NCBI GenBank assembly: GCA_018398585.1
Contig: JAGTTD010000010.1
Span: 4,233,501 to 4,297,500, forward strand
DNA from: Simmondsia chinensis
Lineage: Eukaryota; Streptophyta; Magnoliopsida; Caryophyllales; Simmondsiaceae
DNA length: 64,000 nucleotides
Direction of reading: 5' to 3'
The first letter of the stretch is position 1; each line of letters opens with the position of its first letter. Both the position numbers and the translations under genes were made by a program. Under the pieces are notes generated by a model that was not told where the DNA came from, ran no database searches, and worked only from the letters and a program-made list of their open reading frames with translations. This document shows positions 1 through 64,000 of this stretch, piece after piece.

Positions 1-720
1 TAGAGGATGGCCTTAGAATCGAAAGGTCTAAGACTCAATAGATCTAAAACCGAGTATATGGAACTCAAGTTATGTACCTCTGCCATGCCAAACACAGAAG
101 TCGTCAAGATTGGATCAGAGTGCATACCACAGAAAGCGTGCTTCAAATACTTGAGTTCCATGGTGCAACAAGACGGTGAAGTGGACGCAGATGTCAACAA
201 CAGGATTAAAGTGGGTTGGCATAAATGGAGGATGGCCTCTGCGGTACTATGCGATAGGAAGTTCCCGCTAAAGTAAAAAGGTAAATACTATAAGACGGCA
301 GTAAGACCGGCTATATCTTACCAGAAAGAGTGCTAGCCAGTTAAGTGTCATCACGCGCAGAAGTTAAAGGTGGCGGAGATGAGGCTGTTAAAATGGATGT
401 GTGGACATATAAGAAAAGACAAGATCCGAAATGACGTTATAAGAAGTAAATTAGGCGTCGCCCTAATAGAGGATAAGTTGAGGGAGCAACATTTACGGTG
501 GTTTGGGCATCTCAGGAGGAGACCACCACCGCTCCTATAAGGAGATGCGAACAACTTCTTATTACGAATGGGAAGAGAGGAAGAGGCCGGCCAAAAAAAA
601 GTTAGATGGAGACAATTCAAAAGGACCTCGCGACCTCAACATAAATGAAGAGATGGCCCTAAATAGAGCTCAGCGAAAGATTAGTATAGGGGTATCCAAT
701 TTAGTGGTGTAGTAACAGTG
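1..720 (+). mobile_element. Decayed 3' part of an RTE-type LINE (reverse transcriptase C-terminus)
   Basis: Translation in shifting + frames gives the C-terminal part of a plant non-LTR retrotransposon polymerase. The first piece (7-276) contains GLRLNRSKTEYMEL and FKYLSSMVQQDG. The frame passes through stops near 275 and 333. A second piece (about 361-530) reads KVAEMRLLKWMCGHIRKDKI and then a LREQHLRWFGHL motif, the usual end of RTE-type polymerases. The endonuclease and RT core lie outside the window or are missing. No promoter or intact ORF is visible, so this is a relic. Its start is cut by the window edge, and its 3' limit near 720 is set only by the loss of similarity. Confidence 0.8.
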
Positions 721-748
721 AACAGGCGTAAGCTTGCTCTCTATATCT

Positions 749-860
749 ATGTTCTCTCTCTCTCTCTCTTTCTCTTTCTCTCTCTCTCTCTTTACTTTCT
801 CCCTCTCTATCTCCCTATACTTTCTATACACTCTACTCTCTCTATTTGTGTGCAATGTGT
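749..860. repeat. TC-rich microsatellite tract
   Basis: Long runs of CT/TTC make a pyrimidine-rich low-complexity stretch just after the LINE relic. The short reading frames across it are a by-product of the repeat and not genes. From about 905 to 1015 a looser repeat of ATGCTTACATGC-like words follows. Confidence 0.8.
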
Positions 861-1100
861 CGCATGTAAGATCTTTCCTTTTCTTGCTTGTTTGCTTTTA
901 CCTTTTGCTCTGGTTGCTATGCTCCCATGCTTACATGTTTCGTGATTGCATGTTTACATGCTTATTTGCTTGCATGCTTACATGCTCAGTTGCCCACATG
1001 CTCACATGCTTGACATGATTTTCTTGATCTCTACACTTTACATGTTCTTTATACATGTTGTACATGCTCTACTTACAAGCCATTCTTAACTATCAACTAT

Positions 1101-1229
1101 CAGGTTGGGGGTCCTAGGAAACAGCATCTCGTTAGGGTCTCACCCTGAGGGGGTAGGCTGCGTACATCCCACCCCTCCCAGACCCTGCATACGCGGGAGC
1201 CCTTGAGGAACTGAGACTGTTGTTGTTGT
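1101..1229 (+). mobile_element. SINE copy 1 (Au-like body, no 5S head)
   Basis: Starts with AGGTTGGGGGTCC, contains the conserved core GGCTGCGTACATCC, then GACCCTGCATACGCGGGAGCC, and ends in a (TTG)n tail. It begins where the 5S head would join in the composite copies, so it is either 5'-truncated at that junction or a headless relative. Confidence 0.8.
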
Positions 1230-1759
1230 ATATAGTATATATTTATTATATATTAAAATTTTAGCCAAAATATTTAATGCGAAATTATGGTGATCGATCT
1301 TTGGTTCGGTATTCGTGTTTTCGAGTCTTGGATCGGATCGGATCGAATCGAAGACTAATTAACCCTATATACTAGGACAGAAGGCCAAACCGATATATGG
1401 TTGGTCTGGCCCTATCCTTGACCAAAATGGCCGATCTGGTCCCATAAACCGTTTTGGACCCATTTTTGTTCGCCCCTAGCTAAACGAGATATCTTGTCTT
1501 GTAATCGAATAAAAAGAAAGGGTAAAGAGAATTATAGTCATAATAAAAATAAAATTGTTCACATTATTTTTAAATTTACCATTCTCTTTTTTTACCCCTT
1601 TATTTCTCTTAAAAAGCTGTCAAACAAGAGTAAGAATTTACCCTCATTATCTTTACTTCTCTTTACTCCCCACTACCTCGCTGCCAAATTGGGTTAAAGC
1701 GAGGAAAGATAAGGTATTTTGTTATCTATTTTTGGATATTTTTACGGAAATTTATCACT

Positions 1760-2375
1760 TAGATATCTAGAGGTAAATGCTTTTACTACTTAGGTACCTT
1801 AATATTTTAATATATACAATGAGATACTCTAAGATTTTAAAATTTTATCACTTATACCTTATGCCGAAACTTAGTGAATTTTTGTCAAAACCCGATGCAT
1901 TTTCACCATACAAAGTTAAGATAGTACATGACTACAACAATATATGCATGTCATGTCAAAATATTCAGTGAAAATTAGGCATATTACAAAAAGCGTTCGT
2001 TGAATTTTGATGGAAGATATCTACATATTAGTAATATAGTATATTATATTATATTAGCTTCTTCCGACTAAAAATCATAACTTTATGATATAGGGCGTCT
2101 ATATATTATGGTAATTGTGTTCCTCGTTAACAATTTCTAATAAAAATTTACTGAATTTTGGCAAAGGATACCCAATTAATAAAATTATTAAACTTCATAG
2201 TACCCGGGTGATAAAAGTTCTTATATATATATGTAGATATATTCCATCAAAATTCATGGCGTCTAAATAATGTGTTATACACTAAGGTTTTTAACCTTAG
2301 GGTATCTCCTTTTATATATTGAAACGTCAAGATATTAAAATAATAAATGCCCAAACTTTAAGGTACCTCCGCAAT
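1760..2375. mobile_element. Degenerate copy of the GGAAATTATCAC-type MITE
   Basis: Phrases such as ACTTAGGTACCTTAATATTT near the left and AAACTTTAAGGTACCTCC near 2355 are inverted relatives of each other. They also match the better-preserved copies at 21798-22355 and 37269-37807. The ends are poorly conserved, so limits are approximate. No coding capacity is seen. Confidence 0.5.
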
Positions 2376-2485
2376 ATTTCTTATACTTAATGTGAAAGAG
2401 TAGGGATTAAAAGAGGTTAATTAGTCATCTACATAAGGATTGGAAGATCTAGCATGTTATTCTTTTTTCACTAGTACCCTGAGGC

Positions 2486-2780
2486 TTTAGTCCACAAACT
2501 TTATGAAATAATATTTTAGTTCATAAGTGACATATATTTAATAACATAGTCCAAACGGCAGTGTGTAAGGGTGTAAAATAGGCCTATAATCCAACTCTGG
2601 TTCATTAACAATGTCATGACATTGAGGTATATGTATAGATGAAGCATACAACGATGAAATGGTGGGTTTACCAATAAATAGCATCAAGTTTTACACTCTT
2701 TCACGCCATTATTGGACTATTTTATTAAATACATGTAACTTTTTAACTAAAATATTATTACACAAGTTTATGGACTAAAA
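2486..2780. mobile_element. Foldback MITE with ~90-bp inverted arms
   Basis: The left arm starts TTTAGTCCACAAACTTTATG and the right arm ends CAAGTTTATGGACTAAAA, which is its inverted counterpart. The pairing continues inward through AATAATATTTTAGTT and ATATTTAATAACATAGTCC and covers most of each half, so the transcript would fold into one long imperfect hairpin. No transposase is present. The superfamily is not assigned. Confidence 0.7.
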
Positions 2781-2852
2781 CATTATAACATTAAAACTCA
2801 AAGTAATGATTTGTAATTTACCCTAAGTTTAAAATTTTTAACCAAATTTTAA

Positions 2853-3284
2853 GGCCTTGTTTGGCTATCAGGAAGTAAATGCAGAAATCGGAATCCATTG
2901 AAAGTTGCCATTTGCCCTCTTATTTGGTGACCAGGAAATATGCAAAAATATTAGAAGTGAAAATTCCTTAACAATTTCAAATTTCTTTAAAACCTAGAAT
3001 AAAACTTAACTAACTCCGTAAGTATGTTTTAGTTCCCTTATTTTTACCTAGCCCCTTAAAAAAATTTATTTCTCATTCTGGTAGGCAAGGCCGGACATAA
3101 TCCAAGCAACCCAAACAACTGCTGCTTGGAGCCCCAAAATTTTTAGGAACCTCCAAAATTTTGAGATTGTAATCACTTCCATACAAACAAACATTTCGTA
3201 CCTACTCCCTGAGAATCTGATACAGATTCGTGAAAAATACAACTTCCTATTAGAATTCAATTCCTATGTCTACCAAACAAGGCA
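2853..3284. mobile_element. MITE with GGCCTTGTTTGG terminal inverted repeats
   Basis: Left end GGCCTTGTTTGGCTATCAGG and right end CTACCAAACAAGGC are inverted copies, and both halves carry AGGAAGT and ATTCCTATG-like inner inverted stretches. No convincing target duplication was found at either end. Short reading frames in it look incidental. Confidence 0.55.
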
Positions 3285-3653
3285 TGATATTCAATCAAAT
3301 AGAGAGTAACTTGAACTAGTGCAGCATAGAATCGAACATTCACGAGAAAATCCACCGGCCTGCGGCAGGTAACTTCCTTTGATTAATGAATGGAACTCTA
3401 ATTGATTAGCCAAAAAAGAGTTGAGAATTTGAAGATGATAATATTTGTTCAGTTGTTGTTTTGACTGCTTGATTCTGCACAAAACCGCCATTTTTGAACG
3501 GATTTTTGGTCCGAAAATTCAGATGAAAGCTTGTTAATCGAATCAATCCTTTTACTACTTTGAGTAGATTTTGGCAGAGATTGTGCTGTGGTTTGTAAGG
3601 ATTAGCTAGTGAACCTACTGAAACACTGCACTCTTCGATGCCTCATGGCAGAA

Positions 3654-3811
3654 GAGTGTGTGTTTGAACCCTTGGATTTGGCAGTTTTTCTCTCTCGCGA
3701 TAAGAACTAAAAAGGAAAAGTAATAGAAGGGACGAGTGCAATGTTTTAGTAGAATTTGATACAATCACGAGAGAGAAAAACTGCCAAATCTAAGGGTTGA
3801 AACACACACTC
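3654..3811. repeat. Near-perfect 48-bp inverted repeat (hairpin)
   Basis: The left arm 3654-3701 and right arm 3764-3811 are reverse complements with only a few mismatches, separated by a 62-bp loop. The arms contain GGATTTGGCAGTTTTTCTC and its complement. A further element, CACTGCACTC at about 3624, is complementary to GAGTGCAATG in the loop, giving a competing fold. It could be a small-RNA precursor or a short foldback element. Confidence 0.75.
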
Positions 3812-4169
3812 AACCCGCACAACAACCTACAACAGACAAAAGCCAACATCACAGCTAGAAGCATGGAGAAAAGAAAGTTTATCTAGAAACATAAAACCTT
3901 TCTAAAAATTAAATCAAAGGCTTAACTCCTCACTTTTAAAAGGTAAAATGATCATAAATTGCTAATTGGAGCAAAGTGATAGATTTTTTAAAAGTTAAAG
4001 GGTTAAGCGAATGATTTTATTTGTAGAGAGAGTTTTTTGTAATTGAAGCAACAGATAGGGGTTTTTTTGTAATTTGTACTATAATATAACTAGTATATGT
4101 AACAATAATAAATTGTATATATAAATTTACATATTTCACAGCAAAATTTTATCGTACCATCTACTTTGC

Positions 4170-4720
4170 TCACTTCATCTCGAACCTAAATGTGTGTAAT
4201 GGAGGTAAGCTTGACTTCACCTCATCTTGTTAGGCTCAAACTCAATCAAGCATAGTCGAACTTAAACAAAATATTAGCGAGCTGAAATAGCTTGGTCTTA
4301 GTATCACTAGAGGTATAAATATGCTAAGTCGAGCCTGAATTCACTTAGTTCGATGCTCAACTCGCCAACATTTTACTCGGTTACGTCTGCCTCAAAATTC
4401 ACTGATTATGGAGACTTTGAGCCCGAGTTTGTCTCGACTTAGTTGAGTTCAAAATGAGCTTGGTGAGCGTCGAGCAAAAATTAACTCATGTAGTCCCACT
4501 TAAGCTCGATCTAGGTCTGTGCTTTAGCTTGGGTTATTTGTGCTTGAACTTAGCCTAATTCTGCATAATTCCGCATATTTAGTTCACGTTGCAATTGACT
4601 CATTTAGATTTGTTTAGACTAGTAGTCTTCAAGCTGAAGCTATACCGAGCTAAATGAGGTAATTCAGCTCGGTTCAATTTCTAAGCATTTAAACTTTATA
4701 ACATAATGTCTTAAAAGGAC
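4170..4720. repeat. Degenerate GAGCTCGAGCTTG-type repeat
   Basis: Dense, diverged words such as GCTTGACT, TTGAGC, GAGCTTGG and AGCTCGG on both strands. This is the same composition as the interior of the hAT-like MITE at 47629-48171. No clean termini are visible here. No gene is seen. Confidence 0.5.
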
Positions 4721-4759
4721 AAACACGAGCCAGCTTGACTCATACTACAAGAAAATTTA

Positions 4760-5480
4760 TCAAATACGGCAATAAAAGTCGCCGCATCAAAAATAAAAAA
4801 CACTAAGATGTCTATTTACAGCGAAATAAATAATCGTCGTAATTGGTACGCCGTATTAGGCGAGTACAGCAAATTTTGTCTCCTCGAAATTTTGCAAGCT
4901 TATTACGGCGAGAAAAAGCCCGGATTAGGTCTTGTCATGAGACACCTAATACGGGGATATTTAACACCGTATCTGATTCCTCTTAGTACGACTATAGAAA
5001 TCCCCGCATTAGGCCCTTTCCTGAGACACCTCATACGGGGATATCTAACGTTGTATTCGTTTCTTCTTATTATGGAGCGAAAAGAACCCCATATTAGGCC
5101 TTCTCATGGGACACCCAATATGGCCTAATACGGGGATATTTAATGCCGTATTAGATGCCCTCTTATCACGGCGCCAAAAAATCCCGTATTAGGTCTTCTC
5201 ATGGGACACCCAATATGGTGTAATACGGGGATATTTAACGCCGTATAAGGTGCCCTCTTATTACGACCCCAAAAAACCCTGTATTGGGTCTTGGTAGAGC
5301 ACACCTAATACGGGGACATGTAATGCCGTATTTGATACCCCTTATTACAGCACCAAACATCCTAATATGGGGACATTTAACGCCGCTTTAAGGGTTCACA
5401 TGGTATTACCCATAATCTTATTGGGCCAATTGAGGGGCACACCTAATACAAAGCATTTTGAAGCCATATTATGCTATCGT
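4760..5480. repeat. Left subterminal repeat array of the CACTA element
   Basis: Roughly 90-bp imperfect units built around CCTAATACGGGGATATTTAA and GCCGTATTAG, repeated about seven times. They are in inverted orientation relative to the array at 15040-16560. In CACTA elements such arrays are binding sites for the second transposon protein (known for TnpA of En/Spm); that role is inferred here. The 106-codon reading frame across it is incidental. Confidence 0.75.
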
Positions 5481-5781
5481 CTGCCATGAGTAAACTGAAG
5501 ACTATATGTGCTATACATAATTTGATCCATAATTGGGAACACATTAGTAGATATTATGCCATTCAACACTAAAACATATAATATCAAAGCCCACTAAATT
5601 TATAAAAAACAATATTAACTACTATTGAAAATTTTAAAATAATATCAAAAGTACCAAATTGTTATACAAAACAACTAAACAAACTCCAAAAAAAAATAAA
5701 AAATAAAATCATTACAATCTCATCAGCTTAAACATATCAAAAGCCAGTACAATTGCTTCTCCAAGAATTCAAAGAGCTTCA

Positions 5782-6453
5782 TTGTCCACGTCTAATTTGA
5801 CTTTGTATCTGCATAGTAAATTTAAGGCGGGCTTCCCTCTGGATAGCTTGGGCATCTTTCTCGGCGAGCTCAGCTCTCAATTGGGCCTCCCTCTCGAAAG
5901 CTTGGGCTTCTTTCTCTGCGAGCTCAATTCTCAACTAGGCTTCCCTCTCAAAAGCTTGGGCTTCTTTCTTTGCGAGCTCAGCTCTCAATCGGGCTTCCCT
6001 CTCAGCAGCTTGTGCTTCCTTCTTGGCGAGCTCATCTCTCAGTTGAGCTATTTCTTGTTGAGATACTCAAGATCGGTCATCAAAATCATAAACGCATTGC
6101 CTCCTAATTACTGGAGGAGGCCTGGCTCCCATTCCTCTCTTATGTCTCCATCAATGGCCAAGGACTTTCGTACATGTTTCGGCAGTGGTGTGGTTGTCGA
6201 CGCCATGCTTTGCTATTTGCTCTTCATGTAACTTGACAAGGGCATTATATGCCTCTTCTGCATAGATGTCAACCAAGTACCATCCGCGTTTTTCTTTTAG
6301 CGTTCGAATAATCTGATGTACTCGGGGCGCTGGTCCTCGATCGGTTTGCTTTGCTTTAGAGTCAATAAACAAAAATGTTATTATTAATATAGAATAAACA
6401 AAATGTGAAATTGCAAACAAAAAATGATACCAAATACAAAAAACTACAAACAA
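5782..6453 (-). pseudogene. Transposase_24-type (Ptta/En/Spm) CACTA protein, broken
   Basis: On the - strand, 6453-6151 encodes GWYLVDIYAEEAYNALVKLH and then HTTAETCTKVLGH. This matches the conserved '(D)xxAEExYxxLV...T..E...VLG' block of plant Transposase_24 proteins. Downstream, 6060-5800 encodes a highly charged repeat of about 18 codons (LRAELAKKEAQAFEREA), a predicted coiled coil usual at the C-terminus of this family. A TAG stop interrupts the third repeat near 5937, and the frame is disturbed around 6150. No intact start is visible. It lies downstream of the TNP2 remnant on the same strand, the usual two-gene CACTA order. Confidence 0.65.
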
Positions 6454-6842
6454 ACCAGAGACAATTCATACGCAGATGAATAGTCATCATCAATGAACTA
6501 AACGTGCACATACACAATCGTAACTTATGCAATTGTTGTCAACAATTTGGTTTGAATAAGGGTAAACCCATGAAAAATAATAGATTCTAAAAAAAGGAAA
6601 AAATTTCATGTACTAGAAAAACCTAGTGAGAAAGGAGGGATTCAAAATTCGAAATTCCAAAATCAACGACTAAATAAATCAAGATTGATGAGAAGTAGAA
6701 GATTTAACAAGAAAAAACAATACCCAACACATACTACAAAATCTTCAACAAGCCCAAAACCAAAGGAAGAGCTCAAAATTTGAAATCAAACGGTAAAAAT
6801 CACACACCCCACAAAATCTCTATTTAGATTATGTGAAATCTT

Positions 6843-8081
6843 TCAAGTTCTTGACCAAAATCTGCATATTAAATTTGGATCAAAAATAAGAGAAAAAGCT
6901 TCCCCGCAGCAAAGGGGAGGAAGAAGAGGAAAGAAAAGAAAAAAAAAAGAGAGAGAAATGGGGGGACTTTTCTCATGCATTTGTGATTTTCTTACATGCG
7001 ACAATTCATCACTCGCCAAACCTAATCTTACGTTTCGTGAGTCTGAAGCAAATCTGGGATACATTTCGTCAAAGGACTTCCAAACCTTTGAATTGGCAGG
7101 ATGTCTAAGAACTTCGTCGTCAACACGTCTCTCCTTATGCCATCTCATGTGGGTTGCTATCTTTGAGGATATGAAAAACTTCTGAAGTCTTGGAATGATT
7201 GGAAAATGGTGCAATATCTTTCTTGGAACCCTCTTCCCACGTTTGGAAGATTTTTCATTTCCATCCTCATCAACAATGGTGTCCTTACCATCTTGCCATC
7301 GTGAAAGACCACACACTAAGTAATGCTTATAGTCAGCATACTCCTTCCGGTATAGTATACAATTATTCTCACAAGCATCAATCTTAGCGTAATCCAATCC
7401 CAAGTCCTTGGTGTATTTTTTGGCTTCATACATGTTTTTCGGAAAACTAACATCAAGTCATCAAATGCCCTATGTAAAATTTCAAGGATCATGCCGAAAG
7501 CTTTATCAGTCATATGGTTCACAATTTTTGTATGAAGAAAAATTACAATGAACTCTAGTTTGTGAAACTCTTATACCCAGGAAATAATGGTTCTTCAGCA
7601 TCTTTCATCAACCTAAGAAACTTCCTTGAGTACTCACAAGGCTCATGCGCCTCAGAGTTGGAACTTCTATGCTGCGATTCAAGCCCCACACGTTCCCCCC
7701 AATCGACATTGATCGTCCTTACATTAATCAAATCTGGACCAAAGGCACCATATCATCACCTTCCACCTCTGTGTTCCCTTTATTACTTCTAGAGCTCTTA
7801 ATGTAATCATCATCCTCACCTAGGGAGTCCCTTACTAAATCTTCCTCGCCATGGAAAATTCACGGATTATAATCCTTTATCATCTCATAAATCATTAAGT
7901 GATGCCACATGGTGGAGCGATCCAAGAAAACAAGATTGTCACAATTATTATATGGGCATCTAGCAACTGTACTTTGCATACCAAACGCATTCTTCAAGAA
8001 CCCATTTATCCCATTCACATACCCTGCTTTATGCCTATCGGTAAAACTATTTTGGTTCATCCAAGCTCTATTCGGTTCCAT
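6843..8081 (-). pseudogene. TNP2-like CACTA transposase, N-terminal remnant
   Basis: The - strand reading from 8081 starts with MEPNRAWMNQNSFTDRHKAG and continues through CPYNNCDNLVF and WHHLMIYEM, the zinc-containing transposase-associated domain at the N-terminus of TNP2 proteins. After frame changes and stops (7860-7440), 7433-6970 encodes CENNCILYRKEYADYKHYLV, a PRKILHHFPIIPRLQKFF block, then MRWHKERRVDDEVLRHPA and NVRLGLASDE, the start of the Transposase_21 (TNP2) domain. The match stops at about 6990, and the rest of the catalytic region is missing. This is a deleted, frameshifted remnant and not a functional gene. Confidence 0.85.
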
Positions 8082-8694
8082 CCTTCAAAGTAAGGCAAAG
8101 AAAACTAAAAGTTGTTGATATACTACAAATGTGAAGCAAACTAGGACACTACATGTGAAGTAAACTAACTCCAAGGATCCGTAATCCTAGCCCATCTAGA
8201 AATCGTGTCGTTTCGTTGAGTTATTTGGTTAAGCGTTAGACGTTTCTAGCAAAATTTTGGCAGCAATTCCCCATGATTCTCCAAGTACAAAATTGAATAG
8301 GAAGTATGTAATGCACTATACTATATCACTGCATCACATATACTTCTATCTCCAAACCGTACCCGGAGAACAACACGAGGAACTGAGCTGAAATTCTACC
8401 TGAAATGTCCAATGCTTTTAGTAACCAAATAGTCAACAATACACAATTCCCAAACTATCCAACATGGACAATTCAAGAATCCAAATAAAGCAAGCATCAC
8501 CTCTGATCCATGCAAGAAGCATAGGATTTGTCGCATTATACGGATTCTCGAACGGACAATCTGCATTGGAGAAGTTTGATTTTCCTAATTAGATTATCAA
8601 ACTAACGTGCAACAATTATTTCTAATATTCTTCCTGAGTTACAATTTGTTAGTCCTTTATTCTTAAGCCTATAGTAACAGGTTTCAATAACTAA

Positions 8695-9480
8695 GCTCCA
8701 ATACATTAGAATGATTTTTCAAGCTGAAATTAGAAAGTAATCACGATTTAGGGCAAAAAAATGCACAATAAACACAACATAATAATTTCTCAGGCTGAAA
8801 TTAAAGCGTAATCACAATTTAGGGCAAAAAACATGCACAATAAATAAAATATACTGATTTTTCAGGCTAAAATTAGAGAGTAATTACGATTTAGGAAAAA
8901 AAACACACACACACAATAAACACATTTAAAATGATTTTTCAGGTTGAAATTAGAGAGTAATAACGAGTTAGGGCAAAAAACACACAACAAACACAACATA
9001 ATAATTTTTAAGCCGAAATTAGAAAGAAATCACGATTTAGGGGGGAAAAACACACAATAAACACATTAGAATGATTTTTTAGGCTAAAATAAGAGAGTAA
9101 TCACGGGTTAGGGTAAAAAAAAATACACACACAATAAGCACAATACAATAATTTTTAAGTTGAAATTAGAGAGTAATCACGATCTAGGGCAAAAAACACA
9201 CACAATAAACACATTAGAATGATTTTATAGGCTGAAATTAGAGAGTAATCACGAGTTAGGGTAAAAAACACACGTAATAAGTACAATACAATAATTTTCA
9301 AGCTGAAATTAGAGAGTAATCACGAGTTAGGGCAAAAAACACACACAATAAACAAAATACAATGATTTTCAAGCAAAAATTAGAGAGAAATCATGATTTA
9401 GGGAAAAACAAACTTGCACAATAAACACAACATAATGATTTTCAGCTAAAATGAGACAACAATCAAGATTTAGGGCAAAA
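8695..9480. repeat. ~70-bp minisatellite inside the CACTA element
   Basis: About eleven tandem units of roughly 70 bp, each with a GATTTTTCAGGCTGAAATTA-like part, then GAGAGTAATCACGATTTAGG and CACACAATAAACAC. Units differ by substitutions and short indels. One further diverged unit continues at about 14807-14870 on the far side of the inserted chromovirus, so the retroelement landed inside this array. Confidence 0.8.
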
Positions 9481-9518
9481 AAACAATCCCCAATCACATT
9501 CTAGGGTTAGATTGAGAA

Positions 9519-9523
9519 AGTTT
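9519..9523. other. Target-site duplication AGTTT (left, chromovirus 1)
   Basis: The five bases AGTTT precede the LTR and recur exactly at 14802-14806 after the 3' LTR, as expected for retroviral-type integration. Confidence 0.85.
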
Positions 9524-9958
9524 TGATACAAGAATGATTCCTCCCACCTTGGCATCATGCCTAGTCACCCCGCCAAGTTCCAAGCTAGTCCATCCCCTGT
9601 CCCTGATTTCAGCACCTGGCGTTTCGCCCAGTAGCAGCAGCAGCAACGGCTTAATGCCGCATCAGTAGTAGATATTTTGCTAAGATATTTTTTAGATATT
9701 TTCTCTAGATATTTTGCCTATATATAGCTAAGGATTAGCTAGAATTAGGGTTTCTTTATGTTGATTAAGTGTGCTTACCTTCTTCTTCTCCCCAAACCCT
9801 AAATTTTATGTCTTCTCCCCTTTCTTAGTCCTTGTAATCCTCCATTTTGGAGTGATTTTATCCTAATATATATACAAATACACACAACGGGTGCCTCGTA
9901 GCCCTAAATTGCTTGATTATCCATTGATTTGGGATATATTATATATAGTATCGTATCA
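9524..9958 (+). repeat. 5' LTR of chromovirus 1
   Basis: 435 bp, from TGATACAAG to ATCGTATCA. Pairs with 14357-14801. Shared landmarks are CTTGGCATCA, CCAAGCTAGTCCATCCC, CTAGAATTAGGGTTTC and ATACACACAACGGG. Confidence 0.9.
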
Positions 9959-9960
9959 AT

Positions 9961-9972
9961 TGGTATCAGAGC
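9961..9972 (+). promoter_or_regulatory. Primer-binding site (Met-tRNA) of chromovirus 1
   Basis: TGGTATCAGAGC, two bases after the 5' LTR. This matches the 3' end complement of plant methionine tRNA, the common primer of these elements. Confidence 0.9.
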
Positions 9973-10022
9973 AAGCCCATCCTTGGCCCTAATAATTGTT
10001 GAGCTGTGTTTGGATTTCAAAA

Positions 10023-11037
10023 ATGGCAGAGGGGACAAGAGCTCAAGTGACCCTGAGAGAGATGGAAGAAAGCACTAGAGAAATGGGGGAATCCAATGAT
10101 CGGTGCCATATCGCCATGGAGAGGATGTTTAGTGACTTCCGGGACGAGATGTGGGAGATCGTTAATGGGCTCTCTATGCAAGTCGCCGGGATTGCCCATC
10201 TGGTGAATGACAGGCTCAGACCACCAGCTTCGAATTCTAGCACTGCACCACCGTCCCCCCAAGCAAGTGAAGTGGGAGAAATGCCACCTACCAATGTACG
10301 AGGTAACTATCAGCCCCCCACTCATCTCACTAAGATTGATTTCCCTAGATTTAGTGAAAATGGTGTGGAGGGATTGGATTCATCATTATGAGAGGTACTT
10401 CGTTATCGATAGAACCCCTGATGACATGAAGGTCATGTACGCCAGCGTAGCCTTAGAGGGTGACGCCCAGGATTGGCACGACTCCTTTGAGGAATCATGG
10501 CCTAAAGACGAGGTAGTGTCTTGGGAGGTTTACGCGCCCAGAATTCGGGCAAGATTCGCCAAGTCCTCTGACAGCTCCCTCACTGAACTCATGAATCTTC
10601 GCCAGACGAGTAATGTTGGTGAGTACTTAAGCAAATTTTAATCTCGGGTGAATAAGTGTGGGCTAATTAAGGAATTCCAAGCCCTCTGCGGATGCTTCCT
10701 GCCAATCCCTCACCTCACCATTCCCACCGGCTCTTACTGCCAACAGGCGATACTACCACACCCCCCCGAGGACAGTTGAGCTTGACCCCAGCTAAACTTG
10801 ATAACCTCCGCACTCGAAATCTCTGTTTTTACTGCCATGAACACTTCACGCCAGGACATCGTTGCCCTATGCGCAATCACGCCAAGGTATTCTGGCTGGA
10901 AGCAGAAGAAGAAGAACTGTTGGCTGATTCAGTTTTACGTGAATTAGAACCGGATCCCGACCCGAGCCCAGAACCCCACATTTCCATTCACGCATTGGAA
11001 GGAATTGCCCAATGCCAAACCATGAGGGTTAAGGGGT
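10023..11037 (+). pseudogene. gag of chromovirus 1 (broken)
   Basis: Starts at the ATG at 10023 just after the primer-binding site. The first frame runs to a frameshift near 10350, where the reading moves to the frame with ALEGDAQDWHDSFEESW and FAKSSDSSLTELMNLRQ, the usual capsid region. Stops fall at 10639 and in the stretch before 10692. The nucleocapsid part has the zinc knuckle CFYCHEHFTPGHRC. At least two frame changes separate these parts, so no full gag product is possible. Confidence 0.8.
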
Positions 11038-11044
11038 AATGCCA

Positions 11045-14000
11045 CAAACATTCACTAAGTATTCTTATAGATAGTGGCAGAACCCATAACTTTTTGGATG
11101 CCAACCTTGCACGACTGCTAGGATACTTCATTAACGGCGCCATTCAACCCATAGTTATAGTGGCTGATGGCAAGCAGGACTTTTGTTCCGGTATATGCCG
11201 TCACTTTACTTGGCGCCTACTGAATGTGCACATTACTTCTGATATGTTGCTCATTCCGCTATCCGGGTGTGATATGGTTCTCGGAAGCCAATGGCTGTGC
11301 ACCCTTGGTAAAGTCACTTGGGATTTTTCGGAGTTATTGATGGAGTTTACTCTTCAAGGGCACCGTTATACCCTTTGCGACATCCACTCTTCTCCTCTAA
11401 AGGCAATCAATGACAGCAAGCTGACTTCTCTTCTCTCTACTCCGGCATCCTTCTTTGCCTTCTCAGTCACTACCACATCGAACTTGCCATCTTTGTTTGC
11501 AGTTCAGATGGATCCGCCTGATCAATCTGATCCGCCAGAATTGCAAAGACTTCTGGCCAAACATGATGATGTTTTTGCCACCAATCCAGATGTATAGCCT
11601 TCTCGACCGTTATTTGATCACCGAATCCTGGAGGGCAGCAACCCCGTCAATATCAGGCCATTTCGTTATTCGCTATTCCAAAAGGATGTCATCGACTCTA
11701 TGATCATAGAAATATTGCAGGCTGGCATTATTCAAAACAACACCTCACCATTCACTTCACCGGGTGTCCTCGTTAAGAAGAAGGATGGAACTTGACACCT
11801 TTGCGTGGACTACAGAGCCCTTAATAAGATGACCGTTAAGGATAAGTTCCCTATTTCGATCGTTGAAGTGCTGTTTGATGAGTTAGATGGGGCCTCATAC
11901 TTTTCGAAGCTAGACCTTAAATCCGGTCATTGGCAAATTCGAATGGCAGCTACTGACATTCCCAAAACGGCTTTTCGAACACACTCGGGGCATTATGAAT
12001 TCAGCGTGATGCCTTTTGGCTTGTCTAATGCTCCATCCACCTTTCAGAGTTTGATGGATGAGGTTTTTCGGCCGTATATACGAAAATTTGTTCTCGTTTT
12101 TTTTATGATATCCTTGTATTTAAATAAACCTGGCCAGATCATGTTTGTCATTTGGAGTTAGACTTATGAGTGCTTCGCACCAGTCACTTGACTGCCAATC
12201 GCACCAAGTGCACCTTTGGCGCTCGTCGCATGGAATACCTGGGACACGTCGTCTCTGGTGAGGGCGTCTCCGCTTATCAGAGAAAGCTTGAGGCTCTCGC
12301 CAATTGGCCACGCCCTCAAACCCTGAAACAACTCCGCGGATTCTTCGGGCTATCCAGCTTTTACCGACGATTCATTGCCCATTATGGCACCATAGGCAGG
12401 CCCTTGACATACCTTCTTCCCAAGGATAACTTCTTTTGGACTTCGGAAGCTGAAGACACTTTCACTCGCTTGAAGAACACCTTGACTTAAGCCCTTTATT
12501 GGCTCTTCTAGACTTTACCAAACCATTCATCATTGAGATCGTTGCATCTGGAACAGGCATTGGCGCTGTCTTGATGCAAGAGGGTCGCCTCTTGGCATAT
12601 ATCAGTCGTACTCTAGCGCCCCGCCATCAAGGCATGTCTGTTTATGAAAAGGTGCTACTGGCTATAGTTTTTGCCGTGGAAAAATGGGAACAGTACGTCA
12701 CAGGACACCATTTTACCATACGTACAGATCAGCAAAGTCTAAAGTTTCTGCTTGAGCAACAATCGACTTCTTCTCTTCAACACTTGTGGCTTTCCCACTT
12801 GATCGGCCTCAGTTATGACATCATGTACAAGAAAGGTTCTAAAAACTGAGCCGTCGACGCTCTCTCTCGCCTTTCAGGAATGAAAGTTCTATGTATGGCG
12901 TTATAATCCACCTCTTCAGATTTCATGACAAGGTTGATTGCATCGTGGTCAAAGGACCCAACCCTTGCACGCATTATTTCTGACAAGGAAGCAGAACCTC
13001 TTTCTCACCCAAGGTATTCTTGGCACCAGGGTCACCTGCATTACAACGGTAGACTTGTTGTGGGCAATGACCCCTCTCTTCGCCAAGACAATCTTCTTTG
13101 GCTTCATGACTTCGCTCAAGACGACCATTCTGGAATTAATGCCACTTATCATCGAGTGAGACCTTTATTCTACCAGAAGTGTCTTCGCCAAGACATCACC
13201 AAATGCATCCGCCAATGCGCAGTTTGTCAGCAAAACAAGTACGAAACCGTGGTGCCAACTGGACTACTCCAGCCCCTTCCCGTCCCCACTTCAATCCGGA
13301 ATAGCATATCTCTGGACTTCATCGAGGGACTGCCACCATCCAAGGGCGACTTTGTTATTTTTGAGGTCGTTGACCCTCTCACTAAGTATGCCCACTTTAT
13401 GTCTCTCGCTGCTATTATGGTTGCTCATCTTTTCTTAGATCAAATCTATTGCCTTGGTTACCAAAGACAGCCATCAGTGATCAAGACCCCGTTTTTACAA
13501 GCATCTTTTGGGGTGAACTCTTTTCCCACCTAGGGACACACCACAACCTCTCCTCATCGTATCACCCGCAATCTAATGGTCAGATAGAGGTTCTCAACTG
13601 TTGTTTAGAGACCTACTTATGATGCATGGTGAGTGAACGACCTCGCCAATGAGCCCACTGGCTTCCCTTGGCAGAATGGTGGTACAACACCACCTTCCAC
13701 TCTTCAGCTAAAGCTTCACCTTTCGAGCTACTCTATGGAGAACCACCTCCCATCCATCTTCCTTACTTACCAGGCGAGTCCCCGGTTGAGAAAATTGGTC
13801 GCAGTTTGTAGCTCGAGAAGAGATCACCAGCTGCCTTCGCCACCATCTCCTATGAGCTCAGAACCGAATGAAACAAATGGCTGATCGCCAACGCACTGAT
13901 AGAGAGTTTCAGATAGGCGATTATGTGTGGCTAAAACACCAATCTTACCACCAGCAAAGTGTGGAGTCCAGGCGTTTCCACAAACTAGCACCCCGGTACT

Positions 14001-14300
14001 TCGGCCCTTACCGCATCCTGGATCGGATAGGCACTGTTGCTTACAAGCTTGATCTTCCGTCTCACGCCGCTATCCATCACACCATTTCACGTGTCTTTAC
14101 TCAAACGTTGTTTCTTCGTTCTTGCTACCAGCACTTCTTTGCTAGACACTTGGCCCCCTGCTGCAGCCCCGCTTCAGCCCGTTGCCATTCTAGATCGTCG
14201 TTTGGTCAAGCGTCACAGAATTGCCGCCACTCAAGTCCTAGTCCAATGGGTTGGTCAAAGTGTTGATGATGTTACGTGGGAGTACCTGCATGACTTCTAG
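11045..14300 (+). pseudogene. pol of chromovirus 1: protease, RT, RNase H, integrase, chromodomain (broken)
   Basis: Protease: LIDSGRTHNFLD around 11070 keeps the D-S-G triad. [17 protein letters not shown] and [13 protein letters not shown] at 11900-12060; the catalytic aspartate-pair motif is lost at a frameshift near 12100. RNase H: 12499-12849, including IRTDQQSLKFLLEQQ and a stop just after KKGSKN. Integrase: 12925-13533, with a CAVCQQNK zinc motif and SISLDFIEGLPP; later integrase parts are scattered over frames to about 13870. C-terminal region: 13868-14300, ending with the chromodomain piece VLVQWVGQSVDDVTWEYL. In-frame stops at 11595 and 11793 add to the damage. Confidence 0.85.
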
Positions 14301-14356
14301 CTCTACTTCCCTACTTTTAATTCTCGAGGACGAGAATCCTCTCAAGGGGGCGGCAT

Positions 14357-14801
14357 TGATATAAGCACTATTCCTTCCAACTTGGCATCACGCCTAGTCA
14401 CCCCACCAAGCTCCAAGCTAGTCCATCCCGTGTCCCTGATTTTAGCACCTGGCATCTCGTCTATTAGCAGCAGCAACGGCTTAATGCCACGTCAAGAATA
14501 GATATTTTGCTAAGATATTTTTCATATATTTTCTCTAGATATTTTACCTATATACAGTTAAGGATTAGCTAGAATTAGGGTTTCTTTATATTGATTAAGT
14601 GTGCTTATCTTTTTCTTCTCCTCCAAACCCTAAATTCTACGTCTTCTCCCTTTTTCTTACTCTTCGTAATCTTCCATTTTGGAGTGATTTTATTTTAATA
14701 TATATACAAATACACACAACGGGGCAACCGTTACTACCCCGTAGCCCTAAATTGCTTGAGTATCCATTGATTTGAGCTAGATTCCATTTAGAATCATATC
14801 A
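14357..14801 (+). repeat. 3' LTR of chromovirus 1
   Basis: 445 bp, from TGATATAAG to AATCATATCA, paired with 9524-9958. It is preceded by the purine-rich tract TCAAGGGGGCGGCAT (14342-14356) and followed by the duplicated AGTTT at 14802-14806. Confidence 0.9.
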
Positions 14802-14806
14802 AGTTT

Positions 14807-15040
14807 TCACTGATTTAGGGCAAAAATAAGAGTTTAATCACGATTTATTGGGAAACATTGCACAATCAGCACGGAGAACTCACAATTTCAAGCGAGAAAA
14901 CAGCTGTGATTGTTGCGAGCAAGAGTGAGATTGGAGCGGGAGTGAGATGCGAGTGGGAGCAATTGCAAGTTAGAAACAACGAGAGTGGGAGTGAGGAAAA
15001 GTGAGCGGGAGAGAAATAGGAGAGTGAGAGTGAGCTGTAT
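14807..15040. other. CACTA interior between chromovirus and right array
   Basis: The last minisatellite unit (GATTTAGGGC, AATCACGATTTA) is followed by a purine-rich, GAGTGAG/GCGGGAG-rich stretch (14895-15030). No gene is supported; the 64-codon reading frame on the - strand is a by-product of base composition. Confidence 0.5.
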
Positions 15041-16560
15041 TTTGAATATCTATTACGGCATAATATATCCCCGTAATAGGTTTATATAAATATAACCTAA
15101 TACGAGGAAACTTATCCCCCCGTAATAAGCCTAATAGATTTTTATTTTTACTCCATTGCGGCAAATTGTTTCTTGTAATAGGTATAACATAAGTTGCGCC
15201 TATTACGACACATTTTTTCCCGTAATAGGTCTAATACAAGTTTGACCTCATAGATCTGTTATGGAAAAATATATCCTCGTAATAGGTTTAATACAAGATT
15301 TATCTCATAGGTCTATTACGCCAAAATATATCCCCATAATAGGTCTATATAAGTATAACCTAATATAGGGAAACTTATCCCTGCAATAGGCCTGATAGAC
15401 GAACCTTATTTTTATTCTAATATGCCATATTATACCCTGTATTACGTCTGATGTACATTCTATATATTTATCCTAATACGGCATAATTGTACCGTGAATT
15501 AGGTCTAATTATAGGTTTTGCTTAACACGGCATACCGTTCCTCATAAGAGGTCTATATAAGTTTACCCTAATATGGGAAAACTTATCCATGCAGTAGCCT
15601 AATAGATTTTCATCCACTCATAGGTCTATTACGGTAAAATTTATCCCCGTAATAGGTCTATATAAGTATAACCGAACACAGGGAAACTTATCCCTGCAAT
15701 AGGTCTAATATAAGTTTCACCTCATAGGTCTATTATGGAAAAATATATCTCCGTACTAGGTCTAATACAAGTTTCACCTCATAGGTCTATTATGGCAAAA
15801 TATATCCCCGTAATAGGTCTAATACAAGATTTATCTCATAGGTCTATTATGCCAAAATATATCCCTATAATAGGTCTATATAAGTATAACCTAATAAGGT
15901 GAAACTTATCCCTATAATAGGAGTAATACAAGTTTCATCTCATAGGTCTATTATAGCAAAATATATCCCCATAATAGGTCTAATACAAGATTTATCTCAT
16001 AGGTCTATTATGCTAAATATATCCTTGTAATAGGTCTATATAAGTATAACCTAATACAGGAAAACTTATCCCTGTAATAAGTCTAATACAAGTTTCACCT
16101 CATATATGTCTAATACAAGATTTATCTCATAGGTGTATTACGCCAAAATATATCCCCGTAATAGGCCTATATAAGTATAACCTAATACGGGGAAACTTAA
16201 CCCCGTAATGGGTGTAATACAAATTTCACCTCATAGGTCTATTATGGCAAAATATATCCCCATACTAGGTGTAATACAAGATTTATCTCATAGATTTATT
16301 ACGCTAAAATATATCCCCCTAATAGGTCTATATAAGTATGACCTAACATGGGGAAACTTATCTATGCAATGTGCCTGATAGACAAACCTTATATTTATCC
16401 TACTACGGCACATTTGTACCCCGCAATAGGTTTATTATGGGTTTTGCTTAACACGGCAAACTGTTCCCCGTAATAGATGTTGCCTAGTGGCCTAATACGG
16501 CGTAGTTTTGCTCGCCGTATTAGATGCTCCTATCATAGCTCTAATACAATGTTTCTTTTA
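15040..16560. repeat. Right subterminal repeat array of the CACTA element
   Basis: About 1.5 kb of imperfect ~50-105-bp units containing GGTCTATTACGCCAAAATAT, ATCCCCGTAATAGGTCTA, AAGTATAACCTAATACGGG and TACAAGTTTCACCTCATAGG. This is twice the length of the left array and in opposite orientation. The recurring TAATACGG core is shared by both arrays and is the likely protein-binding word (inference from other CACTA elements). Confidence 0.8.
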
Positions 16561-16667
16561 TGCCGTATTTAATTCACCGCAAGTACTTCATTTTCTTGTA
16601 GTGTTACATCCCTGATTAGACTCGACTAATTTAAGTTTCATGCAGTCATGTTTTTTTGGAGAATTTA

Positions 16668-17065
16668 TCATTTATGTATATTAGTAGCCTGATATTTGAA
16701 AAAGTTTATCATTTGAGGTACTTTCAGGTGGAATCTGAAAAGTTTTTCTTACAGATTGGCCAATTTCACCAGAAAAATGCTAATGTGATGCATAATTACA
16801 ATCATATAAAACTTAGCAAATTACAAAAAAACTCATCAAATTCTAGCAAAACTATTTACACATTGCCGAAATTATATCTCACGTCAGTACTTTTCAACAA
16901 AAAAAGGTTTTATTAGAGGATATCAATACGTTTTCGAAATTTATTCCATGTCAACATTTTCCAATGAAAATCCACCGAATTTCACCAATGATTACTTGAT
17001 TGCTAACATTTTTAAACTTTAGAGTACTTCAATGATTAAACTTTTTAAATCTTAGGCTACCTTAT
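16668..17065. mobile_element. Degenerate MITE of the GGAAATTATCAC family
   Basis: Contains GAATTTATCATTTATGTATA, then TATCATTTGAGGTACTTTCAG, and near 17030 AAACTTTTTAAATCTTAGGC, an inverted relative. It resembles the copies at 21798-22355 and 37269-37807 but the ends are worn. Confidence 0.4.
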
Positions 17066-17118
17066 TTTAGATATACTAAAATTACAACATCTAAATGGTA
17101 GATAATCAATCCCATGCA

Positions 17119-17243
17119 ACAACAACAACATACCCAGTGCCTTAAGAGCTCCCGCATAAGTAGGGTCTGGGAGGGGTGTGATGTATGCAGCTTTATCCCT
17201 TCAGGGTGATACCATGACGAGCGGCTGTCTGTTTCCAAGAAAT
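17119..17243 (-). mobile_element. SINE copy 2 (Au-like body)
   Basis: On the - strand it runs from a GGAAACAGACAGCCG-like start to GGGAGCTCTTAAGGCACTGGG and a (TTG)n tail. It is flanked by AATCAATCCCATGCAA (17103-17118) and ATTCAATCTCATGCAA (17244-17259), a 16-bp target duplication with two differences. Confidence 0.85.
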
Positions 17244-17437
17244 ATTCAATCTCATGCAATGATAAATTTCCTGTTTTTTCCCTCCTAGTATGAAGGATAG
17301 GTTAATGTTATCATCATGACATTTTGTGTTAATATTAAGGAAATAACAAAGACTTTATGAGTTTTTGTCATGTCGTCATTGCCATACTAACAAAAAAAAT
17401 TCCCCAATGATAATACGGGACTGGCTTTGACATTTTC

Positions 17438-17795
17438 TTTTTTTTTACCAAATGGTAAGCACTGAAATATAACTCAACCAAACCCGAATACAAGGATCAA
17501 AAAACAACCAAAGAAAAGGTCACCCCCTCAATACAACCATCACCAAGCTAGCTCAAAGCTAATCACGAAATAAAAAGTTAAAATGACACCACACTTGCGA
17601 AATAATAGCTCTATTAAGTTCATCTATCTTGCATCCACTATTATGAAAGATCCTCCTATTTCGCTCGAGCCATAGGTTATATACCATGACTGCAATTGCA
17701 ATTCTCTTCAAGGCGCTTGACCTCAATCTATTCCGGACCCGGGAACCAATCCAATTCATCATATGGTCGAGAGTTCTCAACGGGATAAGATCAAA
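17438..17795 (-). mobile_element. 5'-truncated L1-type LINE (3' end only)
   Basis: The - strand encodes LKRIAIAVMVYNLWLERNRR around 17620-17720, the C-terminal zinc-binding region of plant L1 reverse transcriptases, followed by a short 3' region and a poly-A tail (the T run at 17438-17447 on the + strand). Flanks ACTGGCTTTGACATTTTC (17420-17437) and ACTGGCTCTGACATTTTC (17796-17813) form an 18-bp duplication with one mismatch. Confidence 0.85.
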
Positions 17796-18034
17796 ACTGG
17801 CTCTGACATTTTCGAAGTCTCAAGTGAAAATCTCAAAAAAAAACCTTTGGATACAATAAATTATTTTAATTTTGACCATAAAACTTACGAATATTAAGAA
17901 TTTACTTTAAAACCACAACGCTACAAATTTGCGGCTCTAAATTTCAGGGGCCCAAGGGCTTGGGTTGCTTGCATTTGGAAGAGTCCATAACATTCGGGTC
18001 AAAGCTCCGACCCGAATTCCAATTCCTTCGCCCG

Positions 18035-18040
18035 TATAAA
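18035..18040 (+). promoter_or_regulatory. Possible TATA box of the RBM39-like gene
   Basis: TATAAA within CCCGTATAAAAATTACGGG. A start of transcription about 30 bp downstream would give a 5' untranslated exon from about 18065, with an intron removed before the acceptor at 19550-19551. The donor of that intron is unclear (candidates near 18190 and 18235), and a second untranslated exon after the AG at about 18288 is possible. Confidence 0.4.
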
Positions 18041-18481
18041 AATTACGGGTAAATATATTTTGCCCTAATTTGTGTTCATCGGACCCTCTCGAATTCGTCA
18101 ACAGAAGCTCCAAGAGTTTTCCAACTTCGAATTCACTCCTCATCTCCTTCAATCTCTCTCTTTGTTACGCATCTCTAGCTAATAAACCGGTTCGTGACTT
18201 TCGCAATTCATATTTTTTGTTAATTTTTCTAAGTATAATTGTTGCTCGAATGAATTTTCTTTGATTACTGTGTATTTTTGGATGCAGAGATCAATTCTAG
18301 GGTTTTGGGCTTTAGTGAATAGTGATAATCTCGTTGTTGAATTTATGTACTGTTTGATTTATAGGGATGAGAAAGAGTAACTTTCAAACTGATAGGAAAT
18401 TTGAATTCGGATTCGTGTTGTGTTTTGTCCAATTTGTAGTTTTTTAGTTGTAACCTCGTGAATGCCAATTGGGCTTGAAGT

Positions 18482-18805
18482 GTGGATAATGCATAAGCCC
18501 ACCTTATATCTTGTGCTTAACAACAAACAACAATAGCAATCCAGTGCCTCAAAGAGGCTCCCGCGAAGGCCGGGTCTGAGAGAGTAAGATGTACGCACCA
18601 TTACCTCCACAAGGTGCTACCTTGTAGAGAGGTTGTTTTCGAAGGGCTCACAACCCTAAAAAATCCCTATTGAAAGTGGGGGCAGTTGAGATTCGAACTT
18701 GTGATCTCTTGGTCAACAAGGCTCTGATACCATGTTAAGGAACTAACTGTTCAAAAAGCTTAAGCTAATGATTTTGAAGGACCATGAATGACTTTATATT
18801 AACAA
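18482..18805 (-). mobile_element. Small TRIM (family B), - strand, interrupted by a SINE
   Basis: On the - strand an LTR-like end GGTTCCTTAACA-type sequence (18733-18800) is followed directly by the primer-binding site TGGTATCAGAGC (complement at 18721-18732). Internal sequence with AAGTTCGAATCTCAACTG and CCCCACTTTCAATAG continues to the SINE at 18521-18655 and resumes beyond it to 18482. No coding capacity. Confidence 0.65.
18521..18655 (-). mobile_element. SINE copy 3 (Au-like body)
   Basis: On the - strand the 5' part contains TCGAAAACAACCTCTCTACA and AAGGTAGCACC, then GGTGCGTACATC, GACCCGGCCTTCGCGGGAGCC, and a TTG-rich tail. It lies inside the TRIM copy 18482-18805, so it arrived later. 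Confidence 0.8.
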
Positions 18806-18821
18806 AGTTACTTACTTGAAA

Positions 18822-19291
18822 TGGTATCAGAGTCTTGTTAACCAAGAGGTTACGAGTTTGAATCTCAATACCCCCACTTTCAATATTGACATAATTTAAG
18901 CACAAGGTACGAGGTGAGCCTATGCAATATCCACGCTTTGAGCCCGATGGGAATTTGCATGAATGGGCATGTTAAAGTGTAAAACCATTCATAGGCGTTC
19001 ACCCATCAGCTTAAACTTTTGGGAAAGTTGGTTCCTTTATATGGTAGCAAAGTAGTATTGACCAATATGTCATGAGTTCATATCCCAATGGCACCCACTT
19101 TCAATATTAATATAATTTAAGCACAAATTATTCTATCCAAATAAATAAATATTTAAGCACAAAATATGAGGTGGGTCTGTGCAATATTCACGCTTCAAGC
19201 CTGACGGGCATTTGCATGAGGGAGCATGTTAGAGTATAAAACCCTAGCCCTAGAACCATCGACTTAAGCTCTTCGAAAAGTTGGTTCCTTG
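18822..19291 (+). mobile_element. Small TRIM (family B), + strand, two LTRs visible
   Basis: LTR-like repeats of about 65-70 bp begin TGTTAAAGTGTAAAACC at 18971 and TGTTAGAGTATAAAACCC at 19227, and both end AAGTTGGTTCCTT. Each is preceded by a purine-rich TGCATGAGGGAGCA-like tract. The internal segment starts with TGGTAGCAAAGT, a diverged Met-tRNA primer site. A further internal segment with an intact TGGTATCAGAGT site (18822-18833) lies to the left, so the arrangement is internal-LTR-internal-LTR. The words GAGTTTGAATCTC and GAGTTCATATCCC resemble a tRNA B box. Confidence 0.7.
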
Positions 19292-19603
19292 ACAATTTTA
19301 AGCAATTACTGTGTTGAAATGATGGAAGAATTGAGATGAATTTGGATGATTAGCAAAAACGATGTTCGCATTTGGTTTTTGGATTTTGTTTATTGCGTAT
19401 AGACTATTCGTTGAATACTGGTGCTTCGTTGTGCTAATGGTGGATTTTCCGCCTTCCCTTAGTTTGCTAGTTTCCCAAAAATGCTATGTTATTCTAGAAC
19501 TTCAGAATTTTAGTTATATGCTTTAACTTGTTTCCGGTTGATAATTTGCAGGTTTATCTGTTAAGTTTTGCGATCTCTCCTGGTGTAATTTGAGGGGAGT
19601 ATA

Positions 19604-22600
19604 ATGGATTTTGATGAATATGAGTATTTGGAGAAGACTGTTGAAAACCCAGATCTTGAGAAATCTAAGGCAACTGGGGGTGAACTGGTAAAATCAGGGG
19701 AGAAGGACAGGAGCCAAAGTTCAAGGCATAGGAATGAGGATGATGATGATTTGGATCATCGATCAAAGCGGTCAAAGTCTGGAGGTGATTCGCGTGATCA
19801 TGACCGGCATAGAGAGAGGAGTTCATCTCAGCGGCGGTCACGATCCAGAGAAAGAGAAAGGAGCGACAGGGATGGGGACCGGCACAGAAGTAGCCGAGAA
19901 CGCAAGGATAGGGATAGAGAAAGGGAGGAGAGAAATGGTAAGGATCGTGACCGAGAGAGGGAGAGGAGTAAGGATAGAGAGCGAGATCGTGATCGTGAAA
20001 GGAGGGAGCGTGATCGTGAAAGAGACAGCGAGAGGGAGAAGGATAGAGAACATGAGCGTGACCGTCGTAGTAGGAGCCGTTCAGAGAGGCATCGTGATGA
20101 AAGCGAGAGAAGTCGGGACAGTGAATATAAAGAAAGGGAAAAGGAAAGAGAGTTGAGAGAACGTGATAGAGATAGCAGGTATCTATATTTCAATTGCGAA
20201 TGTGATATTTAACTAGGCATTTCCAATAGTACTTATTTGTCTCTTTTTGTTGCTTGGTATTTAGCTTATGGGGGCCACCTGGGAAAATCATTTGAATTTA
20301 ATGGTGAACCGTCCAAAACTTCACTTGGTCCTGTATTGGCTTGACACACTACAACTTATGGAAGCAAATTTAAGAGGGCTCGTGCCCGAGTTGCTGTATA
20401 GTTTGATATTTGATGTTATGCAAAATTTCATCTTCTCTCTAGTCCATACTGAAACTCATTCTTATGACTTATGAGTAGTGGGGCCAGTTGAACTTTCTCG
20501 ATTGCATTCACTTAATTCATATCCCGTTGATTTTTTTGGGGAAAAACTTCTCCGGATGACACATCACTGTGTACATTACCTGTAATGCTGACTTAGAACT
20601 CAGCAGTTTGGTGTTACTAGCATGCATTAGTTGAGAATTTGAAGGAATCACACCGGTATTTGGGAATGTGAAGCAATTGGTGCTGTTACTCCTTTTGGTA
20701 TGGATGCATATTTGTGGTTTTAGTTGTTGGAATGGAGTGCTTTTTGTGCCCTCTTGCATTTGGTATTGAGTTTGCCTGATATGTCTTAGATCACTATGGA
20801 GCATAAGATTGGATTTTTCCTTGACATTCAACTCAGAAGACGTTGAAAGTTTTTTGTTTTTCTGTGTTTGCCTACACAAGTAGAGACATTGTGCTCTGCA
20901 AGGGTCATGACTACTTCCGGCAATAACGGAGTTCAGATTTCCTATTCTAGGTGCTGCTGGCATGTCCTTGACTTTTCCTTAAATGTATTAGTCTTGTCTT
21001 TCTTTTGGTTGTCTGAAATTATGAACTTGTTTTGGAACATTTGTCAGAAATTATGGAATGGATTTGTTGGGACCTATGTTTTACTTTTGCTCACTTCCAT
21101 AAAGGGCTTAGTCAATGCTGCTAGGACTAGAGAAGAAGTTGAGGAATATTAGAGTAAAAGAACTAATAAATTTGATGTTACTTGCTAAATAGCAGTTTCA
21201 TGACATAGTCCCCCTGTAAAAAAAGCTTGGGTCTGCTTGGATCTCTTGCCAGTAACTTGTGTTCTTTTTGACCTGAATAACCCTGATCCATTAACTATCA
21301 AATATGTACTCACTAGTGAAGCTTGTTGGTGAATTGCTTGCATTACTAATTAGGATATTTTTCTGGAAGTTTTTGCTTTACACTCTCCGAACATTTTTAA
21401 TGCTTTGATGGGAGTGCAGCTTCCCAAAACCATAATCGATTTTATTCACGATTTCTGATCTGGATGCTTTAACATGACATGTATCAACGTATTGAAGCCT
21501 TTGATAGTTAACATGCCTGTGCGGACACACTACTTTTCTCTAGCATATATTAGCATGTTCGTGTGTTACGATCCAAAAAAGAAAATCTTTCCCTCACCTT
21601 GTCCTGTTCCGCACTTCATTTGATCCCTTCTAGTGTGTTTTGGTCTTATTAACTCTCTTTTGTTGCGGCTTATCTTATACATGTATCATTTGGTGTTTGC
21701 ACCATTATATATCTTATACTTGCAGACATTATCCCCACATGATAGGAAATACATTAAACTTTATGTATGGATAAACTTGTCTATTATATATAATTTTGGA
21801 AAATTATCACTTAAGTACCCTGAGTTTTCAGCATTTATGACTTATGTACCTTGACATTTCAATATATACAATGAGGTACCTTGAGTTTTAAACATTTTAT
21901 CACTTAGGTACCTGAAGTTTTAAAATTTTATCAATTAGATATTCTTTTGTTGGAAATTCTATGGATATTTATTGGAAAATGCTGAAATTGAACACAATTT
22001 CAACTATATGTAGTATCTTCATTAGAATTTGATAATTTTTGCCAAATAGTGCAAAAATGACTCATTATTGTGGCAATATTTAGGTGGTTTATATTCACAT
22101 TCAGTGAATAATTTATCACAATTTGCTGAATTTTTGATGAGAACATTGGCATGACTTATATGTATTATCTTAATCATGTACTATGTCATCATTTTTCTTA
22201 TAAAATTGGTCATATTCTTATAAAATTCATTAAATTTCGACATAGGATATGTAGGTAATAAATTATTCACACCTTTACCCCATTGTGTATATTGAAAAGT
22301 TAAGATACCTAAGTGATAAATATTCAAACCTTAGGGTACCTAACTGATAATTTCCTTCTAACTTTATTTAAGTATGCTTGCTTGTTTTGATAGTTTTCTG
22401 AGTATTAAATGCTAGATTCTCGGAACTCGCAGATATGCTAGAGCAATCTTTGGGTGGTCACTCTGGCAAATGAGCCAGGCTCTCGAAATCAGGTTGTGGG
22501 TTTAAAAGTTCTTAGACATGTGGGGAACTGTTCAAAACTTTGCAGTTGGGTTGCAACATTGGAGGGTATTGGGGTGTCTTATGTTACCCTTTTCTGTTAT

Positions 22601-25600
22601 CCTCCTCTACTGGACGAAGGCTTAATTATATTTATTGTGTTGCAGACATGCTGGTAAGGGAATGATGGCTTTGCCTAGGAGAAGCACTTCATCTTCTGAT
22701 GCTTGTGGAATAATCGATGTCATTTTACTGCAAAAATGACCTAAATCATTGTGCAGGACTTTTGTGTGATAACTACATATTGTTTAAGGACTTGTCTTGA
22801 GGTCTGACCTTAGGTCATTGAACTGCCATGGTTCTTTAGTTGTGGCTCGTCCTTCCATATATTTTTACTGTTAAAAGATTTCAAACTGTTTTCCTCTGCT
22901 TCCTGTTCAAGTCACCTTTAGCACAACTCAACCATATTCTGCAAAATGGTTTGAGTTCCGTTACGTGTGAAACTCTTTCCTTCCATTCTTTGTGATGACC
23001 GATGCGTTCTGACAACCTTTTAACCCCCTATCCCTGCTTTTTTCCTTCTTTGACTCTTCCATTGTTTTTTGGCCTATTATAAATACCCTTCTAATTCTTG
23101 ACCAGCCTGTAACCTATGCAAACTCTATGAATTTAGATGCTGATCCACTTCAACAGTTGTATAACCGTATTGCTGCAGAAACTATTTTATTGAAGAATCG
23201 AATTCTCATGCTTGAATTTTGGTTTTGAATTGATCTCGTTTTTTACCGTTGGATTTAAGGTTCTAGTATATATGTAGAACTTTCTCGTATTTCTTTCTTA
23301 TCCCCTTTCCTGATGTTTCACACTTTAGTTCCTTTTAAGTGGATATTGGGCTCTAGCAGATTATAGCTAATCTGCCTGCCTTGTTGCATAACAATGATAT
23401 TTAGGAATTTCTATCCTGACGTTGATATCAGTCATGTTATTCGAGCAGGTTGGTTAAGTTATATCTTATGTCTATAGTGATCTTCTAGTATTCTCATTTG
23501 CCAAATTTGTCCTCCCAAGTTAACTTCATGCAGTTCCCTGCAGGGTATGGCTGACTTTAATGCAAGTAGTGGAGCACAATATGCTGCTATTTCAGGATTT
23601 GTTAATTGATGATACTCGGCTGTCTTAAGCATTTTCCAAACGATAACATGCATGTTGTTATTTCTTTTATCATGAACATTCCAAGTTCGATCCTTGTTAT
23701 CAGATTATACTGTTTTGCGGTTTTCAATATAATGCAGAAGGCACAAGGACAAGAAGGAAGAAGCAGCAGAGCCGGAGGCTGACCCTGAACGGGATCAAAG
23801 AACAGTCTTTGCTTATCAGGTAAAATATGATGCTAGACACATTTATATCAGTGTTTGAATATCCATATTTTTGTTTTCTCTTCCTTGAACGCATTCTGCC
23901 CATTGCTTTGACAGCTTCCTTTGAGGGCAGACGAGAGAGATGTCTATGAGTTCTTTTCTAGAGCAGGCAAGGTGAGAAGTATACTGTGGAGTCATGCATC
24001 ATTTTTTTCCAGCCTTCGTGCATTGAGTACTTGTATATTGATTTCCCAGAGGGTCTTCATGCGTTATGACATATATTCAAGTTGAAGATCACTACCTGAA
24101 CGATAATCATTGATGTTTTAAATGCTTTCAAGCTCTCACAACAATGGTTCTGATTGATGAATTTTGGAACATGTTTTTATTGATGTGCACTGTTCCACTA
24201 TCAACTATGAACGATGGCATTTCACAGTCAGTTCACAGCCTGTATGAATATATCTAATGTGGACTTTGTTATGTGGCTGACTAGAGTTGTGGCCAAGACA
24301 TTCCTGACTCCACCCTTTGGTCAGAGAGAGATAGAGAGTTGTGCTTAGGAAAAGTCCTACTTTCTTTCTGAACAATCTGCTCATGTAGGTGCGAGACGTG
24401 AGGCTAATTATGGATAGGAATTCAAGACGCTCCAAGGGAGTTGGGTAAGTTTCACTCACACTCAACTTGCTCTAAGTTACTGTTTGAATTCTTTCCAGTA
24501 ATGGTATTGTATATTTCTGTGTTCAACATTCTGTAGTAGTGATGCTCCTGAAGCTATCATCAGCGCATGAAGCCTCTACAATATTGTTATGCACTATCGA
24601 ATTGTCTTGTTCATAACTTTTGTGATCAATATGTATATACGACAACAATTGAAACTCGTTATATTTGATGCTTGTATTGAAGTTGGATTTGTGCCTCAAA
24701 AATAGGAATTCTTGTCCTTATTTTTCTTATTTAGTACACACTATTTTTGCAGGTATATTGAGTTTTATGATGTTATGTCTGTTCCCATGGCTATAGCACT
24801 TTCTGGTCAGCCTCTTCTTGGTCAGCCGGTGATGGTTAAACCGTCAGAAGCTGAGAAAAACCTGGTCCAGTCTACAGCTGCATCTGCTACAGTTGCAGGG
24901 ACGGCTAGGAGGCTGTATGTTGGCAACTTACATGCTAACATGACAGAGGAACAACTTCGCCAGGTAATTATATTAGTAGCAATATTTTGTAATTTCATTT
25001 TTGGCCGTCATGTTTGTTACTGCCCTTTCAAATGGCAATTTTATGGGGCTGAAGATGAGCATTTATCATTGTTATGGTTCTCTTTGCTGGCCAATGGAAG
25101 TATTAAATTTTGTATGCTTTAGATTCTATCTATGCACTAGTAGGTTTTAACTGTTTTAACATCTTAGATCAATAGTTATTAGTCATTTATTTTCCTGTTT
25201 TGACTTTCAGCAGTTGATGCACATCTGTATTTGCAGGTCTTTGAACCATTTGGCACTGTAGAACTCGTTCAATTACCTCGGGATGAGACAGGGCACTGCA
25301 AAGGTTATGGTTTTATCCAGGTGAACCTGCTGGAAACCCTTAAAAGTTCTGTACAGGTTGTGGAGATTACACAAAGACCTAGTATTGGATAGATGTCAAA
25401 GAACCAATTGCCCCAACAGAAAAGCTCCATGAGTAGTTCTATATTTAAGATGCCTCCTTACACGAATATCAATCGTATTTGAAGTGTGGATAATGCATAG
25501 GCCTAATTTATACCTTGTATTGAAATAAAATTAATATGAAGAATGTGGGGCTATTGGGATTCAAACTTAGGACTTCTTAGTTGAAGAAGTTATGATACCA

Positions 25601-28600
25601 TGTTAAGGAACGAACATCCTAATAGTTCATACTGATAGGTGAAGATTTAAGAATGATCATATTCAGTTCTAGATTGGATAGAGGTTTATTGAGGAGTTTC
25701 CTTTCATTACTCCCCATAGATGATGGGACGAGGGATACCAATTGGTGGCTTCAGTTTAGAGTCAAGATCTGTTCTAAATTGTTATCTGAGTTGCATTTGA
25801 ATAATAAGAAAAGACAGGGTTTAGAGATCATATTCTGGGGCACACCTTTGGCGGCAACTGCTATACTTTACTGGTTCATTTCTCACCATGGTTCCTTTGG
25901 CGCATAGGCTGACCAGCTGTCGATATTGTGCAGTTTGCTCGCATTGAAGATGCTAAAGCTGCGCAGAATTTAAATGGACAGTTAGAGATTGCTGGTCGGA
26001 TGATCAAGGTGACTTACTGTGCTTTACTCTCCCTTTTCTGTTGAAAGAGATACCATTCAAACATTCGTTTGAGATGTTAGGTTGTTCGGTTTTGGTTTCA
26101 AAAAATATGCAACCCAGTTGAACTTCCTGTTTATTTATCTGGTTTTGTTCTTTAATTTTACAATAGATCTTTCTTTCCCTTGTGAACTGTCAAGTTTGAC
26201 TTGCATGATGGTTCAGAGAATAGAATCTTAATCTATCAGCCATTACAAGTAATCAATTTGGGGACGAGAGTTCCTTTGGGCATGGGACTATGTAGCGGGG
26301 TCCTTTAGAGAGTTGACCTGTTAATATCCAAATGATGGTGCCGTGGTGGTTTTTACAAGGTTCTTAATGTATTAATGGTTAATGGAGAGAAAAACATGCT
26401 GCTTTATCTGCTTGCCTCTGCATTTTGCTTATATTTTTTGTTATCATTTTATGACTTCCTGGGAAGTCCTCACCTTCAGGTTGGGGGCACTCGGAAATAA
26501 CCTCTCTTCAGGTTAACACCCTGAAGGGGGAAGGCTGCGTACATCCGGCCCCTGCCCACCCCCGACCCTGCGTAGGCGGGAGCCCTTGAGGCATTTTTTA
26601 TCTTATGATCAATACAATGGATGACCTTCTTGTACCTGTTTGTTTGAAGCACACCATTCTCTACTTCGGGTTGAAAAATGAGATGGCTCCGCATTAAAAA
26701 TTCATTTTAATATTGTTGCAATGAAAAATATTTTTGAATCGTTAATCTCTTTTACTTTCAGGTGTCGGCTCTCACTGATCAACCTGGTATGCAAGAAGCT
26801 GGGGCAAACACGGGTGATTTGGATGACGATGAAGGTGGTGGCTTGGTGAGTGAAACCTTTTTGTTTTCTTCTTCTAGTTCTCTCTGTTTTTTTGTTTGCT
26901 TGTATCTTTATGTGTGGGTGGGGGGAGGGGGGGCTTGGGGTTAAGTTTGCGTACTTGCTGTCACAAGGTTTAGTTGGCTGTGAATGGTAACTGAAATCGC
27001 TGTCATGTAAGTGTTACAACTTGAAATAATCTAAAGACACTGGATGTCCTTATCACCTACCTATCAATGTTATTATCACTCTATTTCCCTTACATTTCAG
27101 GGATGACCCTTTACACTGGCTTTGCTTTCAGTTTTCTTATCCAAAGTTTCTGAAGTGTCGATCTAATATCATGTCTGTGTATCTTTTGGAGGTTTGGATC
27201 TGTATATGTTTTCTCTCGTTGTCCTATTTCTGTTTGGTTATCTTAGTATTGATCAATAGGCGAGGATAACTTACGATCTTTTATGATTCAGTCTTTAAAT
27301 GCAAGCTCTCGAGCGATTCTCATGCAGAAGTTGGATCGCAGTGGCACGGCCTCCAGGTTGGTATCTTTCAAGCCGCTGGTTAGGGAAGGCTAAAAACTTT
27401 AATATGTGCTAAGCTTTTGCTGCTAGAGAATAGAATAAGTGGAACTTAAGTCAGTCCAAGATGATGAACGTGCTCATACCTTTACTTGACATAGGTTAAT
27501 ACTCATGTCGGTCCCTAATTTTCCCCCAATTCTTATTTTGGTCCACAGTGCTTTTGTCTCGCTTGAGTCAGGGACCAAAAACAGGAAATTAATTTTGTTG
27601 ACTTGGCTTATCTGCATCAGTCACTTATCTTGCCACGTCACTGAAGGAAATATGTAATTACACAATGGTCCATTTGCTCGGATGACATGGCTTATGTGCA
27701 TGATGTGGATAAGCCAAGTCATTGAACGAACTTTTTATAGTTGGGTCCTTACTGTGCAAAATAAACTTCAAGGACAAAAATAGGAATATGGTAAAACTTC
27801 AGGGACCAAATTAATAAGTATTAAACCCAAGCATCTCCATAGTTAGGCGCGGCCCGCCTGAGGCCTGGGCCTGGCCCAGCAGAGCCGGCGTGGGCCCAGG
27901 CTCGGGTCTGGGCTGGGCCAATTTTTTTTCATATATATATGTGTGTATATATATACACACACATATACATAAAAATAATCATTTTGACCAAAAAAAATAA
28001 TTATAATTTATTAATAAATAATATAACATACAATACAATCATAATAGTGCCATATAAAATTACAAATGTATTTTATAAAATAAAATGTATTGTAACTTGT
28101 TAAAAAAAATATAACTATAATAATATAATACACATTCACTAGCACTAATTTTTGGCCTGGGCTTGCCCCAAAAAAAGAGAATGGTCCTTGATCTTAATGA
28201 TTAAGAATTAAGCTGATCTTTTAATTATGTAATTGACCTGTGCTCTGAAAAGAGTTGTGTAATTGACCTGTCATCTTGTTTGCTTCCTTCATGATGCAGT
28301 GTTACTGGCCCGCTTGGCACCTCAGCTGTTAACAACAACGGGCTTGCAGCAGCACCTGCGCCAATTCTAGGTGCTGGGCAAGTAGTTTCACCATTGGTTC
28401 CTCCCGTTCCCACTCTTGGTGCAGGACTCTCTGTTCCGGCAGTTGACACTATCGGTGTCCCCAGCGAATGCTTACTATTGAAGAATATGTTTGATCCAAC
28501 TCTGGAGGTGGGGAAGACAAAATAGAGATCATACTAGTTTCTTTCTAGTGCATTTCTCATTTTCATGCTTGTGTTTTCTTTTTTATTTCAGACTGAACCT

Positions 28601-30964
28601 GATTTCGATGAAGATATCAAGGAAGATGTTCAGGAGGAATGTGTGAAATATGGAACATTGAAGCACATCCACGTCGACAAGTAAGAATTCAAATCTTCAG
28701 TTTCTTGTACTGCTTTATGATGTTGAATCATGTGCATACTTGAGTTTGGTGTTGTTTGCTGTCATCGTTTGTTTATACATTGTGCTTTATTTTGTGCATA
28801 TTTTTACTGTATGACAAAGGTAGTTGCCTGTATTTGGGGCTCCATCCATCTAAATTCTGTTACCTCTGAGTGCTTATTACATTGGAAGCACTTCTATCTG
28901 TCAGTATGAACATGAGTTCATCGATCCAGAACAAATATGCGAAAATGAGAGGTTCCTTTGTGGATTTTGCTAGACTGAGCCATTGATATTCTTAGATTGC
29001 ACTTCGCTTTGTGGAATGCACATCAGATCACAGGCGTTGGTGGGACTATCTTGAATTCATTTTTTCTGAGTAGTCTGTTCCTGCTGTTGAGGAGTGCCCA
29101 TGCATGAATCTCCCGACGCAGATCTGGCTCTGTTCTTGATTGCCTAGGATCAGATTGACTCCCTTAGTAGGTTTTCTTGAAGAAAGTTCTTATGCCCATC
29201 TAGCTTCACCGAATTTCTTCCCTGGAGTGTGAAGAGATTTACGTGGGCTTTAGTTGTCTTGTGTTCTAGACTAGTGTTCCAATATCGGTCCGTATGTAAA
29301 AACTAGGATTTGACAAGGTCACTTGGTTCAAGATTGGTTGTGGCCTATTGCTATTTGGTCCAGTCCTCAGTTATTTGGACCTTTTGGCGGCCATTAGTTT
29401 GGTCGAGTCCACTCTGTTCTGGGTTCAGAATGATGAATATTATAGCACACGAGACCTTGGCTGGGCTACATAGGTCGAATATTTAAATCTTTACTAGTCT
29501 ATAGTTTGGTCCTGTTTGGATTTGGATCATGAACATCCTGTGTTTTGGTTTAGACCTGTGAACATCTTTTATGAACTGATAATGTTATTAGGCTCCATAT
29601 AGTGTTCTTTTTACGCACTTGATTTAATTGGAAGGGGATCCTTTTCGTTCCCAAAATATTTCTTCTTAAATATGTTTAATTGAAAATATTATTTCTTCAA
29701 AATTTTATTTTGTCCAGTTTCAACAATAAATTTCATTGCATACCTCTTTACATTCGTGAACTTGGAATTAAACAAATGTGAGGTAAGACTTGGATAGGAA
29801 GAGTATGGGGCTCAGGTGGGTCAAAAGTAGTGGTCCGAAAGAAAATGACTTTCTTTATTCTTGGGACAAAGTCACTTTCTCTCGTATGGGGCAGAATATT
29901 TGCTCTTCAAATTGTATTCACCAATTTTTGTAAACATGCAATAATAGCAGGGGCCTTCAAAAACTGTCTCCTTTTAAGGTAGCACCCTATCCGTAGGGAT
30001 AAGACTACGTACATATTACCCCACCAGACCTTGCCGTTGCGGGAGCCTCTTTGAGGCATTGGGTGGTGGTGGTTGTATGCAATAAAAATGGGGCGGAAGA
30101 GTGACTCCTTCGAATCAAACGAAGCCTTTTATTGTCCGATTGTTGCCAAATTGCATGAGAAATCCCTTGTGTGTACTTTTGGGTTGGTTCTAGTAGTTGA
30201 AGGTGTCTTACTTCAGTCTGGATTTATAAATTGCCCCTTTTCTTTCTGGGAAACAGGAACAGCTCTGGGTTCGTATACCTGAAATTCGACAACACACAAG
30301 CAGCAATGAGCGCGCAACGAGCACTCCACGGTAGATGGTTCGCAGGGAAGATGATAACTGCTACATTCATGGTAATTTTATCACTATCTTATTCATCTGA
30401 TTGCCTCCTATCCTGTTGAATTCGTCGTGTAAAGGATTTATGTGAATCAAGCTTAGCCTCAGTTTGTCAGTCAAGTGGTTACGCTTGTCCACATTTAGCT
30501 CGGTCCGAAATTCACCAAGGTTGGGAATTTCAAGCTCGAGCTCGGCTCGCCGTAGTTGGCTCGGGCTCAGACTCGCCTTTGGTTCAGCTTGCTCAATTGG
30601 CCTCGAACTTAGCTTGGTGAGTTCCAGACTGAGCTTGTTGTATTTAGGCTCATTTAATCTCGATCTAGGCTTTTTTAGGCTCAAGCTTGACTTATTTAGG
30701 GTCAAACTAGGCTTGATTGGGTATATTTGAGCTCATAAATTGCATTAAGATAGGCTCGTTTAGGCTCACGAGTTTACAAGCTTGAACTTCACTATGCTCG
30801 AGCTTGGCTTAGCAAGCTAAATGAGCCAGCTCGATTGAGCTCAAGCTTTTTGACAATCCGGTTGGGCTCGTTTACACCCATTTGGGTAGTTTCTCAAAAA
30901 ATGTTTGGATTCTGCCTTGCAGCTGCCACAGAATTACGAGGTCAAATTCCCAGAAAGCAGATGA
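19604..30964 (+). CDS. RBM39: RBM39/CAPER-like (CC1-like) splicing factor, 13 coding exons, 580 aa
   Basis: Coding exons: 19604-20178, 23738-23819, 23915-23971, 24389-24444, 24753-24963, 25237-25320, 25934-26008, 26762-26845, 27292-27356, 28300-28507, 28592-28680, 30257-30371, 30923-30964. All introns are GT-AG and phases agree; total 1743 bases with stop. Domains: acidic start MDFDEYEYLEKT; RS/RE/RD-rich region (about residues 30-190); RRM1 (213-287, RTVFAYQLP and KGVGYIEFYD); RRM2 (310-381, RLYVGNL and GYGFIQFA); a GDLDDDEGGG linker and a proline/alanine-rich segment; a C-terminal U2AF-homology motif (486-572) with the RWF of its R-x-F signature at 555-557. RBM39 homologues bind pre-mRNA and U2AF/SF3B1 partners in the nucleus. 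The ATG is chosen because the acceptor at 19550-19551 opens the exon 52 bp upstream. Introns are loaded with MITEs, TRIMs and SINEs. Confidence 0.95.
21798..22355. mobile_element. MITE (GGAAATTATCAC family) in RBM39 intron 1
   Basis: Left end GGAAAATTATCACTTAAGTA and right end TACCTAACTGATAATTTCC are inverted copies, extended inward by further inverted pairs such as ATACAATGAGGTACC and its partner. It is about 560 bp with no ORF. A sister copy sits in MO-A intron 1. Superfamily not determined; no clear duplication at the ends. Confidence 0.65.
22356..23737 (+). other. Rest of RBM39 intron 1
   Basis: Ordinary T-rich intron sequence. No element with clear ends and no alternative exon with a convincing reading frame was recognised. 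The intron as a whole (20179-23737) is the longest in the gene. Confidence 0.5.
25486..25625 (-). mobile_element. TRIM family B fragment in RBM39 intron 6
   Basis: GAAGTGTGGATAATGCATAGG and GGGATTCAAACTTAGGACTTC, then ATGATACCATGTTAAGGAAC, match the - strand order of the copy at 18482-18805: primer site, then the LTR start. Most of the LTR is worn. Confidence 0.6.
26453..26597 (+). mobile_element. SINE copy 4 with a short 5S-like start, RBM39 intron 8
   Basis: Begins GACTTCCTGGGAAGTCCTC, which corresponds to the segment GACCTCCTGGGAAGTCCTC near the 3' end of plant 5S rRNA. It then continues with CAGGTTGGGGGCACTCGG, GGCTGCGTACATCC and GCGTAGGCGGGAGCCCTTGA. The last ~12 bases of the 5S head (GTGTTGCACCC region) are missing. 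The TTG tail is replaced by a T-rich end. Confidence 0.7.
27494..27832. mobile_element. MITE with inverted 'GGTCCCTAA...' ends in RBM39 intron 10
   Basis: Left part GTTAATACTCATGTCGGTCC, right part AGGGACCAAATTAATAAGTA and ATTAAACCC: inverted relatives. The middle has paired words GACTTGGCTTATCTGCAT and ATGTGGATAAGCCAAGTC. A related layout occurs at 39012-39292. No ORF. Confidence 0.6.
27840..28140. repeat. GC-rich word cluster, TA/TG microsatellite and AT-rich tract
   Basis: 27845-27915 is a GGCCTGGGCCTGGCCCAGC-type cluster, 27928-27972 an ATATATGTGTGTATATATACACACAC tract with internal symmetry, and the remainder AT-rich. All lies inside RBM39 intron 10 (27357-28299). A second GGCCTGGGCTTGCCCC word at 28154 suggests these bound a small degenerate element. 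Confidence 0.5.
29950..30076 (+). mobile_element. SINE copy 5 in RBM39 intron 12
   Basis: Reads GGGGCCTTCAAAAACTGTCTC, AAGGTAGCACCCTATCC, GACTACGTACATATTACCCC, GCGGGAGCCTCTTTGAGGCA and a TGG/TTG tail. It is closer to the canonical Au form than to the copies that start AGTTGGGGG. Confidence 0.8.
30440..30890. mobile_element. hAT-like GAGCTCG-rich MITE in RBM39 intron 13
   Basis: Dense GCTCGG/GAGCTTG words, ending in GGGCTCGTTTACACCCATTTG, the same terminal word as the intact copy at 47629-48171. The left terminus is worn. The open frames through it on both strands come from the repeat and are not genes. Confidence 0.55.
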
Positions 30965-31365
30965 AGAGAATCAGCAGTGGAATCTCATGATAAGCTGAAG
31001 GGATATTCTCTGTTTTTTTTCTTTTCCCCCCAATATTTTTATATAATTATTTTTGTTTTTGTTTTGTACTGTTCTTGTTTGTTGTGGTTGTTGTGAGATT
31101 AGGTTTTATTAGTAGAGTGATAGGGATCTTGATTCTTATGTGATGTTAAGGTAATAGCATTTGCTGATATTGTTTTTAATTGTAGATTAATGCCTACAAA
31201 TGTTTTGGACCATTCTTGTAGATCCATGGGGTGATGAGATGTTGATTCACCCTCGAACCGGATTTGTTATTTGGTCTAGGATTAGGCCAGAGTGGACCGT
31301 GTGACTAGTCTGGTTCTTAGTCCTTGATTTAGATTAATGTTGGTTTGGTTGTTATAGCAATAACT

Positions 31366-31417
31366 CCTAGACCCTGTATATGTGAGAGCCCTTAAGGGAC
31401 TGGTTGTGTGGTTGTTT
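31366..31417 (+). mobile_element. SINE copy 6, 3' fragment
   Basis: CCTAGACCCTGTATATGTGAG, AGCCCTTAAGGGACTGG and a GTTGTTT tail match the last third of the SINE body. Confidence 0.6.
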
Positions 31418-31624
31418 AGCGATAACTATTTTCAAATTATTAAAATTGCTATATGGTCAAGATATTGGACCAATCTAACTTGATTCAAGGTTAGGGACTT
31501 GTTTGGTCAAGTTCTTTTCCCTCTAAAATGTGCTTTCTTAAGGGAAAAAAACTTTTCTTTTAAAATTTGTGTGTTTGGCTTGGAAAAAAAAGTGATTTCA
31601 AATAGAAATAAAAGATGTGTTTTT

Positions 31625-32135
31625 TAGGGTGGTTTATATTTAATATCTTGATGTTTTTGAAAATAATATGGACTTTGACATTTTTAGATTATTAAAAAGG
31701 CCTCTAAATATTTGTCACATCAATAAAAAAGCCTTCTCAAATGTGATGATGTTATTTTTCATTGATATAGCTGTTATGGTAATTATTTTTTATTAATGCT
31801 ACAATAAAATAATTTAAAGTATGCTTTAACATTTTTATTATTACCTAATAAGCATAAAATTTGAGATGTGTTATGTAGAAGATATATATTTTTGCTTAAT
31901 TTGTCTCAAAATATGATTATTAAAGGATATTTTTATGATTTTATTGTAGCATTAATAAAATACAGCGGCTACATTAGCTCTGTCGACTAAAAATAACATT
32001 ATCATGTCAGAGCGAATCATTTTTATTAATGCGACAAAAATTAAGGGATTTTTTTAATAATTCAAAATGGTCAGGTTTTTTTTTTATTATTTTTAAAAGC
32101 ATCGGGGTATTAAAATATGAATAATTTTTTTTAAG
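31625..32135. mobile_element. Foldback MITE with long inverted arms, copy 1
   Basis: The left arm (TTTATATTTAATATCTTGATG, TAGATTATTAAAAAGGCC, CACATCAATAAAAAAGCC) is mirrored by the right arm (TTTTTATTAATGCGACAAAA, TTTAATAATTCAAAATGG, GGGGTATTAAAATATGAA). Same family as 45965-46500, where the arms are cleaner. No ORF. Confidence 0.6.
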
Positions 32136-32552
32136 TAGGAGTAGAAAAATAACCCTTTTTCTTTAGGCTTTGTTTGGTATGGAGTTAAAGGGCGGGTTAA
32201 TCTTTAACCAAGTTTGGCTTTCCTTGAAAACCTATCCCCTTAAAAATTTTACCCCTAAAAGAGGTAATAATGTTGCACTATCCTTGGTAGTGTAACGTTC
32301 TAAATAAGGAAGAGGCGAAAACTCTTAATCTAAGAGAAAACAGACATGTAAAAGAAGGAGAGGAAAAGGCGAGGGAAGGATGGAGGGCGGGCCAAGTCGC
32401 GCCTCGTTGGTCCATCATGGATGCCGATGAAGAGGGTAAGTGATGGACACGGTCGACAAAGGGAAAGAGGAAGAAGGGAGAGAGTGGGAGAGTAGAGAGA
32501 ATCGGTATACTTTGATTTGGAAGAGAGAGAATGGGTTGGTGGTGGAGATTTA
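32136..32552. other. Intergenic sequence, nothing firm
   Basis: Contains GGCTTTGTTTGGTATGGAG near 32167, reminiscent of MITE ends but without a found partner, and a purine-rich GAGGAAGAAGGGAGAGAG stretch at 32465-32540. The 134-codon - strand frame here is low-complexity and overlaps the SINE; I do not support it as a gene. Confidence 0.4.
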
Positions 32553-32678
32553 AGGGTTCCCGCCTAAAAAGGGTATTGGGGGATGAATGTATGCAACCTT
32601 CCCTCTTCATAGTGCTATCCTGAAGAGAGGCTGTTTTCGAACGAGGACTTCCCAGGAAATCGCCTATCTTGGTGCAAA
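32553..32678 (-). mobile_element. SINE copy 7 with partial 5S-like head
   Basis: On the - strand: GATTTCCTGGGAAGTCCTCG (5S-like, about 30 bp, 32642-32675), then TTCGAAAACAGCCTCTCTTC, GGTTGCATACATTC and TTTTAGGCGGGAACCC. The terminal GTTGCACCC of the 5S head and the first ~20 bp of the body seen in copies 8 and 14 are missing, so the junction here is deleted. Confidence 0.65.
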
Positions 32679-32689
32679 ACACAAGAAAA

Positions 32690-34730
32690 AATTATGGTTA
32701 ATAATTACCTATGAATTGTCGCACCAAGAATGGTTTAACCCCTTTGTTTTATTCTCATGTCAAACATGCCCTTAAAGTTGAAAAAGGTTCAAAATTTTTG
32801 GATAAAAGTACTTTTCTTGAAAGTACTGTATTACTTAACTGCTTTTTCAAAAAGTGCTTATAAAAATAACAATATTTTTTATAACTTGTTTAAACAGGGT
32901 CTAAATCAGACTTGTTACTATTGGGCTTTTCACTATAGCATTTGAACTTCTCGATGTAAATGCCTTCCTTTTTACTAAGATTTTAAATAAACTGAGCTGA
33001 GTGGCGCATCTCCTTATTTGAATATAAGCGCAGCACGACTTAATGAGCTTTAGTTTATTTTTTTGATCATTGAACCTTAACGAACTTTCGTTAAAGCAAA
33101 GCGAATTCAGTTGAATACGATATGAGTATCACTTAATCCATGGTTCTGACTTGGCTTGTTAGTCGAATCAAACTAAGTTGAGCATGTTATCGAGTTGAGT
33201 TTGCTATCTGGTTTATCTAGTCAACCTGCTAAGCTTGCTAGTGCTTTCAGGTTATCAAGCCGAGCTTTAATACTTTATTGATTAAAAAATGATCCATTGA
33301 TAAGTCCTTAACGAGTCCCCATAACGGACTTCTACCACAATGTTCGCGAGTTTTAATGAGTCGATTATCCATGTTTGAACTTATTTGTTAAGTTTATTAA
33401 TTCTGCTTGAACTTAACTCAATAAATCGTTGAATGCAAAAAAAAAATTATAAATAAGCTCTAATTCCTTGCACTTTTGTTCTTTCTTTTGCATTTCAAGT
33501 TCTTACATGCTGTCGTGGGCCCCGCTGTCCTGTCGGATCTTCTTGTTATTTATCGGAAAAAAAATAAATAAGCTCTAATCAATTTTGTCTAAAATCAGTG
33601 GTGGGAATCTTTTTGTTTTTTTTTTAAAGTCAGAATAATGGATCATTTAAAAGTTGTCGCTTTCTATTTTTGAGATAAAAAGGGTAAAGTTTTTTAGCTA
33701 ATGATTTATTAAGCAGATATACTGTAGTTTGAATATTTTTTATTTAAATACACCATCATTTTACATTTAAAAGAGATATAATAAGATTTAATAATTTTAC
33801 CATCTGGATATTCTTTATCAAAATTTAATAATTTTTTGGTTAAAATATAGAGGAAATGATTGCTTCAGTATTTTCCAGCTCCACTACTTGCTCCACTACC
33901 TATGTGTATCTACTACCCTCCTCGTACCCACGACAATTTGTACATCTAATAACTATCTATATTCGTACATGTAATTATTTAAAATTATATTTGGTAATCT
34001 AAGCATACTTGATATATTTTAATAGATAAATTGAGTATATAAATCATTATTCTACATTTGAATTCATTAAATACAAAATGAGACAAATAATGTGAAGTGG
34101 ATATGAAGCGGTATAGAGGTAGACGGGGTGGGTACAACATAATACCCATACCTGCCTCAAACCTGTGGTGGATATTTGAACTTGTACCCTACCAATACCC
34201 ACTACCCATCTCACTAGTATCCATACTTACCCCGAATCGAGCAAGTACCCACAAGTAACGAGTTTTACCTGTCCCATTGTTATCCCTACTTACGGCAATT
34301 ACTTAGGCATATCATTTCAGTTTTCAAATCAGTGGTATAATTTTTTTGGACCGAGTTCAAGTCCTATTATTCTATTTTTAAATTTGCGGGTATTACTTAT
34401 TTATCAATCCTATTTTAAGAAAATTGGAAAATAAGGATCACTTGAACGCATTTTTTAGTTTTTTATACTGCAAAACTAGAAAAGAAAAATTAGATATGAA
34501 ATGAAAAATTAAAGATGGAAAAATACTATTAAACAATCCCTACATTACTATTAATATTTGATCGGTTTTGAGACTTATTAGATCCGAAAGCATATATTTA
34601 AAATTGCCTTTTATATATTAATAAATTTAAGAGCAACATAAATATTAAATAAATAAATAATAAAAATAAAAATTGAAATTTGCATCAAACAAAAAATCTT
34701 ATATGACTTTGCATTTGACATAAACATGTT
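32690..34730. other. AT-rich intergenic DNA with degenerate repeats
   Basis: 32980-33440 holds worn GAGCTTG/AGCTTGC words of the hAT-like MITE type. 33870-34310 holds many TACCC/CCCATAC words (for example GGGTGGGTACAACATAATACCC), another degenerate repeat. The remainder is AT-rich. No gene, RNA gene or complete element was recognised. Confidence 0.5.
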
Positions 34731-34736
34731 CACAAA

Positions 34737-35579
34737 CAGCGGCGGATTTAAGTTAGCGGCAGGGTGAACTTTTACATAGAGTAGGTCCGGGTTTTACAAT
34801 TATACCTAAAGCCCACCTAAAACAAAGCCCAAGCCCATCTAAAACAAAGCCCAAGCCCACCTTAATTTTAACATAAATTATAACAAAGTCGAAGCCTACC
34901 CAATTTCAACATAATCTTATTTGTATATATTTTTTCTTTTTTCGAAAATACCTGAACTAAATTATAAAATAAACATATTATATTATATAAATTTTAATCA
35001 AATTTAAGCAAAATATTAATTAAAATCCAATTTAAATTCAATTTAAGTAAAAAACCCCGAACTAGTAGCCCTCCACCTCCCTATCGAGTCAGCAACCCCC
35101 TCCCTCTGCAAATGACCACCGCCGTAGCGCCGCCCCTATCGATCCACCATCGCCACTGTGACTCACGCTGACCACCACGGAACAGTGGTTCATTCCTCAG
35201 GCAACACTGTGTTTGCACTTCACAAGCAAAGTTAGAAAACCCTAATCAATGCAAAGTTAGCAAACCTCAATCAGTCACTTTTTGTGCACCACTAGTCACC
35301 ATATTGCAGCAACGTTCCCAATTTTCCATTGTTTCTTAGCCACGGCCACTAGTCGCTGGTGACCGAAGCCAATTCCGCCTCTCGTACCAGCCATCTTGAA
35401 TGTAAGTTTTATTAGTTGTTTGTACTTCCCTAATTTAATTGGTGCACTTTCTTTTTTTTTTTTGAGTTGTAAAAGTATAAAAAAATATCGATTATAAATT
35501 TTTTAATAATTTTAATTATATAATTTAATACTTTTTTTATTTAAGTCCCTTCTGAACCAAAATCTTGAATCCGGCGCTG
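34737..35579. mobile_element. Non-autonomous hAT-like element (CAGCGGCGGATT ends)
   Basis: The left end CAGCGGCGGATTTAAG pairs with the right end CTTGAATCCGGCGCTG. Flanks TTCACAAA (34729-34736) and TTAACAAA (35580-35587) give an 8-bp duplication with one mismatch, the hAT signature length. Inside are short tandem copies of AAAACAAAGCCCAAGCCCA (34818-34862) and a C-rich stretch at 35055-35400. No transposase ORF. Confidence 0.7.
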
Positions 35580-35587
35580 TTAACAAA

Positions 35588-36353
35588 CATGAGTCTACCA
35601 ATTTTGACCTAGGAAGCACCTTGGCTTGTGCAGCTTATGCATGCCCTGACGTAAGCGGCACGTGCTATATTATATAACATTGAATATAGAGAGAGAAAGA
35701 GAGAGAGAAAGAATGATAGAAAAAAAAAATCAAATTAGGTATACATGACTTTTTTTTGTTATTGTTTTTATTAAGTTAAAAAAAAATATTATATTAATAT
35801 TAATAAATTTTTTTGACACTAAACTGGGAAAAAAAACTAATTTTCTTAGCACCTAAAGATAGAAAGTGAATCCTATTCGTAGAAAAAAATGAAGTTTCTT
35901 TTAATATAAAAAGATAATTAATAAAATATCAAACTATCTGTATCTGAATTTTTTTAGCATTATACTTACAAAAGTAAAAGAAAAAAGTATTTAAAATGAA
36001 TATTTTCGATATTGTATTAGACATAAATATTTTTTAGAGTATTATATGATATATAGTACTTACTCATATGCTTATATTATCTGTCTTAATTTAATATATT
36101 TTTATTTAAAAATACTATATAAGTATATTTTATTGATATATTCTCAAAATAAAATATCTCGATTATGTATTTGATGTGTTTTGACTTAAACATAATATCT
36201 GTCAATACATACCCGGTGTTGACATATTACAAAATTAGTCTCTAGATGCTGTTTGTCAATAATGAATGCTCAATAACAACTCAATCCGAACCTGAACTCA
36301 AACTCAAAGGTCTTTTAAATTCAACTCATCTCGTTTACACCTTTAATATGATC
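35588..36353. other. AT-rich intergenic DNA upstream of MO-A
   Basis: Includes a GAGAGAGAAAGAGAG tract (35690-35715) and poly-T/A runs. No element ends or gene were recognised. Confidence 0.4.
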
Positions 36354-36365
36354 ACATATCACCAT

Positions 36366-36574
36366 AAAGCAATAGTGGATGTATGTAGCCTTACTTTTTC
36401 AGGACGCTAGCTTAAAGAGAGGCTGTTTCTGAGAACCTTCAACTTGAGGGGTGCAACACGAGGATTTTCTAGGAGGTCACCCATTTGGGTACTACTATCG
36501 TCCAAACACGCTTAATTTCGGGGTTCTAATAGGATCAAATACTTGCGTGTTAGTACCCTGGGTGAATGATTTTG
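36366..36574 (-). mobile_element. Composite 5S-headed SINE, copy 8 (upstream of MO-A)
   Basis: On the - strand the first ~110 bases match plant 5S rRNA in order: GAACCCCGAAATTAAGCGTG, TTTGGACGATAGTAGTACCC, AAATGGGTGACCTCCTAG and CGTGTTGCACCC. Then, at the same junction as copy 14, comes the body CAAGTTGAAGGTTCTCAG, AAACAGCCTCTC and GGCTACATACATCCACTA. Flanks ACATATCACCAT at 36354-36365 and 36575-36586 form a perfect 12-bp duplication. The segment with GACCCTGC and GGGAGCC is deleted and the tail is short. It lies about 300 bp upstream of the MO-A start codon. Confidence 0.85.
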
Positions 36575-36782
36575 ACATATCACCATGACTCTCAAAATCA
36601 TTGTAGCCAAACGGACAATCATCCAGCCATTGGCGCTTTGCTCCTGCATTATTAGAATGAACAGCCCACTTGCTCTCTTCCATGGGCGACCTCTTACTTA
36701 CATCCATGGCGGCCATGCAAGTCTCAACAATGACGTACAACCTGCTGTCATCCTTTACTGTCTTTACAACTTTATGCGTTTC

Positions 36783-36787
<5 letters not shown>

Positions 36788-36818
<31 letters not shown>
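36788..36818. repeat. (TA)n microsatellite in the MO-A promoter region
   Basis: About 15 TA units ending 56 bp before the MO-A ATG. It may supply TATA-like sequence or lie in the 5' leader; length variation between individuals would be expected. Confidence 0.8.
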
Positions 36819-36820
<2 letters not shown>

Positions 36821-36874
36821 GGTTTGCCCACTAGATGATTGTAGAAATTCCTCATAGAAAATAAACTTAAAAAA

Positions 36875-39800
36875 ATGGAAGTAAAAGAGGACATTGTTAT
36901 TGTTGGTGGCGGTATTGCTGGCTTGTCTCTTGCTTTATCTCTCCACAGGTATTTATTTCTCCATTATCTTCCTTACTTTTTGGTTGGGGCTCCTCAGAAA
37001 TAGTAGCACTTGTAACGGTAATACTGCAATATCTTACCCCTTCAAACCCTGCCGTGGCGGGAGCCTTTATGAGACACTAGATGGTGGTTGTTGTTGTTGA
37101 TCATCCTTACTTTTGGTTTGGGGCTCCTCGGAAATAGCATCTCTCCTCAATAGCACCTTATAGAGTAAGACTGCATACATCTTATCCCTCCAAAACCTGC
37201 CGTGGCGGGAGCCTTCATGAGGCACTGGGTTGTTGTTGTTGATCATCCGTACTTTTTCTTTGGATTAGGGAAATTATAACTCAGGTACCATTTATCATTG
37301 AGGTACCTTAACATTTCAAAATATACAATGGGTACCTTGAGTTTTGTAAATTGGTCACTTTGGTACCCAGAAATTTTAAAGTTTTATCAATTAGACACCA
37401 TTCTTCCAAAATTCGATAGATTTTCGTTGAAAAATGCTAAAGTGATACTACAAGTATATATATTAGAATTGGTGATTTTCAGCCAAAAGATGTTGTTAGC
37501 ACAAATAATTTTGGCAATATATAAGTAGTTCGCACCCAAATTCAATGAATTTTTTATCCTAATTCGTTGAATTTGTTCTGAAAACATTGACATGTCTTAT
37601 ATGTGTATTACTATAATCAGGTACTACATTAGCATCTTTTATATAAAATTGGTCTAATTCTCGCAAATGTTTATCAAATTTCAACATAGGGTACCTAAGT
37701 GAAAAGGTATTCAAAACTCACAGTACCTCATTTTATATATTAAAATATTAGAGTATCTATATGATAAATTGTCAAACCTTAGGATGAGTACCTAAGTGAT
37801 AATTTCCTTTAGATTAATTGTTGGAGTGTAAAATTATTCCTGAGTGTTTACCCACCAGTGACTTTTAAAATAGTTGATTCCTTGTGATTATATCGCAGCG
37901 TAGTTGATCGAATGATTGCAAGTTCCAATCCCACTTAATATTAATATTAAAATAATTTGAGCACCATGTACGAGGTGAGCCAATGCATTATTTAAGTATG
38001 AGGCCCAATAGGTACTTGCGTGAGAGAGCATGTTAGAGTTTAAAACCACCCTTGGGATACATACTCACTTGTGTCAAGTTTATATGTCCAATATATATAC
38101 CATTGATTAACTGAAGATAGTTAATTAACAATAGGATTATTGCTTTCTATGTGTGGTAACGAGTAATTAACTGCATATCCATGCTGTCAAACCGGTGAAG
38201 TGGGAAAAATGCTTTGCTTCTTATTGTTGTAGTACTCAAGTGGGAAGTTAGGCAACTCGAACGACTTGCAAGCCAGCTTGTTTTTTAGCTTAAAAAGCTT
38301 GCTTATTTGAGCTAAAGCCAAGTTGAGCCAGTTAGTTTAGCTAAGCAAATCGAGCCTAGGCCTAGTCAAGCTCTGTTGTAGTGGCTTCGGAGCATAAACA
38401 AGATTAAATGAATCAATTGTGAGCTAAATTATGAGCTAATATGCGCCTTGAGGAGCCGACTTTAAGCTTCAATAAGCATAAATGAGGTTGAATGAGGCCA
38501 GGTTGAAGTTAAATCAGCCTAAACATAATGAGCACTTATCAAAACTTGCCAGGCAACCCTCCACTCGTTGGAAAAGAGGCATCAGGTACAAAATGAAAGT
38601 ATAACATATCATGTTGGAGCATAACACCAGTCTTAGGTCTTCATACATCAGTTTACACTTTTAGGATAGTTGATTCAACTTCTCATTTTACTGTTTTTGC
38701 ATTCATTCATCAACTTAATGCCTATATTTCAAAACATGTTATACTATTGTCATTTTTGGGCCTGATGACTGCAGGTTGGGGTTAAAGAGTCTAGTGTTGG
38801 AGTCATCAGACAGTCTGAGGGTGACCGGAGTTGCATTCACAACCTGGACAAATGCTTGGAAAGTTTTAGATGCTCTTGGTGTGGGGGAGTCCCTCCGCCA
38901 CCAGCACTGCCAGCAACTCGGGTAATTTCATGGCTTCATTTATTTCTTTTTTTTTTTTTCCAAATTGTGACTGAATTATTTACGCTAAAAGCCTTTCGCA
39001 TTCTGCCTATTGTGTTAATTTAGTTCTTGGATTTTAAATTCTATTAATTTGGTCCAATGGTAAAATTGAAGTTAAGTTAATGACATTATTTTTAATGGCA
39101 TGGCCATTGTCTAATGCAAATGACGCAATAAAAACCTACCAATTAACTCAATTTGAACGCGCCTGAGACCAACAATTAAAAATGTCATCAACTTAACGTC
39201 GATTTATTCTAGGACTAAAGTCACACAATAAAGATTATATAGGGACTAAAGTAACAAAATTAAAAATACAAGGATTAAGTTGACGTAGTAAACAAATAAT
39301 AAGGACTTGTAATGTAAAAATTTTTTTTTTGTTTTTACAAGGGGAAGGAAAGGCCTTATTAATTCTTTCTAAGAAAGGAGCAACTTAGGGCATTTTATAT
39401 GATGTTAAGGACTCCACATGTGAGTCTAGTAGAATCCAACATATGAATTGTGAGAGAGAAGAGATCAATATATAAGCCTAGTGGATGAGAGAGAAGAGAT
39501 CAATGTATAATCCTAGTGGGTTACTCCACCTAAATGCCAATTGGTTTTAAGAAGGAACTCTATTTGAACTTATATGTCGATCTCATGTGTGCTAACTCTG
39601 TAGGTTGGGCCCTAAGGCCCTATGAAATTAACACGAGGAAAGGGGTTGATGAGGTCCTAACTCGGACCACTTCCAAGTTGGGGAGATGTAGTTACTGCTA
39701 AGCCAACCCCTGAAACCTTTTATGACTGAATGGATATCATGAAATTTGTAATACTTATGATACTTAAAATGCTACTGACAGCAAAAATTGAAAAGGTAAC

Positions 39801-42800
39801 CCAACTAAGAAATCATTGTAACTTAGCTAAAAACAACTGTGATACCATATTGGAATGGTTGTTCCTTTATATGAGCATAGAATATGTTGGGAGTATAGAA
39901 TAATGTGATTCCGAATTGTGATACAATGATCCTGAGGCACACACACATCAAAACTATTGCAGGATAGTGGTCTCTTCTACAAATTCAGGAGCTCGAATTT
40001 CAGAAGTTTCATTTCTAACCAAAGGAACCCGGTGAGTTCTCTATTTCCTTTTCCATTCATGATGCTACTGCTTTTTTCGGTTAAAGCCCATTTAGCATAA
40101 TGTTTTTCAGATAAATCATCGAAAGTTTTCGCTAATCTAGGTACAGTCAACTGTTTATTGCTTTTCAAATTGTTACTTCAATGAATCCCTTTAATTTGTC
40201 CTAAAAATTTATGGTATATATTGCTACTTGTTGAACTAATATAGCCCAACCTAATCCAAGAGTATGCATAAACTGATTTGAGTGCATGGTTCAATGTGCA
40301 ATATGGAGTACAGCCATTCACTGTGCAAGCTGCAATATTGTTTTGCTATTTTCTTGCAAGCCGAGCCAGCTAGCAAGCCCTTGAGTTGGCTTGTCATTTG
40401 GCTTGAATGCCCTACTAAGTTAGGCTCATTTAGCTAAATTAATCTGAGCCCGAAAGTTTATGAGCATGAACGATCCAAAATGAGTATGCTCCAAAATGAG
40501 TCAATCTAGAGCTAAGTTATGAGTTTAAATGAGCCTAAATGAGTTGAGTTCAAGCCTAATGAGCCAAGATTGAGCTTAAATAAACAAGATCGGTTTCAAG
40601 CTGGCCAATCCTTGTTTGAGCTCAACCAAGCCAATCCCAGCTCAGTTTGGACTTGAAGATCATCAAGCTGGAAAGGCTAGTGAGCCCAAACAATTATAAA
40701 TGAGCTTGTCTCCAGCTAAATACCTAAAAGTGTAGAGTAGAGGAGCTTATTATTGCTAACACTAGTGTTTCTAGGCGTATATGACTTCCTCTTTGGTGCA
40801 CTTATTTGCTTATCTGCCTACTTGCCTATTATTTGCCTTGCAGTTGCCTTTCATTGAGTTTTGATTCGCAATGCCTACCTTGTGTTATATTGTGCTCTTA
40901 TGCTTTGTTGTTCTCATGATTGCGTGCTGCCATGCTTCTCAAGTTAGGGGTCCTCGGACACAGCCTCCCTTCAGAGTAGCACCCTGAAGGGAGAAGGCTG
41001 CGTACATCCATCCCCCTAGGCCCTGCTTATGTGGGAGCCCTTGAGACACTGAGACTGTTATTGTTGTTGTTTTTATTTTATCTTATTTTTAGGAAAGATT
41101 TTTCCTTTTTAAATTAGGATTTATCTCATTTTATCTGGTTCAATTTTATCTTCAGGTTTAGCTTTTTCTATAAATAGAGCTTTGTAATTCATTAGTTTTC
41201 AATTTCGGAGAAATAAAATAGAGTTTAGCTTTTGAGTAGCAAGTTGTGCTACATCAATCATACTCATAGCTTTCAAGATCAACTAAGCAGAGCCAAGGTC
41301 GAGCCTAAACTCTCGAGCACAGGAGCTTTAATCCAAGCAAAATATTGGCAAGCCGAACCTTCGAGCCTAAGGAGCACGGGCTCCCTACGCTTATTTAGCC
41401 CTATAATCTTGCCTGTTTTCCTCTTGCACTTTACAATCCATAATTGTTGGTTGGGTATATACCAAAAATCTGCATAATGCAGTGGAGATCATGAAGTTCG
41501 TTGTTTGAAAAGGAGAGTGCTATTAGAAACCCTTGCAAATGAACTTCCAAACGGGACAATAAGGTACTCCTCCAAGGTGGTCTCTATTGAAGACTCAGGA
41601 TACTCGAAGCTCGTGCAGCTTTCTGATGGTACCATCCTTAGAACAAAGGTAAAAAAGCCTAAATATCTATTTTCATGCATTATCTGTATTAGATTTTGGA
41701 TGTCATATGACATTTTGACACTTTCGATTAGACCAAAAACATAGAAACATCTTAGAAATAGTCAGGTCTAACCTCTAAGCACATACCTGTATTTGACTTT
41801 GAATTTGTAGAGTGATTGGGCATGATAGTTGTCTGACATGTAGCATCCTAAACAGTCCTTATGTTGTACGCTTTTAAAGTGAAAAAGCACGATATGGGTC
41901 AATAGACTCAAGACGGGACATCCTTGTTCTACTTATGATTTTGGACTCTTAGCTAAAATTATCATTCGGATTTTGGAACGCTAACTCTTTTTGAAAATCC
42001 TTCTTGTTAACTGATAGTATATTATCTAACTTGGATATGAGAGTGGGACACACTAATGTCTCCAAGATCGAACTTGGGTATTTTCTAACATGTTCTGTGT
42101 TTTTTTTGTAATTTGAAATTTGAAAATACCTGTATCCAAGACAAATACTCTAGGATCATGGAAAGTCAAAGTAACGATACGGTTCATACACAGGTTCTAA
42201 TTGGATGTGATGGAGTGAACTCAGTGGTGTCGAGGTGGCTCGGGTTCAAGAAACCGTCATTTGCAGGGAGATCAGCCATTAGAGGCTATGCAGAATACAA
42301 AGATGGTCATGGGTTTGAACCAAAATTTATGCAGTTTGTTGGGAATGGTGTCAGATATGGTATTGTTCCCTGTGATGATACAAGTCTCTACTGGTTTTTC
42401 ACTTTAATCCCATCCGACCAAGGTATGTTCCCCTTCTTAGCTTGAGTTTTCTCTGTTCATTGTTTCCGTAGGTTCCAATCCACCGACTCAAATAATGGTC
42501 AATACATCAAGGAAAACACATACATGTGCGCACCCGATTCTTAAACTCCATAGGTCCATTACAGTCTAAAACCAGAGCTTCACACAAGAAGCTTAACATT
42601 TAGGTTGTCACCCAATTCATGCCAGTTTCATTTTAATTTTACTTTGTTATGTGATATCTTCAATGAGAATCATCTCCTCTCATAACAGTCAATCATATAA
42701 TATATATGCAATGTCCTTTTTTGTGATTTCATAATTCTAATTCGATTCTCGTGCTGTGTCACAACAGACAAAGAAATCGAAGAAAACCCAGCAAAGATGA

Positions 42801-43925
42801 AGCAATTCGTATTGAACAACCTTGGAAACGTCCCTGATCAAGTAACATCCGTCTTCGAGAACACAAAACTAGAAGATATTGTTTATTCTGCTCTACGATT
42901 TCGTCCACCATGGCAACTCCTATGGGGAAACATAAGGAAAGACAACATATGTGTAATTGGCGACGCCTTCCACCCCATGACACCCGACCTTGGCCAAGGG
43001 GCGTGTTCAGCCATGGAAGATGCCCTCATTCTCGCCCGCTGTCTCGCAAAAGCCTTACTTGCAAAACCGGGTGACAATGAAACCGAGAAGCTTTTAAAAG
43101 AGGTAATGTAGCAGAACTTGCTACTCAAAAACTAAATTCAGTTTTATTTCTCTAAAATTGAGAAGCAATCAATTACAAATCTATACTTTGTAAAGAAACA
43201 ACAATCCTAAAAGCTTAAGCTGATGGCTGAAGGTCCAACAATGATTTAATATACTTGAAATATGGATAATGCACAGGCTCACCCATGCCTTATGCTTGAA
43301 ATATGTTAATATTTGGATTATGCTTGAAATATGTTAATATTTGGAGTGGGGGCTTGTAGGATTCGAAACCTTGACCTCTCAGTCAACAAGGTTTTTATAC
43401 CATGTCATGGGACCACCTTTTTCCCAAAAGCTTAAATTTGATTGGTGGAGGTCCAAGAATGATTTAATACTAACATTTTTATAGGCAAAAAGTAAACCCT
43501 ATCGGATAACTAAAGAGAGAAATACAAAATTAGTTACGAATCTACTTCTCTAAATAAAAACAACAAGATCACCCTATTAATCAAAATAAAAATAAACATC
43601 CTATTGGTTAAGAAGATATATTCTATTCAATCCCATCAAACAACGTAACAAAATCAAATAAAATAATGTCTTTTACAATAACTAAACCTCTTCTTTGGTG
43701 TTACAGCAAGATGAACACGAGAGGATAAAGATCGCATTGGGGAAGTATGCGGGGATGAGGAGATGGAGAGCCTTCGACATCGTAAGTACTGCATATGTTG
43801 TTGGAAGTTTACAGCAGGCAAAAGGAATGGTGTTGGGCTTTGTGAGGGATAGGATTTTGGGATCATACATGGCTAGTTTGTTCTTGAAGAAATCTGATTT
43901 TGATGTTGGAAAGTTGGTTGTTTGA
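36875..43925 (+). CDS. MO-A: FAD-dependent monooxygenase, MO1/MO2 type (7 exons, 412 aa)
   Basis: Exons: 36875-36948, 38775-38921, 39963-40031, 41483-41648, 42194-42422, 42768-43102, 43707-43925; all GT-AG, phases consistent, 1239 bases with stop. It encodes a group-A type flavin monooxygenase close to plant MO1/MO2 (often labelled zeaxanthin-epoxidase-like or FAD-dependent urate-hydroxylase-like). Motifs: FAD-binding GGGIAG at residues 11-16; [14 protein letters not shown] early in exon 2; the DG motif LIGCDGVNS at 154-162; and the second FAD-binding GD motif [15 protein letters not shown] at 292-306. No signal peptide is evident. The physiological substrate is unknown. The ATG follows a short AT-rich leader. 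Introns carry two SINEs, MITEs, TRIM pieces and an LTR-like fragment. Reading looks intact. Confidence 0.93.
36966..37257 (+). mobile_element. Two adjacent SINEs (copies 9 and 10) sharing target repeats
   Basis: Copy 9 (36982-37099) and copy 10 (37115-37241) both start GGTTGGGGCTCCTC-like and end GCGGGAGCCTT, ATGAGRCACT and (TTG)n. The target word occurs three times: ATCTTCCTTACTTTTT (36966-36981), ATCATCCTTACTTTT (37100-37114) and ATCATCCGTACTTTTT (37242-37257). This fits either a second insertion at the same site or tandem duplication of one SINE plus its target. Located in MO-A intron 1. Confidence 0.85.
37269..37807. mobile_element. MITE (GGAAATTATCAC family) in MO-A intron 1
   Basis: Left end GGAAATTATAACTCAGGTAC, right end GAGTACCTAAGTGATAATTTCC-like: inverted copies, with further inner pairs (ATACAATGGGTACC, GTACCTCATTTTATAT). 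Same layout as 21798-22355. No ORF. Confidence 0.65.
37816..38095 (+). mobile_element. Small TRIM (family B) in MO-A intron 1
   Basis: LTR-like repeats start TTGGAGTGTAAAATTATTCC (37820) and TGTTAGAGTTTAAAACCACC (38030). The internal part has GGTGAGCCAATGCATTA and a TGCGTGAGAGAGCA polypurine-like end. The primer site is worn. A further LTR-like end is at 38615-38690. Confidence 0.6.
38240..38570. repeat. Degenerate GAGCTTG-type repeat in MO-A intron 1
   Basis: AGCTTGCTTATTTGAGC, AGTTGAGCC, GAGGTTGAATGAGGCC and similar words of the hAT-like MITE type; a similar block lies in intron 3 at 40350-40720. No clean ends. Confidence 0.45.
39012..39292. mobile_element. MITE with inverted 'TTAGTTC/GGACTAAA' ends in MO-A intron 2
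   Basis: Left TTAATTTAGTTCTTGGATTTT and right AATACAAGGATTAAGTTGAC are inverted relatives, with GTTAAGTTAATGACATT and its partner inside. Resembles the element at 27494-27832. Limits approximate. Confidence 0.5.
39403..39633 (+). mobile_element. Solo LTR-like copy of the TRIM family A in MO-A intron 2
   Basis: Starts TGTTAAGGACTCCACATGTG and ends CTATGAAATTAACA, with GTGGGTTACTCCACCTAAAT, CCAATTGGTTTTAAG and AGGTTGGGCCCTAAGGCCC between. This is the + strand counterpart of the LTRs at 60020-60213 and 60441-60636. It has a local duplication of GAGAGAAGAGATCAAT, and no 5-bp target duplication was found. Confidence 0.7.
40940..41071 (+). mobile_element. SINE copy 11 in MO-A intron 3
   Basis: CAAGTTAGGGGTCCTCGG, GAGTAGCACCCTGAAGGG, GGCTGCGTACATCC, GCCCTGCTTATGTGGGAGCC and a TTG-rich tail. 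It begins exactly at the 5S/body junction word but has no 5S sequence upstream. Confidence 0.85.
41075..41270 (+). mobile_element. Possible LTR fragment in MO-A intron 3
   Basis: TTTTTCTATAAATAGAGCTTTG followed about 35 bp later by GGAGAAATAAAATAGAG has the TATA box plus polyadenylation layout of a plant LTR promoter/R region. No partner LTR or primer site is visible. Confidence 0.3.
43211..43480 (-). mobile_element. TRIM family B copy in MO-A intron 6
   Basis: The + strand shows ATATGGATAATGCACAGGC, an AATATGTTAATATTTGGA doublet, GATTCGAAACCTTGACCTCTC, then TTTTTATACCATGTCATGGGA and CCAAAAGCTTAAATTTGATTGG, the - strand order internal, primer site, LTR. It occupies nearly half of the intron that MO-B lacks. 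Confidence 0.65.
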
Positions 43926-43959
43926 TTCATGTGATAGTTTGTGTTATGCATTTTGATAT

Positions 43960-44160
43960 TAGGTAGTATTTTCTATTTGCATTTTGGTTTTTGATAAACT
44001 AAAACCAGGTTTTTGAATGTATGTTTCCAGTTTTCATTCAAACTAAGAAAAACTGAAAACAAGAAACTAAAAGCCTGAAAATTCGTTTTTAAAACTTATG
44101 TTTTGATTTCTCAAAAACCAAGAATTGCAAACAGAAAATAATGTCATTCAATGACCAGGT
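43960..44160. mobile_element. Foldback element downstream of MO-A
   Basis: TTTTCTATTTGCATTTTGG and AAAACCAGGTTTTTGAATG are mirrored by CCAAGAATTGCAAACAGAAAA. Similar foldbacks occur at 61975-62200 and, more loosely, in the MO-B leader intron at 48360-48720. Confidence 0.5.
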
Positions 44161-44330
44161 TTTGTGATGTAAAACTAGAGAGTTTGTAAGTAGAGGTGTT
44201 TGAATAAGAATGAAATTTTGATTTTTCTTTTGCTACTACCCGCTTGTTTGATAATGATACAAATTGAACACCCTGAAATTCTGGAAAAAAATTGACCAAA
44301 AACGTAGTTTTGACCTGGTTTTGCGTGTCA

Positions 44331-45500
44331 GCTTTTTTTTTTTTTTTTTTTTTTTTTTCCGATACTTAGCGGCAAATCCGTGATATAAGCAGACCACTCG
44401 CCAAGTGAGGCCTAAGTCCAACAGTCAAAGATGGGAACCAAAACAACCAACTCAAAAGCAAGGAGACAAAACAACAAGCAAAAAGCGCAACCCTGAACAC
44501 GACAAACGGGACACCAAATACACAGCCAACCTAGACACCGAGAAATAGGACAAACAAAACGCTAAAGCAAAAGAAACAGGGAGCTGAGCTGTATAAGATC
44601 AACAAAGTAGTGCACGAGTCGAAACCAGGGCTGATCTTGGACCTATGCCTTGACACAAGACCTCTCAGACCAAACTTTAGCAGTTTGCTTCTCTCCCCAT
44701 CTTCATCATCTATCAAGCATGGCTTCCACCATAGGTGGATCGAACCCATCAAAAATTCAGGCCCAGCCTTTTTCCCATTTCTATTACTCTCTCCGCTTCC
44801 AAGATCTTCTCAGCATCAGAAGCACTGTTTCCCTTATTTTTCCTATTTCTTTTTTTCTTTTTTCCAGTGGTCTTTGCCGATTTCCCTGCACTACTCTTGG
44901 GAAACATGCCCTTCAAGAATTCTTGTAGCTCCCGCTTCTATCTTTCTTTCATCTTATGATTCAGCGCTCTCCTACCCCTTTTTGTTGTTCACAGCTTTTC
45001 CTTTTTCCACCGATTTATACTAGGTCCTTCCATAAACGATACTGTCATGTTCTGGTTCCTGGGCATATTAACTTCTGTATGTGAATGTCTGATCAAAGCA
45101 GGGGGCTCGAAGCCTGGTGGGAATTCCGGACTAGATGTGGTGGAGTCATTATCACTAGTGTTTCCCGGAGCTTCGTTATCCTGGATTGTTATCTGGGCAT
45201 GATGCTACAGCTTCATCACTCTCGTCCCACGGAAGTAGAAGAGGAGGATATTGATTTTCTCGATCATCCTGATGCGGTAATTGTGCTTCAAGCTGTGGAC
45301 CGTAAGGGAGCAAGCGGGTTAAAACATTCCAAAGCCCATCTCCCAAGGACCTGACCATTGAAAAGGTTAGAAACCTACCCCAACGTCTGCCAAGTAACAT
45401 CCATCCCTTCATTCACTGACCTTGGAGTACGAGTTCTAGAATCCTCACAAACAATCGAGACATCCGCTATCTGCTCTAGGCAAGGATGAATCCGTGATGT
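44331..45500 (-). mobile_element. Possible retroposed LINE-type sequence with poly-A tail
   Basis: A run of about 25 T at 44331-44358 on the + strand reads as a poly-A tail for a - strand insert. Upstream on that strand, pieces in different frames read as a charged, proline-containing protein (FPPGFEPP near 45110, QELQEFLKGMFPKSS near 44910). I do not recognise a full domain, and no target duplication was found. It could equally be a processed pseudogene. The + strand frames over this region (44610-45354) are not supported as genes. Confidence 0.35.
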
Positions 45501-45964
45501 ATGCCGTGCTACTGTGGTACAATACCTTCCTTGATAGGACTGCATCGAAAAGGATGCCTACTCCCTAGCCAATCTGGTTGAGTTTATATGATAAAGACAT
45601 TCCTACATTTTCGCCTGAGTTTCTAGTAGCACGAGGTCTAATATCATCTTAAGTTGTAATAGAACTAGACATAGTTTCTAATGTTTGGGTCCCAACTATG
45701 GTTGTTAAACTCTTAATTTGGATCTTAAATCTTACATTTGTTGATCGATCCCAATTCAATGTAAAATTTTAATTTTGTAAAATTTTACGATTTGAGTTCA
45801 AAAGAAATTAATGAACAGGATTGTGATGCAATTTTATAATTATACCAATTCCACCTCGATCCGACCATGGCATATAACTAAAAAGTTAACAAACAAAATT
45901 CAAACATTTAATGTAAAGGGAGTCACTTTCCTGTCCTAGGATAAAAGGAAGTTAAATTAAGAGT

Positions 45965-46500
45965 TGTTTATATTTTAGTATCCCAACTTTTTTTTGAAAT
46001 AATTAAAAAGATTCTAATCTTTTGATTTATTAAAAATGTTCCTAAATTTTTGTTGTGTTAATAAAAAAGCTCCTAATTTTTTATAGTATTAATAAAAAGT
46101 CCACTTTTCAATATAATAATGCCATTTTTTGTTGACCGAGCTGAAGTGACAACTTTATTTTATTAATGTTACAATAAAATGGCAAAAACACCCTTCAATA
46201 ATCATACGTTTAACAAATTAAGCGAAAATAAATAGTTTCTACATAATATAACATATCAAATTTTGTACTTATAAAGTAAAAATAAGAGTATCAAAAGGTA
46301 CTTTTACCATTTACTATACCATTAATAAAAAAACAGTTGCCCGATCAACTCTATCAATGGAAAATAACGCCATCACGCTGGAGATGGGCTTTTTTATAAA
46401 TACGACAAAAACTTAGGGCCTTTGTAATAATTTAAAAATGTCAGGGTCCTTTTTATTATTTCGAAAAATATCGGGTATTAAAATGTAAATAAATATTAAA
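45965..46500. mobile_element. Foldback MITE with long inverted arms, copy 2
   Basis: Left arm TTTATATTTTAGTATCCCAA, AATAATTAAAAAGATTC, GTTGTGTTAATAAAAAAGC; right arm TTTATAAATACGACAAAAAC, TTGTAATAATTTAAAAATG, TCGGGTATTAAAATGTAAAT. The arms pair over 100 bp or more. Same family as 31625-32135. Confidence 0.7.
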
Positions 46501-47620
46501 TTAAGCATATCTATACCCTCACAATATTAAAAATAAATTTAGTTTAGTTTAGCTTAAATGAGCTCATATAAAATTTAATTAGCAGTGTATTGTCTTGAAA
46601 ATTCACATAATCATTTGAGTATAGAGTGACAAATATACATGATAATATACGTATAATTTTATATGATCACATTTATTGTATATACCCTTATGTTTTATAG
46701 TTTTATATAACTAATTTTAATGCAAATACTAATTATACTATACATATAGTAGAATCTTACAATTTTCAATTCAATCTTACATTCCAGTTCTGAAAGCCCT
46801 ACATAAGCATTCTTCCTATTATAACTTTATAAGTTGGTCTACGACGGAATCAGACCTAATATATTTTGAAATTATATTTATACATTTCATACGATAACAC
46901 ATAAAAATAAATGTTATTATATCTAATTAAAATTAATATTTTTCGTTGCACCGCATTCTTAGATTCTCTCTTGTCTACAAGCAAGATGCCTTTAGTACTT
47001 TACACAATTTAAATATTCAAGCGGCTAAACATTATTAACAATGACAACAGTAATTTATTATAAAAAAATACTTTTTATATTACCAATAATTGATGTTGGG
47101 CAGCTAATAAACGCATCAAGCCTGCTTGAACTCGACTCAATTAAGTTTGCGAGTTCTCAAAACGAACATGGATGGACCGTAACCATTTTAAGTACAAGTA
47201 ATTTATCGAATATTGAGTTCGTTTATGATACAATACAAACTATAGTGGTTAAGTGAGGGTTAGTTTAAGTATCAATAAGTTTAGCTAAGTACTTTAATAC
47301 CAACTATACCTCTCTCCAAACTGTATGAAATATAGGGGTCTTCATTGTAGAAGAAAAGTGTGGATGAATTTTTTAAGGCTCCCTCTCTCCCTCGGCCTCC
47401 CTCCCCCTTCCTTTCGACTCTCTCTCTTTCCCTCCTACCTTTCATTATCTTATAGCTTATGCCCATAAATTCTTATATTTTTGTACAGATTATACCGAGT
47501 TGTTACGAATATATACTATCTTTTGAGGTTAGTCGATTGATTGGTTCGTTGATTAGTTGAATAGACTGGTTGATTCTTTTTGGATTGATTTGGTTCGTAT
47601 TAGTTTACGCCCACGCATGG
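46501..47620. other. AT-rich intergenic DNA between MO-A and MO-B
   Basis: AT-rich, with a CTCTCTCCCTCGGCCTCCCTC pyrimidine tract at 47380-47430. The 71-codon frame at 47041-47256 has no recognisable domain and AT-driven composition; I do not support it. Confidence 0.4.
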
Positions 47621-47628
47621 GCTATGCA

Positions 47629-48171
47629 TAGGGGTGTAAACGAGCTGAGCTGAGTCGAACACCCCCTTGTTCGAACTCAAGCTCGATAAGGGTTGTCGAT
47701 CTCGAGTTCAAGCCGAGCTCTTATTGAGGTTTTGAACCATTGTTCGAGCTCGGTTCAATAAAAAATTTTTATGCTCGATACTCGGCTCAGCTCGATAGGC
47801 TAATCGAGTCAATTTGAGCTCATTATTGAGCGAAATCGAGCTTATAACCAAGTCGAGCTCCTTATCGAGCTAAGCTATTCTAGTCATTGTCAAACTATGT
47901 TCCAGTTAATACTAACTACTGACGAGAGCTTAACGAGCTTTTAATGAGTTCTTATCGAGCCCCTGAGATGTCAACTTTTAATGAACTCTTACCAAGCCCC
48001 AAACGACCCCTTATCAAAATGTTCGCAAATGTCAACAAGTAAAGCACCCCCTTTTTGAACTCTGCTCATTAAGCTTATTGAGCTTGCTCGAACTCGTTAC
48101 GAACACAAATAAATCGTAATTGATTTTGATCACAAATAGCTTATCAAATGTTCGGTTCGTTTACCCCTCTT
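47629..48171. mobile_element. hAT-like MITE, intact ends, just upstream of MO-B
   Basis: Left end TAGGGGTGTAAACGAGC and right end TTCGTTTACCCCTCTT are inverted copies. Flanks GCTATGCA (47621-47628) and GCTAAGCA (48172-48179) are an 8-bp duplication with one mismatch. The interior is built of GAGCTCGATA/TCGAGCTT words. It ends about 105 bp upstream of the MO-B TATA box, so it forms part of the proximal promoter. Confidence 0.75.
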
Positions 48172-48275
48172 GCTAAGCATCGGCAGCCACATGGACTTCA
48201 TTTTGGGTAATAAAATAATAATGGCAGCCCACATTGACTTCGTTTACACCTCTCTGTGGCGGGCGGTGGAGTTTC

Positions 48276-48283
48276 TATAAATA
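48276..48283 (+). promoter_or_regulatory. TATA box of MO-B
   Basis: TATAAATA in a GC-richer stretch, followed by a plausible start near 48305-48310. The leader appears to be split: donor CGGTAGGT at 48354 and acceptor TTTTGTAG ending at 48743 would remove a 390-bp leader intron, leaving about 28 untranslated bases before the ATG at 48772. Confidence 0.6.
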
Positions 48284-48771
48284 CAAGAATGCCCACCGCC
48301 TGTTTGTAGAAACTCCTGAAAGACACTCAGAAACCAAGTGTTTTGATCTTTCGGTAGGTTTAGTATCTTGTTTTGTGTTCGTAGTTTTTAGTTTTTGAGA
48401 AATTAGAAAAATATTTATTAGTATTTAGTTTTTTATTTTTAATTTTTTTTTATTTTTAGATCGAAATCACAAACATTGTTTTCTAAACCCGGTTTCCAGT
48501 TTGGTATCTTTTTCTTTCTATAGTTTCTTATTTTTAAGAAAATAGAAAATATAGATTGAAAATGATGTTTCCTAGTATTTAGTTTCTTATTTTTAGTTAA
48601 AAACCTGAAAATAAAATAATTAAAAATTACAAAAATGTTTTCGAAACTCGATTTGTATTGGTATTATTTTCTATTCATAGTTGTTAATTAAAAGGAATAT
48701 TTAAAAAAAAAAAAAATTTTTTTTCTTATTTTTGATTTTGTAGGTTTATTCAAATAAATTGGGAAAGTGAG

Positions 48772-51700
48772 ATGGAAGCTAGTGAAGACATAGTGATAGT
48801 AGGAGGTGGCATTTCTGGCCTTGCTACCGCTTTAGCCCTTCACAGGTACTTCTTGTTATATTACCAAATTATTCTCGAATCTTTACCTATCTACAAGTGT
48901 AAATGAGCGGAGTTAGCTCGTTGTAAAGCTAAGGCTCCGTTTGTTTCTAGCTTGAGCTGAGCTGAGTTGAAACAAATCGTTTAGCTTAATGAGCTAAGCG
49001 GGGCCCAGGGAAGCTTGGGCTCGTAAGCGTGTCTTAATACACTTTATTAGCGTAAGCATGGCCAATCAAGCCAAATTTGAGTCTAACTAAGATCAAAGTG
49101 AGCTTAAATAAGTCTAAATAAGGCGAGTTTAGCTCGAAACTTGCCAAGTTGGGTTCGACCGAAGCCTATGATGAGTCAAGCTTGAGGTTCGCCGAGCTAA
49201 ATGTTGATGAGCTGAGTCTCAACTGAAACTAAAGACACTTTTTGGTAACCAGAGTGTCCTGTCTAGCTTGTATTTACCTTGACTTATACTCGGCTCACTT
49301 GGAAGCTTTTCTACGTGTAGAGGGACAAATTAGGAGTCAGAGTCACAAACCCAGTGGGTACTCGATAGCACTAAGAAACTGTTTGCATAGCTTTAACTGT
49401 GCCACCACTTAAGCCACAATTGGAAATAGGAAATTTATTATCCTCAAGTGAGCCTATAGAGGTAGCACTCTGTAGGGATAAGGCTACGTACATACTCCCC
49501 CCTCCCTCCCGACCTTGCCATGGCAGGAGCCCCTTAGACACTGGAACATTGTCGTTGTTGTAGCGTCCTCAAAAGTGTCCAAATTGTGTTATTCTATAGT
49601 GGATCATAGATTGAAATTCCAAGTTTGCTTGACTTAAAATTATGCTGTTTTGATATATATAAAGGTTGGGGTTGAGAAGTGTGGTACTGGAGTCATCAGA
49701 GAGGCTGAGGGTGACTGGAGTTGCATTCACCACCTGGACCAATGCTTGGCGTGCCCTGGATGCTCTTGGCGTCGCTGATTCCCTCCGCCGCTGCCACCAG
49801 CAGCAGCTCGGGTACTGAGATTCTTAGGAGCTTAAACTAGCTAAGTCAAGTAGAGCATTCCCTTGTTCGACCTTGAGTTTGATAAAGGTTATCGAGCCCG
49901 AGTTCAAAGCCTGGGTTTTATCAAGCTCTTGAACTTCTGTTCAAACTCGATTCAATAAGATATTAATTAGTGTGTTGGATACTTGGTTTGACTTGGCTCA
50001 TTTGCCTAATTTGAGTTGAGTCGAGCTTGTCATTGAGTCGAATTGAGCTCATTAGCAAGCCAAGTTGAGCTTGTAATCAAGCAGAGTTTGCTACCCAGTC
50101 GAGTTATACGAATTATTATTGAGCCTTTATTGAACCATTTTCAAGCTAACACCAATCATTAACAAGCTTCTAAGATCAAGCTTTTTAATGAGATTTTAAT
50201 GAGCCCTATAAAATTATTTGCGAACATTAATGAGAAGGACACCTTTTACTGAGCCTACTCCCAGTCAGCTAGATAAGCTATCCAACTCCCAAAACAACCA
50301 CAAACAAGTCCTTATCGATGTTGAACAAGAGTGGTTCGTCAAACATTTGGTTCCATGACGCCTCTAGTACTTCTATACGCTTTTGTTTTCACAATTTGCG
50401 GATGGCAATAAGTCAGATTTGCTCCAGACCCATTAAAACTCAATCCAAATAGGATCTATAAAGATTTAATGGTTTCTCAAATTTTTACCCTTACCCTTGT
50501 TATCCCTAATTTGGGGTATAAAACAGTTAATAAATCTAATTATTTGTTGCTCCAGTTGTGTACTTAATTTCTTTTAGGGTTGAGAACCCTTCCAAAATAG
50601 TCTCATTGCAAGGTAGCATCCTGTTGGGGTAAGACTACATGCATCTTATCCTCCCCAAACACTTCTTGGTGGGAGCCTCTTTGAAGCACTGGATTATTGT
50701 TGTTGCACAATTGTGTACTTAATTTATGCAGTAAAATCTATGCAGGATAATTGTAATGTCAGCGGAATCAGGAGCAAAAATATCTGAAGTTCCATTCACA
50801 ATCAAGGGAACCAAGTGAGTCATTTTACCTCTCTTCACTGATGATGATTCTAATTGGTTAGATATCGGATTTCACATGTGAGTTCTATAAGAAATTACAT
50901 ATCGAAGCTGTAAGACAGAAGGGATAAACATATAAACCTAATGCCTGTTGAAATTTCATTATTAGAAGCTCTTAGATAATACTGATATTTATCTGTAAAC
51001 AAGTGAAGTTCCATGCCATTATATGACAGATCTTGAGCTAATTGTTAGAGGTAGAATATTTATAAATTGGTTTACATGTTAATGCTATCAGAAAAGAATA
51101 TTGAATTAATAATTGTACGATCAATCAAACTATATAAGACTTGAGAACTTACATTCCCGAAAAGAATCTCAACATGGCATGGCCTTTTATTTGACTTTTG
51201 CATAATCCTCCTTTCGCCATATTATGATGATATGACCCGTGATGGCATGGAATCAAATAAAGGTCATTAAGTGACATAACGATAATTTTGTAACGGATAT
51301 TGAGTTAGTCTTTAGGTTATACATTCACCGTGGCATATTATGAAAATATCTACAATATTGTGACCACGAATATTAACCTTGATCTATTACTCCATGTGTA
51401 ACAATGAATGTGAACTGTGATCCAATTCCATGCTCCAACCTTTTATCTATTCTTTTTTCTTTGTGCTAGTTTATGTTAGGAAATGCACCTCAAAAGGCAA
51501 TGAAAAAATTTCAAGAGAAAATAAAAAAAAACAACACACAAGATTTACTGTGGTTCGGTCAAATATGACTACGTCCACAAAGTTGCAACAATTTCACCAT
51601 TTCTTCGAAGTTTTACAGAGATTTCTTTCTTTTTCTCACACGCCCTTTCAAACCCTAGTCAAGGTTTTATAGGCACATAGAAACCAACTATCAGCCCAAT

Positions 51701-54233
51701 CCTCCAAACCATGGACCTGGCTGATAACCGTACAAAAACGAGGCTCCACATAAGAAGGCCAATAGTATATCATTTTAGTCATATATATATATTATATACT
51801 TAAATTTGTATCAAATACAGTGGAGAACACGAAGTACGTTGTTTGAAAAGAAAGGTGTTATTAGAGACACTTGCAAAAGAACTTCCAGAAGGAAGCATTA
51901 GGTATTCCTCCAAAGTGGTCTCTATTGAAGAAACTGGCCATGCTAAGCTCTTGCATCTTGCTGATGGTACCCTCCTTAAAACAAAGGTACTAAATAACAA
52001 TCTCTTATAAACTAATTATTTTTTATCATATATAATCAACATATAAAAGCAACATTCCCAGTGCCCTAAGGGCTCCCGCCTAAGCAGGGTCTAGGGGGGT
52101 GGACGTACGCAGCCTTCCCCCTTCAGGGTCCGAAGGGAGGCTATCTCTGAGAACCCCCCAACTTGAAGGGTGCAACACGAGAACTTCCTAGGAGGTCACC
52201 CATTTTAGTACTACTCTCGCCCAAGCATGCTTAACTTCGGAGTTCTAATGGGATTCGGTGCTTGCATGTTGGTACCCTCTTAGGTATATATAATCAACAT
52301 ATAAATTAGATATAGAATAAGTGTATCCTTAACATGTTATATATCTTTAAATTTCGAGTCATGGGAATAGGACCCTTCACATGTTAGACCTTTGCTCATG
52401 CAATTTGGGATCCCCGTTTTGGTCAACCAATCATGGAACCTTTACTTGTGGGACACTCTTGGCTAGTGAATATCGGTTATCCTAGTGTTTATGGTGGTAT
52501 GCGATTTATGTTCGGGCCACCCAGAGACAACGAACCACAAATCAGAACAGCAAACATACATTTGAAGGGATTGGGGAAAAATTTTGAATATCGGAATCCA
52601 CGTGGTTCAGCCGAAACCTATGTCCACAAAGGAGGAGCAACAAAAATTCATTATATAAATTAAGGATTATAATTCTTGCTTGCTCTATTACACCAGCACA
52701 AGAGTGCCCTTACCAGCCCTGACCATTTCATGGTTCAAAAACGCCAAACTTGTGGCATATTGGGAGCTACATTATGTGACAATCTTTATATAATGCCACG
52801 CTACTAACTTCAAAGATTATGTGACCGTTGGTGTGCTCAGGTGTTGATTGGGTGTGATGGGGTGAACTCAGTGGTGGCTCAGTGGTTGGAATTCAAGGCA
52901 CCTTCATATGCAGGAAGATCAGCCATTAGAGGCTATGTTGATTTCCCTCAAGGCCATGGCTATGGGTCTAAATTCCTCCAGTTCGTAGGCCAAGGAGTTC
53001 GATACGGTGTCATCCCCTCCTGCCCTACCACTCTGTACTGGTTTTTCGTTTACTCTCCCTCTACCCGAGGTATGTATAACATGCCTATACTTTAAACTTG
53101 GTGGTTCTTTTAATTAGGCAGGTTTGAATCAGTTGAGCTAAACTCGAGCTTATCAAACACTTTGTAGGGGTCAAAGTTTGTTAAGAGTACAAAACAAATT
53201 TCGAACCTTTACCCCTCAACCTCAACGTTTGGGACAACTGGTTCCTTTATATGGTATCAATATTAAATAGTTTCAGCTTAAGGTTTGAGTTGAGCATGTG
53301 CATTATTGACGTTACAAGCCCAATGGTATGTTAGAGTATAAAATCATTCCTGAACTTTCATCCATCAATTATACTTTTGGGATGGTTGGTTCCTTGATAA
53401 GCACATCAAGTTTGTAGAGTTTGAGCTTGGGTTCAGTTCATCTTGTACTCGAGCTTGACTTAGTTCAATTGAGCTTCAATCTTAGCTTCACGAGTTTAAG
53501 AGAACATTGACTCATTTAAGCTCATTTTCGAGATTGGCTCGTTTGATGTCATTGAAGGTTGACTCATCTAAGCTCAAACTCAAGTCATTTAGGGGTGCGG
53601 TTTAGATTTCGTTTAGGCTTGTTTAGATGCATGCAGTACACATATTATGTTACACTGATGCAGTTTCTATTACCTGTTAAACCAGACAAAGATATAGAAG
53701 AAAACCCAGCAAAGATGAAGCAGTTCGTGTTGAGCAATCTTGGAAACATTCCAGACAAAATAAAAAACATTATAGAAACCACAAAACTAGATGATATCGT
53801 TCATTCTCCTTTGCGATTCCGGCCCCCATGGCAACTCCTATGGGGAAACATAAGCAAAGACAACGTATGCATAGCTGGCGACGCTTTCCACCCTATGACA
53901 CCCGATCTTGGCCAAGGCGCATGCTCAGCTCTCGAGGATGCCATCGTTTTGGCTCGGTCCCTTGCCAAAGCCTTGTTGGAAACACCGGGAAGTCAAGCAA
54001 CAGGAAAGTATGCGGAAAACGAAATCGAGAGGATAGAGAATGGATTGAGAAACTATGCAAATGAGAGGAGATGGAGAGGGATTGATCTTATTACTTGTGC
54101 TTATGTTGTGGGTTCTCTACAGCAAAGCTCTAGCAAAGTGATTAGCTTCTTGAGAAGTAAAATTTTGGGACCTTTTCTCTCCGGTTTGTTGGTAAAGAAG
54201 GCTGATTATGATTGTGGAAAGTTGATAGCTTGA
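48772..54233 (+). CDS. MO-B: FAD-dependent monooxygenase, MO1/MO2 type (6 exons, 410 aa)
   Basis: Exons: 48772-48845, 49665-49811, 50746-50814, 51821-51986, 52841-53069, 53686-54233; GT-AG throughout, 1233 bases with stop. The first five exons have the same lengths as in MO-A (74, 147, 69, 166, 229). The last is one exon where MO-A has two. Motifs: GGGISG at 11-16, LIGCDGVNS at 154-162, [15 protein letters not shown] at about 292-306. As in MO-A, this is a flavin monooxygenase of unknown substrate; both products should be soluble or peripherally membrane-bound. The exon 2 acceptor is weak (ATATAAAG with A at -3). Introns carry two plain SINEs, the 5S-headed SINE, TRIM fragments and a plastid-like piece. 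The two genes are head-to-tail tandem duplicates about 4.8 kb apart. Confidence 0.93.
48890..49260. repeat. Degenerate hAT-like MITE sequence in MO-B intron 1
   Basis: Starts AGTGTAAATGAGCGGAG, a worn form of the GGGGTGTAAACGAGC end, and continues with AGCTTGAG/GAGCTAA words. Intron 2 has a similar block at 49830-50350. Confidence 0.5.
49442..49561 (+). mobile_element. SINE copy 12 in MO-B intron 1
   Basis: GAGGTAGCACTCTGTAGGG, GGCTACGTACATACTCCCCC, GACCTTGCCATGGCAGGAGCC and a TTG tail. The 5' part is worn. Confidence 0.75.
50578..50705 (+). mobile_element. SINE copy 13 in MO-B intron 2
   Basis: GGTTGAGAACCCTTCC, AAGGTAGCATCCTGTTGGGG, GACTACATGCATCTTATCC, TTGGTGGGAGCCTCTTTGAA and a TTG tail, close to the canonical Au form. 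It ends about 40 bp before the exon 3 acceptor. Confidence 0.8.
50868..50945 (+). mobile_element. Fragment of the TRIM family A LTR in MO-B intron 3
   Basis: GGATTTCACATGTGAGTTCT and GGGATAAACATATAAACCTA match the first half of the TRIM A LTR. A similar fragment is at 54262-54335, just downstream of MO-B (TTTTACATGTGAGTCTAG, GAAGAGATCAACATATAAG). Confidence 0.5.
51470..51680. mobile_element. Possible LTR-retroelement fragment in MO-B intron 3
   Basis: AAAAACAACACACAAGATTT followed by ACTGTGGTTCGGTCAAATA is a word order I associate with LTRs of plant Copia elements. No termini or coding region are seen. Confidence 0.3.
52048..52285 (-). mobile_element. Composite 5S-headed SINE, copy 14 (type copy), MO-B intron 4
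   Basis: On the - strand: a 5S rRNA-derived head of about 120 bp (CACCGAATCCCATTAGAACT, CCGAAGTTAAGCATGCTTGG, GCGAGAGTAGTACTAAAATG, GGTGACCTCCTAGGAAGTTC, CGTGTTGCACCC), then the Au-like body (TTCAAGTTGGGGGGTTCTCA, GGCTGCGTACGTCC, GGGTCTAGGGGGG in complement, GCGGGAGCCC, CACTGGG) and a short tail. Flanks ATATATAATCAACATATAAA (52028-52047 and 52286-52305) are a perfect 20-bp target duplication enclosing head and body together. The A-box and C-box regions of the 5S internal promoter are largely conserved. That such a unit is transcribed by RNA polymerase III is inference. Confidence 0.9.
52378..52770 (+). other. Plastid psaB-like insert (NUPT) in MO-B intron 4, degenerate
   Basis: 52387-52500 translates as [12 protein letters not shown] and later NIGYPSVY, resembling the N-terminal part of photosystem I protein PsaB (HAIWDP.FGQP...VNIAYSGVY). 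At 52728, CATTTCATGGTTCAAAAACG recalls the psaB stretch just after. The segment between (52510-52690) does not match what I remember of psaB, so the insert is rearranged or mutated. The 76-codon frame here is not a gene. Confidence 0.55.
53226..53630 (+). mobile_element. TRIM family B copy followed by degenerate GAGCTTG repeat, MO-B intron 5
   Basis: GGTTCCTTTATATGGTATCA (LTR end plus primer site, 53239-53258), AGGTTTGAGTTGAGCATGTGC, then a second LTR TGTTAGAGTATAAAATCATTCC to GATGGTTGGTTCCTTG at 53328-53397. From 53400 to 53630 come GAGCTTGACTTAG-type words of the hAT-like MITE family. Confidence 0.6.
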
Positions 54234-54339
54234 TGGGTCGTTTGCGCTTTTGCGGATGGAGATTTTACATGTGAGTCTAGTAATAAAGACATATTTTAAT
54301 TTTGACGAAGAGATCAACATATAAGTCTCTCTCTATACA

Positions 54340-55131
54340 GGACACGGGCTCAATGGAATTTTTTCTATTAAGATATCATTGTCATTTCTGTTTTAATTTT
54401 GGGTAATTCATTGTTGTTGTAATTTATACAGCATAAGTCATGTTGGTTTTAATTGGGCAATCTGATGTAGTAAGCTTGGTGGCAAACCTGAGAGACTTTT
54501 ACAAAAATAAAAAATGTGCATTTTCTTAGAGTATGTTCGATAATTTTTCTATTTATAGATCTTGATTTTTGTGAAACTAAAAGTGGCGGTTCTAAAAATG
54601 ATAATTGATGGCTTTTGCCTTTTGTTTGAGCTTTTTCCTAATTTGAGGGAAAATCAAAATCTAGAGTGCTCGGCCTGTCTTCAAGTACTGATCTTGCGGG
54701 GTTCTTTTGTGGTGTTGCTATGGCTTTTTTTTTTGTTGTCGATGTGAAGTTGTCTGTCCCCGTCCTTTATGTTTTCTTTTGCCTTCTTTCTTCTTGTTTC
54801 TTGTCTTAGTTTTGTGGTTTCTCGCTCTGTACTTCCAGGCATTTTACGGTTGTATCCAATTATTAAAAAAAATAAAGTGATCGTATTAAAAACCACCACA
54901 AATAAGACGGAAATCCCCAATATCAATACCATCTTTGAAGGGTCGCAACTTATTAGAGTATAAAATCATCCATTCTTAACAGTCACATTAACCCCTATAT
55001 ACACTACTCCTAGCTGGGTGTTCTGAGCATCAAGTGAAACAAAATCTCTTCCTCTCTCTTTCTCTAATTCACTACTTACAACCTTTGGACAAAGTTCATG
55101 TGGCCCCCCTGCCCAGCAATTAATAAGTACT
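54340..55131. other. Intergenic sequence downstream of MO-B
   Basis: T-rich sequence with a likely MO-B 3' untranslated region in its first part. No element with clear ends and no gene were recognised; the short frames on both strands lack domains. Confidence 0.4.
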
Positions 55132-55136
55132 ACTAA

Positions 55137-55514
55137 TGTAGCACAAAAGGAAAAACAAAAGACTTCAAACTCAACTCTCAATTTTTGAATTTTTGTTCAT
55201 TCAAAAGATATCTCAATAGAGTACATAAGGGTCCTATATATAGAGTAGGAACCCTGAACCAGAAAAGATAAAAAAGTATACTCATAATCTAACTAGAATA
55301 AAAAAATTAAAATCATATTCTAATTAGAAACTCTAATCTAAATAAACTCCAACCAATTTGAATTTAAAACTAAAAGACTCCAAATTAAATAATTTTGACT
55401 TATTCGAATTTAAAACTAAAGGACTCCTAATAAAATTAAATAGAAAAGACTCGTAATTAATCATAAATTCTTCTTGTGTAGTATTTCCCGAAACGCTTCG
55501 ATCATACTACGTCA
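55137..55514 (-). repeat. 3' LTR of chromovirus 2
   Basis: On the - strand starts TGACGTAGTATGATCGAAGC, directly after the purine tract CAATCGCGGGGGAA (55515-55528). It probably ends at the TG (plus strand) at 55137. Its first 80 bases match 61319-61398. Confidence 0.7.
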
Positions 55515-58500
55515 TTCCCCCGCGATTGAGAAGGACTCGACTCCGTTGAGTTTGTTTGCAAATAATCATCAAGTAGATCAGCATCCAATGATTGGAACTC
55601 TTTCTTTGTTATCCAAGTAGCTTCACTAGCAGGGCAACCTTTCCATTGGACAAGGAAATGATGATTCCCACCACCGGAAGTACACACAACCTCATCAGTT
55701 AATACATCACTAATCATGTCTTGAGGTTTCAAAGTTGGGCCCTTTGTCGTTGGGCCACCTGCAATGTCAGGGGAAGAACAACCAGGCCACTCAATGGTAC
55801 TGCGGTAAAGGGTTAAGTCTTCTACATTAAAAATTGGACTAATCTTCATGTGATCAGGTAATTCTAAAAAATAAGCATTAGGTCCAAGTTTCTTAGAAAT
55901 TCAAAAAGGCCCAAAACCACACGCATGAAGTTTTTTGAACAAATTTTTAGGCAAGCGACCCGAGTGAATGCGAGCCACAACAAAATCACCTACATTAAAA
56001 TCTTTGGCCCTACGATGAACATCAGCTGCTAGTTTATATTCAATATTACATGTAGCAATTTTTCTTCTCACCTCGGTATGTAAGTCACGAATATGTTGAG
56101 CACATAGCTCGGCAGGAAGAGACACATAAGAGGAAGGAGGCAGGGGAGCCAAGTCAACGGGAGTACGAGGCTTGTAACCATGAACGATTTCGAAAGGGCT
56201 TTTACCAATAGTGCGATTTACAAAATTATTGTATGCAAACTCAACTAAAGGCAAATTCAAATCCCAATTGCCCGGTCTATCACCGATGACACATCTAAGT
56301 AAATCCCCTAGACTGTGGTTAACAACCTCGGTCTGTCCATCAGTTTGTGGGTGAAAAGTAGCAGAAAATTTCAAGTTTGTACGACAAATTCTCCATAGTG
56401 TCCTCCAAAAATGGCTAATGAACTTAACATCATGATCAGACACAATAGATGTGGGAAGCCCATGCAATTTAACAACCTCACGATAGACAGATTTGGCAAC
56501 ATGGGAGGCATCAGTAGTCTTAGTACATGGTATAAAGTGAGCCATTTTAGAAAACCTATCAACCACTACTAGAATTAAGTCATGACCACGAGATGTCTTA
56601 GGTAACCCTAGAACAAAATCCATGCTAATGTCTTTCCAGGGTTCGCGAGGGTTAAGAAGTGGAGTATAAAGGCCGGTATTATGTTTTCTCACTGTAACCA
56701 ACTGACATGTACGACATTGAGACACAATCTTAGCACAATCTCACTTAAGTGAAGGTCAGTAAAATCTATCAGAAGCGAGGGAGATGGTTTTGTCTTTTCC
56801 TAGATAACCACCTAGCCCACCAGCATGCATCTCCCAAATAAGGAACTCTCCAAATGATGTGCGGGGAATGCAAAGTCTAGATCCTCGAAATAAATAACCA
56901 TCATGAATGACAAAATCAACATGGTCTTGACAATTGCCGTCCATGATCTCAGTAAATATGACACCAAAATCAGGGCAAGAAGGGTACTCATCCTTCATTA
57001 TATCAAAACCCATTACTTCTGCCTTCATCACATGAAATAAGGCTACTACATGGCTAAGTGCATTAGCTACTCTATTTTCTTTTCCAGATTTATGCCTGAG
57101 GACAAATGAGTACTCATTGATAAACTCGATCCAACGCGCATGCTTAGGGTTTAACTTAGGTTGGGACATAAGAAACTTTAGAGACAAATGATCACTAAAT
57201 AAGACAAAATCCTTAGGTAATAAGTAATATCTCCAATGATGGAGACATTGAACCATCGCATAAAACTCTTTCTCATAGGTGTCATATCGTCGTTGCCTAG
57301 ACTCATTCAATTTCTCACTAAAAAAGGTAATGGGATGTCCTTCTTGACTCAACACACCACCAATTCCAACCCCAGAAGCATCACAGGAAACCTCAAAAAC
57401 TTTATCAAAATCAGGTGTCGAAGGAGTGGGGCACTAGACATTTTTTTCTTAATTTCTTCAAAAGCCTTAGTAGCAACATGAGTCCATTTATGGTCTCCTT
57501 TCTTAAGACAATCTGTGATGGGACCCATAATAGAACTAAAATTGCGAATGAACTTTCTATAAAAAGAGGCTAGACCATGAAAACTTCTAATCTCGGAAAT
57601 TGTCTTAGGTTCAGGCCACTCTTTAATAGCTTTAACCTTTTCAGGATCAGCAAAAATACCATGAGAGGAAACAACGAAACCTAAGAACAGGACATCTTAT
57701 TGTAAGAAAAGACACTTCTTTAAGTTAGCATAAAGTTTGGCTTCCCTAAGTGCAATAAATAGAAGGTGAAGGTGGTTAAGGTGGTCCTCATGGGATTTGC
57801 TAAAAGCCAAAATGTCATCAAAATACACCACAAGAAACTTTCCAATAAATGACTGTAAAGTATGTGTCATGAGTCGCATGAAAGTGCTGGGGGCATTTGA
57901 CAACCCAAAAGGCATGACCAACCATTCGAACAAACCATCTTGAGTCTTAAAAGCAGTTTTCCATTCATCTCCTGGCCTAATACAAACCCGATGGTACCCA
58001 CTCCTTAAATCAAGCTTTGAAAACCAACGAGAACCAGCTAGAAGGTCAAGCATGTCCTCAAGTGTAGGGATAGGAAAACGGTATTTGATGGTGATTTTGT
58101 TGATGGCTCGACTATCAACACACATCCTCATGGGACCATCTTTCTTAGGTGTAAGAAGTGCTGGAACTGCACAAGGATTCATGCTATGCCGAACAAAACC
58201 TTTAGTAATCAAACTCTCAACCTATCGACTAAGCTCAGCACGCTCTACTGGGTTCATCCTATAGTGCGGAAGGTTAGGCAATTGAGATCCGGGAATAAAA
58301 TCTATGGCATGCTGAATATCCCTAAGTGGCGGTAACTTGTCAGGTAAGTGCTTAGGAAGGACATCTTGAAAATCTTCTAGTAAAGCACTTAGTTCAGGTG
58401 GAGCTAAAAGATGGGAAGGAACTAAAGGGGTCTCTTTAGCCACAATAGCCAAGTAAAAACCATTTTCCTCACAAGTTTCTTCAAAACTGGATTGGTTAAC

Positions 58501-59400
58501 TAAGTGTAGACAACTTTTTACTGGAGTTGGGAAAGAAGGAGAGTTCATCTTAGGAGAAAAATCTGAAGGGTTGCAAGGTTTCAAGGTGATGACCTTACCC
58601 TTGTGCCTAAAGGAATAAGTGTTCTCTCGACCATGGTTAATCACATCAAGATCAAATAGCCAAGGACGACCTAGAAGTATGTGGGCTACATCCATCGATA
58701 GAACGTCACAGAAAACGCTATCCTCATAATCTCCTAGGCGAATGGGAATGCGACATCTCTGGGTAACAGGGAGGCTCGTTTTGTTAACCCAAGAAACCTT
58801 AAAGGGTCGTGGGTGTGGCTCAGGCTTAAGGTTCAAACGACTTAAAGCATCTTTGGAAATGATATTCATGCAACTACCACCATCAACAACAAGTTTAGCG
58901 GATCGCGGGCCGCTCCTAACGACAATATGAAAAATTGAAGTGTGTTTCCAAGAATCATCTTTGGTTGTATTTGTCAAGACACATCTAACCACATTCACTC
59001 TCTCTATGGAATCATCTAAAGTTATATTATTCTCATTCTCATCCCCAGAATAGGGCTCAGCTTCAATAATTTGTTCTTCTTCTAGGTCTGGTTGGTCAAT
59101 CTCTTGATTTATGACGAGATTACGATAAGGACATTGTGAAGCAATGTGGCCTAATTGTTGACAATTGAAACACTTAATAGAAGATGAGCCAGAAGAGCGG
59201 AAAGTACTAGTTGTTCCACCAGAACGAGACATAGGGCCACTAGGACGCGTAGGGTTAGGGGTGGGAGATCCTACAGTATGAGACCCAATACTAGAGGACT
59301 CTTTTCCCTTAAAAGGGGCATTGGATGAGGGATGATATGTTCGTGAATTACTCCTCGAATTGGTCAAACGACGAGTAGATTGGGTTCTAGAATATTTTTC
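55502..59400 (-). pseudogene. Polyprotein of chromovirus 2: zinc knuckle, protease, RT, RNase H, integrase, chromodomain
   Basis: 59367-58222: zinc knuckle CFNCQQLGHIASQC, protease with VVDGGSCMNII and HILLGRPWLFD, and the start of RT. 58212-57697: RT with [26 protein letters not shown] and an intact catalytic [10 protein letters not shown]; one stop at 57694-57696 follows, and reading continues in frame. 57355-56756: RNase H (FFSEKLNESRQRRY) and the integrase N-terminus. 56725-55901: integrase with CRTCQ, SMDFVLGLPK, SDHDVKF and HPQTDGQTEVVN, so the three acidic residues are present. 55849-55502: chromodomain HHFLVQWKGCPASEATWI. A stop separates the first and second segments, a frameshift precedes RNase H, and further stops flank integrase. 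Confidence 0.88.
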
Positions 59401-59583
59401 AAACTCAAGGGCCTTTTGGTAAGCCTCCTCTAAAGTCGTAGGGGCTTAAAGACTAACTTCTCTCTTAATGTCTAGGTTAAGACCATTTACGAACCTAGTC
59501 AAGGTCATAAATGGGTCCTCATCTACGCCACACCTAAGCAAAACTTCCTCAAAACGATCCATATACTCAGTGACACTAAGAGG

Positions 59584-60065
59584 TCACTGCCTAAGGTTGA
59601 GCATTTGATCTACAAGTTGGGTTCTATGGAAGCTAGGTATGTACTTTTCTTTCAATTTTGCTTTCATGACCTCCCATTGATTAATAGGGGCCTCACGAAG
59701 TCTCTCGATGTTGCGCATGACAGTTTTCCAGTATTTTTTTGCAGAATCTACTAGCTTCATCCTAGCAAAACAGACTCGCTCTGTATCATCCATATTGTAC
59801 CAATCAAAATAGTTTCCATGGAGTCTACCCAATCAGAAAAGACTATAGGGTCCAACTTCCCATCAAAGGTGGGAAAATCCACCTTGACTCTCCTAGTTAT
59901 GTCAACACGATCCTCACGACCGCGTCGTGGAGAAAGAGAACCTCTTTCGGGTACAGCATGTTGAGGCTTAAATTGACCATCCCTGGGACGATCATAGTCA
60001 TGGTATCTAGGGTTAGGTCTGTTAAATTTCATCGGGCCTAGGCCCAACCCACAGAGTTGGAACAC
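59584..60065 (-). pseudogene. gag of chromovirus 2 (broken)
   Basis: 59832-59584 gives ERVCFARMKLVDSAKKYW and WEVMKAKLKEKYIPSFHRTQ, the conserved retrotransposon gag domain, after a frameshift from 60065-59757 (ITRRVKVDFPTFDGKLDPI). Upstream gag sequence resumes on the far side of the TRIM, at about 60977-60640 (SPNDFHELKQSLCALREI). Confidence 0.75.
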
Positions 60066-60636
60066 AAGAGATCCACATATAAGTCTAAGTGGGGTTCCAT
60101 CCTAAAACCAATTAACAATAGGTGGAGTAACCCACTAGGCTTATAAGATGATCTCTTCTTTCTCTCAACTCCGATGTGAGATTCCACAAGACTCACATGT
60201 GGAGTTTTCAACGCTCCCCCTCACATGTGAGTCTATGACAAACGTACCCCTCGCCTTCTCCGATCCAATTCGATCCAACATACTGGAGAAGCCCTTCTGC
60301 GGGAGCCGCGAAGCACTAGGACTGTTGTTGTTGTTGATACTGGAGAAGCCCTTAGCGCACCAAACACAAAAGCACCTCCTCTTCATGAGGACAAGGTGCG
60401 ACAAACACAAGATAGGGATCAACAACCCGCTCTGATACCATGTAAAATTTCACCGGGCCTTTAGGCCCAACCCACAAAGTTGCAACACAAGAGATCCACA
60501 TATAAGCTCAAGTGGGGTTCCATCCTAAAACCAATTGGCAATAGGTGGAGTAACCCACTAGGCTTATAAGGTGATCTCTTCTTTCTCTCAATTCCGACGT
60601 GGGATTCCACAAGTCTCACATGTAGAGTCTTCAACA
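60020..60636 (-). mobile_element. TRIM family A, complete, inserted in chromovirus 2 gag
   Basis: LTRs 60441-60636 (5', 196 bp) and 60020-60213 (3', 194 bp), both TG...CA apart from one terminal change. The primer-binding site TGGTATCAGAGC (complement at 60429-60440) touches the 5' LTR, and a GTGAGGGGGAGCG polypurine tract (complement 60212-60224) precedes the 3' LTR. Flanks AGGTC at 60015-60019 and 60637-60641 are a perfect 5-bp duplication. The 227-bp interior has no coding capacity, so replication needs proteins from other elements. LTRs differ at about 16 positions by eye. Confidence 0.92.
60280..60353 (+). mobile_element. SINE copy 15: 40-bp 3' fragment with 17-bp duplication, inside the TRIM
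   Basis: CTGCGGGAGCC, GCGAAGCACTAGGACTG and (TTG)n at 60297-60336 is the SINE 3' end. It is flanked by perfect ATACTGGAGAAGCCCTT copies at 60280-60296 and 60337-60353. It is therefore a severely 5'-truncated insertion made by target-primed reverse transcription and not a decay product. Confidence 0.9.
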
Positions 60637-61318
60637 AGGTCTAGGGTTATTCCTAGGATGGTGAGAGTTGGAGGGGTTACCCAGAACTAGGTTGGACGAA
60701 ACAAATTGACCATGTGTTGACTCGAAAGACCGAGGAGATGTCGAGTTCTCGTTTTGGGGTGCATCATCATTATTACTCAATAGATTTTTGTTCTTATGCA
60801 GCAAAGTAAGAATCTCACTAATTTGTGCTCTATGCAAGAATTTTCAGATCCATGATGTTCAACAATTTCTCTTAGTGCGCACAAGCTTTGTTTAAGTTCA
60901 TGAAAGTCATTGGGTGACACAGATCCTTCATGCGGAGTACACTCAACTTGTTTATCATGATTCCTAGACGGGCCCATGAATACATGCTTTCAGTACTGAG
61001 GTTAATGAAATTACCACAAGTATTTATTTGACAATAAACTAGCAATTTGAGCTTTCAAGTAAAACTGTAGATGCTTAACATTGGTCATTGTTTAGGTCGC
61101 ACACGGAAGATTGCAAATTTTTTTTTTTAAACAAAAATTAAATATAAAGGACCTAGTGAAATTTGTGGACTTCGACCACACAAAAATTAGCACAAGTTTT
61201 CAATGTAAGAAGCTTATACCTTTTCCACAACCATAGGGAGCTTTCTAGTATTCCCCTCAAGCTTGCAAGAGAACCTTCAAAGTACCCCAACTGTCCTCCT
61301 CAAAACGTGCCAGAGATG

Positions 61319-61398
61319 ATTAAATAGAAAAGACTCGCAATTAATCATAAATTCTTCTTGTGTAGTACTTCCCCGAACGCTTTGATCGTACTACGTCA
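61319..61398 (-). repeat. 5' LTR remnant of chromovirus 2
   Basis: 80 bp matching the start of the 3' LTR (ATTAATCATAAATTCTTCTT, TACTACGTCA). The remaining ~300 bp expected toward the coding region are absent, as is a primer site, so a deletion removed the end of this LTR. Confidence 0.75.
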
Positions 61399-61403
61399 AC
61401 TAT

Positions 61404-62640
61404 GTTAAGAGTCGGTTGCATGAATCTTGAAGGATGCCCGCTGGTAATACTATGTACACCCAAGCATTAAAAAAATCGTCTTTTAAGACAGTAGTTCTCA
61501 CCATGACGCGGTATCAAGTTTGTAAGATCTTTCTGTTTGTTTTTCTTCTTAGTTGCTTTGTTTGAATATCACCTACTTTTCCAACAAATATAAATGGGAA
61601 GAAAAAGGAAAAAGAAATGGGACCAAAGAGGACTGCCATCCAACCTAACGGGAGTTGCCGGAAATTGCATTTGGAGCTCTGCTGTGAAGGGAACAACTTC
61701 CGACTCTTATGTTATCTTTTCTTGTGTATATAGTTAATAAACATAACTTATCCTGTTTAGATATGTTTGTTATTTTTTTCGTTTTCGCAAGATATACTAT
61801 AAGGTAGTAAAACACAATTTGCAGCGCTCAAAAAGTTCTCTTTAGCGATAATAGCACCCGACCCTTTGACTTGATTCGCAAAGTTCACATTTAAGAGTAT
61901 AAACGAATCAAGCGTTTGCTGAAACACTTGTGATCGAATCAATTAGCAGCTCATTCCTGTTCGTTTCAAGAGCACAATATGTTCGTTTTCTGTTTGCAAT
62001 TTTTGGTTTTCAGGAAACTAAAAGCTACGTTTTAGAAACAATTTTTTCCACACTTTTTTGGTTTTTAGTCTTGGTTTATCCCAGTTCTAGTAAAAACTGT
62101 AAACGGGAAACTAAAAATAGGAAAAAAATCATTTTCAAAACCTGGTTTTTAGTTTCCTAAACCAAACTGCAAACAAAAAACAATATCAAACGGGTCCTAA
62201 ATGAACAAAACTCAAATAGAGGCATGTCCGGCTTGTTAAACTTCATAAACAGTTCATTACAAGGTCGTTTAGAGCTTGTTCACTACTCAATGCTGGCTCA
62301 GCAATGGTCAATAACGGCTCTGTAATACTGCGAATGACTTGTCAAATGACAGTCATTCCATGCAAAATAACAACTGAATATTAACTCAAATAGCTCGGCT
62401 CAATAACAACCATAACTCGTATCATTGGATACGGAAATCCATGAAAATAGCGGGATCAAATCTTAGGATACAATTTGCAGAGTTCACATCCAAAGTAGCA
62501 GAAACAGATAATGGATCAAACAGGCACATCTTAAGTAGTAAAAAACCTACCTAAAAACATAGGATTTGCAAATTCTACATTATACTTGGAATCATACAGC
62601 TAATATTAGTTGACTTACAGAGGCAAAACTCAGCAGCAGC
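61404..62640. other. Intergenic sequence with a foldback element
   Basis: 61975-62200 is a foldback (TTCTGTTTGCAATTTTTGG and its partner CCAAACTGCAAACAAAAAAC) related to 43960-44160. 62210-62420 carries GAGCTTG-type words. Nothing else is recognised. Confidence 0.45.
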
Positions 62641-62654
62641 AGCTCTGAAGTGCC

Positions 62655-62795
62655 CTATTGTGTGCTCCCTGGACCGTCAGTTCCACCCGCTGGCTTTCGG
62701 GTTAAGTAACGAATAACGGCATCTTCAACCCTATCATAGCACATCAAATAGAGTTCAGCCAACAAATGCAAACTTACAGCTCGGGTGTTCAAATA
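62655..62795 (-). CDS. Candidate terminal coding exon of an unidentified gene
   Basis: On the - strand, after a possible AG acceptor (CT at 62796-62797), 46 codons read YLNTRAVSLHLLAELYLMCY, then DRVEDAVIRYLTRKPAGG and a short GTDGPGSTQ tail to a TAG at 62655-62657. Amino-acid composition is protein-like (an amphipathic helix-like stretch) and third-position bias differs from the AT-rich surroundings. I do not recognise the protein. Upstream exons would lie at higher coordinates or beyond the window. The sequence just upstream (62800-63010) is a GGTTCGGTTTGG-type repeat, and the open reading continues into it, so the exon start is uncertain. It could also be a stray open frame. Confidence 0.35.
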   Translation of the reverse strand, partial: YLNTRAVSLHLLAELYLMCYDRVEDAVIRYLTRKPAGGTDGPGSTQ

Positions 62796-62799
62796 CTGA

Positions 62800-63560
62800 T
62801 CCGGATTGAAAACCAAACCGAATTGGTTTCTATTTGATCCAGTGTTTGCTCCTTGATTTGGTTCAGCTTTTAGCTATTAACACCATATAAGTGTTCTGGA
62901 CTAAAACTCAGACCAAACATGTTAGTTTAGTCCAAGATGAGACGAGACTGTCATTGGTCCAGCCCTAATTTTGACCAGCTCTTGGTCCAGTTCGGGATTG
63001 GACCGATGAACAACCTCCCAACCCAGTATGGTACCAAATTTGGGGGTAGTCAAAGATTTAGAGATTTGAGGAGAGGGAGGTTAAGAAATGAAGGTTAGCC
63101 ATCAAATCTTTTGGACTCAAGACAATTTTCATAAATAAAATACAATATACGTGCATTAAGTATAATTATATAACAACAATAGTGTAATAACCATTACATT
63201 ACATAATGGTCTTTGTTTGATTCCATAATGTGCCCACCTAGTATGTGAAATTTTGCGTGTAAGTCTAAAGAGTTGTATGTTGTGGGGAATGATGCTGGAA
63301 AAGGAAGGATGAAATGGGGGCCTTTCACCCGAGTGGCCAAATCTGTTAGACTTGGTTGTTTGAGTCGTGTTTGCTGCCAAAAAAGCAACATAAGTTTGGA
63401 AATGGATTTGCCATCTCATCTGCAAGCAGTGTTCGCACCCAGGAGAAAAATTGAAGCCTGGGGTGCTGAATCTGCAGATGCTCTCGAATGCAAAACCAAC
63501 CACATCTCAGAAAACTAATGCACCATTTACATCTGAGAAGCACCAAATACGGCGAGAAGA
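62800..63560. other. Repeat-like sequence, no firm gene
   Basis: 62800-63010 is rich in TTGGTCCAG/GACCAAAC words, a degenerate repeat also seen near 1300-1440 and 29290-29560. 63150-63560 contains overlapping frames on both strands (up to 115 codons) without a recognised domain; neither strand is favoured by codon use. Confidence 0.4.
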
Positions 63561-63654
63561 TCAACTGCCATGGGGTTATTAATGGAATGCATATTTTTTT
63601 ATAATGTAAGGAGGTACAACATTTGGGCCATCAACATTCAGGAGACGAGAGAGA

Positions 63655-63720
63655 TGAGCTTTGAACCTAAGACCTTGTGCTTGCAGGTGGGTAGCCTACC
63701 TACTACGCAAAACCCAACAG
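63655..63720 (-). repeat. Possible tRNA-like (SINE-related) fragment
   Basis: On the - strand GGTAGGCTACCCACCTGC and GGTCTTAGGTTCAAAGCTC resemble the middle and B box of a tRNA-derived sequence. No A box or ends were confirmed. From 63880 to the window end GAGCC/AAGCTTG words of the hAT-like repeat appear. Confidence 0.3.
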
Positions 63721-64000
63721 TTTATGGATGCATATGGAACCAAAGGTTTGGCATTATGTAAGATAACCAACGAAATCGAATCCAGAAGTAGTATGTGAGA
63801 AAGGAAGATGACAATGTTTAGAAAGGAAGCACGCTTATGGGGCATCAACCCACTATGAGCAAACTGAGCACAAGAAAGATAAAGCTTGGGTTTGGTGGCT
63901 CACTAGTTGAAACGAGCCAATTAAGAAGTAAATTGCAAGCCTAAGTCTGAATTGAGCCCAAACAAGCCAAGCTCATTTGTTATTTGCCAATATCAGGTTC

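Follow-up and report, generated by a model that had tools for sequence, protein, structure and literature searches.

Positions 52048-52285, on the minus strand of the 64,000-nucleotide stretch of Simmondsia chinensis DNA analyzed here (the window), are confirmed as one retroposed unit, in which a 5S rRNA-derived head precedes an Au-like body. We are highly confident that this unit belongs to a plant SINE family composed of a 5S rRNA gene head and an Au-like body and tail, most likely transcribed by TFIIIA and Pol III and mobilized by a LINE, and probably descended from one chimera that gave rise to at least two subfamilies, A and B. Copies of this anatomy, with a common junction, defined ends and independent insertions, are indeed dispersed through the host genome in high number.

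Table 1. Features of the 5S-headed element and of its relatives, in window coordinates (5S positions of the promoter boxes are those we presume)
Feature	Position	Strand	Remark
5S-headed SINE, subfamily B copy	52048..52285	-	Element positions 1-238; Rfam match, 20-bp duplication and genome matches
Target-site duplication, element 5' side	52286..52305	.	Exact 20-bp repeat
Target-site duplication, element 3' side	52028..52047	.	Exact 20-bp repeat
5S-derived head	52166..52285	-	Element position n equals 5S position n from 12 onward; first 11 nt not 5S-like
A-box region	52222..52236	-	5S 50-64; family consensus identical to host 5S
Intermediate element	52214..52219	-	5S 67-72; family consensus identical to host 5S
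C-box region	52189..52206	-	5S 80-97; consensus differs from host 5S once, at position 95
Au-like body and 3' tail	52048..52165	-	Ends in TGTTGC and a T run; headless copies of the body in window and random sample
Second copy, same 5S/body junction	36366..36574	-	143/179 aligned positions identical; Rfam 5S 42.6 bits
12-bp target-site duplication of 36-kb copy, element 5' side	36575..36586	.	Repeat ATGGTGATATGT
12-bp target-site duplication of 36-kb copy, element 3' side	36354..36365	.	Repeat ATGGTGATATGT
5'-truncated relative	26452..26593	+	20 bp of 5S C-box end joined to body; 5S piece weak, E 0.017
5'-truncated relative	32551..32673	-	33 bp of 5S joined to body; 5S piece weak, E 0.0009

The first-pass annotation had read 52048-52285, from its letters, as a single chimeric unit formed before insertion. 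Its coordinates, strand and extent proved correct, together with the flanking repeat, the head of about 120 bp, the A-box and C-box regions and the body and tail behind them; a single duplication encloses both parts, and the junction is met again in the 36-kb copy and across the genome. In 3000 simulated flank pairs, the longest repeat was 13 bp. In the real sequence, repeats of at least 20 bp were also reached at 9 of 2546 equally spaced window positions, presumably in tandem arrays, so that the 20-bp repeat taken alone is strong evidence and not decisive. The retroposed-unit reading was settled by independent copies with the same junction. An empty-site comparison, based on the intron of a tandem-duplicated paralog, met with introns that could not be aligned. 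The 36-kb copy has the same 3' terminus as the 52-kb copy; its body is shortened by an internal deletion, and its head is separated from the duplication by 8 nt that the 52-kb copy does not have.

The head was recognized by the Rfam 5S model RF00001 at 52167-52279 (73.9 bits, E 9e-14, model positions 1-120), and element positions 12-118 aligned without gaps to 5S positions 12-118, with 95 of 107 identical to a provisional reference 5S sequence. In the host 5S array on contig C8 at 4.69 Mb, one dominant 120-nt gene accounted for 64 of the 68 units read, overlapping loci being counted more than once in this number. The B consensus head was identical to this gene at 102 of 109 positions (12-120), the differences lying at positions 17, 21, 22, 24, 79, 95 and 106; none falls within the A-box or the intermediate element, as placed by the presumed box coordinates. 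The units read in a second 5S array, at 6.41 Mb, have A24 and T106 in common with the SINE. Moreover, T39 and A81 are common to the SINE head and the host 5S genes, against the provisional reference 5S; this gives a weak hint, the comparison sequence being provisional, that the head may have been captured within the host lineage.

The B element starts exactly 11 nt before 5S position 12, which by length is the 5S +1 position. Such a start, although the first 11 nt are unlike 5S, would be expected of a promoter that positions initiation at a constant distance. This start is true of B alone, the sampled A copies beginning about 2 nt inside by length. Greater conservation of the promoter boxes than of the remaining head was considered for 40 copies and rejected (54/1399 vs 101/2474 mismatched cells, p 0.67), so that selection on the promoter is unsupported. 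In 7 randomly sampled copies, the raw mismatch rates were 3.3% in the A-box vs 10-12% in the other 5S part.

The family was then described across the source genome (831,394,711 bases in 35 contigs). The B query gave 8635 first-look candidates, of which the best 40 were scored, and 41 matches. The 40 scored matches, window copy included, lay on many contigs and extended from query positions 1-5 to 236-238 of 238, with 86-90% identity to the query (100% for the window copy); the 41st was a tail fragment. Alignment of 40 copies (39 genomic copies and the window copy) yielded a 245-bp consensus with a mean identity of 94.0%, the ends and identity being biased to young copies since these are the best-scoring ones. 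An exact B pattern with 31 fixed bases, spanning the head and the junction, had 154 matches (77+77) and none in the reversed control. As this pattern was found in just 4 of the 40 aligned copies, the true copy number must lie much above 154. The junction pattern was absent from the collections of viral contigs and of genome contigs, the body pattern was absent from viral contigs, and plasmid and phage records gave no match.

Abundance was estimated from 20 random 10-kb regions (200 kb), drawn from 23 contigs totaling 736 Mb. There, nhmmer returned 30 matches at E <=0.01, and none in reversed sequence. They comprised 7 near-full-length copies with a 5S head, in 3 regions and 80-90% identical to the consensus, and 3 partial copies with a 5S head, which bring the regions to 4; the remaining matches were headless bodies. 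This corresponds to about 29,000 near-full-length copies (bootstrap range 0 to 71,000) and to 42,000 copies with any 5S head (4,000 to 100,000), that is, thousands to tens of thousands, and no closer. All 7 gathering-level Rfam 5S matches in the 200-kb sample (6 and 1) were heads of near-full-length copies, and such elements are thus a trap for 5S annotation. AnnoSINE discards any candidate that is almost the same as an Rfam RNA (PMC8825457), and young families of this 5S-headed kind could therefore stay hidden.

Insertion signatures were clear in most copies. Duplications scoring at least 9 were found in 31 of 40 copies, the 36-kb copy being excluded from this count, vs 4.7% of 1165 mismatched flank pairs, and 28 copies were above the 99% point of the mismatched-pair null; 9 of the 40 had no clear duplication. 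Duplication length was variable, about 10-20 bp with a median of 16 in the 31 copies, and in 23 of these 31 the duplication abuts the same first element base, as in SINEs, where variable target-site duplications stand directly at the ends. The elements are short, dispersed and multi-copy, with a uniform chimeric structure, again as in SINEs. The first-pass annotation had held that its claim of novelty would fail if copies never shared the junction, and had proposed an alignment of the head to the species' own 5S. In the source genome both checks went in its favour, through the nearly full-length scored matches, the exact junction patterns (154 for B and 217 for A), the consensus of 40 copies and the agreement with the dominant host gene.

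The body occupies the final 118 bp of the element. From its internal motifs, GCTGCGTACATCC...CAGACCCTGC...GGGAGC...CACTGGG followed by a short T tail, we take the body and 3' region to be Au-like. Pieces of this body recur at 12 other places in the window, 9 of them with no detected 5S piece, and the body and 3' domain are common to copies of the same genome that have no 5S head. Many headless copies, in the window and in the random sample, start at or near the junction, and in at least one case (L074 3306) a duplication was seen by eye to flank that start. One pair (L066 5826 and window 1094) has a different upstream stretch in common, and at 18528-18770 of the window a tRNA-like head stands on the same body. 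No tRNA was called in the window, nor in the 10 loci, out of 20 sampled, that were scanned. The body thus looks like a module carried by several heads, which makes head exchange the simplest origin of the chimera.

Other readings of the unit were weighed against this evidence. If the unit were a piece of a TRIM resembling Cassandra, its 5S sequence would derive from the LTRs of such a retrotransposon; Cassandra carries 5S and is widespread in land plants (PMC10886601, PMC10853983). However, the duplications of about 10-20 bp observed here depart from short fixed ones, such as the 4-5 bp that two related TRIMs, Helenus and Ajax, are reported to have (PMC10886601). Moreover, the tails of the copies consist of T or TTG, the 5S sequence is at the extreme 5' end, and the remainder is an Au-like SINE body; this origin is very improbable. 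By eye, neither paired LTRs nor a primer-binding site were apparent in the 245-bp consensus. A one-off chimeric pseudogene, resulting from a local template switch between 5S and SINE and unconnected with any family, is compatible with the 20-bp duplication alone, and other small RNAs are known to form comparable chimeras. It is nevertheless refuted by numerous copies of almost full length across the genome, which have this junction in common and carry separate duplications, and can be given hardly any credence. Two adjacent independent insertions, a 5S pseudogene beside a SINE, draw on adjacency and nothing more; since one duplication encloses both parts and the same junction occurs at unrelated places, this explanation is refuted and its probability is practically nil. 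A family of 5S-headed SINEs is thus the reading retained.

Within this family, subfamily A was defined by four sampled copies, with the 5' end GGGTTCATTTACCAGG, their own junction and a (TTG)n tail. The B tail is TTGCTTTn; behind TTGC, the copies have T runs or repeats resembling TTGC. Duplications of the four A copies had raw, uncontrolled scores of 12 to 22. A genome search with one A copy gave 8552 first-look candidates, surely overlapping those of the B query; 40 were scored, and the 41 matches corresponded to the query and 40 other places with 85-89% identity over most of the query. An exact A pattern had 217 matches (116+101) and none in the reversed control. The junctions are GTTGYCAACCCTATAAGGTTGGGG in A and GTTGCACCCCTCAGGTTGGGG in B, a difference which favours two origins, that is, two separate births in which A and B each captured a 5S head onto the same kind of body. 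The 5' ends and tails differ as well, the true 5S 3' end is kept by B and lost by A, and a form combining the canonical 5S 5' part with a B-type junction had zero exact matches in the genome. By contrast, the B consensus has C79, as do 3 of the 4 sampled copies of A, while the host 5S units read have T, which favours one origin, and the body starts at the same AGGTTGGGG in A and B. On balance, two births seem rather unlikely, and a single origin of the chimera is preferred.

The altered ends of A and B may have a structural meaning. The terminal helix could pair in both subfamilies, through the 5' GGGUU with AACCC in A, and through GAGGG with CCCUC and ACCU with AGGU in B. Duplex energies of 5' end and junction compared with shuffles gave p about 0.004 and 0.016 for B, and 0.05 for A. 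Whole-RNA folding of B showed no advantage over shuffles (p 0.22), other B windows pair better, and A with the B strand swapped in is almost as good. With such mixed statistics, the modeled re-pairing of the terminal helix in A and B is suggestive only and may be considered as a lead. A fuller account, to which we would give slightly better than even chances, is that this is the first plant 5S-headed SINE lineage, born in one eudicot lineage (probably Caryophyllales) when the host's own 5S came to stand before an Au-like/Angio-SINE body, perhaps twice. Its two subfamilies would then have grown to copy numbers in the thousands or tens of thousands. In each of them, new bases would have taken the place of the 5' strand of the terminal helix of 5S, while remaining able to pair with the 3' strand of that subfamily, which is altered in a different way. 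If this is true, the stem has been kept as an RNA structure and not as a sequence. As to the host, one conserved protein, joined from exon pieces, had its nearest named matches in Nepenthes (69%), Dionaea and Ancistrocladus (66%), with Beta likewise reaching 66%, which points to a probable member of the Caryophyllales; a monooxygenase placed Dillenia and Camellia first, and a Ty3-type ORF had no near relative.

From a mechanistic point of view, SINEs rely on Pol III, which transcribes them from a promoter inside the element, and on a partner LINE, which mobilizes them and with which they usually have a common 3' end. Judging from the boxes in its sequence, the present element would most likely be transcribed by TFIIIA and Pol III from the internal A-box, intermediate element and C-box of the 5S head, with a start near the place equivalent to 5S +1 and a stop at the 3' T run. 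The 245-bp consensus contains no internal TTTT, and hence nothing of that kind to stop Pol III. A LINE reverse transcriptase would then most likely engage the 3' tail of the RNA, and insertion through LINE-driven target-primed reverse transcription would generate the duplications of about 10-20 bp. The tails of A and B resemble two known endings: in plants, RTE LINEs have (TTG)n or (TTGATG)n at their ends, and Au-like SINEs terminate in T stretches, their partner being possibly one not yet identified (PMC3747384). The chimera itself probably arose once, when 5S RNA was joined to an Au-like SINE RNA by a template switch or by head exchange, and a later split would have led to at least two subfamilies with their distinct tails.

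Among known systems, the Au-like SINEs would be alike in body, 3' region and short T tail. Au-like plant SINEs include the Angio-SINE superfamily, reportedly described by Seibt and colleagues in 2020 and marked by a 3' domain conserved among plant SINE families. Plant SINE families, including the Au-like ones, typically have tRNA-derived heads, and the present element differs in this respect, the head of 52048-52285 being 5S. The 5S-headed elements of the SINE3 kind (zebrafish SINE3, SINE3-1_TC of Tribolium, HaSE3 of Helicoverpa, PxSE4/5 of Plutella, and the 5S-related SINEs of Aspergillus fumigatus) resemble it in having a 5S head with A, intermediate and C boxes, an unrelated body, a tail and target-site duplications, and the agreement with host 5S and the Rfam matches place our element beside them. 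HaSE3 is built in a similar way, its 5S head preceding a body and a tail that are those of a tRNA-headed SINE (PMC3272025). The first-pass annotation had rightly named such SINEs from animals, SINE3 being reported from various vertebrates and some insects (PMC7245038), and they are also described from a fungus (PMC5063351). The present element differs from SINE3 in its presence in a flowering plant and in its body of the plant Au-like kind, and since its head is close to the host's own 5S, a birth independent of animal SINE3 is to be expected from the sequence. The first-pass annotation had also known of no described plant SINE with this head; in the open-access literature, none appeared among the matches listed, as judged from titles and the opening lines of abstracts. 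A 5S-headed SINE would thus be new for plants, with real doubt as to priority, and its kind is already known from animals and a fungus.

If such a family is present at high copy number in a plant, capture of the 5S promoter by a SINE is possible in plants as in animals and fungi; SINE promoter capture is mentioned for animals (PMC10853983). The coexistence in one genome of 5S-headed and other-headed elements on one kind of body moreover offers a way of asking whether success in amplification depends on the head or on the tail. Lastly, Cassandra TRIMs are alike in being plant retroelements with 5S promoter sequence, as the first-pass annotation had noted, and they differ in being LTR elements with 5S inside their LTRs (PMC10886601), against a head-body-tail structure and long variable duplications here. 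The idea is also reported that Cassandra arose by insertion of a SINE3 into an LTR (PMC10886601), and a plant 5S-headed family bears on this proposed origin.

Matches representing 5S-headed SINEs were strongly clustered across the 20 randomly drawn 10-kb regions of the source genome that were profile-searched, since one of these regions, L066, held six matches while 16 of the 20 held none. In the units read, two 5S rDNA arrays of contig C8 differed in 5S sequence at positions 12, 24 and 106. Within the window, the 5S-headed SINE lies in an intron of the second of two duplicated monooxygenase-2-like genes, which are 72-81% similar across matching stretches and whose intron is not alignable between the gene copies.

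The Au-like body was also found behind other upstream sequences. Sequence 71-75% similar to the tRNA-like head of one Au-like SINE was present at window positions 25547 and 43349. An upstream stretch, TACAGGCTCTTCATGCTTACATGC..., was common to two further body copies, one in L066 and one in the window, and this stretch may represent a third head type. Both members of a tandem Au-like pair start at the body, and each is followed by TTGATCATCC(T/G)TACTTTT.

Features located in the window and elsewhere in the source genome (kb and unlabelled positions, window)
Feature	Location	Strand	Remarks
5S rDNA arrays (two)	C8:4.69 Mb; C8:6.41 Mb		
Body copy, other upstream stretch	L066:5826	-	duplication ATTTAGTTGTGTCA (by eye)
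Body copy, other upstream stretch	1094-1222	+	
Au-like SINE, tRNA-like head	18528-18770	-	head ACATGGTATCAGAGCC...GTTCGAATC; body and tail related
Two Au-like copies in tandem	36.98-37.25 kb	+	single target site
Monooxygenase-2-like genes, tandem duplicates	41.5-43.1 kb; 51.8-54.2 kb		
Ty3-type LTR retrotransposon	9523-14636		LTR-like repeats
Further Ty3-type element	~55.5-60.1 kb		
Long hairpin	3643-3822	-	MIR2630-like, score well under family cut-off

Among the other repeats of the window, the LTR-like repeats of the first Ty3-type element were 87-89% similar, with a spacing of ~4.83 kb. Diverged tandem repeats also form two arrays, at 15.0-16.4 kb and 8.7-9.5 kb. The long hairpin, which resembles MIR2630, is possibly a MITE.
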